From positions 3,534,001 through 3,598,000 of the forward strand of contig NZ_AP025144.1 in assembly GCF_019977755.1 (NCBI RefSeq): a stretch of 64,000 bases of DNA, in the 5' to 3' direction. Below, in pieces: positions 1 through 64,000 of the stretch; positions within the stretch are counted from its first letter, which is position 1, and the number at the start of each line of letters is the position of its first letter. This stretch comes from Vibrio penaeicida. Lineage in GTDB: Bacteria > Pseudomonadota > Gammaproteobacteria > Enterobacterales > Vibrionaceae. The position numbers and the translations under genes are program-made. The notes beneath the pieces were generated by a model. That model did not search any database. It worked only from the letters and a program-made list of their open reading frames with translations, and had not been told where the DNA came from.

Positions 1-2513
1 AGGTTTTCACGGCTGTCTGAGCGACCGAAGCCGTCAGTACCAAGAACCTTGAAAGATTCAGCTGGAATGAACGCTCGAACTTGCTCAGAGTAGTTCTTCA
101 TGTAATCCGTCGCAGCAATAGTTGGCTCATCACCAAGTACTGATGTGATGTATGGAACTTTCGCTTCTGCTTCAGGGTGAAGCATGTTGTAACGCTCTGC
201 ATTCTGACCATCACGAGTTAGTTCGTTGAAAGAGGTTACAGAGAATACATCTGACGCCACACCGTACTCTTCACTTAGGATAGTCGCCGCTTTACGAACT
301 TCGTTCATGATTGTGCCAGAGCTCAATAGCTGAACTTTAGACTTATCACCCGCGTAAGATTCAAGCTTGTAGATACCCTTACGAATGCCTTCTTCAGCGC
401 CTTCAGGCATTGCTGGCATTGCGTAGTTTTCGTTCATTACGGTTAGGTAGTAGAACACGTTTTCTTGATCAGCACCGTACATGCGACGGATACCGTCTTG
501 CATGATTACAGCAACTTCATAAGCAAACGTTGGGTCGTAAGAAATACAGTTAGGGATGGTGTTCGCCAATACGTGAGAATGACCATCTTCGTGCTGTAGA
601 CCTTCACCATTCAATGTTGTACGACCAGCCGTTGCACCCAGTAGGAAGCCACGCGCTTGTTGGTCACCTGCCATCCACGCCATGTCGCCAACACGTTGGA
701 AACCGAACATAGAGTAGTAGATGTAGAATGGGATCATTGGTAGGTCGTTGGTGCTGTATGACGTTGCAGCCGCAACCCAAGATGCCATTGAACCTAGCTC
801 GTTGATACCTTCCTGTAGAACCTGACCAGAAGTCGCTTCTTTGTAGTAAGAAACAATGCCTTTATCTTCAGGCGTGTATTCTTGACCGTGCGGGTTGTAG
901 ATACCGATCTGGCGGAATAGACCTTCCATACCAAATGTACGTGCTTCATCACAGATAATAGGTACAACGTTTTTGCCGATGCCTTTATTCTTAAGAAGAA
1001 TATTTAGCGTACGAACGTAGGCCATCGTTGTTGAGATTTCACGCTTTTGCTCGCTCAATAATGGGGCAAATTCTTCTAGCTCAGGAACCTTAAGCTCTTG
1101 AGTGAAGTTAGGCAGACGCTGCGGCGTGTAACCTTTTAGATCTTTACGACGTGCGTGAAGGTATTCGTATTCCGCTGAACCTTCTTCTAGTTTCAGGTAC
1201 GGAAGTTCTTTCACTGCGTCATCGGTTAAGATGTCTTGAAGACCTAGACGATCACGTAAATGAAGTACGTGAGTCATATCCATTTTCTTAACTTGGTGCG
1301 CGATGTTCTTACCTTCAGCCGCTTCACCCATGCCGTAACCTTTTACAGTCTTAGCTAGGATAACCGTTGGGCGACCGTTAGTTTCTGCTGCATTCTTGTA
1401 TGCTGCGTAAAGCTTAGATGACTCATGACCACCACGCTTAAGAGCGAAGATTTCGTCATCGGTCATATCTGCAACAAGTGCTGCTGTTTCTGGGTATTTA
1501 CCAAAGAAGTGCTCACGTACGTACGCGCCATCTTTCGACTTAAATGTTTGGTAGTCACCATCTACAGTCTCGTTCATCAGCTGCAGTAGTTTACCTGTCG
1601 TATCTTTAGCAAGTAGAGCATCCCAGTTGCTACCCCAGATAACTTTAACAACGTTCCAGCCAGCGCCCTTAAATAGACCTTCTAGCTCTTGGATGATGCT
1701 ACCGTTACCCATTACAGGTCCATCTAGGCGCTGAAGGTTACAGTTGATTAGGAAGCATAGGTTGTCTAGCTTCTCACGTGCTGCAAAAGATAGAGAACCA
1801 CGTGATTCTGGCTCATCCATCTCACCGTCGCCTAGGAAAGCGTATACACGTTGAGCAGAAGTATCTTTCAAGCCACGACCATCAAGGTACTTAAGGAAGC
1901 GCGCTTGATAGATTGCTGAAATTGGACCTAAGCCCATAGATACCGTTGGGAACTGCCAGAACTCAGGCATAAGTTTAGGGTGCGGGTATGATGGGATACC
2001 TTTGCCGTCTACTTCTTGACGGAAGTTATCTAGCTGATCTTCAGTTAGACGACCTTCAACAAATGCGCGAGAGTAGATACCTGGAGAGATATGACCTTGG
2101 TAGTAAACCAAATCGCCACCGTCCGTCTCATTAGGAGCACGGAAGAAGTGGTTGAAACATACTTCGTAGAATGCCGCCGCTGACTGGTAAGAAGCCATGT
2201 GACCACCTAGGTCTAGGTCTTTCTTAGAAGCACGTAATACGATCATTACCGAGTTCCAACGAATAATGGCACGAATACGGCGCTCTAACGTTGTGTCACC
2301 AGGGTAAGCTGGTTCTTGATCGGCTGGAATCGTGTTGATGTAGTTAGTTGTGATGCCTGTTGGCATATCAACACCATCAAGGCGTGCTTTATCTAGAACT
2401 TGCTCTAACAAGAATTGTGCACGTTCTACACCTTCTTCACGAACGACTGACTCAAGTGCCTGAAGCCATTCTTGAGTTTCAAGTGCGTCTACGTCATGCT
2501 TCGTATCAGACAT
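1..2513 (-). CDS. aceE: Pyruvate dehydrogenase E1 component, 3' end missing
   Basis: AceE is the homodimeric thiamine-diphosphate E1 subunit of the pyruvate dehydrogenase complex. It decarboxylates pyruvate and passes the acetyl group to the lipoyl arm of AceF in the cytoplasm. Reading minus from the ATG at 2513, the protein begins MSDTKHDVDALETQEWLQAL, which is the enterobacterial-type AceE N-terminus. About 837 codons are present of the usual roughly 887, so only the last 50 or so residues lie beyond base 1. The frame stays open to the window edge. It lies 54 bases downstream of pdhR on the same strand, the usual pdhR-aceEF-lpd order, so the PdhR operators upstream of pdhR should control it too. 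Confidence 0.96.
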   Translation of the reverse strand, partial: MSDTKHDVDALETQEWLQALESVVREEGVERAQFLLEQVLDKARLDGVDMPTGITTNYINTIPADQEPAYPGDTTLERRIRAIIRWNSVMIVLRASKKDLDLGGHMASYQSAAAFYEVCFNHFFRAPNETDGGDLVYYQGHISPGIYSRAFVEGRLTEDQLDNFRQEVDGKGIPSYPHPKLMPEFWQFPTVSMGLGPISAIYQARFLKYLDGRGLKDTSAQRVYAFLGDGEMDEPESRGSLSFAAREKLDNLCFLINCNLQRLDGPVMGNGSIIQELEGLFKGAGWNVVKVIWGSNWDALLAKDTTGKLLQLMNETVDGDYQTFKSKDGAYVREHFFGKYPETAALVADMTDDEIFALKRGGHESSKLYAAYKNAAETNGRPTVILAKTVKGYGMGEAAEGKNIAHQVKKMDMTHVLHLRDRLGLQDILTDDAVKELPYLKLEEGSAEYEYLHARRKDLKGYTPQRLPNFTQELKVPELEEFAPLLSEQKREISTTMAYVRTLNILLKNKGIGKNVVPIICDEARTFGMEGLFRQIGIYNPHGQEYTPEDKGIVSYYKEATSGQVLQEGINELGSMASWVAAATSYSTNDLPMIPFYIYYSMFGFQRVGDMAWMAGDQQARGFLLGATAGRTTLNGEGLQHEDGHSHVLANTIPNCISYDPTFAYEVAVIMQDGIRRMYGADQENVFYYLTVMNENYAMPAMPEGAEEGIRKGIYKLESYAGDKSKVQLLSSGTIMNEVRKAATILSEEYGVASDVFSVTSFNELTRDGQNAERYNMLHPEAEAKVPYITSVLGDEPTIAATDYMKNYSEQVRAFIPAESFKVLGTDGFGRSDSREN

Positions 2514-2567
2514 GGCGATCTATCCTTCTGTTGGTTGGATCTACTTTAAACTTGTGACAAGCCGTGA

Positions 2568-3335
2568 TTACGACTCGTTACCTCGCTGAATTCTACGCAA
2601 AGAGCGTTCTCTTCTTGACTCTTCACGAGTTAAATCCAGCAATGTTTCTTCGATATAAGCTAAATGTGAGTGAGACATTTCACGCGCCTGTTCAGGCTGA
2701 CCAGAAACAATCGCATCCACAATGTTAGCTCGATGTTTACTGACTCTATCCACCACTTCTTCGCGGCGATGCAATAGCTTTAAATTTTGTAAGACATTTT
2801 GCTCAAGCAAAGGCGACAAGCTACGCACGATATGCAGTAACACCACATTATGTGCCGCTTCCGTTAAGGCAATAAGAAACGCCATAACCGCTGAAGCTTC
2901 TACTTCTACGTCTTTTTTGTCTTGAGCTTCGCGAATTTGCTCTAAGCAGCGTTGAATTCGCTCAAAGTCTTCATCGGTACCGCGCAATGCAGCAAAGTAA
3001 GCAGATAACCCTTCCATCGCGTGTCGCGCTTCCAGCAAATCTAACTGGGTTTCGGAATGGGTAGACAATAAGTTCAACAAAGGATCGGAAAAGCTCTTCC
3101 ATAGGGATTCACTAACGAAAGTCCCACCACCTTGGCGTCGGGTTAACAATCGCTTTGCTTCCAGCCTCTGAATCGCTTCTCGGACAGAAGGACGCGAAAC
3201 ATCAAACTGCTTCGCTAGCTCTCGTTCCGGTGGCAATTGTTCCCCCGGTGAGAGTGTTCCTTCCAATATCAACCGCTCCAACTCTTGTTCAATAACATCA
3301 GAGAGTTTCGGCTGACGAATCCTTTGATAAGCCAT
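2568..3335 (-). CDS. pdhR: Pyruvate-responsive GntR-family repressor PdhR
   Basis: PdhR is the transcriptional repressor of the pyruvate dehydrogenase operon and is released from DNA by pyruvate. The 255-residue product starts [20 protein letters not shown], closely matching E. coli PdhR. It has an N-terminal GntR winged helix (about residues 8-75, with [20 protein letters not shown]) and a C-terminal FadR-type helical effector domain. An in-frame extension to 3440 is open, but the family start is the ATG at 3335, which has an AGAAGAAC Shine-Dalgarno-like stretch before it. The extension would also read through the operator at 3364-3378. The gene is first in the pdhR-aceE operon and is very probably autoregulated through the two operators upstream. 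Confidence 0.95.
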
Positions 3336-3363
3336 ATTTATTGTTCTTCTACTCTTGCAGTCA

Positions 3364-3378
3364 ATTGGTAATACCAAT
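3364..3378. promoter_or_regulatory. PdhR operator, proximal
   Basis: The sequence ATTGGTAATACCAAT is a perfect dyad matching the known PdhR operator (ATTGGT, three bases, ACCAAT). It lies 29 bases upstream of the pdhR start codon, in the position where E. coli PdhR represses its own operon. The binding role is inferred from the family. Confidence 0.85.
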
Positions 3379-3501
3379 TTCAAATTGGGCGAAAAAATAA
3401 CATAATTAAAACGTTTCTGTCCAGATAAAACTTGACGCACATCATTGAACGAAGAACAAATTAACCCAGACGTAACAAGAGTGTATTAAAACGGCAATAA
3501 A

Positions 3502-3516
3502 ATTGGTCTTACCAAT
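3502..3516. promoter_or_regulatory. PdhR operator, distal
   Basis: ATTGGTCTTACCAAT is a second perfect PdhR-type dyad, 138 bases (centre to centre) upstream of the first. No divergent gene uses this region, because the neighbouring ampD is transcribed towards it and ends at 3912. Both sites therefore probably serve pdhR-aceE, either at tandem promoters or by looping. Confidence 0.75.
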
Positions 3517-3576
3517 TAATATTTCATTCTGTGTGACATAAATTAAAGTTATGAAAAATTGTTTGTGACAGTAGAT

Positions 3577-3840
3577 ATACCCAAGTAACCTCAAAGTGCA
3601 GGGTTCAGAGCCTCATAGTCTGTTCCAGTTCAAGGAGAAGAATGCGGTGGAATGACGAGTCCTTTCCAAGTTCTTTGACGACGAAATGGGACAGAATATG
3701 GGCTCCCAAGGGCGAGTTTAACTGGCTTTCACACTGCGTTACTGATTCTTGATTTAGAATGACTAGATCTTCATATCAGTGCCTTGTCTGAAAGCCAGTT
3801 AATTCTCGCTGAACCAAGCATCTTGAGGTTACTTGGGTAT
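3577..3840. repeat. 264-bp folded intergenic repeat, copy A
   Basis: The element is closed by a perfect 18-base terminal inverted repeat (ATACCCAAGTAACCTCAA and its complement). Inside are two hairpin arms. Arm 1 is at about 3608-3705 (CATAGTCTGT with ACAGAATATG, imperfect). Arm 2 is at about 3718-3802 (AACTGGCTTTCA with TGAAAGCCAGTT, perfect). The predicted shape is a three-way junction. Copy B is at 4535-4798 in opposite orientation and copy C at 16540-16802 in the same orientation. There is no open reading frame for a transposase. It resembles a non-autonomous palindromic intergenic repeat (MITE-like), but I cannot name the family. Confidence 0.85.
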
Positions 3841-3911
3841 AAAGCTTAGTCACATCTTGGGGTTTGACACGTTAAACAATATGACTATCCAGCTAACACG
3901 CTGAAAATGTG

Positions 3912-4469
3912 CTAATTCGATCCAGTTTTGAGAAGTTTGCGAAAATGTCGCCAATCAAATGTGAGACCGGGATCAGATTTGCGCAGAGGCGCGATGTATT
4001 GATGCCCAGTAATTCGGTGGTCACTCATCTTTGGGTATTGAGATTGTAGTAATTTCGTTAACTCAACCAATGAGTCATATTGCTCAGGTGTATAGCTGTC
4101 GAACTCACACCCTTCCAATTCAATACCAATAGAATAATCATTGCAGCGTTTGCGACCCGCAAAACTGGACACACCAGCATGCCAGGCTCGTTTATCAAAC
4201 GGAACAAATTGCACGACTTCACCGGTGCGCCGAATCAAACAATGAGCGGACACTTTAAGGTTTTTAATGACTTCAAAAAACGGGTGAAGGGTATGGTCCA
4301 GATTTCCTGCAAAAAAATCATCAACAAATGTGCCGCCATACTGGCGAGGAGGCAAGCTAATATGATGTACAACCAGCAAAGAAATGTCTTCACCTTCGGG
4401 TCGCTCATCGTAATAAGGGGACGCCACTTTATTTATATCAGTAAGCCAATGAGATTCATCGATTTTCAT
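3912..4469 (-). CDS. ampD: 1,6-anhydro-N-acetylmuramyl-L-alanine amidase AmpD
   Basis: AmpD is the cytoplasmic zinc amidase that strips the stem peptide from anhydromuropeptides during cell-wall recycling. Its loss derepresses AmpC beta-lactamase in bacteria that carry AmpR. The 185-residue product aligns with E. coli AmpD along its whole length. The zinc ligands are predicted to be His35, His156 and Asp166, with Glu117 as the catalytic glutamate. The motifs LLVVHHISLPP and DKRAWHAGVS are intact. It is divergent from nadC, the common gammaproteobacterial arrangement. Both flanks carry an inverted copy of the same 264-bp repeat (A and B). No ampE follows in this window. Confidence 0.95.
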   Translation of the reverse strand: MKIDESHWLTDINKVASPYYDERPEGEDISLLVVHHISLPPRQYGGTFVDDFFAGNLDHTLHPFFEVIKNLKVSAHCLIRRTGEVVQFVPFDKRAWHAGVSSFAGRKRCNDYSIGIELEGCEFDSYTPEQYDSLVELTKLLQSQYPKMSDHRITGHQYIAPLRKSDPGLTFDWRHFRKLLKTGSN

Positions 4470-4534
4470 GTTGTTTAATTCTTACAAAACCGTTTAGTGG
4501 ACAGAGTATATACCCAGTAATATACCCAAGTAAT

Positions 4535-4798
4535 ATACCCAAGTAACCTCAATATACCTGGTTCAGCGAGAATTAACTGGCTTTCAGGCAAGGCAGCGAT
4601 ATGAAGATCTAGTCATTCTAAATCAAACATCGGTAACGCAGTATGAAAGCCAGTTAAACTCGCCCTCGGGAGCCCATAGTCTATCCCATTCCGTCGTCGA
4701 AGAACTTGGAAAGGATTCATCATTCCACTGCGTTCTTCTCCTTGAACTGGAACAGACTATGAGGCTCTGAATCCTGTATCTTGAGGTCACTTGGGTAT
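4535..4798. repeat. 264-bp folded intergenic repeat, copy B, inverted relative to A
   Basis: This has the same length and architecture as copy A but the opposite orientation. The ends are ATACCCAAGTAACCTCAA at 4535-4552 and TTGAGGTCACTTGGGTAT at 4781-4798. Arm 2 keeps AACTGGCTTTCA with TGAAAGCCAGTT. Just outside the left end (4508-4534) the motif TATACCCA(A)GTAA occurs two more times, which looks like stacked remains of earlier element ends. It occupies most of the ampD-nadC intergenic region. The remaining 154 bases before nadC must hold the nadC promoter; I see no convincing promoter there. Confidence 0.85.
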
Positions 4799-4946
4799 AT
4801 CAATATGCAGGCATAGTTAACGCTAGAAAAAGGCGAACGAATTTTGATTAATAATAGACGTAACTAAGTTAGATACCGATAAATAGCTGAATTATCCTCC
4901 AAGCCAGAGTATGATGCAGACAATTTCAACCTCTGGTATTTACTGA

Positions 4947-5840
<894 letters not shown>

Positions 5841-5916
5841 CGCAAGCTCGAAATAAAAACCAGATTTGAGCACTGTCACAAATCTGAAATAATTTATAAA
5901 TATAAACTTAAGATTG

Positions 5917-5942
5917 AAAAGGAAGCGCGGCTTCCTTTTTTT
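5917..5942 (+). terminator. Rho-independent terminator of nadC
   Basis: GGAAGC and GCTTCC form a stem around a three-base loop, preceded by an A run and followed by seven T residues. It ends the nadC transcript and insulates the pil genes. Confidence 0.85.
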
Positions 5943-6134
5943 AGCCTTATCATAAGGTTGCGACTGACATCACCCACCCCATTTGAACTCACTCGCACTC
6001 AGTCAGTAACCTACTGAAACAAAGGTGAAAAATCTAAAATCCTCCTCCAGCAATCCTTTATTTACAGTTTCTTTACTCTTGGCACGCTCCTATCCTCGCT
6101 CTGTTTTTATACGACCTTATAAACGGAGTTATTT

Positions 6135-6557
6135 ATGAAAAATAAGAAACAACAGGGCTTTACGCTGATAGAGCTGATGATTGTGGTAGCGATAATTGGT
6201 GTTTTATCTGCTGTAGCTATTCCAGCCTATAAAAACCATGTTAAAAAATCAGAAGCGGCAACAGGTTTAGCTACTGCACGAGCTTTAGTAACCAATGTTG
6301 ATATGTATATACAAGAGATAGGCGCTTTTCCTTCCGATCTCGCTAAAGTTGGAGCAACTTCAGGAATGAATAAATTAGGAACTCTTTCTCTCGCAGCTAG
6401 CGGAGCGGGAGGCACTATAAAATTTTTGTTTGGGTCCAACTCATCTATTGATACAGCATATGTTGAACTGGGTAAGTCCTCAACTGGATGGGCTTGTGCT
6501 TTCACCGATTCTGGTAAAATTGATAGCACAGAGATTCCAAAAAGCTGTAAGCCGTAA
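6135..6557 (+). CDS. pilA: Type IV major pilin PilA
   Basis: PilA is the structural subunit of a type IVa pilus, the chitin-regulated competence/adhesion pilus in other vibrios. The 140-residue prepilin has a short basic leader, MKNKKQQG, cleaved before Phe9. The mature protein then starts FTLIELMIVVAIIGVLSAVA, with Glu at +5 and the hydrophobic N-terminal helix. Two cysteines near the C-terminus (WACAF and KSCKP) should form the D-region disulfide. The variable C-terminal half is short, as in Vibrio PilA. A good AACGGAG ribosome site precedes the ATG. It is first in pilABCD; pilB starts three bases after its stop codon. Confidence 0.95.
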   Translation: MKNKKQQGFTLIELMIVVAIIGVLSAVAIPAYKNHVKKSEAATGLATARALVTNVDMYIQEIGAFPSDLAKVGATSGMNKLGTLSLAASGAGGTIKFLFGSNSSIDTAYVELGKSSTGWACAFTDSGKIDSTEIPKSCKP

Positions 6558-6560
6558 CCA

Positions 6561-8249
6561 ATGCACACCAACTTAGCTAGCATTCTTCGCCAAGCCGATA
6601 TTATTAGTGAAGCACATGAACTGGCTATTATTGAGCGCATAGGCAGCACTGGGGGCACCGTCCCCAGTGCTATTGCAGCGCTTGGTATTATTCCTGTTTT
6701 TGAATTGACTCAGCATATTGCTGAGATTTTTGGTTTGTCGGTCATAGAAACCAATCAATACGACTACCTTCCGTTATGTGAGCAGCTTGGTCTACGAGAC
6801 CTGATCACTCGCTACAATGCGCTGCCTGTTGAATCCACCAACAATACTCTATTTATTGCGCTATCTGACCCAACGATCGTTGAAGCAGAAGAAGAGTTTC
6901 GCTTTGCTACCAATCAGCAAGTCGAAATCCTGCTTTGTGATGAAAGAGAATTAACCAGCTGCATTCGTAGAATGTACGGCAAAAATAGAGTCGATAGCAG
7001 CACTGGTGCTAAAGAAATCACGCAAGAAGAGCTCGCGGATTTGGTTCAAGTGGGTGATGATGAATTTGATTCAGCAGAAGATCTCAGCTTAGACGACGCC
7101 CCAGTCAGTCGCTTTATTCATCAAGTATTGTTCGATGCAGTACGTAAAGGGGCTTCCGACATTCATTTTGAACCTTATGAAGAAACGTACCGTATCCGGA
7201 TGCGATGCGACGGTATTCTTATTCAAGCCAATAGCCCAGCTCCTCAATTAGGGCGAAGGCTAGCCGCACGATTAAAAATACTTTCAAAACTGGATATTGC
7301 CGAACGGCGTTTACCTCAAGATGGGCGCATCAAGCTAAAACTCAGCGACACAACTGCGATCGATCTTCGGGTATCCACTCTGCCCACGCTTTGGGGAGAG
7401 AAAATTGTTCTACGTTTATTGGACAGCAGCAGTGCGAATTTGAACATCGATATGCTCGGCTATAGTGAAGAACAAAAAGCCTTATATATCGAAGCCCTAC
7501 GTCGCCCTCAGGGCATGATCTTAATGACAGGTCCTACAGGGAGCGGTAAAACCGTTTCACTGTACACAGGACTTAGTATTCTCAATACGGTTGAACGCAA
7601 TATTTCAACCGCTGAAGATCCGGTCGAGATCAACCTAGCGGGCATCAACCAAGTCCAAATTCGCCCTAAAATCGGCTTTACCTTTGCCGCTGCACTTAAA
7701 TCCTTTTTGCGCCAAGATCCTGACATCGTGATGCTAGGTGAGATACGAGATTTTGAAACAGCGGAAATCGCCATCAAGGCGGCTCAAACAGGGCACTTGG
7801 TTCTATCGACCTTACATACCAACTCCGCAGCAGAAACGGTTATTCGGCTAGGCAATATGGGGGTTGAACCTTATAACCTCTCGTCTTCACTGAGTTTGAT
7901 CATCGCTCAACGTTTAGCAAGGCGTTTGTGCCCACACTGTAAAATACCGCACCAGCTCTCTCCAGCACTGTTAGACAAACACAGAATTGAGACTAGCACA
8001 CCCATTTTTCAAGCGTCTAAAGAGGGCTGCGCCGATTGCAACTCAGGGTACAGTGGTCGAATTGGTATCTATGAGGTCATGCCTTTTGATGCGGAAATGC
8101 AGCAAGCTATTTCTCATAAAGCCAATATCGCAGAAATTGAAATGCTAGCGGTTAAAAACGGTATGAAAACTCTGAGTCAGTCTGGTATTGAAATATTAAA
8201 ACAAGGCATCACGAGCTACCAAGAACTACAACGCGTTTTGTATTTGTAA
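6561..8249 (+). CDS. pilB: Type IV pilus assembly ATPase PilB
   Basis: PilB is the cytoplasmic hexameric ATPase that powers pilus extension. The 562-residue protein has an N-terminal GspE/PilB N1 domain (about 1-150), then the secretion ATPase core. Visible motifs are Walker A GPTGSGKTVSLYT, the Asp box with EDPVE, Walker B IVMLGEIRDFETAE, a His box LVLSTLHTNSAAET, and a zinc-binding tetracysteine segment (CPHC and CADC). It is in frame and near-contiguous with pilA, and nine bases upstream of pilC. Confidence 0.95.
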   Translation: MHTNLASILRQADIISEAHELAIIERIGSTGGTVPSAIAALGIIPVFELTQHIAEIFGLSVIETNQYDYLPLCEQLGLRDLITRYNALPVESTNNTLFIALSDPTIVEAEEEFRFATNQQVEILLCDERELTSCIRRMYGKNRVDSSTGAKEITQEELADLVQVGDDEFDSAEDLSLDDAPVSRFIHQVLFDAVRKGASDIHFEPYEETYRIRMRCDGILIQANSPAPQLGRRLAARLKILSKLDIAERRLPQDGRIKLKLSDTTAIDLRVSTLPTLWGEKIVLRLLDSSSANLNIDMLGYSEEQKALYIEALRRPQGMILMTGPTGSGKTVSLYTGLSILNTVERNISTAEDPVEINLAGINQVQIRPKIGFTFAAALKSFLRQDPDIVMLGEIRDFETAEIAIKAAQTGHLVLSTLHTNSAAETVIRLGNMGVEPYNLSSSLSLIIAQRLARRLCPHCKIPHQLSPALLDKHRIETSTPIFQASKEGCADCNSGYSGRIGIYEVMPFDAEMQQAISHKANIAEIEMLAVKNGMKTLSQSGIEILKQGITSYQELQRVLYL

Positions 8250-8258
8250 GGAGATATT

Positions 8259-9491
8259 TTGGATCGTTCAATTACCCCTCGCCTCAAACTGTACAACTTT
8301 CGCTGGAAAGGCATTAACAGCTCTGGGAAAAAAGTCTCTGGGCAATTTCTGGCGTACACCGAGGTTGAAGTACGCGATAAGCTGCGAAACCAACAAGTTC
8401 AAATTAAAAAAGTCAGGAAATCGGGTATCTCGTTGCTCGATAAGCTGAGCCACAAAGTTAAAAAGAAAGACATCATGGTGTTCACTCGCCAAATGGCAAC
8501 CATGCTGGGAACTGGTGTCCCCATCGTTCAATCGTTAAGAATGGTGTCGGATAATCACAACAAAGCAGAGATGAAATCCATCCTGTCTCAGGTAACCAAA
8601 TCCGTAGAGGCTGGCACTCCTATCTCTAAAGCACTTAGCACATCCAATAGCCTGTTTGACAGCTTTTACACCGACTTGATTGAAACTGGTGAGCAGACTG
8701 GTAATTTATCCGATGTTTTTGAGCGTATCGCTACCTATCAAGAAAAAAGCGAGCAGCTCCGCTCTAAAGTCATTAAAGCGATGATCTACCCTGTCATGGT
8801 TCTTTTGACTGCAATTGGAGTGTCTGTTCTGATGCTCAAGTTCGTCATACCCGAGTTTGAGACGATGTTTTCGGGGTTTGGCGCTGAATTACCATGGTTT
8901 ACTCAACAAGTGCTAAAACTCTCGCACATAGTGCAAAACGACTTGTGGAAGATGGTGGTCGCTATCACCGTACTGGGCATTGCTTTTAAACTCATCAGAA
9001 AACGATCGTTTAAATTTCGCTTAAGAAGCTCCAGGTGGGGACTGAAATTCCCAATCATCGGAAGCGTTTTTAGTAAAGCAGCCATCGCCAAGTTCAGCCG
9101 AACACTGGCCACCAGCTTTAATGCTGGTATCCCTATTCTTAACGGGCTCAAAACCAGCTCTAAGACCGCCAGCAATTTGCATTACCAAGTCGCGATAGAA
9201 CAGGTTTATAAAGATACAGCAGCAGGTATGCCTATTTATATCGCCATGAGAAACACGGAAGCTTTTCCAGAAATGGTCTTGCAAATGGTCATGATTGGAG
9301 AAGAAACAGGTTCACTCGACGACATGCTGAATAAAGTCGCGAACGTCTACGAGTTTGAAGTTGATAACACCGTTGATAACCTCGGAAAATTACTCGAACC
9401 CCTCATTATCATCTTTCTTGGTGTTGTAATTGGTGGGTTAGTCGTCTCTATGTACTTGCCAGTGTTTAACTTAATGAGTGTATTAGGCTAA
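8259..9491 (+). CDS. pilC: Type IV pilus inner-membrane platform protein PilC (TTG start)
   Basis: PilC is the polytopic inner-membrane platform on which PilB assembles pilins. The 410-residue protein has two tandem T2SSF (GspF) domains, about residues 70-195 and 275-397, each followed by membrane segments. The conserved [15 protein letters not shown] and [14 protein letters not shown] motifs lie at the domain starts. The reading frame begins with TTG at 8259, preceded by a strong AAGGAGA at 8248-8254. No ATG occurs near enough to replace it without losing the conserved N-terminus. Confidence 0.94.
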
Positions 9492-9550
9492 TATTTGCCA
9501 TTGGCTAGTGGTCTTTAGACCCTAAACACATTCCACCTTAGAGATCATAT

Positions 9551-10420
9551 ATGGACGCTTTTCACTACTACCCTTGGCTGTTTCCGTTGATGGCTGCTGT
9601 ATTTGGGTTGGTCATTGGTAGTTTTTTGAATGTCGTGATTTACCGTCTTCCAAGAATGATGGAAAACGAATGGCGACAAGAGTGTGCTGACTCTTTTCCT
9701 GAGTACAATATTGCGCCTCCAACAGAGAAGCTCACCTTAAGCGTCCCACGTTCTACTTGTCAAAAGTGCAATACACAAATCAGAATTCGGGATAATGTCC
9801 CAGTGCTCAGCTGGTTACTTCTACGCGGTAAATGTCGCGCTTGCGGCACTGCGATCTCAGCTCGTTACCCTCTTATCGAACTGCTTACCGCAGGTCTCAG
9901 CTTTGCTGTTGCAAACTATTTCGGGTTCAGTTATTTCTCTATTGCCCTTCTATTTTTTACTTTTGTGCTTATCGCAGCCACTTTCATTGATTTCGACACT
10001 TTACTTCTCCCCGACCAACTCACCTTACCGCTTATGTGGGCAGGGATAGCGCTTTCGCTCTTTGAAATCAGCCCTGTATCACTCACTGATTCCGTGATCG
10101 GTGCAATGGCGGGTTACTTGTGTTTATGGAGTGTTTATTACCTGTTTAAGCTGCTTACTGGCAAAGAAGGGATGGGGTTTGGCGATTTCAAATTACTTGC
10201 GGCACTCGGAGCTTGGTTGGGTTGGCAAAGTTTGCCCATTATAATCCTGATGTCATCACTAGTGGGTGTTGTGTTTGGCGTGATTCAGCTAAGATTGCAG
10301 AAAAAAGGCATCGAACAAGCCTTCCCTTTTGGTCCTTACCTTGCCATCGCTGGTTGGGTTACCCTATTGTTTGGAAAAGACATCACAAGTTGGTATTTTT
10401 CACATTTCCTTGGCATTTAG
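9551..10420 (+). CDS. pilD: Prepilin peptidase / N-methyltransferase PilD
   Basis: PilD is the inner-membrane aspartyl protease that removes prepilin leaders and N-methylates the new Phe1. In vibrios it also processes type II secretion pseudopilins. The 289 residues include the N-terminal [14 protein letters not shown] motif and a cytoplasmic zinc-binding loop with two CxxC pairs (CQKC and CRAC). The two catalytic aspartates lie in [16 protein letters not shown] and [16 protein letters not shown]. Multiple membrane helices follow. The gene is separated from pilC by 59 bases but is clearly in the same operon. Confidence 0.95.
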
Positions 10421-10471
10421 TTGTGAATCAAAGATAGACTGTTTCACCATTGCAGATTTAAAAGGCAAAGA

Positions 10472-11071
10472 ATGGCATTTGTTGTTGGTTTAACTGGAGG
10501 GATTGCTAGCGGGAAAACAACCGTCGCGAATCTTTTTCAAAAACACTTCAAGATCGATATTGTCGACGCTGATGTTATCGCTAGACAAGTTGTGGAGCCT
10601 AACTCGGAAGGTTTAGGTAAAATTGCAGAGTATTTTGGCGCTGATGTATTAAATTCAGATGGTTCATTAAATCGTGTAGAACTTAGGGCAAGAGTTTTTG
10701 AGAACGAAAATGAAAAACTTTGGCTTAATAACTTGCTTCATCCCATGATTCGCCAGAAAATGAAACAAAGCTTAATGCAGTTACAATCACCTTATGGTCT
10801 ATTGGTTGTGCCTTTGCTTGTAGAGAACCAATTACAATCAATGGCAGATACCGTGCTGGTTGTCGATGTATCACGAGATACACAGATTCAGCGCACCATG
10901 AATAGGGATAATGTCCCTCAAGCGCAAGTCGAGTCTATTTTAAATGCACAAGTAACTCGTGAAGAACGCTTGAGCCATGCAAATGATGTAATAGACAATG
11001 ATTCATCAGAGAGTGACCTATTGTCGCAAGTTACAGCGCTACACCAAAAATATTTATCATTGAGCCACTAA
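10472..11071 (+). CDS. coaE: Dephospho-CoA kinase
   Basis: CoaE phosphorylates the 3'-hydroxyl of dephospho-CoA, the last step of coenzyme A synthesis. The 199-residue product starts MAFVVGLTGGIASGKTTVAN, which includes the P-loop. The DADVIARQVV and LLVENQLQ segments typical of CoaE follow. It sits 51 bases after pilD, and the pilD-coaE-zapD-yacG order is conserved across gammaproteobacteria, so it is probably cotranscribed with the pilus genes or from an internal promoter. Confidence 0.95.
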   Translation: MAFVVGLTGGIASGKTTVANLFQKHFKIDIVDADVIARQVVEPNSEGLGKIAEYFGADVLNSDGSLNRVELRARVFENENEKLWLNNLLHPMIRQKMKQSLMQLQSPYGLLVVPLLVENQLQSMADTVLVVDVSRDTQIQRTMNRDNVPQAQVESILNAQVTREERLSHANDVIDNDSSESDLLSQVTALHQKYLSLSH

Positions 11072-11108
11072 CCCATAACACGGCGAAAGGAGCACAAAGG
11101 CGTTTTTC

Positions 11109-11849
11109 ATGACCACTCATAAATTTGAACATCCATTAAATGAAAAAACTCGAATTTACCTTAGAGTGGAGTCGCTATTGCGACAAATGAGTCACGCGGC
11201 AGCAAAAGTGGACACCGTTCAATACCCGCTGTTCTTTCGCCCTATCTTTGATTTGCTTGAAATATTTGAGCAAATTCAAATGAAATCTGAGCTTGCCAAA
11301 GATCTAGAAAAGCAACGTTTGTCCTATAAATCTTGGCTCAATGTGGATGGCGTTAATCAAGACATGCTGCAAGCCGTTCTCTCCAACATCGATGATGTTC
11401 ATAGAGATCTGATGGCAGCGGAACGTTTTGGTCAATCTTTGAAAGAAGATCGCTTCTTAAGCACCATTCGTCAACGATTCAATCTGCCAGGCGGTTCTTG
11501 TTGTTTTGATTTACCTTCTCTGCACTTTTGGCTACATCAGCCTGATGAAAATAGAAAGAGAGACATTGAAGGCTGGCTTGAAACGCTACAACCTCTGACT
11601 TCCGCATTGCACCTTTGGTTGCAACTGACGCGAGAAACAGGGCATGAAAAGCCAATCATTGCTCGTGCAGGATTTTTCCAAAGTGATGCAGAAGAAGCCA
11701 ACATTCTACGCTTAAATATCCCGTTGGAATACGGTGTTTACCCGATGATTTCAGGTCACAAGAATCGCTTTGCGATAAAATTTATGAGCTTTGAATCAGG
11801 GCAAGCCTACCCACACGATGTCGAGTTTGACTTGGCTATTTGTAGCTAG
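11109..11849 (+). CDS. zapD: Cell division protein ZapD
   Basis: ZapD bundles FtsZ filaments and stabilises the Z ring. The 246-residue protein starts [20 protein letters not shown], the family hallmark, and includes an [16 protein letters not shown] stretch; the length matches E. coli ZapD (247). No membrane segment is visible, as expected for a cytoplasmic FtsZ partner. It lies between coaE and yacG, the standard context. Confidence 0.93.
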
Positions 11850-11918
11850 ACTCTGTACTTCTTACCTTGGAAAACATGCTAGAATCAACGCTCATCGGAA
11901 CTTAATCAAAAGCACACT

Positions 11919-12113
11919 ATGAATAACGTTACTATCGTAAAATGTCCAACTTGCCAAGCTGATGTTCAATGGGTAGAAAAAAGCACTTTTCGCCCTTTTT
12001 GCAGCAAGAAATGTCAACTTATTGATTTTGGTGAATGGGCAGAGGAAGAAAAATCGATTGCAGGTGCTCCGGACATGTCCGACTCTGATGGCTGGTCAGA
12101 AGAAACTTACTAG
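11919..12113 (+). CDS. yacG: DNA gyrase inhibitor / zinc-binding protein YacG
   Basis: YacG is a small zinc protein that binds GyrB and blocks DNA binding by gyrase. The 64 residues carry the four zinc cysteines in CPTC and CSKKC, with the conserved [20 protein letters not shown] stretch. The acidic C-terminal tail is typical. It is last in the plus-strand run; a hairpin follows, and mutT converges on it. Confidence 0.93.
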
Positions 12114-12126
12114 ATTTCAGAAGTAC

Positions 12127-12151
12127 AAAGAGACGCCATATACGTCTCTTT
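12127..12151. terminator. Hairpin between convergent yacG and mutT
   Basis: AAAGAGACG and CGTCTCTTT form a perfect nine-base stem around a seven-base loop. The T tract is short on both strands, so it may act as a modest bidirectional terminator. Confidence 0.6.
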
Positions 12152-12204
12152 GAGCAATTCAACAAGGTCTTTTAACACCCCTAATCTCGTCTATTACTGG
12201 TCAG

Positions 12205-12618
12205 TTATTTCGAGGTTATCGCGCCGTAAATATTCATAACCTTTTCCAAGATGGGGACGTTGGCTTCAGGGAAATCATATTGTTGAAGGTCCACTATATT
12301 CACCCATCCTCCTTGTTGCCCCTCTTTACCGTAAGGCTCTTCTTCAAAATCCGTCACCACGAAGAAATCAAATTCTAAAGACTTATCTGGATAATCGTGT
12401 TTCAGTGACTCCAAATGACTCAACGTGGTCACCTTTATCCCAATCTCTTCAAAAAGCTCTCTAATGGTTGCATCCTGAGCCGTTTCACCTTCTTCTACCT
12501 TGCCACCAGGAAACTCCCATAAACCACCTTTGTGGGCTTTGTCAGCCCTCTTAGTGATGAAGACTTGGTCTTTACCCGGATTCAATATGACAGCCGCGGC
12601 AATATGAAGACGTTTCAT
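12205..12618 (-). CDS. mutT: 8-oxo-dGTP diphosphatase MutT
   Basis: MutT hydrolyses 8-oxo-dGTP to the monophosphate, preventing A:G mispairs. The 137-residue product has a complete Nudix box: GGKVEEGETAQDATIRELFE followed by EIG. It also has the N-terminal HIAAAVILNPGKDQVFITKR strand region. The ATG at 12618 is preceded by AAGGAAA. It lies head to head with yacG across a hairpin, and upstream of it is the terminator of the rplS operon, so it needs its own promoter, which I cannot place. Confidence 0.94.
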   Translation of the reverse strand: MKRLHIAAAVILNPGKDQVFITKRADKAHKGGLWEFPGGKVEEGETAQDATIRELFEEIGIKVTTLSHLESLKHDYPDKSLEFDFFVVTDFEEEPYGKEGQQGGWVNIVDLQQYDFPEANVPILEKVMNIYGAITSK

Positions 12619-12721
12619 TTAGTTTCCTTTTTTATGACAAGACAAAGAGCTCAACAAAGCTCTAAAAGATGACTGAGAGTGTATACCCAATTGACACCCT
12701 AACACTATTCTCCACCTCAAA

Positions 12722-12754
12722 AAAAACGGGTTCCCAAATGGGGAACCCGTTTTT
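12722..12754 (-). terminator. Rho-independent terminator of rpsP-rimM-trmD-rplS
   Basis: ACGGGTTCCC and GGGAACCCGT form a strong GC-rich stem with a loop of about five bases, flanked by A and T runs. It lies 22 bases beyond the rplS stop codon. Confidence 0.9.
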
Positions 12755-12775
12755 ACTATGAGAATGCAATCAGCA

Positions 12776-13129
12776 TTACTTCTTAGCAAGTTTCTCTTTA
12801 ATACGAGCTGACTTACCAGAACGCTCACGTAGGTAGTACAGTTTGGCACGACGTACTGCACCACGGCGCTTAACTTCAATGCTGTCAACAATTGGAGAGT
12901 GAGTTTGGAACGTACGCTCAACGCCTTCACCGTTCGAGATCTTACGAACTGTGAATGCAGAGTGTAGACCACGGTTACGAATAGCGATTACAACGCCTTC
13001 GAATGCCTGTAGACGCTCACGGTCACCTTCTTTTACTTTAACCTGAATTACAACAGTGTCACCTGGTGCAAACTTAGGTAGATCTGATTTCATTTGCTCT
13101 TGCTCAAGAGCTTTGATGATGTTGCTCAT
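12776..13129 (-). CDS. rplS: 50S ribosomal protein L19
   Basis: L19 is at the 30S-50S interface. The 117-residue product begins [20 protein letters not shown] and carries the family block [20 protein letters not shown] followed by ERTF; its length is normal. It is the last gene of the rpsP-rimM-trmD-rplS operon, 41 bases after trmD. Confidence 0.97.
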
Positions 13130-13170
13130 TTTGTAAATTCCTAGAATAAACTGATACTAAATTCAATAGG

Positions 13171-13914
13171 TTACTTGCTTCGATATTCTCTAATGAACTC
13201 GGCAAGTAATAATTCCTGTTCGTCAGTCAGAGCTAGGTTTTCCAGAAGCTCTGGTCTTCTAATCCAGGTGCGACCTAGCGATTGCTTTAACCGCCAGCGA
13301 CGAATGTCCTTGTGATTTCCAGACTTGAGTACACTTGGTACTTCAATACCATCCAACACTTCAGGGCGCGTATAGTGCGGGCAATCTAACAAGCCATTAG
13401 CAAAAGAATCTTCCTCTGCCGATGCAAAATCTCCCAATACCCCAGGTACAAACCTAGAGACGGAATCAATTAACGTCATGGCTGGTATTTCACCACCCGT
13501 CATCACAAAATCCCCGATTGACCATTCTTCATCAATCTCAGATTGTATGATGCGCTCATCTACCCCTTCGTAGCGACCACAAATAAGAAGTAAATTCTCA
13601 TTCGTTGCCAATTCTTCTACTCCTTTTTGGTCGAGTTTTCGACCTTGAGGAGAAAGGTAAATGACTTTCGTCTTTCCCGGTGAGGCTTGTTTGGCTGTTT
13701 GAATGGCATCGCGCAAAGGCTGAACCATCATCAACATACCAGGACCACCACCGTAAGGTCTGTCATCAACAGTGCGATGTTTGTCGTGAGTGAAATCTCT
13801 AGGATTCCATGTCTCTACCGACAAGAGACCTTTTTTAACCGCTTGACCTGTTACTCCAAAATCCGTAATAGAACGGAACATTTCAGGAAAAAGGCTAATT
13901 ACGCCAACCCACAT
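13171..13914 (-). CDS. trmD: tRNA (guanine37-N1)-methyltransferase TrmD
   Basis: TrmD methylates G37 next to the anticodon to prevent +1 frameshifting. It is a SPOUT (trefoil-knot) enzyme. The 247-residue product starts [20 protein letters not shown] and has the knot-forming SAM site motifs ([32 protein letters not shown], and [15 protein letters not shown]). The conserved catalytic Asp lies within the knot-proximal C-terminal linker. It lies between rimM and rplS. Confidence 0.97.
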
Positions 13915-13940
13915 GTGTTCTCTCGCTCTAAATTCTGAAG

Positions 13941-14495
13941 CTAGAATCCAGGATCCCAGTCAACTTCGATCCGTTGAGCTTCGCGATCAACTTGAATGAT
14001 CACTTGCTCTTCAAGGAACGGAATTAATCGTTCCTTTTGGCCAAAAGCATCTTTTAGATTCGCTTTTACAACCAAAACATCGTTCGAGCCAGTTTCTAAT
14101 AGGTCAACGACCTCACCAAGGTTATACCCTTTAGTGGTAATAACTTGCATACCGAACAATTCACGCCAGTAGAACTCATCTTCTGACAATTCAGGTAGAG
14201 AAGCGGGGTTTATTGCAATTTCAAAATTGGTTAGTAGGTGAGCTTCCTCGCGGATCTCTAGACCTTCTAATTTACACACCATCCCTTTGTTATGGCGCTT
14301 CCAACTTTCAACTTTGCATTCCACCCAATCACCCTTTTGTTTAATAAACCAAGGGCTATAGTCAAAAATACTTTCAGCATTGTCTGTGTAGGAGAAAACC
14401 TTAAGCCAGCCACGAATGCCGTAAGAAGCACCAAACTTACCTACAACAATTTTCTCGACTTGCTCGCTCATTGTTTCTTTATCCTTCATCGACAT
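13941..14495 (-). CDS. rimM: 16S rRNA processing protein RimM
   Basis: RimM binds S19 and assists maturation of the 30S head. The 184-residue reading has the N-terminal RimM barrel ([20 protein letters not shown]) and a C-terminal PRC-barrel ([20 protein letters not shown]), ending IEVDWDPGF as in E. coli. The start at 14495 ([12 protein letters not shown]) has the form seen in V. cholerae. An internal ATG at 14471, preceded by AAGGAT, is a credible alternative that would give 176 residues. Confidence 0.95.
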
Positions 14496-14520
14496 AAACT
14501 AATTATCTTCTTTAAAAGAA

Positions 14521-14769
14521 TTAAGCCGCTTTTTGAGCGTCTTTAACTAGCTTAGCTACGCGGTCAGAAACAGTCGCGCCTTGACCAACCCAATGGTTAA
14601 CGCGATCTAGGTCTAGACGTAGACCTTCTTCTTGACCTTGAGCAGTAGGGTTAAAGAAACCCACTTTCTCGATGAAACGGCCAGTTGCAGCTTTGCGGCT
14701 GTCCGCTACTACGATTTGATAGAATGGACGCTTCTTTGCGCCGTGACGTGCCAAACGAATGGTTACCAT
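14521..14769 (-). CDS. rpsP: 30S ribosomal protein S16
   Basis: S16 is a primary assembly protein of the 30S body. The 82-residue product starts [20 protein letters not shown], the highly conserved S16 N-terminus. The ATG is preceded by AGAGGACGAC. It is the first gene of its operon; a promoter is visible at 14865-14892 and a leader hairpin lies in between. Confidence 0.97.
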
Positions 14770-14802
14770 GTCGTCCTCTTTGCTTTCTCAAAAATAAATA
14801 TA

Positions 14803-14840
14803 ACCCCATCAACTCCTCCTATTACCGAGGAATTTGGGGT
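14803..14840 (-). other. Hairpin in the rpsP mRNA leader
   Basis: The 5' leader of the rpsP transcript can fold by pairing ACCCCA with TGGGGT and TCCTC with GAGGA around an internal loop. It lies between the predicted promoter and the rpsP start. No T tract follows, so it does not look like a terminator. It could stabilise the leader or be a ribosomal-protein target, but neither role is shown. Confidence 0.4.
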
Positions 14841-14864
14841 CTCGTGCCAAAATAAAGCTCCGGA

Positions 14865-14892
14865 ATTTTACTCTTATTACTAGTCATTGCAA
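14865..14892 (-). promoter_or_regulatory. Sigma-70 promoter of the rpsP operon
   Basis: Reading minus, a -35 box TTGCAA and a -10 box TAAAAT are separated by 16 bases. They lie about 100 bases upstream of rpsP, and downstream of the -10 comes TCCGGAGC. Confidence 0.6.
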
Positions 14893-15001
14893 GGCTTTTA
14901 GCTATTTTTTCACCACATGAATACGCGACATTTTTATGTGAGCACGATAACAACTTGAAAAAATACTGACCTCGCATTGCTTTTGCTTAGCATAAAAGTA
15001 A

Positions 15002-15033
15002 AAAAAGGAAGCTAATTCATTCGCTTCCTTTTT
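15002..15033 (-). terminator. Rho-independent terminator of ffh
   Basis: AAAAAGGAAGC and GCTTCCTTTTT form an 11-base stem with a ten-base loop, 17 bases after the ffh stop codon. A and T flanks on both sides would allow bidirectional use. Confidence 0.85.
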
Positions 15034-15049
15034 CATATAACGGCTGTTG

Positions 15050-16435
15050 TTATCGACCGAACGGATTAAACCCTCCGCCCGCGCCTCCCATTCCACCCAT
15101 CATACCTTGCATATTTCTCATCATGCCTTTCATGCCACCCTTCTGCATTTTCTTCATCATTTTCTGCATTTGAGTGAACTGCTTCAGCATGCGATTAACG
15201 TCTTGCACTTGGGTACCTGAACCCGAAGCGATACGCTTTTTGCGTGAACCTTTAATGATTTCTGGGCGCTGACGCTCTTTCATGGTCATGGAATTAATGA
15301 TGGCTTCCATTTGCTTGAACATCTTGTCGTCTACTTTATCTTTCACGTTATCTGGTAGTTGGGACATACCTGGCAGTTTGTCCATCATTCCCATCATGCC
15401 GCCCATGTTCTGCATCTGACCAAGCTGCTCACGGAAATCTTCCAAATCAAAGCCTTTTTTCTCTTTGAATTTCTTTGCCAGCTTTTCCGCTTTGTCTTGA
15501 TCCACATTGCGCTGCAGATCTTCGATAAGTGACAGTACGTCACCCATTCCCAAAATACGAGATGCGACACGATCAGGGTGGAATGCTTCTAGAGCATCGG
15601 TTTTTTCACCCACACCCAAGAATTTAATCGGCTTGCCTGTAATATGGCGAACAGATAGCGCCGCACCACCACGTGCATCACCATCCACTTTCGTTAAGAT
15701 AACACCCGTCAATGGAAGCGCGTCGCCAAAGGCTTTTGCTGTATTCGCCGCATCTTGACCTGTCATCGCATCAACAACAAACAAGGTTTCAACTGGTGTG
15801 ATAGCCGAATGAAGCTCTTGGATTTCTTCCATCATTTCATGATCGACAGCAAGGCGACCCGCGGTATCGACGACAAGAACGTCATAGAATTTTTTCTTCG
15901 CATGATCGATAGCAGCATTAGCAATATCGATAGGCTTTTGGTCTGCCGAAGATGGGAAGAAATCAACGCCAACATCACTGGCTAACGTTTCAAGCTGCTT
16001 TATCGCGGCTGGGCGATAAACATCCGCAGAAACAACCAATACTTTCTTCTTGTCGCGCTCGGTCAGTAGCTTAGAGAGTTTACCGACACTGGTGGTTTTA
16101 CCAGCACCTTGCAAACCCGCCATCAAGATGACAGCAGGTGGTTGAGCCGCAAGGTTTAGAGCCTCGTTCGACTCTCCCATCACGGCTTCAAGTTCGCTTT
16201 GAACTATCTTGATGAACTCTTGACCTGGGGTCAGAGATTTGGAGACTTCAACACCGACCGCGCCTTCTTTAACGCGTTTTACGAAATCTCGAACAACGGG
16301 AAGGGCAACATCGGCTTCAAGCAGCGCCATTCGCACTTCACGCAGTGTGTCTTTGATATTGTCTTCGGTCAGTCGACCTTTACCGCTGATATTTTTCAGC
16401 GTACTGGATAGTCTATCCGTTAAATTCTCAAACAT
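15050..16435 (-). CDS. ffh: Signal recognition particle GTPase Ffh
   Basis: Ffh binds 4.5S RNA and the signal sequences of nascent membrane proteins, and with FtsY targets ribosomes to SecYEG. The 461-residue product has an N domain (1-85) and a G domain with GLQGAGKTTSVGKL, DTAGRL, TKVDGDARGGAAL and GVGEKTDALEAF motifs. The methionine-rich M domain (about 300-461) includes SGSGTQVQDVNRMLKQF for RNA binding. The C-terminal tail is very rich in Met and Gly. It is transcribed away from ypjD, the E. coli-like arrangement, with repeat copy C between them. Confidence 0.97.
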   Translation of the reverse strand: MFENLTDRLSSTLKNISGKGRLTEDNIKDTLREVRMALLEADVALPVVRDFVKRVKEGAVGVEVSKSLTPGQEFIKIVQSELEAVMGESNEALNLAAQPPAVILMAGLQGAGKTTSVGKLSKLLTERDKKKVLVVSADVYRPAAIKQLETLASDVGVDFFPSSADQKPIDIANAAIDHAKKKFYDVLVVDTAGRLAVDHEMMEEIQELHSAITPVETLFVVDAMTGQDAANTAKAFGDALPLTGVILTKVDGDARGGAALSVRHITGKPIKFLGVGEKTDALEAFHPDRVASRILGMGDVLSLIEDLQRNVDQDKAEKLAKKFKEKKGFDLEDFREQLGQMQNMGGMMGMMDKLPGMSQLPDNVKDKVDDKMFKQMEAIINSMTMKERQRPEIIKGSRKKRIASGSGTQVQDVNRMLKQFTQMQKMMKKMQKGGMKGMMRNMQGMMGGMGGAGGGFNPFGR

Positions 16436-16539
16436 TACTTATTCGCCTAATCAATGCGATACTTTGTCGCGAGTATACAATATACGCACACGAGTGTCTG
16501 TCTTCTGTGTTATGAATCCTTGAAGTGACTTCAGTATCT

Positions 16540-16802
16540 ATACTCAAGCTACCTCAAGTGCAGGATTCAGAGCTCTATCTTCTGTTTCAATTCAAGGAAA
16601 AGAACGCAGTGGAATGACGAGTCCTTTTCAAGTTTTTTGACGATGAAGTGGGACAGAAGATAAGCTCCCAAGGGCGAGTTTGCTCGGTTTTCATACTGCG
16701 TTACCGATTCTTGATTTAGAACCACTAGATCTTCAAATCGGTGCCTAGTCTGAATACCAAGCAATTCTCGCTGAACCTAGCATCTTGAGGTAGCTTGAGT
16801 AT
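16540..16802. repeat. 263-bp folded intergenic repeat, copy C
   Basis: This is a diverged copy in the same orientation as copy A. The ends ATACTCAAGCTACCTCAA and TTGAGGTAGCTTGAGTAT are still perfectly complementary, although three positions differ from copy A on each side. Arm 1 pairs ATCTTCTGT with ACAGAAGAT. Arm 2 pairs TTGCTCGGTTTTCA with TGAATACCAAGCAA, with two mismatched or wobble pairs. A lone remnant, CAAGTCACTTGGGTAT, follows at 16817-16832. The element separates ffh from ypjD. A 65-codon open frame inside it is an accident of the repeat. Confidence 0.85.
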
Positions 16803-16866
16803 ATGCTATGAACTTGCAAGTCACTTGGGTATAATCCCTTATTCTGACAGTAAAATTGTGGAAACC

Positions 16867-17661
16867 ATGGAAAATTTGATTGCGGTTATAGCTGTTATTC
16901 TTTATTTCTTGGCCGTCGCGACCATCGTTCCAGGCCTTGCTAATCAAACAGGTATTAAAACGCGTACCGTATTTGTCAGCGCTCTTTTAGCTTTGGTTTT
17001 CCACGCTTGGCTTCTTAGTGATCTAATCTTTGACGGTTCAGGGCAAAACCTGAGTATTCTCAACGTCGCTTCTCTCATCAGCTTTATAATTTCACTGGTG
17101 ATGAGCGCCTCCATGTTCAAAACACGCTTATGGTTTTTGCTCCCAGTTGTTTACGGGTTTTCGGCAATAAACTTATCTGCAGCCACATTTTTACCAAGTG
17201 CCTACATTACGCATTTAGAAAACGACCCTAAACTATTGATCCATATTTCTTTAGCGTTGTTTTCGTACTCAACGTTAACTATCGCTGCGCTTTATGCACT
17301 GCAGCTAGCGTGGCTAGATCATAAACTTAAAGCCAAAAAAGCCCTAGCCATTAACCCTAACCTGCCTCCATTAATGATGGTGGAAAGGCAACTTTTCAAG
17401 ATCATTTTGATTGGAACTGTACTCTTATCAGCAACACTGCTGACAGGCTACGTATTTGTTCAAGACATGTTCATACAAGGCAAGGCACATAAGGCTATTT
17501 TGTCTTTTATCGCTTGGGTTATCTATACCGTGCTTTTGTGGGGACACTATCAGCAAGGCTGGCGTGGGAAAAAAGTGACTTGGTTTGCAGTAAGTGGTGC
17601 GACACTGCTCACTCTTGCGTACTTTGGAAGCCGCTTTGTGCGAGAGATCATTCTTAGCTGA
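16867..17661 (+). CDS. ypjD: Inner-membrane CcsA/HemX-like protein YpjD
   Basis: This is a polytopic inner-membrane protein of the cytochrome c assembly (CcsA/ResC) superfamily. The family moves or binds heme, but the role of YpjD itself is not established. I chose the ATG at 16867 (264 residues, E. coli YpjD is 263). An in-frame start at 16795 lies inside repeat copy C and would add residues unlike the family. About eight hydrophobic helices are spread over the protein. The family usually has a Trp-rich periplasmic region; I cannot see a strong WWD motif. ffh-ypjD-corB order matches E. coli. Confidence 0.88.
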   Translation: MENLIAVIAVILYFLAVATIVPGLANQTGIKTRTVFVSALLALVFHAWLLSDLIFDGSGQNLSILNVASLISFIISLVMSASMFKTRLWFLLPVVYGFSAINLSAATFLPSAYITHLENDPKLLIHISLALFSYSTLTIAALYALQLAWLDHKLKAKKALAINPNLPPLMMVERQLFKIILIGTVLLSATLLTGYVFVQDMFIQGKAHKAILSFIAWVIYTVLLWGHYQQGWRGKKVTWFAVSGATLLTLAYFGSRFVREIILS

Positions 17662-17760
17662 TTTATACTTGCTTTTCTTTTTCAACCGCTCTAAAAAGTT
17701 GAAGAAGACCGCTTTTGCTCATTACTTCACCAATTCCGTAATATAAGGACAGTTACAACT

Positions 17761-19026
17761 TTGGATGATATATCAACGGGCGTCTTGTTTGCCCTGCTGG
17801 CGGTACTGATCGTCATTTCCGGTTACTTTTCTGGTTCTGAAACCGGGATGATGTCACTCAATCGATACCGTCTTAAACACCTGTCTAAAGAAGGACATAA
17901 AGGTGCTCGCCGAGTTGAGAAACTACTGGATCGTCCAGATCGATTGATCGGTCTGATTCTGATTGGTAACAACCTAGTTAATATCCTTGCGTCTGCAATC
18001 GCAACTATCTTAGGGATGCGCTTATATGGTGATTTAGGGGTTGCAATAGCCACTGGTGCCCTGACTCTAGTCGTCCTTGTCTTTGCCGAGGTCACGCCAA
18101 AAACTCTTGCGTCTCTTTACCCTGAAAAAGTCTCATACGCCAGTTCTGTCGTACTGACTTTACTTATGAAAATACTGTCGCCATTAGTATTACTCGTTAA
18201 CTTCATTACTAACGGGTTTTTGCGCATCCTTGGCATAAAAGCCAAACACGGCGACGACGATCATTTGAGCTCTGAAGAGCTTCGTACTGTGGTGAATGAA
18301 GCTGGCGGGCTGATACCTCGCCGACACCAAGACATGCTGATTTCGATTCTTGATTTGGAGCACGTGACGGTAAATGACATCATGGTGCCTCGAAATGAGA
18401 TTACCGGTATCGACATTAACGACGATTGGAAATCTATCGTTCGTCAGTTAACGCACTCGCCTCATGGCAGAGTCGTTCTTTACCGTGACCAGATTGATGA
18501 AGTCGTCGGAATGCTAAGATTAAGAGAATCTTATCGTCTGATGCTAGACAAGAATGAATTCACTAAAGAAACCCTATTAAGGGCAGCAGATGAAGTGTAT
18601 TTCATTCCTGAAGCGACACCATTGAATGTTCAATTACTCAAATTCCAACGAAACAAAGAACGTATTGGTCTGATCGTAAATGAATATGGTGACATCATAG
18701 GCTTGATTACACTTGAAGACATTCTAGAAGAGATCGTTGGCGAGTTTACCACCTCAATGGCACCAAGCCTTTCTGAAGAAATTACACCACAAAACGACGG
18801 AAGTTTCTTAATTGAAGGTAGTGCCAATATCAGGGATATCAATAAAGGGTTGAGTTGGGAGCTTCCAACCGATGGACCAAGAACATTAAACGGGCTGATC
18901 TTGGAGCACCTTGAGGATATTCCTGAAAGCCAGTTGAGTATCCAAGTGGCGAGCCATCCAATGGAAATTATTGATTTTACTGAGAACAAAATAAAACTAG
19001 TCAAGGTTTACCCTTCTCATCAGTAG
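17761..19026 (+). CDS. corB: CNNM/CBS-domain magnesium transport-associated protein CorB (TTG start)
   Basis: CorB is a CNNM-family membrane protein linked to Mg2+ and Co2+ efflux. The 421 residues comprise an N-terminal CNNM membrane domain (about 1-190, with SGSETGMMSLNRYRLKHL and VFAEVTPKTLASLYPEK), two CBS domains (about 205-325, with VNDIMVPRNEITGIDI and NEYGDIIGLITLEDILEEIV), and a C-terminal CorC/HlyC transporter-associated domain (about 340-421). It starts at TTG 17761, with TAAGGA 11 bases upstream, and the encoded MDDIST matches the family N-terminus. It lies 99 bases after ypjD. Confidence 0.92.
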   Translation: MDDISTGVLFALLAVLIVISGYFSGSETGMMSLNRYRLKHLSKEGHKGARRVEKLLDRPDRLIGLILIGNNLVNILASAIATILGMRLYGDLGVAIATGALTLVVLVFAEVTPKTLASLYPEKVSYASSVVLTLLMKILSPLVLLVNFITNGFLRILGIKAKHGDDDHLSSEELRTVVNEAGGLIPRRHQDMLISILDLEHVTVNDIMVPRNEITGIDINDDWKSIVRQLTHSPHGRVVLYRDQIDEVVGMLRLRESYRLMLDKNEFTKETLLRAADEVYFIPEATPLNVQLLKFQRNKERIGLIVNEYGDIIGLITLEDILEEIVGEFTTSMAPSLSEEITPQNDGSFLIEGSANIRDINKGLSWELPTDGPRTLNGLILEHLEDIPESQLSIQVASHPMEIIDFTENKIKLVKVYPSHQ

Positions 19027-19037
19027 CAAACAATATT

Positions 19038-19065
19038 CGCCCTGATAAGTCAGGGCGTTTCTCTC
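19038..19065 (+). terminator. Rho-independent terminator of corB
   Basis: CGCCCTGA and TCAGGGCG form a perfect eight-base stem with a TAAG loop, followed by TTTCTCTC, just after the corB stop codon. Confidence 0.8.
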
Positions 19066-19240
19066 GCACAAAACCCTTCCTTCTTACCTTAGCGACCCTC
19101 ACCTCAGATTCAAAAGTGAGAATTGCGCCCCTTTAATTTTCCATGATTACGAATAGCGTGAACGAACACTCAATTCAAAATGGTCTTTCGAGCTAGCTTT
19201 TCTAGACACGTGTCGCTTTATTGCAAAGGAGAAGCTTAAC

Positions 19241-20476
19241 ATGGCACTATCGACGGACAACATCACAGCTCAAATTAAAGCCCTTAAAAAGCAGCTTCAA
19301 ATTGAACTCCCTGATTATAAGGAAAAATTTGAAGAAGTCGCAGATGCATTAAAGTCAGAAGTCGCTCGAATTAAAGATGAAGAATTGAATGGTCACTCGG
19401 TGCCCATATACCAATATTCAGACATCGAGAGTGGCTTCAATGAACAGCAGACTTTCAAGATCCAACGAGCTGGCTGCGTTGTCATCCGAGGTGTTTTGCC
19501 GGGAAGCGAAGTGGACGAGCACAATACCGCTTTGGAGCGTTATATTATTGAAAATGGTTACTACGACCATACCCCAAAGGTTGAAGACAATTATTTCAGC
19601 CAGTTGAAGTCAGATAAGCCTCAGATTTTTGGAATCTATTGGTCTAAAGCTCAAGTTTGGGCTCGTCAGCATCAAAATATGGCGAAACTGCGCAGTCATC
19701 TCAATCGCTTATGGGAGTTTGAACATGACGGGCAGAAAGAGTTCAATCCAGATTTGGAGGTGAGCTATGCTGACCGAGTTAGACGCAGAAGCCCAGGGGA
19801 TACCTCATTAGGCCTCTCCCCTCATGTTGATTCCGGCTCCATCGAGCGTTGGTTAGAACCCAATTATCGTCAGGTTTATCGCAACGTTTTCAATGGTCAA
19901 TGGAAAGAGTATCAGGCATTTGATGCTAGACATCGCATCGCTGTTGAAGAATTTAATTCATCGGCTGTTTGTAGCGTATTCAGAACTTTTCAAGGATGGG
20001 TAGCCTTAACACCACAAGGTGCGGGAGACGGCACATTGCAGCTCATACCTACAACCCTTTCTATGCCTTACATGCTGCTAAGAGCGCTGCAAGATGATAT
20101 TGAAGAAGATGACTTATGTGGGGCGCAGCCAGGTCGAGCGCTAACTGTAAACAAGAAATGGCATGATTTATTGCTTCAAGGTTTAGTCAGTATTCCAAAT
20201 ATGGAACCTGGTGATACCGTGTGGTGGCACCCAGATACAGTGCACGCTGTAGAAGACAAACACTCTGGAAATGGCTATAGCAATGTCATGTTTATCGGTG
20301 CCGCACCAGATTGTGAGAAAAACCGACGGTTTCAATCAAAACAAAAAAACGCATTTCTTGCTGGTAGAAGTTGCCCCGACTTTTCACCAGAAGATCATGA
20401 AATCAGTTATCAAAATCGAGCCACTATGAATGACTTAACGCATCTCGGAAAGCGTCAGATGGGGTTCGAAAAGTAA
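19241..20476 (+). CDS. ybiU: YbiU-type DUF1479 protein, predicted Fe(II)/2-oxoglutarate oxygenase fold
   Basis: This belongs to the DUF1479/YbiU family, predicted cupin-fold oxygenases of unknown substrate. The 411-residue protein aligns with E. coli YbiU end to end. It keeps a candidate metal triad, HVD in SPHVDSGSIERWLEPNYRQV and a distal His in DTVWWHPDTVHAVED, plus the CSVFRTFQGWVAL block. The ATG at 19241 has an excellent AAGGAGAAG ribosome site. It stands alone: terminator before, hairpin after, luxS converging. The reaction cannot be named from the sequence. Confidence 0.85.
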   Translation: MALSTDNITAQIKALKKQLQIELPDYKEKFEEVADALKSEVARIKDEELNGHSVPIYQYSDIESGFNEQQTFKIQRAGCVVIRGVLPGSEVDEHNTALERYIIENGYYDHTPKVEDNYFSQLKSDKPQIFGIYWSKAQVWARQHQNMAKLRSHLNRLWEFEHDGQKEFNPDLEVSYADRVRRRSPGDTSLGLSPHVDSGSIERWLEPNYRQVYRNVFNGQWKEYQAFDARHRIAVEEFNSSAVCSVFRTFQGWVALTPQGAGDGTLQLIPTTLSMPYMLLRALQDDIEEDDLCGAQPGRALTVNKKWHDLLLQGLVSIPNMEPGDTVWWHPDTVHAVEDKHSGNGYSNVMFIGAAPDCEKNRRFQSKQKNAFLAGRSCPDFSPEDHEISYQNRATMNDLTHLGKRQMGFEK

Positions 20477-20493
20477 GAATGCATAGCATTAAA

Positions 20494-20516
20494 AAGCCCG
20501 CGACAGAGGCGGGCTT
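20494..20516. terminator. Hairpin between convergent ybiU and luxS
   Basis: AAGCCCGC and GCGGGCTT pair around a seven-base loop. The A run upstream would give a T tract on the minus strand, so it best serves luxS and may also stop ybiU. Confidence 0.7.
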
Positions 20517-20565
20517 AAACGTTTACTTAACGCTATTTATCTTCAATGTTCAGAGAACTAAGCCC

Positions 20566-21084
20566 TTACTTGATGCTAAGTTCTTTTAACATTGACTCTG
20601 GCAACGCCAGTTCATCGTTTTTATTTACAGCAATACCAGCATCGATAATCGCAGTCGCAATCGCTTTTGCTTCATCAAGAGAGTGCATGTCTGCAGTCCC
20701 ACACTGATATTCATTCAATTCTGGAATTTGATTTTGACTCTCTACCTTCAGCACATCTTTCATTGCTGCTAGCCAAGCTTCTGCTACTTGAGATTCTGTT
20801 GGCGTGCCAATAAGACTCATGTAGAAACCTGTACGACAGCCCATTGGAGAAATATCGATAATTTCCACATTAGAACCATTCAAATGCGCACGCATGAAAC
20901 CCGCATAAAGGTGCTCTAACGTATGTATGCCTCTTTCTGAAAGGATGTCTTTGTTAGGCGCGGTGAATCGCAAATCAAACACAGTGATCGTGTCCCCTTT
21001 TGGCGTCTGCATGGTTTTCGCCACGCGAACCGCAGGAGCGTTCATCTTAGTGTGATCAACGGTGAAACTATCTAGTAATGGCAT
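20566..21084 (-). CDS. luxS: S-ribosylhomocysteine lyase LuxS (autoinducer-2 synthesis)
   Basis: LuxS cleaves S-ribosylhomocysteine to homocysteine and DPD, the precursor of the quorum signal AI-2. The 172-residue product has the metal ligands His54, His58 (in HTLEH) and Cys128 (in YQCGTAD). The catalytic Cys83 (in GCRTGFY), Glu57 and Arg39 are all present. The ATG at 21084 has AAGGAA upstream. It is the last gene of gshA-lipoprotein-luxS, which links glutathione and methyl-cycle chemistry. Confidence 0.97.
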
Positions 21085-21108
21085 CGGATAAATTCCTTGT
21101 TATATCGG

Positions 21109-21714
21109 TCAAAAAAACCAGCTCCTGCTGCTTTCCAACTCGTCTTTACATTGTTTAAGTTGCCAGCCATAGTTTTTTGCTTGCTGCTCGACTTTTCGAG
21201 CAACTTTTTTAAGCGATGGTTTACTGGCATAGGTCTTGCGCTTATAACCGCCGCGACCTTCGTGATAAGCTAAATATTGATTATAGGCATCCCATTTTGA
21301 AACGCCCAATTGTCGCTGGGTTTCGTGAGTATACCAACCTACGAACATAATGGAATCATCGAAATTCGTTCTTGACCCACCATGATTGGTCGCTTTTTGA
21401 AAGTCACTCCATGCGGGATCTTGAGCTTGCGCGTAACCGTACGCACTACTCACTCTCCCCCAAGGAATAAACCCTAATAAATAGTCTTTTGGTGGTCTGG
21501 CATCGTGGATAAAACTGCTTTCTTGCTTAATAAAAGCCATGGCAACATGAACAGGGGTTCCCCATTCGTCTTCCATATCTTTAGCGTCATCATACCAGCT
21601 TGGTTTCTCTTTGAAGATATCGCACAAATTGTGCTGTTTCTTGGGAGGTGCGGTAGCGCACCCCATGAGTACAGAGCTGGTCAATACAACCAATAGCAGC
21701 GGTTTTATCTTCAT
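21109..21714 (-). CDS. Lipoprotein with a lytic-transglycosylase-like domain
   Basis: The 201-residue protein has a signal peptide ending in the lipobox LMGC (lipid on Cys19). An SLT-like region follows. The segment MAFIKQESSFIHDARP fits the catalytic-Glu signature of lytic transglycosylases, and AYGYAQAQDP and YLAYHEGRGGY fit later motifs of that fold. It probably acts on periplasmic peptidoglycan, although activity is not proven by sequence. It lies five bases after gshA and 24 before luxS, so it is cotranscribed and probably translationally coupled. The family name is not one I can give with confidence. Confidence 0.78.
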   Translation of the reverse strand: MKIKPLLLVVLTSSVLMGCATAPPKKQHNLCDIFKEKPSWYDDAKDMEDEWGTPVHVAMAFIKQESSFIHDARPPKDYLLGFIPWGRVSSAYGYAQAQDPAWSDFQKATNHGGSRTNFDDSIMFVGWYTHETQRQLGVSKWDAYNQYLAYHEGRGGYKRKTYASKPSLKKVARKVEQQAKNYGWQLKQCKDELESSRSWFF

Positions 21715-21719
21715 TTGTT

Positions 21720-23288
21720 CTATTGCTTCAAGTAGGCAAAATAGTCATCTAGAAAAGCATCAAAAGGCTGTGTTTCGTTAGCTTCTATTCGAGATTGTGC
21801 TTCTCGAGAATCCAGAACTTCTTGTTCCATCATCTCTTCGTTGTAGGCCTGGTATTCGTGATTCAGGTGGGCTTGTTTATACGCTTTCCCCAAATGCATG
21901 CCAATACCAACAATACCGCCGTGCTCTTTAGTTTGAGCGAGTAGCTGACCAGAAATCGTTAAATCAGGCTGATCTATCCAAGTTTCCAGTTCATCGCATA
22001 CTTTTTGGTAATCTGTCGAGCCATGTTGCTCATCCATAATTTCTGCAATTAAGCGAAGCTCTTTGAATACTCGATGCCCCCAATCCTGAAGCGTAAGTCG
22101 TTCACCTTTACAACCGATTTGGAGCTCTAAACCAACTTTTCGCCCTTCTAGGATCACTTTGCTCCAGTTATCTCGCCAGCATTCGAGCTCACAGTTATCC
22201 ATTTCTTCGGATTCGGACAGAACACACCAAGTAAGGAATAAGTCGAGGAATCGGATCTGTTGCTCATCAACCCCTACAGGACTGAATGGGTTAACGTCAA
22301 GTGAACGTACTTCAATGTATTCAACCCCACCACGATGAAGCGCTTCAGATGGCTTTTCACCGGAATGAGTAACACGCTTTGGACGTATTGGAGCATACAG
22401 CTCATTTTCGATTTGCAGGACATTCGAATTTAACTGGCGATATTCTCCATCCACTTTTACACCGAGCTGCGCAAACTCTGCCGATGGTGTATGGATAGCC
22501 GCATTCAGCCCCTCAAGATACTGATTCAAGCTGTTGAACCCAATTTTTAACTCACTTTGAGCGCTATTGGTGTAACCGAGGTCGCTTAAACGAAGGGAGG
22601 TAGCTTCAGGTAAATAGAGCGTTTCACCTATATTTTCAAAGGGCAGTTTTGAATCTCTACCTTGAATAAAGGATGGACATAATGCTGGAGATGCTCCATA
22701 AAAGAATGGGATCATCCAACCAAATCGATAGTAGTTTCGAATTAAGCCAAAATACGCATCCGACTTCGCATCTTCACGGCTTTTTTGATCTTGCTCACCG
22801 TATAACACGTCCCAAAAGCTTTCAGGAAAAGAAAAATTAAAGTGAACACCGGAAATTACCTGCATCAAGCTACCGTATCGACGCTTTAAGCCTTCACGGT
22901 ATAAGGTTTTCATTTTACCTGTGTTTGATTCACCATACTGAGCCAGCGCGATATCGTCTTCATTCTTAATGAAGCAAGGCATTGACAGCGGCCAAAACTT
23001 TTCGCCATCCAACTTCTTTTGCGTAAAGTGATGCACATCCGACAGCTGACTTATCACGTCATTTACCGAGTGGGAAACAGGAGTAATAAATTCCAACAAC
23101 GATTCAGAAAAATCAGTTGTTACCCAGCGGTTAGTGAGTGCTGACCCTAGCGCTTTAGGATGAGGTGTCAGTGCTAGATGACCATCTGAAGTGTAACGTA
23201 ACGACTCTCTTTCCACGCCACGTCCATACTGCTCAAAAATAGAAGGGTCTTTTGCGACTTTCTGAAGTCGCTTGGAGAATACAGTCAA
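21720..23288 (-). CDS. gshA: Glutamate-cysteine ligase GshA (TTG start)
   Basis: GshA makes gamma-glutamylcysteine, the first and rate-limiting step of glutathione synthesis. The 522-residue protein is a class I proteobacterial ligase. It contains [20 protein letters not shown] near the N-terminus, [11 protein letters not shown] and [14 protein letters not shown]. The first codon is TTG at 23288; the residues after it ([11 protein letters not shown]) match the family N-terminus, so no later ATG is suitable. It is the first gene of gshA-lipoprotein-luxS. Confidence 0.95.
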
Positions 23289-23413
23289 AACTCAGTTCAC
23301 TTATCTGTTTAGTATCAGGCTAGAATAATCATTCTGGTCTTTGATTACTATGAAATTGAAGCAAATACTAATAAATGAGAAAGTGAGTTTCCCGTCTACT
23401 GGTATTCATGTTG

Positions 23414-23449
23414 GAGATGCATATCAAACTTACGTTTTGTATGCATCTC
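23414..23449. other. Perfect hairpin between the M16 peptidase gene and gshA
   Basis: GAGATGCATA and TATGCATCTC form a ten-base perfect stem with a 16-base loop. It lies between the M16 stop codon and the gshA start, both minus strand. No T tract follows on the minus strand. It could be a weak terminator, an RNA-stabilising stem or an operator. Confidence 0.4.
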
Positions 23450-23486
23450 TAGGATCTGTTAACCCTAAACAACAGTTATGTGTGCT

Positions 23487-26339
23487 CTATTGCTCGATTT
23501 CAAGTTTTTCGATAGGTAGTCCAAACTTTTTCAACTTTGGTGCAAGTTTTTCCGCGTCACCCACAACTATGATCTGGAAATCAGATGGGTTAAACCATTT
23601 TGCAGCCACTTTGTTCAATGTGCCAAGCTCAACAGATTGTAATAGGTTATCGCGTTGCTCTAGATAATCCTCTTCTAAAGAGTAAGTAAGAATTCTTGAT
23701 AGCAGCTGAGATTTCTTCGACGGGGTTTCATACTTCAGTGCATCTGCCTGACCACGTGCTAATCGCATAAACTGCAGCTCTTCTTCCGTTAAGCCACTCG
23801 TTGAAACTTCATTAAGCTCATTGATGATTTCATCCAATGACTCTACCGTAACATCCGCTCGTACTTCGGCTGAGAATACAATCAATCCCGTTTCTTTCAT
23901 CCCATACACATAGCCGTATGCACCGTATGTGTAACCTTTGTCTTCACGGAGGTTTTGGTTAATTCGGCTGTTGAAGTTCCCCGACAAATTGTAGTTTGCT
24001 AGCTGTCCTAGGTGCATTTCACCCGTCGTATCGAAAGGCAGACCTTGCTTAACCAATCGAATTGCACTTTGTGGTGCTCCGGGCTTATCTACTAGGAAGA
24101 TTTTTTGTCCTTCAAGTGGTTGAATCACTTGGGGCGTATACAGTGGTGCTGAATTGCCTTTCCAGTCGTTCAAGAATGACAGTGATGTCTTCGCATCGCG
24201 CTTTTTAATATCGCCAACAATGACAACTTGCGCGCCTTGAGGCGTATAATGCTCACTGTAGAATGCTTTGACATCTTCTAGTGTCAAACCATTGATTGAC
24301 GTTCTGGTGCCATCGCTCGAACGACCAAAACGACTACCGTTGAATAACACTTGGCGAGTCGCCTGAGAAGCTAACCAACTTGGCTTTTGATGTTCATAGA
24401 CAATGCCTTGAATCGCTTGCTGCTTAACTCGCTCAAAATCACTCTCACGAAACGCCGGTTCGCGGATCATTTCTTCTACCAATGCCAAGGTTTCAGCAAG
24501 GTTCTTCTCTAACCCAGACACGCTAATAACCGTTGAATAAGAGCCTGCATCAAATGAAACATAACTCCCTAAACGGTCTAGCTCTGTTTGAATTTCTTTG
24601 GCAGAGCGTTTCAGCGTACCTTCTGTCATCATGGTTGCTGTTAAGCCAGCCAACCCTTCTTGCCCTTCTGCAACGTAACGATTTCCGGCAGGCAGTTTAA
24701 TATCAAGCTGAACGGTTGGTGTTTCATCACTGACTGTCCCTAGAATTTCAACACCACTGTCTAAATAGATTCGGTATAAATCGGGCATCGTCCCTTTAAC
24801 GGCACCTGAGACTTTTGGCACGACCGAACGATCAAATGTATCGACCGCTTTGCGATAAGCAAGATCAGACTCTTTTACTTTTTGATATTCAGGTAAGGTG
24901 CGCTTCGGCGTAACAAAAGTCGTAGGCTTAACTGCCCAGTCGGCTTTGTTTTTCGGTACAACACTCAAGACCACTTTGTGATTGTTTACTAGGTACTGCT
25001 GATAAGCGGATTGAACACTGTCTGGAGTAACCGTTCTAAGCTGTTCCAACTGCTCTTCAATACGATCCGGTTGACCAAAAAAGGTCTCATTCGACGCCAG
25101 TTGAGTCACCTTACCTCGAACACTTTCAAGCCCAAAGATAGCGTTTGCTTCTGCGCGACCAATCATCGTCTCAAGCTGATATTCAGACACGCCTTTTTCC
25201 GACCACGTTTTCAGGCTATCCATTAGCTCATTATAAATAGGCTTAAGGTTTCCTGATTCCCCCGCCTTTGCCATAACATAAACGCTGAAAGTACAGGCGA
25301 GTTCTGCACAATCTTGGAAAGCACCGACATCCACCGCTTTTCCAGATTGAACAAACTGCTGATAAAGCATGCTGTTTTTGCCATCACCCAGTGCGGTCGA
25401 GAGCATTTCTAACGAGGCATTAGAGTCGTGCCCTTGGAACGTTGTTGGCCACGAAACCATAACCATAGGTTGTTGGATTCTATCTTCCAAAGTGATGTAG
25501 CGATCTTCTGTTAATGTTGCTGGCTGCTTTTCCGCTTTTTTCACTTCAGGTCCAACAGGAATGGAGCCGAAATATTGGTTTATCCAATTTAATGTTTCTT
25601 CAGTATCAAAGTCACCACCGATGGTCAGAGTCGCGTTGTTTGGTCCGTACCACTGGAGGAAAAAGGCTTTCAAGTCATTCACATCGACTCGGTCGAGATC
25701 TTCGACATAGCCAATCGGCTGCCAAGAATATGGATGACCTTCAGGGTACATGGCTTCGCCAATGCGTTCCCACATCAATCCATACGGTCGGTTTTCGTAG
25801 TTTTGTGCACGTTCGTTTTTAACGGTATCTCTTTGGATTTCAAATTTTCGTTGAGAAACGGCATCAAGCAAAAAGCCCATACGGTCTGACTCTAACCAAA
25901 GCATTTTTTCCAATTGATTCGCAGGAACTGTTTCAAAATAATTGGTTCGATCTCTGTTCGTGGTTCCGTTTAATGTCCCACCCGCTTCTGTGATGATTCT
26001 AAAATGCTCTTGATCACCAACATTTTCGCTTCCTTGAAACATCATGTGCTCAAAGAAATGTGCAAAGCCAGATTTTCCTATTTCTTCACGTGCACTACCC
26101 ACATGATAAGTCACATCGACATGCACAAGAGGGTCTGAGTCGTCTGGGGCAAGAATGACCGTTAGTCCATTATCTAGTTGGTATTTTTTGTATGGAATCA
26201 CAACCTTGCCAGATTGTGGCTTAACCTCTTCAACAAGGGTAATCCCTTCGGGTACTGAAGAGAAAAAAGAGACGGGTGCAAGAGAAGAGCAACCCGCGAC
26301 AAACAGTGACGCAGTTGCACCAAACCAAACTTTTCTCAT
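23487..26339 (-). CDS. Two-domain M16 (insulinase/pitrilysin) metallopeptidase lipoprotein
   Basis: The 950-residue zinc peptidase has a lipoprotein signal peptide (lipobox VAGC, lipid on Cys17), so it is anchored in the envelope facing the periplasm. The N-terminal M16 repeat carries the inverted zinc motif HFFEH (in GFAHFFEHMMFQGSENV), with a downstream Glu in the NERAQNYENRPYG region as the likely third ligand. The C-terminal M16 repeat (about 515-930) lacks HxxEH, as usual for the inactive half. The ATG has AAAGGAG upstream. It is probably transcribed alone and degrades peptides or small proteins; the natural substrate is unknown. Confidence 0.9.
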   Translation of the reverse strand: MRKVWFGATASLFVAGCSSLAPVSFFSSVPEGITLVEEVKPQSGKVVIPYKKYQLDNGLTVILAPDDSDPLVHVDVTYHVGSAREEIGKSGFAHFFEHMMFQGSENVGDQEHFRIITEAGGTLNGTTNRDRTNYFETVPANQLEKMLWLESDRMGFLLDAVSQRKFEIQRDTVKNERAQNYENRPYGLMWERIGEAMYPEGHPYSWQPIGYVEDLDRVDVNDLKAFFLQWYGPNNATLTIGGDFDTEETLNWINQYFGSIPVGPEVKKAEKQPATLTEDRYITLEDRIQQPMVMVSWPTTFQGHDSNASLEMLSTALGDGKNSMLYQQFVQSGKAVDVGAFQDCAELACTFSVYVMAKAGESGNLKPIYNELMDSLKTWSEKGVSEYQLETMIGRAEANAIFGLESVRGKVTQLASNETFFGQPDRIEEQLEQLRTVTPDSVQSAYQQYLVNNHKVVLSVVPKNKADWAVKPTTFVTPKRTLPEYQKVKESDLAYRKAVDTFDRSVVPKVSGAVKGTMPDLYRIYLDSGVEILGTVSDETPTVQLDIKLPAGNRYVAEGQEGLAGLTATMMTEGTLKRSAKEIQTELDRLGSYVSFDAGSYSTVISVSGLEKNLAETLALVEEMIREPAFRESDFERVKQQAIQGIVYEHQKPSWLASQATRQVLFNGSRFGRSSDGTRTSINGLTLEDVKAFYSEHYTPQGAQVVIVGDIKKRDAKTSLSFLNDWKGNSAPLYTPQVIQPLEGQKIFLVDKPGAPQSAIRLVKQGLPFDTTGEMHLGQLANYNLSGNFNSRINQNLREDKGYTYGAYGYVYGMKETGLIVFSAEVRADVTVESLDEIINELNEVSTSGLTEEELQFMRLARGQADALKYETPSKKSQLLSRILTYSLEEDYLEQRDNLLQSVELGTLNKVAAKWFNPSDFQIIVVGDAEKLAPKLKKFGLPIEKLEIEQ

Positions 26340-26349
26340 GAAGACTCCT

Positions 26350-26787
26350 TTAAAAACCGACGAATGCTGCCGCGATCACGCTATAACGTATCGCTTTGCC
26401 TGTGGCGATGAGAATTAGACAAGGTATAAATTTCATTCTGAGCCAGCCTGCCGCTAAACAAAGCGGATCACCCACAATAGGCAGCCAACTGAATAGAAGA
26501 GTGATATAGCCATATTGCTTTATCCACTGTAAAGCTTTATGACCATATTTTTCCGAATGGGTTCGATTTGGAAGAAAAAGTCCAATCCAATAATTGGTCA
26601 AACCTCCCAATGTGTTACCAAGGGTGGCGACCAATACAAGTTGATATACGGGGTATTGATTAAGCTTTAGGGCAACCAACAAGCTGGCTTCAGATCCGCC
26701 AGGCAGTAATGTTGCACTTAAAAAGCCGGTTGAAAAGAGGACCCATAAAGCAGACTGGCTAAACCATTCAGTAAAGCCATCTAACAT
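26350..26787 (-). CDS. yqaA: YqaA-family inner-membrane protein (DedA/SNARE-associated fold)
   Basis: The 145-residue membrane protein of the YqaA family is related to the DedA/VTT superfamily, thought to handle lipids. It has about four hydrophobic segments and the family block SATLLPGGSEASLLVA with WLPIVGDPLCLAAGW. E. coli YqaA also lies next to gshA. The start codon overlaps the stop codon of the upstream reductase by seven bases, so the two are translationally coupled. Confidence 0.85.
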   Translation of the reverse strand: MLDGFTEWFSQSALWVLFSTGFLSATLLPGGSEASLLVALKLNQYPVYQLVLVATLGNTLGGLTNYWIGLFLPNRTHSEKYGHKALQWIKQYGYITLLFSWLPIVGDPLCLAAGWLRMKFIPCLILIATGKAIRYSVIAAAFVGF

Positions 26788-27734
26788 TTCATATCGAGCA
26801 GCACTTTGCCTCGGGTGTGACCACCTTCAACATGTTCATGCGCCTTAGCAACATCGGTATAAGAGAATATTTTTTGTACTTCCGTTTTTACAATGCCAAC
26901 ACTTACCATATACAGCATTGTATCTAGCTGCTCAGTATCAGGCTCTACCAACATACCACTTGCTTCAAAGCCCAACATTTTGGCTTTATCACATATAAGC
27001 TCAGCGGTGATCGTCGGAACCGTGACGACTCGCGCGTTGTCTTTCAAGCACTTCAAAGCATCTAATGCAGCATCACCACCAACTAAATCAATCAATACAT
27101 CGACATCTTCAACACGCTCAGATACAGGAGCAAACTGATAGTTGATCGCATGCGCACCAAGTGTTGCTAAGTAATCTAGGTTATCTTCACTGCATGTTGT
27201 AAAAACTTCTGCTTGAGCGGCGACCGCGAATTGAATTGCTAGATGTCCAACACCGCCAGCACCCGCGAGAATCAACACGCGATCATTTCCGGTAACTTTG
27301 GCTTTATTAAGTGCTTGAGCCGCGGTTTGCCCCGCAACAGGCAAAACAGCAGCAGCTTCAAGTGTCACGCTATCTGGCACGAGACTAAGCTGATCTTCCT
27401 TTACACAGACATATTGGCTATAACCGCCTGCCTGAGCTGGAAAGCCAATAAGACCAGCAACAAAGCTGCCTGCCTTAAATTCTTCAGCGCCTTCACCACA
27501 TTTTTCCACGACGCCCGAGATATCGTACCCAGGTGTCCAAGGGAGGTTGTCTTTGTTGGCTTCAGCCGCCCAACCTAGTCCTTTTCTTGTTTTAACGTCA
27601 ATCGGGTTTACCCCAGCAAAATGCACTTTAACCAATACCTCGCCCGCTTCAGGCTCTGGTATTGTTTCACTTTGAATGGCTAACACGTCAGGCTCACCAA
27701 ACTGGGTAATCACCACTTTTTTGTTGTCCGTCAT
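26781..27734 (-). CDS. Zinc-independent MDR-family quinone oxidoreductase
   Basis: The 317-residue protein is a medium-chain dehydrogenase/reductase of the quinone reductase group (NADPH-dependent reduction of quinones or enals). It has an N-terminal GroES-like domain (1-125, GYDISGVVEKCG) and a Rossmann fold with ILAGAGGVGHLAIQFAVA for NADPH. The catalytic zinc ligands of alcohol dehydrogenases are not evident. I chose ATG 27734 (MTDNKKVVITQFGEP) with AAGGGA upstream over the longer frame starting at 27782. It overlaps yqaA by seven bases. The true substrate is not predictable. Confidence 0.85.
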   Translation of the reverse strand: MTDNKKVVITQFGEPDVLAIQSETIPEPEAGEVLVKVHFAGVNPIDVKTRKGLGWAAEANKDNLPWTPGYDISGVVEKCGEGAEEFKAGSFVAGLIGFPAQAGGYSQYVCVKEDQLSLVPDSVTLEAAAVLPVAGQTAAQALNKAKVTGNDRVLILAGAGGVGHLAIQFAVAAQAEVFTTCSEDNLDYLATLGAHAINYQFAPVSERVEDVDVLIDLVGGDAALDALKCLKDNARVVTVPTITAELICDKAKMLGFEASGMLVEPDTEQLDTMLYMVSVGIVKTEVQKIFSYTDVAKAHEHVEGGHTRGKVLLDMKC

Positions 27735-27752
27735 ACACAAGTTCCCTTGATA

Positions 27753-27790
27753 CTCAAAAAAATGAAAGGGATGCAGAAGCATCCCTTTGA
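27753..27790 (-). terminator. Rho-independent terminator of oadGAB
   Basis: Reading minus, AAAGGGATGC and GCATCCCTTT form a ten-base stem around a four-base loop, followed by CATTTTTTT. It lies about 55 bases past the oadB stop and just upstream of the reductase gene. Confidence 0.85.
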
Positions 27791-27845
27791 CTATAAACCA
27801 TTTTACAATGTTTGGTTAATCATCAGATCTCAATTTCGTTGAACG

Positions 27846-28976
27846 TTATCCCACTAATGCCAACAAAATACCTGCTGCAACCGCACTTCCCAATACTCCC
27901 GCTACGTTAGGTCCCATCGCATGCATAAGAAGGAAGTTTTGCGGATTCGCTTCTAAACCCACTTTGTTTACTACCCTAGCAGCCATAGGAACAGCGGATA
28001 CACCAGCAGCGCCAATAAGCGGGTTGATGTCTTCTTTAGAAAACTTATTCAGTAGCTTAGCCATTAGAACACCTGCTCCAGTACCAATACTGAATGCAAC
28101 AGCACCAAGAGCCAAAATACCCAATGTTTCAAAGTTTAAGAACTGTTCAGCTTGAAGCTTAGAACCAACACCAAGACCTAAGAAAATCGTCACGATGTTG
28201 ATAAGCTCGTTCTGCGCTGTACTTGAAAGACGATCTACCACGCCAGCTTCACGCATCAAGTTACCAAGACAAAACATCCCCACTAAAGGCGTCGCCGAAG
28301 GTAAGAAAAGAATCGTCATGAGTAATACAGCTAATGGAAACAGTACTTTCTCACCTTTACTTACGTGGCGAAGCTGAGCCATCTGAATTTTACGTTCTTC
28401 AGGGTTCGTCAGCGCCTTCATAATCGGCGGCTGAATAATTGGGACTAATGCCATGTAGCTGTATGCAGCAACCGCTATAGCACCTAATAAGTCTGGCGAT
28501 AATTGGCTGGCTAAGAAAATAGCCGTTGGTCCGTCTGCACCGCCAATAATAGCGATGGATGACGCGTCAGCCATGTTGAATTCCATACCTGGCACATAGT
28601 TAAGTAAAATTGCACCAAATAAAGTGGCAAATATACCAAACTGCGCCGCAGCACCTAACCAAAGGGTTTTAGGGTTAGCAATAAGCGCCCCAAAGTCGGT
28701 CATTGCCCCAACTCCCATAAAGATAAGGAGTGGGAACACACCAGATTCAATACCGATGTAGTAGACCAAATAGAGCAAGCCACCTTCGTCGGTAAACCCA
28801 GCATTTGGGATATTCGCTAAAACAGCACCAAAACCTATCGGTAGTAATAGAAGGGGCTCAAAACCTTTTGCTATTGCAAGGTACAAAAGCCCACAGCCCA
28901 CAAGGATCATACAAATTTGACCGAACTCGAAGTTGGCGATCCCTGTTTCAGCCCAAAGGGTCAACAATCCTTCCAT
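27846..28976 (-). CDS. oadB: Oxaloacetate decarboxylase, beta subunit (Na+ pump)
   Basis: OadB is the integral membrane subunit that decarboxylates carboxybiotin and exports Na+. The 376-residue protein is a chain of about nine hydrophobic helices. It includes the signature [19 protein letters not shown], holding the Asp needed for Na+ coupling, and [14 protein letters not shown]. It starts nine bases after oadA. The complex builds a sodium gradient while fermenting citrate or oxaloacetate, a common Vibrio strategy. Confidence 0.95.
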
Positions 28977-28985
28977 GATGCTCCC

Positions 28986-30782
28986 TTACGCTAGGCTTAA
29001 TAGTGGTGCACCTACCGTCACGGCATCACCTTCTTTCACGTGAATATCTTGAACAACACCGCCACGTGCAGCACGAACTTCTGTTTCCATCTTCATCGCT
29101 TCAAGAATAAGTAAAACATCACCTTCTGCTACTTCTGAGCCAGGTAGAACGTTCACCTTAAAGATGTTTCCTGCTAATGGCGCTGGAACCGCTTCTGCAT
29201 CATTTGATGCCTGTGCAACTGGAGCCGCAGCGGGTTGAGGTGCAGATGTTGGTGTAACAGAGGTTAATTGCCCCTGAGGTCCTACTTCCACATTGTAAAC
29301 CTGCCCGTCTACTTTAACGCTATAAGCTTCCACACCACCTGGAGATGAAGTGGCAGTAACTGGGGCTGATGCCGTTTCCGTTACGACAGGCTCTTTACCT
29401 GGAGCAGGTTCAAATGCGTCTGGGTTGTTTCGGTTTTTAAGGAATTTAAGACCCACTTGCGGGAACAGTGCATACGTAAGAACATCATCGACTGTATCTT
29501 CTGCTAATGATATTCCATCCTCTTTAGCTTTCGCGATAAGATCATCTGTCAGCGTATGCAGCTCTGCATTCAAAAGATCTGCTGGGCGACAGGTGATCGG
29601 CTCTGCACCTTCAAGGACTTTAGCTTGAAGTTCGGTATTTAGCTCTGCTGGTGCAGCTCCGTATTCGCCTTTCAATAATCCTGCCGTTTCTTTAGTGATG
29701 CTCTTGTAGCGCTCACCTGTTAAGACATTGATCACGGCTTGTGTACCTACGATCTGAGATGTAGGGGTAACAAGTGGGATGTAACCAAGATCTTTACGTA
29801 CTCTTGGGATCTCTTCTAATACTTCATCCAAACGATCCGCCGCACCTTGTTCTTTTAGCTGACCTTCCATATTCGTCAGCATACCGCCTGGTACTTGCGC
29901 AATCAGAATGCGAGAATCCACACCTTTTAGCTGTCCTTCCCACTTAGCGTATTTCTTACGAACCTCTCGGAAGTAAGCAGCAATAGGCTCTATTTGATCA
30001 AGCTTTAGGTTGGTATCGCGCTCAGTACCTTGGAGCATTGCAACAACTGTTTCAGTTGGCGTATGGCCGTAAGTACAACTCATGGATGAGATTGCAGTAT
30101 CAAGAATATCGATTCCTGCTTCTACAGCCTTTACTGCCGTTGCAGTCGAAAGCCCTGTAGTTGCGTGGCAGTGCAACGCCAAAGGTACATCACATGAAGA
30201 TTTAATTCGGGTAATCAGTTCCTCGGCTTCATAAGGCTTAAGAAGACCTGACATGTCTTTAATACAGAGAGAATGGCAACCAAGGTCTTCTAGGCGTTTA
30301 GCCAAATCGACCCATGTATCGGTGTTATGAACAGGGCTGGTAGTATAAGACAATGTACCTTGAGCATGTGCGCCAACATCAACAGCAGCTTTCACTGCTT
30401 TTTGGAAATTACGCACATCATTCATCGCATCGAAGATTCGAAACACATCCATGCCATTTGCATGAGCGCGCTCAACAAATTTCTCTACTACATCATCTGC
30501 GTAATGACGGTAACCAAGAAGGTTTTGACCACGCAATAGCATTTGCATTGGTGTGTTTGGCATCGCTTTTTTAAGCTCACGTAAACGCTCCCACGGATCT
30601 TCTCCTAAGAATCGAATACATGCATCAAATGTTGCGCCACCCCAAGTTTCTAAAGACCAGTATCCGACTTTATCTAGCTCCGCCGCGATAGGTAACATAT
30701 CTTCAATACGCATACGCGTGGCAAACAGTGACTGATGTGCGTCACGCAACACCACGTCGGTAAGAGCAAGTGGTTTAGACAT
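28986..30782 (-). CDS. oadA: Oxaloacetate decarboxylase, alpha subunit (biotin carboxyltransferase)
   Basis: OadA transfers the C4 carboxyl group of oxaloacetate to its own biotin. The 598-residue protein has a carboxyltransferase TIM barrel at the N-terminus ([13 protein letters not shown], with [12 protein letters not shown] supplying metal-binding histidines). A PYC_OADA domain and a Pro/Ala-rich linker (about 470-525) follow. The C-terminal biotinyl domain carries the biotinylated lysine in EAMKMETE. It lies between oadG and oadB. Confidence 0.96.
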
Positions 30783-30814
30783 GCTGATTAACTCCTTTTA
30801 ATTTTTATCCGACA

Positions 30815-31072
30815 TTACTTCACAGCAGACGCACGGTGTTTATGTATAGCAGCAGAAATTGCCGCAACCACCTGTGGCTGAACTCCAGAAGTACTGGATT
30901 GAATTTTTTTTGCTTGTACTGGTGCAATGCTCGGTTGGGGTGCTTCTTCTGGCACCAACTTAGACAGTAACCGAACAAGATAAACGAGAATGGTTAGGAA
31001 TACGAAAACAACGGCCATGCCAGTAAGCATAAGGACCGCTGCATCTCCTAGCAGGCTTCCAATATTAGTCAT
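30815..31072 (-). CDS. oadG: Oxaloacetate decarboxylase, gamma subunit
   Basis: OadG is the small subunit that holds OadA to the membrane. The 85 residues have one N-terminal membrane helix (about 10-35, GDAAVLMLTGMAVVFVFLTI) and a Pro-rich cytoplasmic tail. The tail here is Gln/Ser-rich and ends KHRASAVK, without the obvious His-rich zinc tail seen in some homologues. First gene of oadGAB, with a clear upstream promoter. Confidence 0.9.
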   Translation of the reverse strand: MTNIGSLLGDAAVLMLTGMAVVFVFLTILVYLVRLLSKLVPEEAPQPSIAPVQAKKIQSSTSGVQPQVVAAISAAIHKHRASAVK

Positions 31073-31149
31073 GTTGCTTCCTTTCTATGTCATCCTGACA
31101 ATAACTTATGCACACACTCCCTCAATATAGTGGGCATAAGTGGTCTAGG

Positions 31150-31177
31150 ATTATCTCGATTGGTAAAATTTTGTCAA
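31150..31177 (-). promoter_or_regulatory. Sigma-70 promoter of oadGAB
   Basis: Reading minus, -35 TTGACA (perfect) and -10 GATAAT (5 of 6) are separated by 16 bases. They lie about 80 bases upstream of oadG. Between the promoter and the tRNA terminator (31178-31414) the sequence is AT-rich, and I see no further gene. Confidence 0.7.
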
Positions 31178-31414
31178 TTTTGTTTAATAAGCTATTTAAT
31201 ATTCTGCACAAACATGCGACTTTTTTGACTAGTTATTGCATACAAATACGCCACACAAACCCGATTTCACCATAGTTACTGTGGCTTTTACCAAACATAA
31301 TGAAATTCTGTATCGAATACTGAGAGGAACTTAAAAAAATAATTTTTATTCTTTAAAAACAACAGGATGTAAAAATAAAGATAATAAAATGATAATGAGA
31401 TGTTAACAGGCATA

Positions 31415-31446
31415 AAAAAAGCCTCGCAAATGCGAGGCTTTTTATT
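31415..31446. terminator. Terminator of the tRNA operon
   Basis: AAAAAGCCTCGCA and TGCGAGGCTTTTT form a long perfect stem with a small loop, and run-on A/T on both sides. It lies just past the last tRNA-Arg on the minus strand. Confidence 0.9.
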
Positions 31447-31450
31447 GAAA

Positions 31451-31527
31451 TGGCGCGCTCGGAAGGATTCGAACCTTCGACCGCCTGGTTCGTAGCCAGG
31501 TACTCTATCCAGCTGAGCTACGAGCGC
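31451..31527 (-). tRNA. tRNA-Arg(ACG), type A, copy 1
   Basis: A 77-base cloverleaf with encoded CCA. The acceptor stem starts GCGCTCG and pairs with CGAGCGC. The anticodon loop reads CTACGAA, giving anticodon ACG, which TadA is expected to deaminate to ICG. The T-stem is GAAGG with CCTTC. Confidence 0.97.
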
Positions 31528-31578
31528 GCTGTGTTCAATATTACATGAGTAATATCAGGATCTAATGACCCTTAATAG

Positions 31579-31655
31579 TGGCGCGTCCTGGAGGATTCGA
31601 ACCTCCGACCGCCTGGTTCGTAGCCAGGTACTCTATCCAGCTGAGCTAAGGACGC
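31579..31655 (-). tRNA. tRNA-Arg(ACG), type B, copy 1
   Basis: A 77-base tRNA with encoded CCA and the same anticodon loop as type A. The acceptor stem is GCGTCCT with AGGACGC and the T-stem GGAGG with CCTCC. Both stems differ from type A by paired changes. Confidence 0.97.
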
Positions 31656-31692
31656 GAAGTCTGTACGGCAGATGCCTAACAGTTTTAAATAA

Positions 31693-31769
31693 TGGCGCGC
31701 TCGGAAGGATTCGAACCTTCGACCGCCTGGTTCGTAGCCAGGTACTCTATCCAGCTGAGCTACGAGCGC
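31693..31769 (-). tRNA. tRNA-Arg(ACG), type A, copy 2
   Basis: The 77-base tRNA carries CCA, anticodon ACG and the type A acceptor stem, and is identical to copy 1. Confidence 0.97.
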
Positions 31770-31820
31770 GCTGTGTTCGATATTACATGAGTAATATCAG
31801 GATCTAATGACCCTTAATAG

Positions 31821-31897
31821 TGGCGCGTCCTGGAGGATTCGAACCTCCGACCGCCTGGTTCGTAGCCAGGTACTCTATCCAGCTGAGCTAAGGACGC
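31821..31897 (-). tRNA. tRNA-Arg(ACG), type B, copy 2
   Basis: The 77-base tRNA has the type B acceptor stem and T-stem, anticodon ACG and encoded CCA. Confidence 0.97.
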
Positions 31898-31934
31898 GAA
31901 GTCTGTATGGCAGATGCCTTACAGTTTTAAATAA

Positions 31935-32011
31935 TGGCGCGCTCGGAAGGATTCGAACCTTCGACCGCCTGGTTCGTAGCCAGGTACTCTATCCAGCTGA
32001 GCTACGAGCGC
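31935..32011 (-). tRNA. tRNA-Arg(ACG), type A, copy 3
   Basis: The 77-base tRNA is identical to the other type A copies. It is the end of the 242-bp tandem series. Confidence 0.97.
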
Positions 32012-32077
32012 GCAGGTTGTGAACTATATCACATTTCATTTCTTCAGAAACAAAAAAATTGACCTTTGGCCAATAAA

Positions 32078-32170
32078 TGGCGGTGAGGGAGGGATTCGAA
32101 CCCTCGATACGGCTACAAACCGTATACTCCCTTAGCAGGGGAGCGCCTTCAGCCTCTCGGCCACCTCACC
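32078..32170 (-). tRNA. tRNA-Ser(GCT), copy 1
   Basis: A 93-base tRNA with the long variable arm of the serine class. The acceptor is GGTGAGG with CCTCACC, the anticodon region reads CTGCTAA (anticodon GCU, codons AGC/AGU), and CCA is encoded. Confidence 0.97.
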
Positions 32171-32197
32171 GCATTACATTCCAAAACTTAGGAATAA

Positions 32198-32274
32198 TGG
32201 CGCGCTCGGAAGGATTCGAACCTTCGACCGCCTGGTTCGTAGCCAGGTACTCTATCCAGCTGAGCTACGAGCGC
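32198..32274 (-). tRNA. tRNA-Arg(ACG), type A, copy 4
   Basis: A 77-base type A tRNA-Arg. It lies between the two tRNA-Ser copies, suggesting a Ser-Arg duplication separate from the 242-bp array. Confidence 0.97.
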
Positions 32275-32329
32275 GCTTTGTCTTATTGGACGTTGAAAAT
32301 ATCAACATTTATAAGAGCATGTGCAAGAA

Positions 32330-32422
32330 TGGCGGTGAGGGAGGGATTCGAACCCTCGATACGGCTACAAACCGTATACTCCCTTAGCAGGGGAGCGCCT
32401 TCAGCCTCTCGGCCACCTCACC
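32330..32422 (-). tRNA. tRNA-Ser(GCT), copy 2
   Basis: The 93-base tRNA is identical to the first tRNA-Ser. It is the first tRNA of the transcript, directly downstream of the promoter at 32438-32465. Confidence 0.97.
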
Positions 32423-32437
32423 GTCTTGCGGAGGCAC

Positions 32438-32465
32438 ATATTACGATTTACCAAAAATATGTCAA
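32438..32465 (-). promoter_or_regulatory. Stable-RNA promoter of the eight-tRNA operon
   Basis: Reading minus, perfect -35 TTGACA and -10 TAATAT (5 of 6) are separated by 16 bases. The discriminator that follows, GTGCCTCCGC, is GC-rich, the hallmark of ppGpp-sensitive stable RNA promoters. Growth-rate control is inferred. Confidence 0.85.
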
Positions 32466-32570
32466 ACATTTTCTTGGCATAATTTGCAAAAAATGGCTTA
32501 AGCGTTGGGTATTTAATCAAAGCGGCGGGAAATTAAACTTTTCCTGTTACACACCATTTAAACCGTTATT

Positions 32571-32598
32571 AAAAAGGCCAGCGTTTGCTGACCTTTTT
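32571..32598 (-). terminator. Rho-independent terminator of csrA
   Basis: AAAAAGGYCAGC-type halves (one G-U wobble) form a 12-base stem with a GTTT loop and A/T flanks, immediately after the csrA stop codon. Confidence 0.85.
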
Positions 32599-32602
32599 AA
32601 TG

Positions 32603-32800
32603 TTAGTAGTTGCCTGAAGCAGAACCACCGTTGCCTTTCTCGGCTTGTATACGCATGTAGATTTCTTCACGGTGTACGGATACTTCTTTTGGCGCATTAA
32701 CACCAATTCGAACCTGGTTACCTTTAACACCAAGCACGGTGACAGTTACTTCATCACCGATCATAAGAGTTTCACCTACGCGGCGAGTCAAAATTAGCAT
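32603..32800 (-). CDS. csrA: Carbon storage regulator CsrA
   Basis: CsrA is a dimeric RNA-binding protein that blocks translation or alters stability of target mRNAs, sequestered by CsrB-type small RNAs in vibrios. The 65 residues start [20 protein letters not shown], with the second RNA-binding edge at [16 protein letters not shown]. The ATG is preceded by AAGGAG. It lies downstream of alaS and aspartokinase, the common gammaproteobacterial order. Confidence 0.98.
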
Positions 32801-32886
32801 TCTTGTGCTCCTTGAGTAATCTCTGATTTATTTTTCTCTATGATGTCACCATCTTAGGCAATTAACAATTCCATAATGTTATTTGG

Positions 32887-34083
32887 CTATGAAACCATTA
32901 GCTTTTGGTGCCCATCAAGCTCTAAATGTCCAGCTACAATAAAATTGTGAAGATGATTTGAAATCTCTTCTATTCTCTCTGGTTCAATGAAGTATGTACA
33001 AGAGCGGTTGCTCTTCACTTCACCTAACAATGGAATTTGATGCTGTGCGAATTCATCAGTAAGCGCAGCATGCACTTCTTGGATTCGACAACCAACACAG
33101 CTGATTGCTGATACCCGAGTAGTCTTTTCAATACTCTCAGAAGCAATAAGTGATAACTTCGCGAGAGAACTCTGTGGAATGACAATATCCGATACTTTCA
33201 CATCTTCCGCCGTCGCCCAAACATCAATCCCTAACATTTGGCTTTGATCTCGAATAGACTGCAATGCGCTTGATTTAACCTCAACAACAATCAAATCACG
33301 CTGGATAGCGAGCCCGCATATCGGACTATCAGACTGCTCTCCGGTCACCAAAGTTCCCGAATTTTCAGAAAATGAAGAAAGAACACGTAAAGGAATACCG
33401 TGTTTCCATGCATGAATGACAGAAGGTAAGTGCAATACTTTCGCCCCTTTCCTGGCCATTTCTTCCATACTAGGAAAGTCAATTTCCGTTAGTTTACGTG
33501 CACTTTTTACGATGCGCGGATCGCATGTATAAATGCCATCAACGTCAGTAAAGATCTGACATTCTACAGCGTTTAACGCACCCGCAAGTGCCACTGCGGT
33601 CGTGTCCGATCCTCCGCGCCCAAGGGTGGTAATATTGCCACTTTCAGAAACTCCCTGAAAGCCTGCGACGATCACTACGTGGTCATTCTCTAAATAGCTC
33701 TGAATCGTATTGGTATCAATCGATTCGATAGACGCGTCGTTGTGGAAACCATTCGTTTTAATACCCGCTTGGCTGCCAGTTAGCGATACAGCATTCACAC
33801 CTTTTTTGTTCAAGGTCATGGCCAAAAGTGCCATTGAAACTTGCTCGCCTGCTGATAACAATACATCTAACTCTCGGGCAGTTGGTACAGAATCAATCTG
33901 TTGAGCCAACCCCAACAAGCGGTTTGTTTCACCTGACATTGCAGAAACGACAACCACAAGCTGCTTCCCTTCTTGCTTGGTTTTTATGATGCGCTCAGCA
34001 ACTGCCTCAATGCGCTCAATCGAACCAACCGAAGTTCCGCCGAACTTCTGAACTACTAAAGATTCACGTAATGACTGTGTCAC
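32887..34083 (-). CDS. lysC: Aspartate kinase
   Basis: Aspartate kinase phosphorylates aspartate as the first step to lysine, threonine, methionine and diaminopimelate. The 398-residue protein has the catalytic amino acid kinase domain (about 8-240; VVQKFGGTSVGS, TLGRGGSDTTAVALAG, FTDVDGIYTCDPRI, and MARKGAKVLH). A C-terminal regulatory region of paired ACT domains follows (about 260-390). It is a monofunctional enzyme, without a homoserine dehydrogenase. It is a second aspartokinase type next to alaS, as in other vibrios; which end product inhibits it cannot be read from sequence. Confidence 0.9.
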   Translation of the reverse strand: MTQSLRESLVVQKFGGTSVGSIERIEAVAERIIKTKQEGKQLVVVVSAMSGETNRLLGLAQQIDSVPTARELDVLLSAGEQVSMALLAMTLNKKGVNAVSLTGSQAGIKTNGFHNDASIESIDTNTIQSYLENDHVVIVAGFQGVSESGNITTLGRGGSDTTAVALAGALNAVECQIFTDVDGIYTCDPRIVKSARKLTEIDFPSMEEMARKGAKVLHLPSVIHAWKHGIPLRVLSSFSENSGTLVTGEQSDSPICGLAIQRDLIVVEVKSSALQSIRDQSQMLGIDVWATAEDVKVSDIVIPQSSLAKLSLIASESIEKTTRVSAISCVGCRIQEVHAALTDEFAQHQIPLLGEVKSNRSCTYFIEPERIEEISNHLHNFIVAGHLELDGHQKLMVS

Positions 34084-34218
34084 CTTTCTTCACCATCCTG
34101 GGGCTTAATCCCCGTTGTTATTACACAAAAGCGATTGAACACGAAGCCATCATATTCAAAGCGACTAAATACAAATGCCACTGACTTTATCAGCCAGTGG
34201 CAGTCAAAAATACAAAAG

Positions 34219-36801
34219 TTACAAACGCTCTTCTAGCCACGCATCAACAGACGACAAAGCTTCTGGCAGTGCAGTTGCATCCGTACCACCAGCTTGAGCC
34301 ATGTCTGGACGACCGCCACCCTTGCCACCGACTTGTTGAGCAACCATGTTAACTAGCTCACCTGCTTTTACCTTACCAGTCAGGTCTTTAGTTACACCAG
34401 CAATCAAGCCAACTTTGTCTCCAGATACGTTACCCAACATAATGATGCCGCTGCCCAGTTGATTTTTTAGCTCATCAACCATGCCACGCAGTGCTTTATT
34501 GTCAGCACCGTCTAACTTAGAAACCAATACTTTCACGCCAGCGATTTCTTTTACTTGGCTCGTTAGGCTCGCGCTAGCTTGAGAAGCCAGTTTATCTTTC
34601 AGCTGTTGAATCTCTTTTTCTAAAGCTTTTGCTTTGTTCGCGGCTTCAGACAATTTGGCTTCGAACTTATCATGGCTTGCTTCGATCGCGTCTAGTGCAC
34701 CTTCACCGGTCACCGCTTCAATACGACGGATACCTGCTGCGATACCACCTTCTGAAACAATCTTAAATAGGCCGATATCACCAGTGCTGGACGCATGAAT
34801 ACCACCACAAAGCTCGGTTGAGAATTCTCCCATCGACAGCACACGGACTTCGTCGTCATACTTCTCGCCAAATAGCGCCATCGCACCTTTCGCTTTAGCA
34901 GACTCAATATCCATGATGTCCGTTTTAATTGTGTGATTGCGACGCACATGCGTGTTTACTAGGCGTTCTACTTCTTTGATTTCTGCCGGAGTCATGGCTT
35001 CCAAGTGAGAGAAGTCAAAACGCAAGTTATCGGCTTTAACTAGTGACCCTTTCTGCATAACATGTTCGCCAAGTACTCGACGTAGCGCTTCATGCAGTAA
35101 GTGAGTTGCTGAGTGGTTTAAAGAAATAGCCGCGCGGCGCTCTGCATCCACATTGGTCGATACGCTGTCGCTTTTCGCTAAAACACCTTCAGAAAGAACA
35201 CCGTGATGAGCAATGGCATTACCCAGCTTTTGTGTGTCTTCCACTATGAACAACCCAGTGTCTGTTTTTAACACGCCGGTATCACCACACTGACCACCAG
35301 ACTCGGCATAGAAAGGTGTTTCACCTAGAACAATGATCGCTTTGTCACCAGCGGACAGAGATTCAACTTCTTCCCCTTCCACAAAAATGCCTGTAACAGA
35401 GCTCTGACCTTCGGTTGCTGAATAACCTTGGAATTCAGTTGTCGCATCAATCTTAATAGATGAGTTGTAGTCGGTGCCAAATTGACCTGCTTCACGAGCA
35501 CGCTGACGCTGTGCTTCCATCGCTTTCTCGAAACCTTCTTCATCGATCGCAAGTTCTCGCTCACGAGCAACATCATTGGTTAAGTCAGCTGGGAAACCGT
35601 ATGTGTCATAAAGCTTAAATACTGTTTCACCATCCAGAACGTTACCTTCAAGGCTATCTAATGCGTCGTTCAGAATGGTCATGCCGCGTTCAAGAGTACG
35701 ACCAAAGTTCTCTTCTTCGATTCGAAGTACTTTTTCAACAATGGCTTGCTGTTTTTTCAACTCAACGCCAGCAGTCCCCATCACGTCAGCAAGTGCACCC
35801 ACCAATTTGTGGAAAAACGCACCCTGCGCACCTAGCTTGTTGCCATGACGAACAGCACGACGAATGATTCGGCGAAGTACGTAACCGCGTCCTTCATTAG
35901 AAGGCATAACACCATCAACGATTAGGAATGCACAAGATCGGATATGGTCAGCGACAACGCGAAGCGATTGATTCGATAGATCGTCATAGCCAGTCACTTC
36001 CGCCGCGGCTTTGATTAATGTTTGGAATACATCAATTTCATAGTTTGAGTGTACACCCTGCATAATCGCAGAAATTCGTTCAATACCCATTCCGGTATCG
36101 ACAGAAGGCTTTGGTAGCGGTTCCATCGTGCCATCGGCATGACGGTTAAATTGCATGAAAACGTTGTTCCAGATTTCGATGAATCGATCACCATCTTCTT
36201 CTGGTGTACCTGGACGTCCACCCCAAATGTGATCACCGTGATCGTAGAAGATCTCAGTACAAGGACCACACGGACCTGTATCGCCCATTTGCCAGAAGTT
36301 ATCTGACTCGTATGGCTTACCGCCTTCTTTATCGCCAATACGAACGATACGGTCAGCTGGAACACCCACTTTCTTGTTCCAGATTTCGAACGCTTCATCA
36401 TCGGTTTCGTAAATCGTCACCAACAAGCGATCTTGAGGCAGTTTTAATACGACCGTCAGAAATTCCCAAGCAAACGCGATAGCATCTTCTTTGAAGTAAT
36501 CACCAAAACTGAAATTACCCAACATCTCGAAGAAAGTGTGGTGGCGAGCAGTAAAGCCCACGTTTTCTAAATCGTTGTGCTTACCGCCAGCACGTACACA
36601 GCGTTGAGACGTAGTCGCTCGGGTGTAGGCTCGTTTTTCTAAGCCTAGGAAACAATCTTTAAATTGGTTCATTCCTGCGTTAGTGAACAGCAGGGTTGGA
36701 TCGTTATGTGGTACTAACGATGAACTGTCTACGATTTGGTGTCCTTTGCTTTCAAAGAACTTGAGGAACGCGTTGCGAACCTCGTCAGTGCTCATGTACA
36801 T
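34219..36801 (-). CDS. alaS: Alanyl-tRNA synthetase
   Basis: AlaS charges tRNA-Ala and edits mischarged Ser and Gly. The 860-residue class II enzyme shows the catalytic core ([34 protein letters not shown]). The editing domain has the zinc histidines in [13 protein letters not shown] and Cys/His in [13 protein letters not shown]. The C-terminal DHHA1 domain ends around [16 protein letters not shown] place the start at ATG 36801 ([20 protein letters not shown]), which has AGGAAGAG upstream. A 14-residue longer in-frame extension (to 36843) has no such support. Confidence 0.96.
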
Positions 36802-37056
36802 GCAGCTCTTCCTGAAAATAGTCGAGTTAGAATTTTGCCACATTGTATACCCAACCGACCTAAAGATGCGAGATTCAACAAGAATTTATTCGCGCAACGA
36901 ATCACCGTTTCTAAAAGAAAAATGAAAACAGAATCTTAGGAAGATCGAATTAGACGATTATTGATAGAAAAAGGAAGATAAGGTACAGCAATTGGTATTA
37001 CGAAGAAGAAATAGGGATTAGAACAGAATGTGTGTTGGAGTGCCTAGGGTCCCGCC

Positions 37057-37518
37057 CTATTCTTCATCACTTAACGCATAGCTGATTTGGTCAAAACTAT
37101 AACCACGATATTGCAAAAAACGCACTTGTTTAGCGTATTCCTTCTGGTCTTTAGCTTTTATGCCTTTAAACTTTTTTTCTGCTGCCGCTTTTGCCAATTC
37201 AAACCAATCTTGTGGCTCCTCTTGCATTGCCTCTTCAATCACCGATTCCGATATGCGTTTTTGACTTAACTCTTGTCGAATACGGCGCTCGCCATGACCT
37301 TTGTAAACGTGTTGACGTATCTGGCTTTTGGCGTAGCGAAGATCATCGAGATAATTATGATCGATACAGAAATTCATCGCTTCTTGAATCTGCTCTTCAT
37401 CGTACCCTTTAAAAGCCAGCTTTTGGTAGAGTTCGTATTCACCATGATCACGTCGACTGAGCAGTTGAATGGCAGCTTCTTTACTTGAAAGGGTAGGAGG
37501 ATTTTTCTTTGGATACAT
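37057..37518 (-). CDS. recX: RecA regulator RecX
   Basis: RecX inhibits RecA by capping or destabilising its filament. The 153-residue product, starting [20 protein letters not shown], has the three helical RecX repeats, with [20 protein letters not shown] near the C-terminus. I chose the ATG at 37518. The longer open frame to 37590 runs through the recA terminator hairpin and is not supported. It is 113 bases after recA on the same strand and is probably expressed by read-through of the hairpin at 37589-37616. Confidence 0.93.
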
Positions 37519-37543
37519 ACTCAAAACTTCAACGAAAACAGGT

Positions 37544-37581
37544 GATATAAGTGCTTTAACTAGATATAAGTGCTTTAACTT
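37544..37581. repeat. 19-bp tandem duplication between recA and recX
   Basis: GATATAAGTGCTTTAACTA is followed directly by GATATAAGTGCTTTAACTT. It lies between the recX start and the recA terminator hairpin. It may be a recent slip duplication or may affect recX expression. Confidence 0.8.
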
Positions 37582-37588
37582 AATACAC

Positions 37589-37616
37589 AAAAGCCCTGCA
37601 TTGCAGGGCTTTTTTA
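37589..37616. terminator. Leaky terminator between recA and recX
   Basis: AAAGCCCTGCA and TGCAGGGCTTT form a strong hairpin. Reading minus (the recA direction), only TTTTGTGT follows, whereas the plus direction has six T residues. Termination after recA is therefore likely partial, which suits read-through into recX. Confidence 0.7.
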
Positions 37617-37631
37617 AATCAATGAAGAGAA

Positions 37632-38672
37632 TTAAAACTCTTCTTCTTTTGGCTTCTCGCCAACTTCTGGCTCTTCAGGTTGTGCTACAACCAAAAGCAT
37701 GTCACGAAGCTTGGTGTCGATCTCTTTCGCTACATCTGTATGCTCACGAAGGTATTTACCTGCATTCGCCTTACCTTGACCAATTTTGTCGCCATTATAG
37801 CTGTACCAAGCACCGGCTTTCTCAACCAACTTATGCTTCACACCCAAGTCGATAAGTTCACCTTCGCGGTTAAAGCCTTGACCGTACATAATTTGAGTTT
37901 CAGCCTGCTTAAACGGTGCAGCAATTTTGTTCTTAACTACTTTAATGCGAGTCTCGTTACCGACGATTTCGTCACCATCTTTGATGGAACCCGTACGACG
38001 AATATCAAGACGAACAGATGCGTAGAATTTCAGTGCGTTACCACCTGTAGTGGTTTCTGGGTTACCAAACATTACGCCGATCTTCATACGGATTTGGTTG
38101 ATGAAGATACACATACAATTTGATTGTTTAAGATTACCCGTTAGCTTACGCATGGCTTGAGAAAGCATACGTGCTTGAAGACCCATGTGGCTGTCGCCCA
38201 TCTCACCTTCAATTTCTGCTTTTGGTGTCAGTGCTGCTACGGAGTCAACAACCATAACGTCGATGGCACCTGAACGGGCTAGTGCATCACAGATTTCTAG
38301 CGCTTGTTCACCCGTATCTGGCTGAGAAACAAGTAAAGCATCGATATCGACACCCAGTTTCTTCGCGTAGATAGGGTCCAACGCATGTTCTGCATCTATG
38401 AACGCACAGGTCTTACCTTCACGTTGTGCTGCTGCGATAAGCTCTAGAGTTAGCGTGGTTTTACCCGAACTCTCTGGACCATAGACTTCTACGATACGCC
38501 CCATTGGCAATCCACCAGCACCCAAAGCGATATCCAGTGAAAGTGAACCTGTAGAGATGGTTTCAACATCCATCGTACGGTTATCACCAAGGCGCATGAT
38601 AGAGCCTTTACCGAATTGCTTTTCAATTTGTCCAAGTGCTGCGGCTAACGCCTTTTGTTTGTTATCGTCCAT
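37632..38672 (-). CDS. recA: Recombinase RecA
   Basis: RecA catalyses strand exchange and is the co-protease for LexA cleavage. The 346-residue product begins [20 protein letters not shown]. It contains Walker [10 protein letters not shown], the [11 protein letters not shown]alker B region, the L1/L2 loops ([12 protein letters not shown] and [20 protein letters not shown]) and an acidic C-tail. I chose the ATG at 38672 (GGAG 7 bases upstream); an in-frame start four codons earlier exists but is unlike the family. Transcribed with the LexA-controlled promoter at 38711-38738. pncC precedes it and recX follows. Confidence 0.98.
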
Positions 38673-38710
38673 CCGTATCTCCACACAACGTGTTCGTGAT
38701 TATGCTGGCT

Positions 38711-38738
38711 ATTATACTGTTGATTCATACAGTGTCTA
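38711..38738 (-). promoter_or_regulatory. recA promoter with a LexA box filling the spacer
   Basis: Reading minus, -35 TAGACA and -10 TATAAT (perfect) are separated by 16 bases. Those 16 bases, 38717-38732 on the plus strand, are exactly CTGT, eight bases, ACAG: a LexA operator. Bound LexA would cover both promoter boxes. LexA control of recA is established in vibrios. Confidence 0.88.
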
Positions 38739-38779
38739 TACCTGTATGAAAAAATTTCTCGATAGAGCACTTAACTCTG

Positions 38780-39046
38780 TAGGGTCTGTTGATCTTTCGA
38801 GATGATTTTTGCAGCAATTTGTGGGTGATTTATACAAGGCAGAGCTTATTCGGTGTAGCGCTCTACATCAATAAGCGATAACGCAGTAGAAATAAGCCAC
38901 AAATGCTGCCCAAAGGGTTCGCTTCTATGCCTTTTACTCTTTGTTGCAAGGTATTTGCTTAGAATGACTAGGCGTCACACCTTGCGTCGCGATTAAAAGG
39001 CATAGAACTCGAACAAAATTTAACCACGAAAGTTCAACAGACCCTA
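38780..39046. repeat. 267-bp folded intergenic repeat D between recA and pncC
   Basis: Terminal inverted repeats TAGGGTCTGTTGATCTTTCG and CGAAAGTTCAACAGACCCTA match at 19 of 20 positions. Inside are two arms. Arm 1 (38811-38909) pairs GCAGCAATTTGTGG with CCACAAATGCTGC. Arm 2 (38923-39007) has TTCTATGCCTTTTA with TAAAAGGCATAGAA, 14 bases perfect, and a nested GCAAGGT with ACCTTGC. The right tip overlaps the pncC stop codon. It shares short core strings (TAACGCAGT, TTAGAATGACTAG) with copies A-C, but its ends differ, so it is a sister family. Confidence 0.82.
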
Positions 39047-39547
39047 GGAGTGCTCACTTTTTTCACCTGTTAGGTACTGTAGCAAAGTCTGCATGGCATG
39101 CTCGACTGCGTATTCACGGACTTGAGCGCGATCACCTTCAAAATGACAAGTTTCAACTTTTTTCCATCCTTGCTCTGACATCCAAGCAAAGCAGACAGTC
39201 CCTACAGGCTTTTCTTCAGTACCACCACCCGGACCGGCCACTCCACTGATTGAGACACCAATGGAAGCCAGAGAATGTTGCAGTGCACCGCTGACCATTT
39301 CAATCACCACTGGTTCACTTACCGCACCGTATGACTCAAGGGTTTCCGGCTTGACTGACAGCATCTCCATTTTGGCTTCGTTGCTGTAAGTGACAAACGC
39401 CCTATCAAACCAAGCTGAGCTGCCTGCAATATCCGTCATCGCCGTCGCAACTCCACCACCAGTGCACGACTCAGCCGTTGTCATAACGGCTTTATGTCTT
39501 TGAAGCGCTTCGCCTAATTGTTGGCTTAATTCTCTTTGAGACACCAT
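39044..39547 (-). CDS. pncC: Nicotinamide-nucleotide amidase PncC (CinA C-terminal domain)
   Basis: PncC deamidates nicotinamide mononucleotide to nicotinate mononucleotide in the NAD salvage cycle. The 167-residue protein is the stand-alone CinA-C domain with TAESCTGGGVATAMTDIAGS and GVAGPGGGTEEKPVGTV. It lies directly upstream of recA, the usual gammaproteobacterial order. Its stop codon is the last base triplet of repeat D. Confidence 0.94.
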   Translation of the reverse strand: MVSQRELSQQLGEALQRHKAVMTTAESCTGGGVATAMTDIAGSSAWFDRAFVTYSNEAKMEMLSVKPETLESYGAVSEPVVIEMVSGALQHSLASIGVSISGVAGPGGGTEEKPVGTVCFAWMSEQGWKKVETCHFEGDRAQVREYAVEHAMQTLLQYLTGEKSEHS

Positions 39548-39562
39548 ATTTCAACCCCATAA

Positions 39563-39596
39563 AAAATACCCAGAACAACGCTATTCTGGGCATTTT
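39563..39596 (-). terminator. Terminator of the 39.6-49.2 kb operon
   Basis: Reading minus, AATGCCCAGAA and TTCTGGGTATT pair (one G-U wobble) around a short loop, followed by TTTTTT. It lies 19 bases after the stop codon of the TelA-like gene. Confidence 0.8.
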
Positions 39597-39614
39597 ATTT
39601 ATTCGCAACAACCG

Positions 39615-40676
39615 TTAATTTTCAAGAGTCTGAGACAGCGCTTCTTTCAGTTCTTGCTCCGCTTTTTCGATAACAGACTGTGCATGCGCACGTTGTTCTC
39701 GCCCTTCTTTCACTCTCGAAAGCGTGTTGTTCAGTGTTTCAATCGTCAACTGATTCACGGTTTCTAGCGACTCTAAATCCAGAATGCCACGCTGGTAGTT
39801 TTCAGAGATTTGCTCTTCTAGCACTTTCAGCTTCTCAGCATTCTTTACGTATTGTTGATTGGTGTAATCTTTTACAGCACGGGTCACCTTGAGGGCTTTC
39901 TCTTTTTCGTAATTAGAAATCGCAATCAAGAATTGGCGCTTCCACAATGGGAATGTGTTGTGCACGATATCCTGAATGTCTTCCATCAGCATCTTATTGC
40001 CTTCTTGAGACAAACGAATCTGAGGGGCAGTTTGAATCGCTGCCATTCGAGTCAGCTCAAGATTGTGTATGCGTTTTTCTAAGCGGGCGACCGCTTGAAC
40101 CGCATCGCGATGTTTTTGTGCATCCAATGCATCAGGCGACTTCTCAGCTTCCACTAATAGGGAAGGAAGCACATCGGAATTCATTTGGCTCAGTTTCCAC
40201 TTACCTGCGGCAATGTAGTCATCCAGACCATTCAATAACGCTAAGTTTTCATCGTAAAGTGTATCGAGACGGCTAATGTCGTGCCCTAGCTTAAGCTCCT
40301 GTGCTTCCAGTTTTCCTGAAAGCTGTTCTAAATGTTGCTTCACCGTATCAAAGCTGTCTGAGAATTTTTTGAACGAATCAAACAACTCACCGATGAGTGG
40401 CAAACTGGAAAGAAAGCTTTTCTCTTTCAAGTAGTCAAACTCTGCGCTGTTCATCGAGCTGACCATTGATTGTAAGATTTCACCAGCTTCACCTGTATCT
40501 CTAATACGCACTTGATCAAGTACGGTATCGGAAAAATTGGTAATGCTTTCCAGTGCTTCTTTACCAAATGTAATAGTAGCCACGCTATCGAACGGGTCGA
40601 AATTTTGTGCTAATTCCAGAACCTGAGGACTGAGGGCGTCTTCTGTTGCTTCATCGGTTTTAACCATATCGGTCAT
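39615..40676 (-). CDS. TelA-family protein
   Basis: The 353-residue protein belongs to the TelA/toxic anion resistance family (PF05816 type). Signature blocks are LDTLYDENLALLNGLDDYIA, AGKWKLSQMN, RIHNLELTRMAAIQTAPQIR and HNTFPLWKRQFLIAI. It has no membrane span and is mostly helical with coiled-coil stretches (about 110-160 and 270-350), so it is likely cytoplasmic. TelA proteins confer tellurite or envelope-stress tolerance in some bacteria, but the biochemical role is not known. It is last in the operon, 12 bases after the phospholipase-D-like gene. Confidence 0.88.
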   Translation of the reverse strand: MTDMVKTDEATEDALSPQVLELAQNFDPFDSVATITFGKEALESITNFSDTVLDQVRIRDTGEAGEILQSMVSSMNSAEFDYLKEKSFLSSLPLIGELFDSFKKFSDSFDTVKQHLEQLSGKLEAQELKLGHDISRLDTLYDENLALLNGLDDYIAAGKWKLSQMNSDVLPSLLVEAEKSPDALDAQKHRDAVQAVARLEKRIHNLELTRMAAIQTAPQIRLSQEGNKMLMEDIQDIVHNTFPLWKRQFLIAISNYEKEKALKVTRAVKDYTNQQYVKNAEKLKVLEEQISENYQRGILDLESLETVNQLTIETLNNTLSRVKEGREQRAHAQSVIEKAEQELKEALSQTLEN

Positions 40677-40688
40677 TGAGAACTCTCC

Positions 40689-41399
40689 TTATGCAAGTTC
40701 AGGTTGATGGAATGGAAACTTTTGCCAAAGCTGTTCAAACTGCTTTTGATACGGCTTAACAAAGCGCGCGTCATCCGTCAGCGTAATGTCTTCTTCATTG
40801 TACTTAGACGCACTACGCGTCCAGTTAAAACTGCCATTTAGCAAGCGAACACCATCGAAAATCGCAAATTTATGATGCATATGATAAGAAGTGGTATCAA
40901 CCTTCACTTCCACACCTTTCTCCACCAAATAATTCACATCGTTACCCTTATCAAAGATCTTATCGTTGTCTGTTATAACTCGAACTTTTACACCACGTTG
41001 ATGGGCTTTAATGATGTGCTTCGTCAATTCGTCGTCTGCAATGGTAAAGACGCAGATATCAATCGTGTGACGAGCTTGATTAAGCTGCTTAATGATCCCT
41101 TCCGCACAAGAACGTCCGGGAGAAAACCAGCACCCAACTAAATCACCACCCGCATCCGATTTTGCGTTATCCAGCACCTTGATGGTCTTTTCAAGCCAGC
41201 GTACGATGCTGCTTGCATCGGCACCGTCATTGATATTTTGATGAGCCAATTTAAAACTTTGATTGCGTAGGAATGAGCGATCTTCCTGGTTGAGTTCAGC
41301 ATTACTTAACTTGTCGTTAAGTTCACGTCTCTCAGAATCATCCAAGCGGTGATCTTCAATCGATGACTTAAGCAGTTCATGCAGTTGTTCCCTATTCAC
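40689..41399 (-). CDS. Phospholipase-D-fold protein with one HKD motif
   Basis: The 236-residue protein has one C-terminal phospholipase-D/nuclease-fold unit (about 85-230). The HKD motif is in HMHHKFAIFDG (about residues 174-184), followed by LLNGSFNWTRSAS. One HKD motif means it should act as a dimer, as in Nuc-type nucleases and cardiolipin hydrolases. The first 80 residues are an acidic helical domain with DDSERRELNDKLSNAELNQ, somewhat reminiscent of TerB or EF-hand helices; I do not claim identity. It starts with GTG at 41399, exactly after the stop codon of the AAA+ gene, so the two are translationally coupled. Substrate, lipid or nucleic acid, is unresolved. Confidence 0.82.
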   Translation of the reverse strand: MNREQLHELLKSSIEDHRLDDSERRELNDKLSNAELNQEDRSFLRNQSFKLAHQNINDGADASSIVRWLEKTIKVLDNAKSDAGGDLVGCWFSPGRSCAEGIIKQLNQARHTIDICVFTIADDELTKHIIKAHQRGVKVRVITDNDKIFDKGNDVNYLVEKGVEVKVDTTSYHMHHKFAIFDGVRLLNGSFNWTRSASKYNEEDITLTDDARFVKPYQKQFEQLWQKFPFHQPELA

Positions 41400-44300
41400 C
41401 TATTTATCTCCTAATCCTTGAGTGACGCGACTCATTGTTTGGTTAAGCGCGGCAAGTTGTTGTACAACCTGCCCTGCCCTATCTTCAGAATCTCCCATCA
41501 ACTGGTTCCGCTGATAGCCTTCTCTGATCTCATTCCAGCGAGCTTGTTGCTCCTGTGTCATTCCGCCACGAAGTTCTGCCAATTTCAGCAAGTTTTCTTC
41601 AGTGCCGTTTGTCAGTGTTTGGGCTTCGCCCTGATAGTGATCTTGCAAAAGTGTTTGAAGTTCTTCTTCGGTCATCACCGATGAGATCTTCTCTGCCAAC
41701 TTATTCATGTTCCGATAAGAACCCTGCAACTTAAATGGCGGTTCTACACGGTATTGATCCGCGGTAGCGGCAGACGCGATGTATTGTTGGTTAACTTTAA
41801 GTACGGTTTGCTGCACAGTGAGCAGCTTCTGCAAAGTCGATACGATTTCAGAAGACTCAGTCGCAGAGTAGGAGTGAGACATATCACTCAATGGAATGCC
41901 TTCACCATTCGCCATTCGTACAAAGCGATACAAGTCGTTCAGATCACGGGTCGCAAGAGGAGCAAGAACAGGGTGAGAAGTCAGCGAGTTCTCTACAAAA
42001 CTGAGTTCAAACGCCTCTTTCTGATCCGACAACATGTCACCTAGGTTGTAGATGTCTGCACGGTTTGCCAACATATCTGGGATTCTGAACATATCGCCAG
42101 ATTCCGTATATGGGTTACCGGCCATCACGACTGAGAACTTCTTGCCGCGCATATCGTAAGTCTTAGTTTCCCCACGCCACGTGCCTTCAATTCGCCTTGT
42201 GCCATCACACAGAGATATGAATTTCTGCAAGAATTCGGGATGAGTGTGCTGAATATCATCGAGATAAAGAAGAACGTTGTTCCCCATTTCAAACGCGAGG
42301 TTGATCTTCTCAATCTCTCGAGCGGCATTTTGATCGGGTGCATCACGAGGATCAAGCGATGTAACTTGATGCCCAATCGACGGGCCATTGATCTTCATAA
42401 AGACCAAGCCCAACTTATGCGCCACATACTCGATCAAGGTGGTTTTACCATAACCAGGAGGGGAAATAAGAAGCAACATCCCCATCAAGTCGGTGCGCTT
42501 ATTTTCTCCGACCGTGCCCATTTGCTTGGCAAAGTTGTCACCAATCAGCGGAAGATAACTTTCACTGATCAGCTTGTTACGGACAAAAGAGGTAAGCGGC
42601 CTTGGTTTGAATTCGCCAAGTCGGAAGTCTGATTTCGCTTCTTGCAGCAATTCCGCTCTCTTATTGAGGTACGACTCAAATTGCGGAATCGTAATACTAC
42701 GGTGAAGTTCGCAGCGCTGCAGAAAATCGTCTAGAACCAAGTTCAACTTACCTTGCTCTAGATTTCCATGTTCACCCAGTAACCCTTCAACCTCACAAGT
42801 CAGTGAAAATTCAACAGGGCTAAGGGAAGGTTCAGGCTGTTCTTTCCAAACTGCTATCGCAGCGGCTTCAACGACAAACGCTTCTCCACGGCTTTGCTGA
42901 ACTGTGTAGGCTGTTAGCCATTGAAGGTGATCTTGCATACTGACTTCAGGTGCCGCTTTGCTAGAGCTCCAACCCAAGCTGCGGCGGAATTGTAAGTAGT
43001 CATCACATAACTCCATCGCATCACGGCTGACTTCAATTCGATCGTCCGATTTGGCTAGGAGTTGAATCAAATAGTCACTGGCATCAATCAGTACGCCACG
43101 CCCAAACTGAGTGAGGTTGGGCTCCAATTCCTTTTGCAGCTGTTGGTACACATCGGGCGATTGTAAGTGCGTTTTAAGCAAATTCGCGTTGTTTGCTTTC
43201 GCCTTCCAATCAGAAAGATCTTTGCGTTCTTGGGCAATGAGCCACATCCAAGCAGTCGCGCGTTCTTTTTGTCCAAACCGAAGCGATCCAGCTTGCTCAA
43301 AAACAGGAAGGAGTTGATTTAGAATCTTTTCTGCATCGTGATCATGAATACCTTTGACGTAGCCCTCTTTGTAGCGAGGCGCTGAAAAACGTTGAACCAA
43401 ACTGAGTAATTGACCCGATTTTCTCGCTGCCAGTAGCGCATCAACATCAAAGACATCCGCCAAATTCATTGCGGAATGTAAGATCAAGTAGGATAAATAT
43501 TCTGCACGGTAGATGGTGTCTGTTTCAGAGGCAACATCCAATTTGGAGATATTTTGCAGTGCAAGGAATTCTTCATCTTCAATAGATTGATAGAAATCCG
43601 TTCCAGAGATATGGGTGTTCAGCTCACCAGCATGCTCCACCAATGTGATGTCCAACGGTTGCTGGTTTACACTGAATCGGTGTTTACCTAGACGTAGAAT
43701 CTTGCCACCGTCTTCAAAGATGTCTTGGTTATCTCTCAGAGAACGAAGCGATTGGTCTTGCACCGATTTCAGTTTTGCATCAACACTGTCTGCTTTTACG
43801 CTGTCACCCAAATCGCGTATGGAATCCGACAACTGGCGCAACTTCATCACCATTGCGTCTGTAGCAAAATAGCTGTTTAACCCAGCCACATCATCAAATC
43901 GAGCAACACGTTTTTCAATGCTATTGAAGGTAACATTAGCCGCTTGTAACAAGTTTTGAATCCGGCGCTGCTGAGCACTCACCAACTGCTGTTTGTGGTT
44001 CTCCAGCGTGGACTGGATTTCATCGCGCTTGGTGTAGATTTCTCCAAGAAACTCATCAAAGTCCGCAAATCTCGATTCGAGCTTTTCAAGCTGACCGATT
44101 AATTTGGCGAGCTGGTTATCACACTCATCCGGTGTCGTCGCTTGCTCCATGGCACTGTTGACCGATTGTGCAAGTAATTTGAACTGAGCACCAAATTCCG
44201 CTTTGGCTTCGTCGCTACGTAAACCACTATTTTTGTTTCTGAGCTTCGCCGATACCGCATTCAACATGGACGACACTTCAGTAGTCATGTCTAGAATTCG

Positions 44301-46271
44301 AGTCGACTGTGTCGGATCTTCCGTTTCAATGTCGGTGACTTCTTCTGTCACTAACTGAAGCTCTGAGCGTAGTTGTTCGACCTGTTCTTGAAGGTCTTGA
44401 ATATCCGACGTTTTTTCTACCGTCTCTAGCTGTTCTTCAACCGATTGGATTTGCTTCTTAAATGGCTGATAGGCTTTTTCATCTTGCAGTAACTCGAGTA
44501 ACTGCAGATTCAAATATTGTCGTTGTTCATCCAGCGACGCTAACAGCTCATCGACCTTCAACGTATTGATGTAATGATGTTGTCGCAGCGCCATGGTGTT
44601 ACCCACCTGCGCTTTCACTTCGGAAAGAAGCGTTAACAGGCTTGCGGCTTGATCTTTGGGCGCTAGCTTTACTTTGCCAATCAATGCCGTGACGGCTTCA
44701 GATTCTTGCTCTAGCGCGTGTAACGCATGGACTTGAAGCTGCTGAACTTTGGCAAATTCATCAATGATTTTATCGGATGTAGCCATCACCTCTTGGATGG
44801 CATCACCGAGCCCTAGCGCATAGTCGTGAGCTAACCAATGGTAATGATCCAATGTTGCCTGACACTGTTTCAGCAACGCTTCGTATGCCGCTTGGGTAAC
44901 TTCCTCCGTCGACGCAAAATGACAAATCGACAGCACCGACGACAAAGCTCGTACTAATTCTGCATTGCCCAGATTAAACAACGGGCTCGATGCATCACTT
45001 TTCGCGCTGTGGCGGCTGTAGTAATCCGGGGTTGAATACGGGGTTTCCCATATTCTCATCGGGTGAATTGTAGAAGCTTCTGCGTTTTCAGAAAGTTGGA
45101 ATACCAATAAACGCCCGTCTGGATACAAACTGTAGCCGTGGCTTTCCATTGGCGCAGAAAACTGCTTTTCAATCATGTTGTAGGTATAAACAACGTAATA
45201 CCCTTTGACCATGTTGAAAAAGATGTACATCAGATCTTCACCATTCGGAGAGGCTATCTTTTGGAAGAATTTAAGATCCTCCCATGGCATATCGAAATGC
45301 TTGCTCTCTCCATTGGCTAGAACAAAGCCATGAGAGTAAAGAATACCGTGCTCTTCAGGCAGTTCTTTTGCACTTACACCTAACGCATCCGCACGTGTCA
45401 CGGCTTGGTTTAGTGGGTTGTATAGAAAATAGCGTTCTTGCTTTTCTCGGTTCGGTAGAACTCTAAGAGCAATCAGATCACCAATAAACGCATAAGCAAT
45501 ACTCGCATCGGCAACACTTTGGTGAGGGTCATCCACCTCTTCGCGGTAGATCCCTTTCCCCTCTTCGGTATTGTCTTCTACTTTGATGGTAAGGTCGCCA
45601 CCTACACATTCCACAAAAAGCTTATCTTTGATAGAGACGTGAGGGTATTTCCCTAGAACATGATCGTCACGTGTGGTTTCAATCCAGTCAAAATCATGTT
45701 GAGTTGCTGACTCTAATGAGGTGTGTCCAAGCGAATCAATATATTCAATAGAGTGCTTGTTCAGTTGGAATCGGAATACTTTGCGATCTTCCGCACGCAT
45801 TCCAATTTGGAAAGCGATATACAGTGTGCTTTCTTGCCGAGAAATTTGTGCCAACTTGGCATCTTGATAATAGGTAAACAGCTCGGTGAATTCATGCACA
45901 AAACGAGGTTCAGAGAGAAAGCTCTCTTTCAAACTGATGGGTTCTATTCTGAATGTGCCATCATTTTCATGCAGTTGGTAAAGACCAAATACATCTTCTA
46001 ACGCGGGTTGCGATTTCATGCCGACATGTACTTCGTAACCGAACAATAATTGCTGGTTAACCTGCGCCATATCGACTGGTACACATCGCGCTTCCGTCTG
46101 TACATTCGCTTTGCCGATCAAAGAGAGTTCTTGACCGCCAAAAACCTGCTGACGTTGCTGATTGAATTGTTGAGAAATGTCTTTAAGTTTGCTGCCTTGT
46201 TGAGAAAGGCGAGACTTCAGCACCTCGTAGGCACCGCCTTCAGTGACAGCCTGCTGAGTTGTTTCTGACAT
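41400..46271 (-). CDS. Giant coiled-coil AAA+ ATPase (annotated elsewhere as a DNA-repair ATPase family)
   Basis: The 1623-residue protein starts MSETTQQAVTEGGAYEVLKS at ATG 46271, with AAAGG upstream. A seven-codon longer frame is open. The N-terminal region (about 40-430) is beta-rich, with many short strands and WET, YTYN and FF motifs that suggest a propeller-like or sensor module. A long coiled-coil and helical region (about 500-870) is followed by a helical middle domain (about 900-1230). The C-terminal AAA+ module has Walker A SPPGYGKTT near residue 1272, Walker B VLLYLDDIQ near 1336, and arginine-finger candidates around RIPDMLANRAD near 1400. No membrane segment. I recall this family as a DUF3686-type DNA-repair ATPase, but function is unproven. 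It is central to the operon. Confidence 0.78.
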   Translation of the reverse strand: MSETTQQAVTEGGAYEVLKSRLSQQGSKLKDISQQFNQQRQQVFGGQELSLIGKANVQTEARCVPVDMAQVNQQLLFGYEVHVGMKSQPALEDVFGLYQLHENDGTFRIEPISLKESFLSEPRFVHEFTELFTYYQDAKLAQISRQESTLYIAFQIGMRAEDRKVFRFQLNKHSIEYIDSLGHTSLESATQHDFDWIETTRDDHVLGKYPHVSIKDKLFVECVGGDLTIKVEDNTEEGKGIYREEVDDPHQSVADASIAYAFIGDLIALRVLPNREKQERYFLYNPLNQAVTRADALGVSAKELPEEHGILYSHGFVLANGESKHFDMPWEDLKFFQKIASPNGEDLMYIFFNMVKGYYVVYTYNMIEKQFSAPMESHGYSLYPDGRLLVFQLSENAEASTIHPMRIWETPYSTPDYYSRHSAKSDASSPLFNLGNAELVRALSSVLSICHFASTEEVTQAAYEALLKQCQATLDHYHWLAHDYALGLGDAIQEVMATSDKIIDEFAKVQQLQVHALHALEQESEAVTALIGKVKLAPKDQAASLLTLLSEVKAQVGNTMALRQHHYINTLKVDELLASLDEQRQYLNLQLLELLQDEKAYQPFKKQIQSVEEQLETVEKTSDIQDLQEQVEQLRSELQLVTEEVTDIETEDPTQSTRILDMTTEVSSMLNAVSAKLRNKNSGLRSDEAKAEFGAQFKLLAQSVNSAMEQATTPDECDNQLAKLIGQLEKLESRFADFDEFLGEIYTKRDEIQSTLENHKQQLVSAQQRRIQNLLQAANVTFNSIEKRVARFDDVAGLNSYFATDAMVMKLRQLSDSIRDLGDSVKADSVDAKLKSVQDQSLRSLRDNQDIFEDGGKILRLGKHRFSVNQQPLDITLVEHAGELNTHISGTDFYQSIEDEEFLALQNISKLDVASETDTIYRAEYLSYLILHSAMNLADVFDVDALLAARKSGQLLSLVQRFSAPRYKEGYVKGIHDHDAEKILNQLLPVFEQAGSLRFGQKERATAWMWLIAQERKDLSDWKAKANNANLLKTHLQSPDVYQQLQKELEPNLTQFGRGVLIDASDYLIQLLAKSDDRIEVSRDAMELCDDYLQFRRSLGWSSSKAAPEVSMQDHLQWLTAYTVQQSRGEAFVVEAAAIAVWKEQPEPSLSPVEFSLTCEVEGLLGEHGNLEQGKLNLVLDDFLQRCELHRSITIPQFESYLNKRAELLQEAKSDFRLGEFKPRPLTSFVRNKLISESYLPLIGDNFAKQMGTVGENKRTDLMGMLLLISPPGYGKTTLIEYVAHKLGLVFMKINGPSIGHQVTSLDPRDAPDQNAAREIEKINLAFEMGNNVLLYLDDIQHTHPEFLQKFISLCDGTRRIEGTWRGETKTYDMRGKKFSVVMAGNPYTESGDMFRIPDMLANRADIYNLGDMLSDQKEAFELSFVENSLTSHPVLAPLATRDLNDLYRFVRMANGEGIPLSDMSHSYSATESSEIVSTLQKLLTVQQTVLKVNQQYIASAATADQYRVEPPFKLQGSYRNMNKLAEKISSVMTEEELQTLLQDHYQGEAQTLTNGTEENLLKLAELRGGMTQEQQARWNEIREGYQRNQLMGDSEDRAGQVVQQLAALNQTMSRVTQGLGDK

Positions 46272-46335
46272 GCTTATACCTTTAAAACCCACACTTACAG
46301 GAAGTCAGTGTGGGTGTTGGACTCAATAGGGGCGA

Positions 46336-48489
46336 TTAAGATTCTGTGCTATCAGAGGTGTTTACCGTCTGCTGAATTTTCTTCAGAAGTTCTGTTGCAC
46401 CACCTTGAGAGTTAAGTAAGCTCGCCAGAGCTACATTACTTAAATCACTGCTTTTCAGGTCTGTATTTCCTAGAATGTCTTTGATGTCTTGCGGCAAGCT
46501 GCGGTCGCCATTCATGTATTCCGCAACGAATGGGTTCAAGACTTTCGACTCTTCAAATTTCACATCCATCGACGCAGAATCAATCACAGTGCGGCGAATT
46601 TGCTCCATACCGTCGCCACCAAATAGCTTGATGTCTGCGGCTGCCAAGGCTTGTGCCAACGCTTTCGCGCTTTCACTTGAAACGTCTCTTTGAGCATCAA
46701 TACGCGCCAGATCCAGCTCTTTCTCTTGCTGAAGCTGCATAACCCACTTGTCGTGTTCACGAGTTTGGTCATCGTATTTCTGAGCCGCTTCAAAACGTGC
46801 GGTTTGCGATTCTGCTTCAGCCAGACCTTTCGCGCGTAGTGCGTTCGCTTCTGCTTCACCAGCACTTTGCAATGTGTATGCTTCCGCTTCACCGGTTTCA
46901 CGTATCGCTTGGGCGCGTTCACGATCCACTTCCACTTGCGCCAAACCAGTTGCACTGATTTCTTCTTTCTCTGCAAGTGCCATGCGCTCTTTCGCAGCGG
47001 CTTCACGCTCTTTCAACAAGTATTGCGCTTCTGCTTCTTTCGCTGCAGCTTCTAGTTCAGCTTCCGCTTGACGCTGGCGCACAACTTTTTCTGCATCCGC
47101 TTGTTTGGTTGCCACTATATGTGCAGCTTCTGCTTCACGAGTTTTCACCGCTAATTCGTTTTCAGCATCACGAGTTTTCACTTTCAATTCTGCGTCTTTC
47201 TCGATCAACAAACGCTCTGCTTTTTCTTTCGCTGCGTCTTTTTCAGCACGTGCTGCGACAAGTAACTCAAGTTGTTTCGCTTCTGCAACGGCTTCAGCCT
47301 CAACCATAGAAACACGCTTCTTACGGTTAACTTGCTCATTGACACGCAAGTTTTCAGTTTCTTCCTCTTCACGTGCAATCTTTCTTTCAATTTCTACGCG
47401 TTGTGAACGAGTTTCAGCGACGGATTTAAGTGCTTCTTCTACAGATGTTTCTTTTTCCATCTCTTTTTGTACCACTTCAGAAGAAGTGCGAACTTTTTCA
47501 GTTTCAACCGCACGGCTTAGCTCTTCTTCTTGAATCGCTACCTGACGCTTATTCGCGATACGCGTCATTTCGACTTCCATCTCTACACTTTCACGTTTCT
47601 TAGAGACTTCTTCTTCGGTTTCTAATTTCGCAAGCTGAGAAACACGTTCGTATTCTTGACGCTTCTCTTCAGAAAGTGCATTTTCTTGCGCTTCAATAAT
47701 TTCAATTTCGCGCTGAGTACGTGCAATGCTTTCTTTTTCTTGCTTATCCAATTGAAGGCGGTTTGCTTCTGCTTCAACGTCTTTTTTCTTGATGGTTGTG
47801 CGCTCGTCTTGGCGGATCGCATTAGTTTCGGTGTTCTTCTGAGCAGTAATAGAAGAAATTTTGCGAATACCTTCAACATCTAGAATGTTATCTGGGTTGT
47901 GTGCTTCAAGTGATGTTTGGTCAATCTTATCAATAACAACATCATAGATTTTGAAACCATCCATTTCGCTACCGATAACTTGTACAACGGCATCACGGAA
48001 TGCGCGTCGGTTGGTTAGCAGCTCTTCAAACTCAAACTGCTTAACCGCTGTTTTTAATGCTTCAGAGAACTTAGGTTGGAAGTGCTCTTTAAGACGGTCT
48101 AGGTTAGATGCTTCATTTGCTGTGAAGAGTTTCGCTACGCGAACAATGTCGTCTTCTTCATGGTTAACACCAATGTAGAAATCCACTTTCAAGTCTGCGC
48201 GGATATTATCGCTACAATGCAAGCCTTCGTATTCTTCGCCTTCTTGGTCTTTACGACCACTGCGAACAACCGAGATTTTCTTACGTGTGATATCCATATA
48301 TTCGAATCGGTTTACAACCGGCCAAACAAAGGTACCCGTTAGTGATGCTCGTGTTCTGTCGATGCCATTTACGATTAAGGCTTCACCTTCAATTCTGACT
48401 TTTTTATAGCGAGAAGTAAGGAAAATAAGAACCATTAAAAATAGCACGACACCGGCTAATATGAACACCATACTGGGTGATAAAACCAT
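46336..48489 (-). CDS. Flotillin-like SPFH coiled-coil membrane protein (YqiK type)
   Basis: The 717-residue protein has an N-terminal membrane helix (about 6-26, VFILAGVVLFLMVLIFLTS) and an SPFH/prohibitin domain (about 30-205). A very long Ala/Glu/Lys-rich coiled coil follows (about 215-620), full of heptads such as KEAEAQYLLKEREAAAKER. The C-terminal region is less charged. Flotillins form membrane microdomain scaffolds. I use the ATG at 48489; a TTG two codons earlier is possible. The AAGGAG is six bases upstream. It is followed by the AAA+ gene 64 bases on. E. coli YqiJ-YqiK is a comparable pair. Confidence 0.9.
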   Translation of the reverse strand: MVLSPSMVFILAGVVLFLMVLIFLTSRYKKVRIEGEALIVNGIDRTRASLTGTFVWPVVNRFEYMDITRKKISVVRSGRKDQEGEEYEGLHCSDNIRADLKVDFYIGVNHEEDDIVRVAKLFTANEASNLDRLKEHFQPKFSEALKTAVKQFEFEELLTNRRAFRDAVVQVIGSEMDGFKIYDVVIDKIDQTSLEAHNPDNILDVEGIRKISSITAQKNTETNAIRQDERTTIKKKDVEAEANRLQLDKQEKESIARTQREIEIIEAQENALSEEKRQEYERVSQLAKLETEEEVSKKRESVEMEVEMTRIANKRQVAIQEEELSRAVETEKVRTSSEVVQKEMEKETSVEEALKSVAETRSQRVEIERKIAREEEETENLRVNEQVNRKKRVSMVEAEAVAEAKQLELLVAARAEKDAAKEKAERLLIEKDAELKVKTRDAENELAVKTREAEAAHIVATKQADAEKVVRQRQAEAELEAAAKEAEAQYLLKEREAAAKERMALAEKEEISATGLAQVEVDRERAQAIRETGEAEAYTLQSAGEAEANALRAKGLAEAESQTARFEAAQKYDDQTREHDKWVMQLQQEKELDLARIDAQRDVSSESAKALAQALAAADIKLFGGDGMEQIRRTVIDSASMDVKFEESKVLNPFVAEYMNGDRSLPQDIKDILGNTDLKSSDLSNVALASLLNSQGGATELLKKIQQTVNTSDSTES

Positions 48490-48519
48490 GACCAACTCCT
48501 TAAAGGGTTTTAATTGTAT

Positions 48520-49164
48520 TTATGCTTTCGCAACGACATAGCGCTGCGATTCATTATCTTTAGACACGATGACCACTTCATCGCCATATTGAATGTCTTG
48601 CTGACTGCTGGATAGCACATCCAACAACACTTCATTGCCGTTATGCAGAATAATGACCTCTCCACCAACATCTTGGCTAACTTGGCTACTGTGCACTTTT
48701 GCTCTGAGCCCAATGTAGTCAATCTTGGCAAAAGCGTTTTCTTTGTTAAAAAACGGAGCCAATGGTTTAAGCAAGATCGATGCTATGTATAGAGCTATGT
48801 AAGCAACAATCGGCAATGAAATAGCACCAAAGACAATAGACAGCGTATCGGATAAAGAAGAAAGTAGAATAGTATCGAGGTAGTACTCGATAATCGTTGC
48901 GACAAACAGGCTAACGCACAACGCAATAGGCAGTGGAACCTTGGTTAATATAGGAGGCAAAATGAGGCTGCCACCTGTCATATTATCCAAATCAACAATA
49001 TCCAGTTCACCTAATAAGCCTTCAAATACATCAAAGACCAAATCAATGAGCATGATGACAAAGAAGATGATAAAAGGAATAAAAAAGACGTTCGTCGGAA
49101 ACGAAAGTAGTACCGACAAAAACAGTTCAAAAGCCATGCGTTTATCCAATTTGTTGTTAGTCAC
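48520..49164 (-). CDS. YqiJ/NfeD-type membrane OB-fold protein (GTG start)
   Basis: The 214-residue protein has three to four membrane helices (about 10-45, 75-95, 108-130) and a C-terminal soluble OB-fold of the NfeD/YqiJ kind (about 150-214, YIGLRAKVHSSQVSQDVGGE). These proteins partner SPFH proteins at the membrane. The frame starts GTG at 49164 with a weak ribosome site; an in-frame ATG at 49137 (MAFELFLSVLL) is the alternative. It is the first gene of the operon and lies 30 bases before the flotillin-like gene. Confidence 0.83.
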   Translation of the reverse strand: MTNNKLDKRMAFELFLSVLLSFPTNVFFIPFIIFFVIMLIDLVFDVFEGLLGELDIVDLDNMTGGSLILPPILTKVPLPIALCVSLFVATIIEYYLDTILLSSLSDTLSIVFGAISLPIVAYIALYIASILLKPLAPFFNKENAFAKIDYIGLRAKVHSSQVSQDVGGEVIILHNGNEVLLDVLSSSQQDIQYGDEVVIVSKDNESQRYVVAKA

Positions 49165-49505
49165 TGCCTAGCCGGGCTAATGCTAACGTTATCTATTTAA
49201 GATTTATTTTCAAAACGATACAGAACGACCTATTAAAATAAAAGTCAGTTACAGGGTTTATTGATGCGCTTCAAAAAAATACATTGAATTTATTATCAAT
49301 GAGAAATTAGTTCAGAATTCATATTTAAGAATTGCTATTCCGTGGAACAAAATCGTGTTCCATTTAAGCTCGCGCTAACATGTACGTTTCTCATCCTGTC
49401 TGTTGGATTACAACCAAGCCTAAAACGCCATTGCTTTCTGGCTGGCTGGTTAATATCATTTACGCCACATTTTTGTCTGATAAGACAATCAAAAAGGAAA
49501 AACCA
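49165..49505. promoter_or_regulatory. Divergent promoter region between the operon and mutS
   Basis: This AT-rich region of about 340 bases must hold the promoters of both the minus-strand operon and mutS. The clearest feature is a dyad TGGAACA, six bases, TGTTCCA at 49343-49362, which could be an operator. I could not identify a convincing sigma-70 box for the operon. The in-frame region 49380-49505 ahead of mutS is open but probably untranslated. Confidence 0.45.
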
Positions 49506-52073
49506 GTGACAACCAGCACCGCGACGCAAAAACATACGCCGATGATGCAGCAATACATGAGGCTCAAGGCGGAAAATCCTGACATCTTGCTTTTTTATCG
49601 CATGGGGGATTTTTACGAACTCTTTTATGATGATGCAAAGCGGGCGTCTCAGTTACTGGATATTTCTCTGACAAAACGTGGCGCTTCTGGCGGTGAGCCG
49701 ATCCCTATGGCTGGGGTTCCTTTCCACGCTGTAGAAGGCTACTTGGCAAAACTGGTTCAACTCGGTGAGTCGGTAGCGATATGTGAGCAAATTGGCGACC
49801 CTGCCACCAGCAAAGGACCAGTAGAGCGTAAAGTCGTTCGTATAGTGACACCCGGCACCGTCACTGACGAAGCTCTTCTTGCTGAACGAGTCGACAACCT
49901 CATTGCCGCTATTTACTACCACAATGATAAATTTGGGTACGCTACACTCGATATGACGTCGGGTCGTTTTCAGCTCATGGAACCCGATACAGAAGAGGCC
50001 ATGGCGGCCGAACTGCAGCGTACCTCCCCTAAAGAATTGCTTTTCCCTGAGGATTTTGCACCGGTTCATTTGATGGCAAGCCGAAATGGCAACCGTCGCC
50101 GCCCTATCTGGGAATTTGAACTGGACACCGCAAAGCAGCAGCTTAATCAGCAATTTGGCACGAAAGACCTGGTTGGCTTTGGTGTTGAAAAAGCAGAGTT
50201 AGGCTTATGTGCCGCCGGATGCCTGATTCAGTACGTAAAAGACACGCAGCGTACCGCTCTGCCACACATTCGATCATTGACCTACGATCGACAAGATCAC
50301 TCTGTGATCTTAGATGCCGCCACTCGACGTAATCTAGAAATAACTCAAAACCTGGCTGGCGGGTCGGAAAATACCCTCTCGGAAGTGCTTGATTATACGG
50401 CAACCGCTATGGGTAGCCGTATGCTCAAACGTTGGCTGCACCAGCCGATGCGTCAGTTGGATACCTTGAACCAACGATTAGATGCGATTTCTGAAATAAA
50501 AGAGAGCGCACTGTTTGGTGAATTACACCCTGTATTAAAACAGATCGGCGACATAGAACGAATTCTGGCAAGACTGGCTATTCGCAGTGCAAGACCACGA
50601 GATCTGGCTCGCCTTCGCCATGCGATGCAGCAACTTCCTGAGCTTTCAGAGATCCTCGAGAGTGTGGCTCATCCTTACCTTAAAAAGCTTGCCGGTTTTA
50701 CCTCTCCTCAAAGTGATCTCTGTGATTTGCTAGAACGTGCCATAAAAGAAAACCCACCAGTGGTTATTCGTGATGGCGGTGTGATTGCTCAAGGCTACAG
50801 TGCTGAACTCGATGAGTGGCGCGATCTCGCGGATGGCGCAACGGAGTATCTAGAAAAGCTCGAAGCTGAAGAACGCGATCGACATGGCATCGATACACTC
50901 AAAGTCGGCTACAACAATGTTCATGGCTTTTTCATTCAAGTGAGCCGTGGGCAAAGCCATCTTGTTCCACCTCATTATGTTCGCAGGCAAACATTAAAAA
51001 ATGCAGAACGTTACATTATTCCTGAGCTAAAAGAACATGAAGACAAAGTTCTGAGTTCGAAATCCAAAGCGCTTGCGATAGAGAAAAAACTTTGGGAAGA
51101 ATTGTTCGACCTACTTTTGCCTCACCTTGAAGCCATGCAAAACCTTTCCTCTGCATTATCACAGCTGGATGTTTTGCAAAATTTAGCCGAGAGAGCAGAA
51201 AGCCTAGACTATTGCCGCCCGACGTTAAAAGATGAAATTGGCATCCACATTCAGGCTGGTCGTCATCCTGTGGTTGAGCAAGTGATGGATGATCCCTTTA
51301 TCGCCAACCCGATTGTTCTGGGTGAAGAGCGTAAAATGTTGATCATTACCGGCCCTAATATGGGTGGTAAATCCACCTATATGCGTCAAACTGCGTTAAT
51401 CACGCTAATGGCACACATTGGTTCTTATGTACCTGCTGAATCAGCTGTTATCGGGTCAACAGATAGAATCTTTACCCGAATTGGCGCATCGGACGATTTA
51501 GCCTCTGGTCGCTCAACCTTCATGGTCGAGATGACTGAAACAGCGAACATTCTTCACAATGCCACGGCACGCAGTTTGGTGTTAATGGATGAGATTGGAC
51601 GCGGAACCAGCACCTATGATGGGCTATCGTTAGCGTGGGCAAGCGCTGAATGGCTGGCAAAAAACATTGGCGCGATGACCTTATTCGCAACCCACTACTT
51701 TGAGCTAACCGAACTGCCAAACCAGTTACCAGCATTGGCTAACGTGCATTTAGACGCCGTCGAGCATGGTGACACTATCGCCTTTATGCATGCTGTTCAA
51801 GAAGGTGCCGCAAGCAAATCTTATGGTTTGGCGGTTGCGGGTTTGGCCGGTGTGCCAAAAACCGTCATTAAAAATGCACGCGCTAAATTGAATCAACTTG
51901 AGCAATTGAGCGACCAACAACCTAACTCTCCTAGCCAAGTGGATGTAGCAAATCAATTGAGCCTGATTCCGGAGCCGAGTGATATTGAGTTGGCACTTGC
52001 GGATATCGATCCTGATGATCTCACGCCAAGGCAAGCACTGGATGCGCTGTATCGATTGAAGAAGATGCTGTGA
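49506..52073 (+). CDS. mutS: DNA mismatch repair ATPase MutS (GTG start)
   Basis: MutS recognises mismatches and recruits MutL. The 855-residue product starts at GTG 49506 ([20 protein letters not shown]), with AAGGAAA upstream. An in-frame ATG at 49380 gives 42 extra residues unlike any MutS. Domains: mismatch-binding domain I with [11 protein letters not shown], connector, levers, clamp, and the ABC ATPase with [13 protein letters not shown], a [14 protein letters not shown] signature, and a helix-turn-helix C-terminus. It reads away from the divergent operon. Confidence 0.97.
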
Positions 52074-52104
52074 TTGAAGCAGCGGCTGTAATTTAACATA
52101 CAAA

Positions 52105-52131
52105 AAGGGCGAGATGTTTCTCGCCCTTCTT
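52105..52131 (+). terminator. Terminator of mutS
   Basis: AAGGGCGAGA and TCTCGCCCTT form a ten-base stem with a four-base TGTT loop, A run upstream and TCTT downstream. It can also act on the lipoprotein gene transcribed from the other side. Confidence 0.85.
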
Positions 52132-52143
52132 GCTTAATATTCA

Positions 52144-52662
52144 TTATTCGAAAGAAAGATTCACCTTGTTTGTTACCCCTCTTTCTATGTCCACGTAACC
52201 TGATGCATAGAGACTGTTTCCGGACGCCTCCGCTTTTACATAGTATCGACCGCTGTTGACGACCGCCAAATGACTCATTCTATGGAAGGTTTCTGGCTTA
52301 TCTACGATATAACCTTCAGACGTAATTGGATATAGGTACATCGTAGCCCCCAATTCTCCGCCACTGTCTAAATGTATCGATTTACCAATTTTCACTTCAG
52401 TCAACCCTTTGGGGTTTTTCGCTTTAGATACCGAAACCCTGCCAAAATCTGGTGAATGAACGGTTGCCTCGGTAATGTAAAACGCTGTCTTTTTAGTAGA
52501 ACGAGTGTCTGTAACTGCGTTATCCGTAGATGACGAAGAACCACCAAACACCGCATCAATAGTTGAATTGCTAATATCCTTAACAATTTGATTTTGTTGC
52601 GTGGAAGAACATCCTGTTAAAACTAAAGCCGATACAATAGTGGGAAGAATTAAACGTTTCAT
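52144..52662 (-). CDS. Small lipoprotein of unknown function
   Basis: The 172-residue lipoprotein has a signal peptide with lipobox LTGC (lipid on Cys18). After a Ser/Thr-rich linker comes a beta-rich domain with VHSPDFGRVSVSKAKNPKGL and RYYVKAEASGNSLYASGYVD. I recognise no family. I took ATG 52662 over the longer frame to 52710 because it has AAGGAC upstream and gives a clean signal peptide. It lies between mutS and rpoS, a segment that varies among gammaproteobacteria. Confidence 0.75.
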   Translation of the reverse strand: MKRLILPTIVSALVLTGCSSTQQNQIVKDISNSTIDAVFGGSSSSTDNAVTDTRSTKKTAFYITEATVHSPDFGRVSVSKAKNPKGLTEVKIGKSIHLDSGGELGATMYLYPITSEGYIVDKPETFHRMSHLAVVNSGRYYVKAEASGNSLYASGYVDIERGVTNKVNLSFE

Positions 52663-52812
52663 TGAAGTCCTTTGAATCTTTTTATTAATATCGCAAAACA
52701 TTTTGCTCAAAAATTAAACCCAAATCAAACATACATTCAATGAATACATTAGGAGTGTTAACAAAATAAGACTACTTAGATCCCAAAAATACAAATTCTA
52801 TGGGCAAACAAA

Positions 52813-52835
52813 AAGAGCTGCCATCGGCAGCTCTT
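52813..52835 (-). terminator. Terminator of rpoS
   Basis: AAGAGCTGCC and GGCAGCTCTT form a perfect ten-base stem with a three-base loop; on the minus strand a T run follows. It is 18 bases after the rpoS stop codon. Confidence 0.85.
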
Positions 52836-52852
52836 ACTTCACATTTCAACGC

Positions 52853-53839
52853 CTAGTCGTTTTCGACATTAAATAGCGATTCCATGTTCAGACCTTGTTT
52901 CACTAAGATCTCTCTTAAGCGGCGAAGCCCTTCTACTTGGATCTGACGAACGCGCTCACGAGTTAGATTGATTTCTCGTCCCACTTCTTCCAAAGTGGAT
53001 GGTTCATAGCCAAGAAGACCAAAACGTCGTGCAAGCACTTCTTTCTGCTTAGGATTCAGGTCATCAAGCCAGTCAATTAAAGAATGTTTTATATCGTCAT
53101 CCTGCGTACAAACTTCAGGATCAGAGTTATTGATGTCTGGAATGATGTCGAGTAGTGCTTTTTCACTTTCACCGCCAATTGGCGTATCCACAGAACTGAC
53201 TCTCTCGTTAAGACGAAGCATCTTACTCACGTCATCAACAGGTTTATCAAGTTTTTGTGCGATTTCTTCAGCCGTCGGTTCGTGATCAAGCTTCTGAGAA
53301 AGCTCTCGAGCTGTTCTGAGATAAATATTCAGCTCTTTTACTACGTGAATAGGCAGTCGGATGGTTCTTGTTTGATTCATCAACGCCCGTTCAATGGTTT
53401 GACGGATCCACCAAGTTGCGTAAGTTGAGAATCGGAAACCTCTCTCTGGATCAAATTTCTCTACTGCACGGATTAAACCTAAATTACCCTCTTCGATAAG
53501 ATCGAGTAGCGCAAGACCACGGTTACCGTAACGGCGTGAAATTTTCACAACTAATCGCAGGTTACTTTCGATCATTCGTTTGCGGGCAGCTTCGTCACCG
53601 CGAAGTGCGCGACGCGCATACAAAACTTCTTCTTCGGCCGTAAGCAGTGGAGAAAAACCAATCTCTCCTAGGTAAAGTTGAGTGGCATCTAAGCTTTTCG
53701 ACGTGACTTCAAAGTCTTCTTTTTGCTCAGATTGTTTTTCAGGTGTCAGAGCTCTTGTTTCTGCGGAAGGTTGTTCCATTGCAACCGCTTCAACTTCAAA
53801 CTCTTCTTCGACTTTCGTTACTGCATTGCTGATACTCAT
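52853..53839 (-). CDS. rpoS: RNA polymerase sigma factor RpoS
   Basis: RpoS is the stationary-phase and stress sigma factor. The 328-residue product has regions 1.2-2.4 ([40 protein letters not shown]), region 3, and region 4 with the helix-turn-helix [20 protein letters not shown]. Length matches other Vibrio RpoS proteins. It is 59 bases after nlpD, from which it is usually also transcribed in this group. Confidence 0.97.
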
Positions 53840-53898
53840 AGTGCCTCCCCCTGGCGAGTTCGCAAGACATTACTACTATCAATGTCGTTGAATTGTAA

Positions 53899-54831
53899 CT
53901 AGGGCAAGTAGCGCTTAGGATTCACTGACTTTCCCTGATAGCGAATTTCGAAGTGTAGACGAACACTGTTGGCGCCAGATGAACCCATTGTTGCGATTTT
54001 CTGACCAGCTTTTACACTTTGTCCTTCTTTTACTAGCAAGCGTTCATTATGGGCATAAGCACTGAGATAGTTGTCATTATGTTTGACGATGACAAGATTG
54101 CCATATCCGCGCAGCGCGTTACCTGAATAAACGACTGTTCCTTCCGCAGTAGAGACTATGGATTGACCTCGCTGTCCCGCAATGTCTATCCCTTTATTTC
54201 CCTGCTCTCCTGTGGAAAAACCTTTTGTGATTCGACCCTTGGTAGGCCATAACCACTTAGAAATCTTAGTATTATTCTTTTTTGTTGTCTTAACAGGTTT
54301 GTTAACAACCTGTTTACTTTTATTTTCAACATACTCCTTTGATCTGGATTGATCAAGCTTCTTTGTTGATTCTTTTTTAACCTGTGACTTTTCTTTCTTT
54401 TTCGGCTCACTCGCTTTTGAATTGGGAACACTCGCAGCTGTCGCTGTGGCAGCCCCTGCTGTCGCTACCGTTGCTGCCGATGCGGTTGTCGCTGCCGCTA
54501 CTTTAACGGAATCAGAACCCGAGCCAGCTAAATCTGGTGCGACATAAGCAGGTTGCCATAATCGGATTTTTTGACCGGGGTGAATCGTGTAGGGAGAGGA
54601 AAGTCTATTGTATTTAATGAGTTGATTAACATCTTTGCCCGTGACATAAGCAATGAAAAATAGGGTGTCACCTTTTTCGACTTCGTAATAGCTACCGCGA
54701 TAGCTGCCACGTTCTACTTGCTCGTAATTCTTCCCTAGGCTAGAAACTGGTGCAGGGCTGTGCGCTGCACACCCTACCAGAGTAGTAGCGAGAATTATTT
54801 GAAAAAGCGAAGCTGTTATTTTCAGTGACAC
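53899..54831 (-). CDS. nlpD: Murein hydrolase activator NlpD
   Basis: NlpD is an outer-membrane lipoprotein that activates AmiC at the septum. The 310 residues have a lipobox LVGC (lipid on Cys21), a LysM domain (about 50-95, YEVEKGDTLFFIAYVTGKDV) and an Ala/Lys-rich linker. The C-terminal LytM/M23 domain (about 205-310) lacks the first zinc His (GNKGIDIAG where active enzymes have an HxGxD motif), so it is degenerate as in other NlpD proteins and activates rather than cleaves. Shorter than E. coli NlpD (379), mainly in the linker. Confidence 0.93.
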   Translation of the reverse strand: MSLKITASLFQIILATTLVGCAAHSPAPVSSLGKNYEQVERGSYRGSYYEVEKGDTLFFIAYVTGKDVNQLIKYNRLSSPYTIHPGQKIRLWQPAYVAPDLAGSGSDSVKVAAATTASAATVATAGAATATAASVPNSKASEPKKKEKSQVKKESTKKLDQSRSKEYVENKSKQVVNKPVKTTKKNNTKISKWLWPTKGRITKGFSTGEQGNKGIDIAGQRGQSIVSTAEGTVVYSGNALRGYGNLVIVKHNDNYLSAYAHNERLLVKEGQSVKAGQKIATMGSSGANSVRLHFEIRYQGKSVNPKRYLP

Positions 54832-54841
54832 TCAATACCCT

Positions 54842-55468
54842 TTAAGCTAAATCACCCGCAACCAATGGTACAAATCTAACCATTTCAATCACTTCTGTAA
54901 CTATCTCATTGTTAAGTTTTTGTACTTTTATCAAAGTTTGTTCGGCTTCGCCGACAGGGATCACTAAGATCCCCCCTTCATCTAACTGGTCCACGAGCGC
55001 TGTTGGTACTTCACTGGCTGCGGCTGTAACAATAATGGCATCAAATGGGGCTTTTGCTGCCCAGCCTTTCCAACCGTCACCATGTTTGGTCGAAACATTA
55101 TAGATATCCAGTTGTTTCAACCTGCGTTTCGCATCCCACTGCAACGATTTAATACGCTCTATAGAATAGACATGATCCACCAGTTGGGCCAATACTGCAG
55201 TTTGATAGCCCGATCCCGTGCCCACCTCAAGTACTCTACTGTCAGTACGGAGGTTTAGGAGTTCAGTCATTTTTGCCACAATGTAGGGCTGAGAAATGGT
55301 CTGTCCTGCTCCAATGGGCAACGCGTTGTTATCGTAAGCCTGATGCATCATTGCTTGCGAAACAAAAGACTCTCTTGGCAATCGTCGAATAGCATCCAAT
55401 ACATTGATATCTTGGATACCCATTCCCTGCAAAAATTCAATTAATTTATTGGCTTGTGGATGACTCAT
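54842..55468 (-). CDS. pcm: Protein-L-isoaspartate O-methyltransferase
   Basis: Pcm repairs isoaspartyl residues in aged proteins by methylating them from SAM. The 208-residue product has the SAM-binding motif [20 protein letters not shown] and the SAM/peptide motif [20 protein letters not shown]. It starts immediately after the surE stop codon. Confidence 0.96.
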
Positions 55469-56215
55469 CTACCTATTCCCCTTTAACCAACGCTCCATGC
55501 CTGGTAAAGATTCATGCGCCGTCAAGTCTACTTGCAGTGGCGTTATAGACACTAATCGATTTGAAATTGCATGGAAATCGGTTCCTTCCCCTGCATCCTG
55601 TTCTTTTCCAGGAGGGCCTAACCAATAAATTTCATGTCCTCTTGGGTCCTTTTGCTTAATCATGTCTTCGGCATGATGGCGAGCACCGAGCCTTGTTACT
55701 TTGAAAGGCTCAAGATCATGAATCGGAATGTCGGGAACATTCACATTAATCAGTCTATTGGTCGGAATAGGATGGATAAGATGCTGCTCAACTAATTGTT
55801 TTGCGACATGTGCAGCGGTTTCAAAATGATGTTTTCCCGCCAACGATATTGCTATCGACTGAACCCCAAGAAAGTGACCTTCCATCGCTGCTGCAACGGT
55901 TCCTGAGTACAGGACATCATCACCTAAATTTGCACCATGGTTTATCCCAGAGACAACAAGATCAGGCTTATCCTCTTTCAACAACTCATTCAACGCAAAG
56001 TGCACGCAGTCTGTTGGTGTTCCTTGCACTGAATACACGTTTTTTTCTAGTTCAATGACTCGTAAGGGTGTTTCAAGCGTCAGGGAATTGGACGCACCGG
56101 AACGATTCCGATCTGGAGCAACAAGAATAACGTCAGCAATATCTGACAGTGCACGCTTTAGTTCATGTATGCCTTGAGCATGAACACCATCATCATTGCT
56201 CAATAATATTTTCAT
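55469..56215 (-). CDS. surE: 5'/3'-nucleotidase SurE
   Basis: SurE is a divalent-metal phosphatase acting on nucleoside monophosphates and short polyphosphate, important for stationary-phase survival. The 248-residue product starts [20 protein letters not shown], with the catalytic Asp pair, and has [20 protein letters not shown]. It is contiguous with pcm. Confidence 0.96.
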
Positions 56216-56312
56216 CTATATCTCTACCCAATACCGAAAGGGTTAATACGCTACGAAGATTATGCGCTTTTAAGGTTATGTACTTTCTATGTTAAGTGCT
56301 TTCTAGATTAAG

Positions 56313-56509
56313 TAACCTGAACTCGGGATAAGAGGTTAGCGAACCCAATAAAATAAATAAAAATTTTATATCGAGACATTCTAATGAGAAATTTTCACTT
56401 AAGACAAGGCGAAACCACGAACCAATAACGGGTTATTGGGAGAGGGTTCAACGCAGTATTCAGTGAGAAGAGCCATTAGAAGGCAAGTTGTTATCCCGAG
56501 TTCAGGTTA
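56313..56509. repeat. 197-bp folded intergenic repeat E between truD and surE
   Basis: A perfect 18-base terminal inverted repeat, AACCTGAACTCGGGATAA and its complement (56314-56331 and 56491-56508), extends one base pair at the outer edge. Inside, TTCTAATG with CATTAGAA (56379-56386, 56474-56481) closes an arm. That arm holds a second perfect hairpin, CCAATAAC with GTTATTGG (56422-56439). It carries ACAAGGC and AACGCAGT strings like repeats A-D. It ends four bases before the truD stop codon. Confidence 0.82.
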
Positions 56510-56513
56510 AGCA

Positions 56514-57566
56514 CTAAGAAGGCGAAAATTGACGCTCTTCTTCCTCAGCATTCACCAATTCACGCATAATAGAAGTAGCAAAACATCCGGAAGGTAACCA
56601 GAATTTGAGTGCGATCTCATTATCCTGTACATCCCACGCTAATTTTTTAGGGAAAAGCTGTACTACCCGACGTTCATGTCGCATTCTGTTGCCGCGAATA
56701 AGTGCCATCAAATCAGGCTCAGCGTCCAAGCAAGGCTGCTCTATATTCAGTGCAGTATCGGATGTTGGCAGTGCGTTATCACCCGCCATTGCCGCTGTTA
56801 TTTCGGCTTTTCCGTTAGAGACAAGTTGCTCGCTGTCTGCAAAGTTGGTCTCTGTCACTTTAAGTGTGCCTTCTGCATTTAAAAGGATGTCGCCAATCAG
56901 TGGAGATTGCCACACGCCCGATTCAATTCGCTTGGAAAGAATGTGATTGAATATCCACGAACGTGCACTAGAAAGATACAAGCTGCGCTTGTTTTGATTG
57001 CGAGTATGCACATTTTCTCGTCCCCAACGTCGAGCCTCTTCTACGTTGTTCCCATCACGTCCGAAACGTTGCGCACCAAAATAGTTTGGCACACCATGGC
57101 GAGTAACATTCTCCAAGCGTGATATCACACTCGGAATATCCGTCACCTGAGTCAGTGTTATCTCAAAGAAATTGCCTTTCAAATCACCCGGTCTTAATTT
57201 TTTGTTATGGCGGGTTATATCGAGAATTTCGATGCTGGGATACTGCGTTAAAAATGCATAAAAGTCGGGAGTATCGCCTTTGGGCAAATGGACACTTAAC
57301 CATTGTTCAGTCACGGCATGTCTATCTTTTAAGCCAGCCCAGCTGACGTCTTTTGATTTCACGCCACATGCTTTAGCCAATTCATTCGCAACAAAACTGG
57401 TATTTTCACCTGTTTTTCGAATGAGCAGCATTAAGTGCTCTCCAGCACCTGTAAATGAAAAACCCAAGTCTTCTTTCACAACAAAATGTTGCGGCTGTGC
57501 TTTTAGCTTTGCCTCGGCTTGAGGCTTTCCATTCGAATACGCAAATGGGGCGAGAATATCGTTCAT
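56514..57566 (-). CDS. truD: tRNA pseudouridine(13) synthase TruD
   Basis: TruD makes pseudouridine 13 in tRNA-Glu and related tRNAs. The 350-residue product has the family motif KDVSWAGLKDRHAVTEQWLS, whose Asp is catalytic, and FFEITLTQV, plus the inserted TRUD domain (about 155-300). It lies three bases after ispF. Confidence 0.95.
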   Translation of the reverse strand: MNDILAPFAYSNGKPQAEAKLKAQPQHFVVKEDLGFSFTGAGEHLMLLIRKTGENTSFVANELAKACGVKSKDVSWAGLKDRHAVTEQWLSVHLPKGDTPDFYAFLTQYPSIEILDITRHNKKLRPGDLKGNFFEITLTQVTDIPSVISRLENVTRHGVPNYFGAQRFGRDGNNVEEARRWGRENVHTRNQNKRSLYLSSARSWIFNHILSKRIESGVWQSPLIGDILLNAEGTLKVTETNFADSEQLVSNGKAEITAAMAGDNALPTSDTALNIEQPCLDAEPDLMALIRGNRMRHERRVVQLFPKKLAWDVQDNEIALKFWLPSGCFATSIMRELVNAEEEERQFSPS

Positions 57567-57569
57567 AAT

Positions 57570-58046
57570 TTACTTCTTGATGATTAAAGCTACTGCTTCT
57601 GTCGCAATGCCTTCTTTTCTACCAGTAAAACCAAGACGTTCAGACGTCGTCGCTTTCACATTAACGTTGCTGATATCAGTTTCTAGATCTTCTGCTATGG
57701 ATTCACACATTGCGTTAATGTGAGGTGCCATTTTAGGTGCTTGAGCAATTATCGTGACGTCGACGTTGCCAATGACATAGCCTTTTTCTTTAACTAGGCG
57801 GTATACGTCTCGCAACAATGCACGGCTATCTGCACCTTTCCATTTATCATCGGTATCAGGAAAATGACGACCTATATCACCTTCCGCGATAGCACCAAGT
57901 AGTGCATCGGATAGAGCGTGAAGCGCCACGTCACCATCGGAATGGGCAACAAGACCAAATTCGTAAGGCACCTTGACCCCACCAATGATAACCGGTCCTT
58001 CACCACCAAATTTATGCACGTCGAACCCGTGTCCAATTCGAATCAT
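57570..58046 (-). CDS. ispF: 2-C-methyl-D-erythritol 2,4-cyclodiphosphate synthase
   Basis: IspF cyclises CDP-methylerythritol phosphate in the MEP isoprenoid pathway. The 158-residue product has the zinc ligands in [12 protein letters not shown] and [21 protein letters not shown] chose ATG 58046 (AAGGA upstream); a six-codon longer frame overlaps the ispD stop codon region. It lies 10 bases after ispD in the ftsB-ispD-ispF-truD-surE-pcm run. Confidence 0.96.
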
Positions 58047-58056
58047 TTTGTATTCC

Positions 58057-58782
58057 TTAATCATTCCGGCTCAGATAGAACTCAGCGAGTGCTAAATCTT
58101 CTGGTTGAGTAATCTTAATGTTGTCAGAGCGACCTGTTACTAATAGAGGTTGATAACCACATCGCTCCATAGCCGAGGCTTCATCTGTAATAAGCGCACC
58201 TTGTACAAGTGCCTCATTAAGAACCTCTTGCAACTTTTTACAGCGAAACATTTGTGGTGTTAGCGCATGCCACAAGTTTTCACGTTCCACTGTATTTTTA
58301 ATATGTTTGCTAGCATCACTGCGTTTCATGGTGTCTTTGACAGGCGCAGCCAAAATTCCGCCAACAGCGTGTTCTTTACATGCCGCTATAAGCTTATCAA
58401 TATCACTAAGTGTGATACATGGACGCGCGGCATCATGTACCAGAACCCACTCGTTTTGTGCAAAGTGAGTATTTATATGATTCAATCCAGAAAGAACCGA
58501 ATCGGCTCTCTCAACGCCACCCGCTACTCGTGTTATTTTCGAGTGTTCCGCAATAGCAAGGTCAGAAAAATACTCATCATTTTCGCTCACTGCTATCACG
58601 ATATGCTCGATCTGTGGATGAGAGAGAAGAAGGCGAACCGTGTGCTCTAGTATGGTTTGAGTACCAATGGTGAGATATTGTTTTGGGCAATCTGCTTGCA
58701 TGCGGCTACCAACACCTGCCGCTGGAACGATGGCTATCACACCATCTGCATGAGAACCTGTTTGAGAATCTGTTTTTTTCAT
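58057..58782 (-). CDS. ispD: 2-C-methyl-D-erythritol 4-phosphate cytidylyltransferase
   Basis: IspD adds CMP to methylerythritol phosphate in the MEP pathway. The 241-residue product has the nucleotide-binding [20 protein letters not shown] and [18 protein letters not shown], typical of the family, and ends with [14 protein letters not shown]. It is 12 bases after ftsB. Confidence 0.96.
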
Positions 58783-58794
58783 TACTTTATCTGA

Positions 58795-59082
58795 TTATCT
58801 GGAACTGCTTTCTTCGCCAATAATACGGAAGAAAGTTTCGTCATCTTTAATTAACCCTAGCTCATTTCGAGCTCGTTCTTCGATGGCATCCAAACCTTGG
58901 CGAAGATCATCAATTTCCGCGAACATTTCTTGGTTGCGTTGACGCAGCTTCTCATTCACATCTTCTTGGATGGCGATGTCTCTTTGAGTTGACGCCAGAT
59001 CTAGCTCGCCATTCTTGCTGAACCAAACAGCATATTGCAAAGCAATCAGTAATCCGACTAAGACTATGGCAAAGAATCGCAT
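58795..59082 (-). CDS. ftsB: Cell division protein FtsB
   Basis: FtsB is a bitopic division protein that forms a complex with FtsQ and FtsL. The 95-residue product has an N-terminal membrane helix ([20 protein letters not shown]), a periplasmic coiled coil (about 28-75) and a conserved C-terminal [10 protein letters not shown] took ATG 59082; a TTG four codons earlier is also open. It follows eno by a terminator and heads the ispDF-truD-surE-pcm run. Confidence 0.93.
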
Positions 59083-59173
59083 GGTGTCATCCAAGAAAAA
59101 AACGTAGGGGCATATATACCATATTCAGGCGGTTAGAGCGAAGAGAACGGCAGAGGTTTGGTCAAGCAGATAC

Positions 59174-59205
59174 AAAAATGCCCCGCATATGCGAGGCATT
59201 TTTTA
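59174..59205 (-). terminator. Terminator of pyrG-eno
   Basis: AAATGCC(C)CGCA and TGCG(A)GGCATTT form a strong stem with a G-U wobble, flanked by A and T runs. It lies about 35 bases after the eno stop codon. Confidence 0.9.
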
Positions 59206-59240
59206 AAGCATGAAAGCTAAGCGTTTAATTCAGTGAAGAA

Positions 59241-60605
<1,365 letters not shown>

Positions 60606-60619
60606 CTACCCGTATCCTT

Positions 60620-62332
<1,713 letters not shown>

Positions 62333-62475
62333 TTACCGCCACAACGTGAAACTTATCACACTCAATATTTTTATTTTTTGCTTCAAATCAAATCAGCAAA
62401 CTTCAATACGTTAGATAACTTTACGTGCTACTGCAAAAGAAATTCGTGTTTTTCAGTATTGGTAGAACCAGTGAA

Positions 62476-63282
62476 TTATCCGCTTTTTCTTTTTTCATCC
62501 ACTTTAACTTCGTCCCAAAGCGTATCGAGTTCTTCAAGAGAACACTCCCCAAGGACTTTGCCTTCCGCTCGTACTTTCTCTTCCACCAGCCTGAAGCGGC
62601 GTTCAAATTTAGTGTTGGCTTTGCTGAGCGCAGATTCAGGGTTTGCGTTCAAATGACGAGAGAAATTGACTACGGCAAAGAGTAAGTCACCCAATTCCTC
62701 TTCCACTAAATTTTGATCGGGCGTGACTTGCAGTGCTTCTTCCATAACCTCATCGATTTCCTCTTGAACCTTATCAACGACGGGACCTAACGTTTTCCAG
62801 TCAAAACCGTATTGGGCGCATTTTTTCTGAATTTTGTTTGCACGGGACATCGCGGGTAAAGACGTGGGCACAGCGTCGAGAATACTCTCTTCAGAGGTGC
62901 CTTTCTCCGCTTTTTCCTTGGCTTTCTCTTGCTCCCAATTCGCATTGATTTCAGCGTCGCTGGCAAATTCTGCATCTGAAAAAACATGTGGATGACGTCG
63001 AGTCAGTTTTTCATTCACACCTTCTACTACATCATCAAAATCGAACAAATCTTGCTCTTTTGCCAATTGACTGTAGAAGATGACCTGAAACAGCAAATCA
63101 CCCAACTCTTCTTTCAAGTTGCTCCAATCACGCTTATGAATGGCATCCACCACTTCGTACGTTTCTTCAATGGTGTGAGGCACAATAGTGTCAAAGTCCT
63201 GCTTCAAGTCCCAAGGACAGCCCCCATCAGGATCTCTTAGTTGTTCCATAATTTGCTTAAGCTGTTCAATTGGATGACTCAT
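62476..63282 (-). CDS. mazG: Nucleoside triphosphate pyrophosphohydrolase MazG
   Basis: MazG hydrolyses NTPs to NMPs and PPi, limits ppGpp-linked death and clears damaged nucleotides. The 268-residue protein has two MazG domains. The first has [17 protein letters not shown] and [16 protein letters not shown]; the second has [14 protein letters not shown] and [18 protein letters not shown], and is the catalytic half in homologues. I chose ATG 63282 (AAAGGAAC upstream); the longer frame to 63414 reads through the relA terminator. relA precedes it. Confidence 0.95.
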
Positions 63283-63311
63283 TTTTGTTCCTTTGACAAA
63301 GTTATATAAAG

Positions 63312-63344
63312 AAAAAGGCGAGCAATATAACTGCTCGCCTTTCA
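63312..63344 (-). terminator. Terminator of relA
   Basis: AAAGGCGAGCA and TGCTCGCCTTT form an 11-base perfect stem with a seven-base loop; on the minus strand TTTTTCTTTA follows. It lies between repeat F and mazG. Confidence 0.85.
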
Positions 63345-63356
63345 TTTGACTGCTCT

Positions 63357-63479
63357 CTTTCGCAAAGCAGTTGCCGTTTTTACAAGGCAACAAGCGAGTG
63401 AGACTCCTGAGCATAGCTGGCTATGTGATGGAGCGAATAAGCGCCGTTAACGCAGTAAAAATGGCAAATGCGAAGTGAA
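63357..63479. repeat. ERIC-like palindromic intergenic repeat
   Basis: The ends CTTTCGCAAAGCAGTTGCCG and CGCATTTGCCATTTTTACTG (minus-strand reading of the right end) are partially complementary, closing a quasi-palindrome of about 120 bp. The middle reads GACTCCTGAGCATAGCTGGC and TATGTGATGGAGCGAATAAG. This resembles the central hairpin of the 127-bp ERIC consensus known from enterics and vibrios. It ends just before the relA stop codon. Confidence 0.55.
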
Positions 63480-63481
63480 AG

Positions 63482-64000
63482 TTAGCCTAATCGTTTCACC
63501 GACATCACATCCTTGATCTGCTCAACTCGCTTCGTCACCCGAGTAAATATTTCCACATTAGTGACTTCTAAATCGAAATCCATTATCGACATTTGCTTTT
63601 TGTAATCCGTCCGGCTTTTCATGCTGGTGACTTTGATTTTCTCGTTGGCAAACAAGGTGGTGATGTCTTTTAGCAAGCCGCCTCGCTCTAGACCTTCAAC
63701 CCGAACTGTAATGATGTAGGAACCGACGAAACCACTTCCCCAGACGGTATCAATGATACGCTCTGGCGCGTGGTGCCTTAGCTCCTCAAGCTGTTCACAG
63801 TCGCTTCGGTGAACAGAAATACCACGCCCTTGAGTGATGTAACCTGAGATTTCATCGCCCGGTATGGGCTGGCAGCAACGCGCTAGGTGCGTCATTAAGT
63901 TGTCCACACCTTCAACAACCACCGCGTCCTTTTTCGGGCGGCTTTGAGCTGGGGCTTTGTTCTCTTTTTCCTGAAGGCGCTCTAGCGCTTGTTGGTCTTC
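63482..64000 (-). CDS. relA: GTP pyrophosphokinase RelA, C-terminal part
   Basis: RelA is the ribosome-bound (p)ppGpp synthetase of the stringent response. Only the last 172 residues are in the window, and the frame stays open to base 64000. They include the zinc-finger domain with the conserved Cys pair in THLARCCQPIPGDEISGYIT, plus SVHRSDCEQLEEL, and the C-terminal ACT/RRM domain, ending with VKRLG. The catalytic synthetase domain lies outside. The order relA-mazG-pyrG-eno is standard. Confidence 0.95.
   Translation of the reverse strand, partial: EDQQALERLQEKENKAPAQSRPKKDAVVVEGVDNLMTHLARCCQPIPGDEISGYITQGRGISVHRSDCEQLEELRHHAPERIIDTVWGSGFVGSYIITVRVEGLERGGLLKDITTLFANEKIKVTSMKSRTDYKKQMSIMDFDLEVTNVEIFTRVTKRVEQIKDVMSVKRLG

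What the first reader, a model, noticed from the sequence alone, without database searches (positions are those of the whole stretch)
39615..49164. Five-gene membrane-flotillin / giant AAA+ / HKD / TelA operon of unknown function
Five tightly packed minus-strand genes form one apparent transcript. They encode a YqiJ/NfeD-like membrane OB-fold protein, a flotillin-like SPFH coiled-coil protein, a 1623-residue AAA+ ATPase, a single-HKD phospholipase-D-fold protein and a TelA-family protein. Gene gaps are 30, 64, 0 and 12 bases, and a terminator closes the unit at 39563-39596. The parts list, a membrane scaffold, a large mechanochemical ATPase, a hydrolase for lipid or DNA and a TelA protein, suggests a membrane-linked stress or antiphage/antiplasmid system. 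It sits as a cassette between pncC and mutS, where at least some vibrios, from memory, carry other genes. TelA and TerB-type genes occur in predicted chemical-stress systems described by Anantharaman, Iyer and Aravind; the match here is suggestive only.
Basis: partly seen in the sequence, partly recalled or inferred. Interest (0 to 1): 0.85.

Follow-up and report, generated by a model that had tools for sequence, protein, structure and literature searches.

The report
Membrane-remodelling ATPase operon, TelA version
Five neighbouring Vibrio genes form what looks like one operon of a recently described bacterial membrane-stress module, but with the TelA protein where relatives carry PspA, which hints that TelA, long of unclear function, does a PspA-like job at the cell membrane.

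Summary
The five genes, their order, gaps and closing stem are as described. Host: Vibrio penaeicida or a near relative. The core triad (NfeD/YqiJ-like OB protein, flotillin-like SPFH protein, 1623-aa DUF3686 AAA+ ATPase) is present in this order in 62 of 62 full-flank loci from Pseudomonadota, Myxococcota, Planctomycetota and Actinomycetota. It is the PspA-linked band-7/AAA+/YqiJ/HKD operon printed in 2024 (PMC11237479), so the module is not new; its PspA version fits the P. aeruginosa bac operon, which has phenotypes.

New here: no DUF2170-PspA dyad in the Vibrio operon; TelA stands downstream instead. Of the 62 loci, 30 have PspA only, 12 TelA only, 1 both, 19 neither. The ATPase tree needs at least two TelA placements (Vibrionaceae; Lysobacteraceae, where one Lysobacter carries both). 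HKD is optional (24 of 62; 7 of 13 TelA loci). In the genus, the TelA subfamily and DUF3686 occur in the same 4 of 61 genomes, all between mutS and pncC, a site empty in 25 of 29 other vibrios read.

Most likely an envelope-stress membrane-maintenance machine in which TelA takes the PspA role (0.55). Antiphage and tellurite readings are weakly supported.

The parts
48520..49164 (-). OB: YqiJ/NfeD-like inner-membrane protein with a C-terminal part taken to be an OB fold (fold recalled, not tested) (214 aa)
   Evidence: 28% identity, E=9e-16 to the Pseudomonas composti operon member; TM-like stretches within residues 11-54 and 66-139; family alignment A5
46336..48489 (-). FLOT: flotillin-like SPFH coiled-coil protein with N-terminal TM-like stretch (717 aa)
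   Evidence: start read; alignment A2, 31-35% identity to the 17 non-Vibrionaceae operon members aligned; Band_7 recognised in 2 of 23; TM-like 1-29
41400..46271 (-). AAA+: DUF3686 + DUF7902 + AAA_5 ATPase (1623 aa); the ORF can also start at GTG 46292
   Evidence: GYGKTT (Walker A) at 1273, YLDDIQH (Walker B) at 1336, NP motif at 1383, SYR motif at 1517 (motif names recalled; positions); residues 1190-1600 the best conserved part, 0.77 mean column identity over 14 sequences
40689..41399 (-). HKD: single-HKD PLD-fold hydrolase (236 aa), accessory
   Evidence: PLDc_2 E=2.1e-32; HxKxxxxD and GS.NWTRS invariant in 17 of 17; closest solved relatives mitochondrial cardiolipin hydrolase E=1e-41, then nucleases
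39615..40676 (-). TelA: PF05816 protein, last gene; sister operons without it mostly carry a DUF2170-PspA dyad upstream
   Evidence: E=1.2e-76; no TM-like stretch; highest hydrophobic moment in residues 92-112 (0.66, net charge about -2; the best HKD window reaches 0.60, so weak evidence)
39561..39590 (-). Terminator-like stem and T-run that closes the operon
   Evidence: read; same stem
49165..49379 (-). 215-bp spacer to divergent mutS; presumed to hold the operon promoter
   Evidence: no sigma-54-like match inside it among the 84 loose matches in the window; no sigma-70-like match listed in it; poorly conserved between loci

Best explanation
It is the TelA version of the PspA-linked NfeD-flotillin-AAA+ operon. 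The OB protein and the SPFH protein build a membrane scaffold (inferred from family). The DUF3686 AAA+ ATPase, with a large N-terminal part and an AAA_5-type motor near its C-terminus (shown: domains and motifs), is recruited to it and remodels a coiled-coil partner at the inner face of the membrane (inferred). In about half of the relatives that partner is PspA with its DUF2170/CesT-like companion; here it is TelA, a protein without TM segments (shown: gene content; inferred: role). The HKD hydrolase acts on lipid (cardiolipin-type) or nucleic acid and is dispensable to the unit. The output is maintenance of the inner membrane under osmotic or other envelope stress.
For: Triad in 62 of 62 full-flank loci of 81 (19 loci dropped for short flanks: 3 of them with PspA, none with TelA). 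PspA and DUF2170 occur in identical sets of loci (34 of 81 each) and are exclusive with TelA but for one: PspA only 30, TelA only 12, both 1, neither 19 of 62. TelA needs 2 placements on the ATPase tree and starred branches force 2: Vibrionaceae 7 of 7; a Lysobacteraceae clade of 6 whose relatives L064 and L038 have PspA+HKD, with L050 carrying both. TelA is there whether HKD is (7 of 13) or not (6 of 13). TelA subfamily and DUF3686 in the same 4 of 61 Vibrio genomes. 18 longest-contig lengths are shared between the TelA and ATPase database tables, including Neptuniibacter and Amphritea entries, which suggests same-contig pairs. Prior print of the module: PMC11237479 section 19 (read whole). 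The PspA version fits P. aeruginosa bac: RT-PCR products across each bacA-F joint (PMC10948618 passages), PspA member raised by osmotic shock (PMC2587700 passages), PA3728 listed as ATPase (PMC8190622 passage), PA3728-PA3732 up in all phage-infected samples (PMC12041424 passage).
Against: No sequence similarity between TelA and PspA profiles (hhalign probability 0.1; the same runs gave a known TelA only 60, so it is weak evidence). The same genome has a DUF2170-PspA dyad elsewhere and a second PspA, so TelA does not stand in for a PspA missing from the cell. The exclusivity rests on two lineages, so Fisher p=5.5e-4 overstates it. 19 of 62 operons have neither partner. TelA mostly lives without DUF3686: 21 of 23 TelA-positive genomes of the class draw lack it, and 2 of 4 DUF3686 genomes lack TelA over cut-off. 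Deleting the flotillin of the P. aeruginosa operon had almost no effect (about 20% less biofilm; PMC13086221 passage). I found no experiment on a TelA-type operon.
Confidence: 0.55

Rival explanations
1. Membrane-protein quality control: the SPFH/NfeD scaffold holds damaged membrane proteins and the AAA+ unfolds or extracts them, with TelA or PspA as adaptor rather than as membrane-shaping polymer.
For: HflKC-FtsH and the S. aureus flotillin that stabilises unfolded proteins are precedents (PMC11222466, start of abstract only; PMC13086221 passages). Rhomboid protease gene in 13 of 62 full-flank loci.
Against: No protease family among the five window genes, and no rhomboid in the 12 TelA-only loci; the commonest extra partner is a coiled-coil protein, PspA or TelA (43 of 62).
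Confidence: 0.2
2. Antiphage or antiplasmid defence: HKD nuclease plus AAA+ motor at the membrane.
For: Patchy presence, 4 of 61 Vibrio genomes; HKD also resembles Nuc and NucT nucleases and DrmC of DISARM (E=5.5e-11); one copy lies beside a Card1/Csx1-like nuclease gene (L009); P. aeruginosa PA3728-PA3732 rise on phage infection.
Against: No PADLOC match for TelA, flotillin or OB; neighbours in the window are housekeeping genes (pncC by Pfam; mutS, recA by recall) and those scanned at 4 of 5 other Vibrionaceae copies are ordinary (the many L007 hits are generic helicase matches); HKD, the nuclease candidate, is absent from 6 of 13 TelA loci; base composition is that of the surroundings.
Confidence: 0.12
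3. Tellurite or ter-type chemical-stress system.
For: TelA family member. In L011 a MarC-family gene with a sub-threshold TerC match follows TelA.
Against: No Ter or StiP family among the five genes. A TerD/StiP operon of another Vibrio (L149) has its own TelA pair, which falls in another part of the TelA tree than the window's TelA.
Confidence: 0.06

Closest known systems
PspA-linked band-7/AAA+/YqiJ operon (PMC11237479, section 19)
   Same: NfeD/YqiJ-type TM protein, flotillin-like protein, AAA+ with long N-terminal part, optional HKD hydrolase
   Different: That group carries CesT/Tir(DUF2170)-PspA; here there is none in the operon and TelA stands after the ATPase. TelA has 0 occurrences in that paper's main text; its supplements were not readable here
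Pseudomonas aeruginosa bac operon (bacA-F; PA3732 to PA3728 and on)
   Same: DUF2170, PspA, short NfeD, SPFH and an ATPase gene, as in the Pseudomonas loci (PA3728 is named only 'ATPase' in the passage I saw; its identity with DUF3686 is my inference)
   Different: PspA version, putative sigma-54 site reported; no TelA named
YuaF-FloT (B. subtilis) and YqiJ-YqiK (E. coli)
   Same: NfeD-like/flotillin pair (PMC2636767 and PMC11237479 passages)
   Different: No DUF3686 ATPase, HKD or TelA with them (recalled; DUF3686 rang in 0 of 14 control genomes, a control set that one search shows to hold E. coli and B. subtilis)
Ter/StiP/TerD systems with TelA
   Same: TelA family
   Different: No Ter genes here; different TelA branch
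MitoPLD/Zucchini and Nuc/NucT
   Same: single-HKD PLD fold (the name Zucchini is recalled)
   Different: has an extra N-terminal part of about 90 residues with no consistent Pfam match

Membership tests
PspA-linked band-7/AAA+/YqiJ operon | YqiJ/YuaF-type membrane protein gene | tested here: met
   (homology to operon members and TM-like stretches; not compared with YqiJ itself)
[quoted passage not shown]
   homologous to the flotillin-like genes of PspA-type operons by alignment; Pfam Band_7 in 2 of 23 members and not in the window protein
PspA-linked band-7/AAA+/YqiJ operon | AAA+ with N-terminal beta-propeller and coiled coil | tested here: inconclusive
   DUF3686/DUF7902/AAA found and same family as in PspA-type operons; propeller fold not tested, structure prediction switched off
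PspA-linked band-7/AAA+/YqiJ operon | CesT/Tir (DUF2170)-PspA dyad in the operon | tested here: not met
   absent from the window operon and from 11 further TelA-only loci; a dyad is present elsewhere in the genome
PspA-linked band-7/AAA+/YqiJ operon | optional HKD hydrolase | tested here: met
   same HKD family, 41-45% identity to the 12 non-Vibrionaceae operon members aligned
Ter chemical-stress system | Ter or StiP genes with TelA | tested here: not met
   only TelA present; contrast L149. The list of defining genes is recalled
Known antiphage system | PADLOC family match of the core genes | tested here: not met
   TelA, flotillin, OB none; AAA+ JetC E=9e-6; HKD PLD-type matches, best DrmC E=5.5e-11
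Known antiphage system | placement in defence islands | tested here: inconclusive
   1 of 5 other Vibrionaceae copies beside a clear defence-type gene, two nearby genes scanned per locus; sample too small for enrichment
ESCRT-III/PspA superfamily (for TelA) | PspA/ESCRT-III fold | tested here: inconclusive
   no profile similarity; no convincing solved relative, best a mitofusin fragment at E=0.0086; structure prediction unavailable

The most novel reading that the evidence does not exclude
TelA is a PspA-like membrane polymer protein, either an unrecognised fold relative or a convergent replacement, that the DUF3686 AAA+ ATPase assembles or disassembles in the manner of Vps4 and ESCRT-III; evolution put TelA in the place of PspA at least twice in the same operon, which would give the old 'toxic anion resistance' family a mechanism.
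Probability: 0.25. Interest if true: 0.75.

Novelty: new variant of a known kind. Interest (0 to 1): 0.5.

Why it matters
TelA proteins are widespread and, as far as I recall, their biochemical role is unsettled. Their recurrent placement in a membrane-ATPase operon where relatives carry PspA gives a concrete, testable role at the inner membrane, and ties the DUF3686 ATPase (annotated 'DNA repair ATPase'; the word DUF3686 is in no paper of the library) to envelope stress rather than DNA repair. The Lysobacteraceae series PspA, PspA+TelA, TelA offers natural intermediates.

Tried and rejected
Recent mobile cassette: base composition is not odd, and the four Vibrio copies and V. ostreicida sit at the same site, so either one old insertion with many losses or repeated use of the site; not resolved. 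DNA repair because of mutS and recA nearby: neighbours differ in five other Vibrionaceae. TerB-like N-terminus of HKD: no TerB among Pfam matches of the 17 members at E up to 1. Sigma-54 control as reported for bac: no match in the spacer, and 84 loose matches in the window against 98 by chance. TelA-PspA homology by profile: none. Two TelA lineages recruited: rejected as one clade with the long-branch TelA rows of other Vibrio loci in (AU p=0.0019), but without them the two operon TelA groups with their database kin form one side of a branch at support 79; left open. The first AU test (p about 5e-53) was unfair because nested database rows were held out; I discard it.
Full report
What is there. 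The five minus-strand ORFs, gaps (30, 64, 0, 12) and closing stem are confirmed. Pfam gives TelA, PLDc_2, and DUF3686 + DUF7902 + AAA_5 over cut-off; the flotillin-like and OB proteins have no Pfam hit over cut-off, but align with relatives, and 2 of 23 flotillin-family members hit Band_7. No NCBIfam model reaches its cut-off. In PADLOC the HKD protein has PLD-type matches (best DrmC, E=5.5e-11) and the ATPase a weak JetC match (E=9e-6); the other three have none. The window's TelA is 99% identical to a Vibrio penaeicida entry; the window lies on the 4.13-Mb contig of a three-contig genome of 6.78 Mb.

Neighbourhoods. With the window that makes 81. Home-made profiles were used to call genes, with one representative of each family checked in Pfam. 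62 loci have at least 5.5 kb before and 3 kb after the ATPase; the other 19 were dropped from counts (3 of them with PspA, none with TelA). A gene counts if it lies anywhere in the fetched flanks, up to 10 kb a side. In the 62: OB 62, flotillin 62, PspA 31, DUF2170 31 (the same loci), HKD 24, TelA 13, rhomboid 13, RHH-like 7, Zn-ribbon 6. OB, flotillin and ATPase lie in this order on one strand in 62 of 62; the OB hit of L057 is 4 kb away, and the flotillin-ATPase gap is over 300 bases in 11 loci. The dyad is on the other strand in one locus, L068. TelA against PspA: both 1, TelA only 12, PspA only 30, neither 19. HKD: 7 of 13 TelA loci, 16 of 31 PspA loci (L050 in both groups), 2 of 19 with neither. 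The sample leans to relatives of the query and is uneven across phyla. In GC-rich loci profiles also ring on overlapping false frames; score thresholds were set by eye to exclude these.

History. On the ATPase tree (FastTree, 81 rows) TelA needs two placements, and starred branches force two: the Vibrionaceae clade (7 of 7) and a Lysobacteraceae clade of six, next to L064 and L038, which have DUF2170-PspA and HKD. The tool warns that the Vibrionaceae stem is a long branch whose own place is unsure. Within the Lysobacteraceae clade L050 (Lysobacter xinjiangensis) holds a TelA-like gene, DUF2170, PspA, OB, flotillin, ATPase, TelA and HKD; the other five have a TelA-like/TelA pair and neither PspA nor HKD. 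That looks like a passage from PspA through both to TelA. Whether the two operon TelA groups come from one TelA lineage is open: rejected when TelA rows of other Vibrio loci (L098-L101, at least one from a TerD operon) are included (AU p=0.0019), not rejected without them (trees).

In the genus. DUF3686 occurs in 4 of 61 genomes and the close TelA subfamily (72-100% identity) in the same 4; five of the 61 carry another TelA at 28-31%, and the window's own genome a further one found with Pfam. In all 4, and in V. ostreicida, the operon sits between mutS and pncC. pncC was found in 60 of 61 genomes; I could read 29 loci besides the window's. In 25 of these mutS lies next to pncC with 13-124 bases between the matched parts; 4 show no mutS within 1.5 kb and were not followed. 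In a class-wide draw of 229 genomes DUF3686 is in 4 and TelA over cut-off in 23, both in 2, one of those (G203) on different contigs. So TelA is a lineage-bound partner, not part of a universal five-gene unit.

Prior knowledge. [quoted passage not shown] That is this module. TelA, tellurite and Vibrio have no occurrence in its main text. The P. aeruginosa bac operon fits the PspA version: BacA is DUF2170, BacB PspA, BacC short NfeD and BacD SPFH (PMC10948618, PMC13086221, PMC2587700, passages), and PA3728 is listed as an ATPase (PMC8190622 passage). PMC13086221 found this flotillin in two of ten other Pseudomonas species, P. composti among them; L025 of my set is P. composti and has DUF2170-PspA-OB-flotillin-small gene-ATPase-rhomboid-HKD. 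Against a perfect fit, that paper did not find it in its P. stutzeri genome, while a Stutzerimonas stutzeri strain of my set (L020) has the operon. Data on bac: RT-PCR products across each joint, PspA member raised by osmotic shock but not by heat, bacA and bacB mutants defective in biofilm and rhamnolipid, the genes raised on phage infection (PMC12041424 passage), while the flotillin deletion is nearly silent. PA3729 and PA3732 are listed as downregulated in a temperature transcriptome (PMC4957987 passage).

Mechanism. Shown: gene content, ATPase motifs with the AAA part best conserved, intact HKD motif in 17 of 17, TM-like stretches only in OB and flotillin. Inferred: scaffold, recruitment, remodelling, and TelA in the PspA role. 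For TelA the supports are its place, its near-exclusivity with the dyad, its two placements, and a weak amphipathic stretch; against are the lack of any profile similarity with PspA and the presence of the dyad elsewhere in this very genome, in a yjfI-type operon with ion channel, DUF350 and a glutathionylspermidine-synthase-like gene. The HKD profile is nearest to mitochondrial cardiolipin hydrolase (E=1e-41) and then to nucleases; lipid or nucleic acid cannot be told from sequence.

A further hint. The same genome has a second TelA on the 285-kb contig, in an operon with ABC transporter, VWA, binding-protein and OmpA genes (for one of the two OmpA-type proteins both the OmpA and the binding-protein match are below Pfam cut-off), and a similar order occurs in another class member (L144). 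The PSP paper describes PspA or Snf7 proteins, with an AAA+ ATPase, in operons with ABC parts and binding-protein/OmpA proteins. If these are the same kind of operon, TelA stands where PspA does a second time; I did not test this further.

Verdict. Real operon by layout and conservation, known module, new TelA variant. The single-system idea holds for the triad and, in this lineage, for TelA. Envelope-stress membrane maintenance is the best reading; antiphage and tellurite roles are not excluded by experiment.

Noticed in passing
G000 contig C3, L089:1446-10284: Second TelA (383 aa) in an ABC-transporter/VWA/OmpA operon on the 285-kb contig, a setting in which the PSP paper reports PspA or Snf7.
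   Followed up: partly
L149-L152 (Vibrio genomes G001, G028, G032, G043): Other Vibrio TelA genes; in L149 a TelA pair precedes two TerD genes and follows StiP/PELOTA and C-C-bond-lyase genes, a ter-type stress operon. The other three were compared only by blast and ORF layout.
   Followed up: partly
L093:5866-10974 (own genome C1:3132000-3144000): DUF2170-PspA dyad with ion channel, DUF350 and glutathionylspermidine-synthase-like gene: resembles the third operon group of the PSP paper, in the same genome.
   Followed up: yes
L011:7852-14871: In Veronia nyctiphanis both the flotillin and the ATPase reading frames are split in two, so the operon may be decaying or the assembly has errors.
   Followed up: no
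L009:5382-6548: Card1/Csx1-like CARF nuclease gene beside the Photobacterium aquae copy of the operon.
   Followed up: no
L104, L112, L122, L127: Four Vibrio genomes without mutS in the 1.5 kb before pncC; what lies there was not examined.
   Followed up: no
L019:9623-9910 and similar genes in L022, L025, L079: Small gene of about 80-100 aa between flotillin and ATPase in pseudomonads; the one scanned (L019) has sub-threshold EF-hand matches.
   Followed up: no
window 31451-32422: Array of six tRNA-Arg(acg) and two tRNA-Ser(gct) genes.
   Followed up: no
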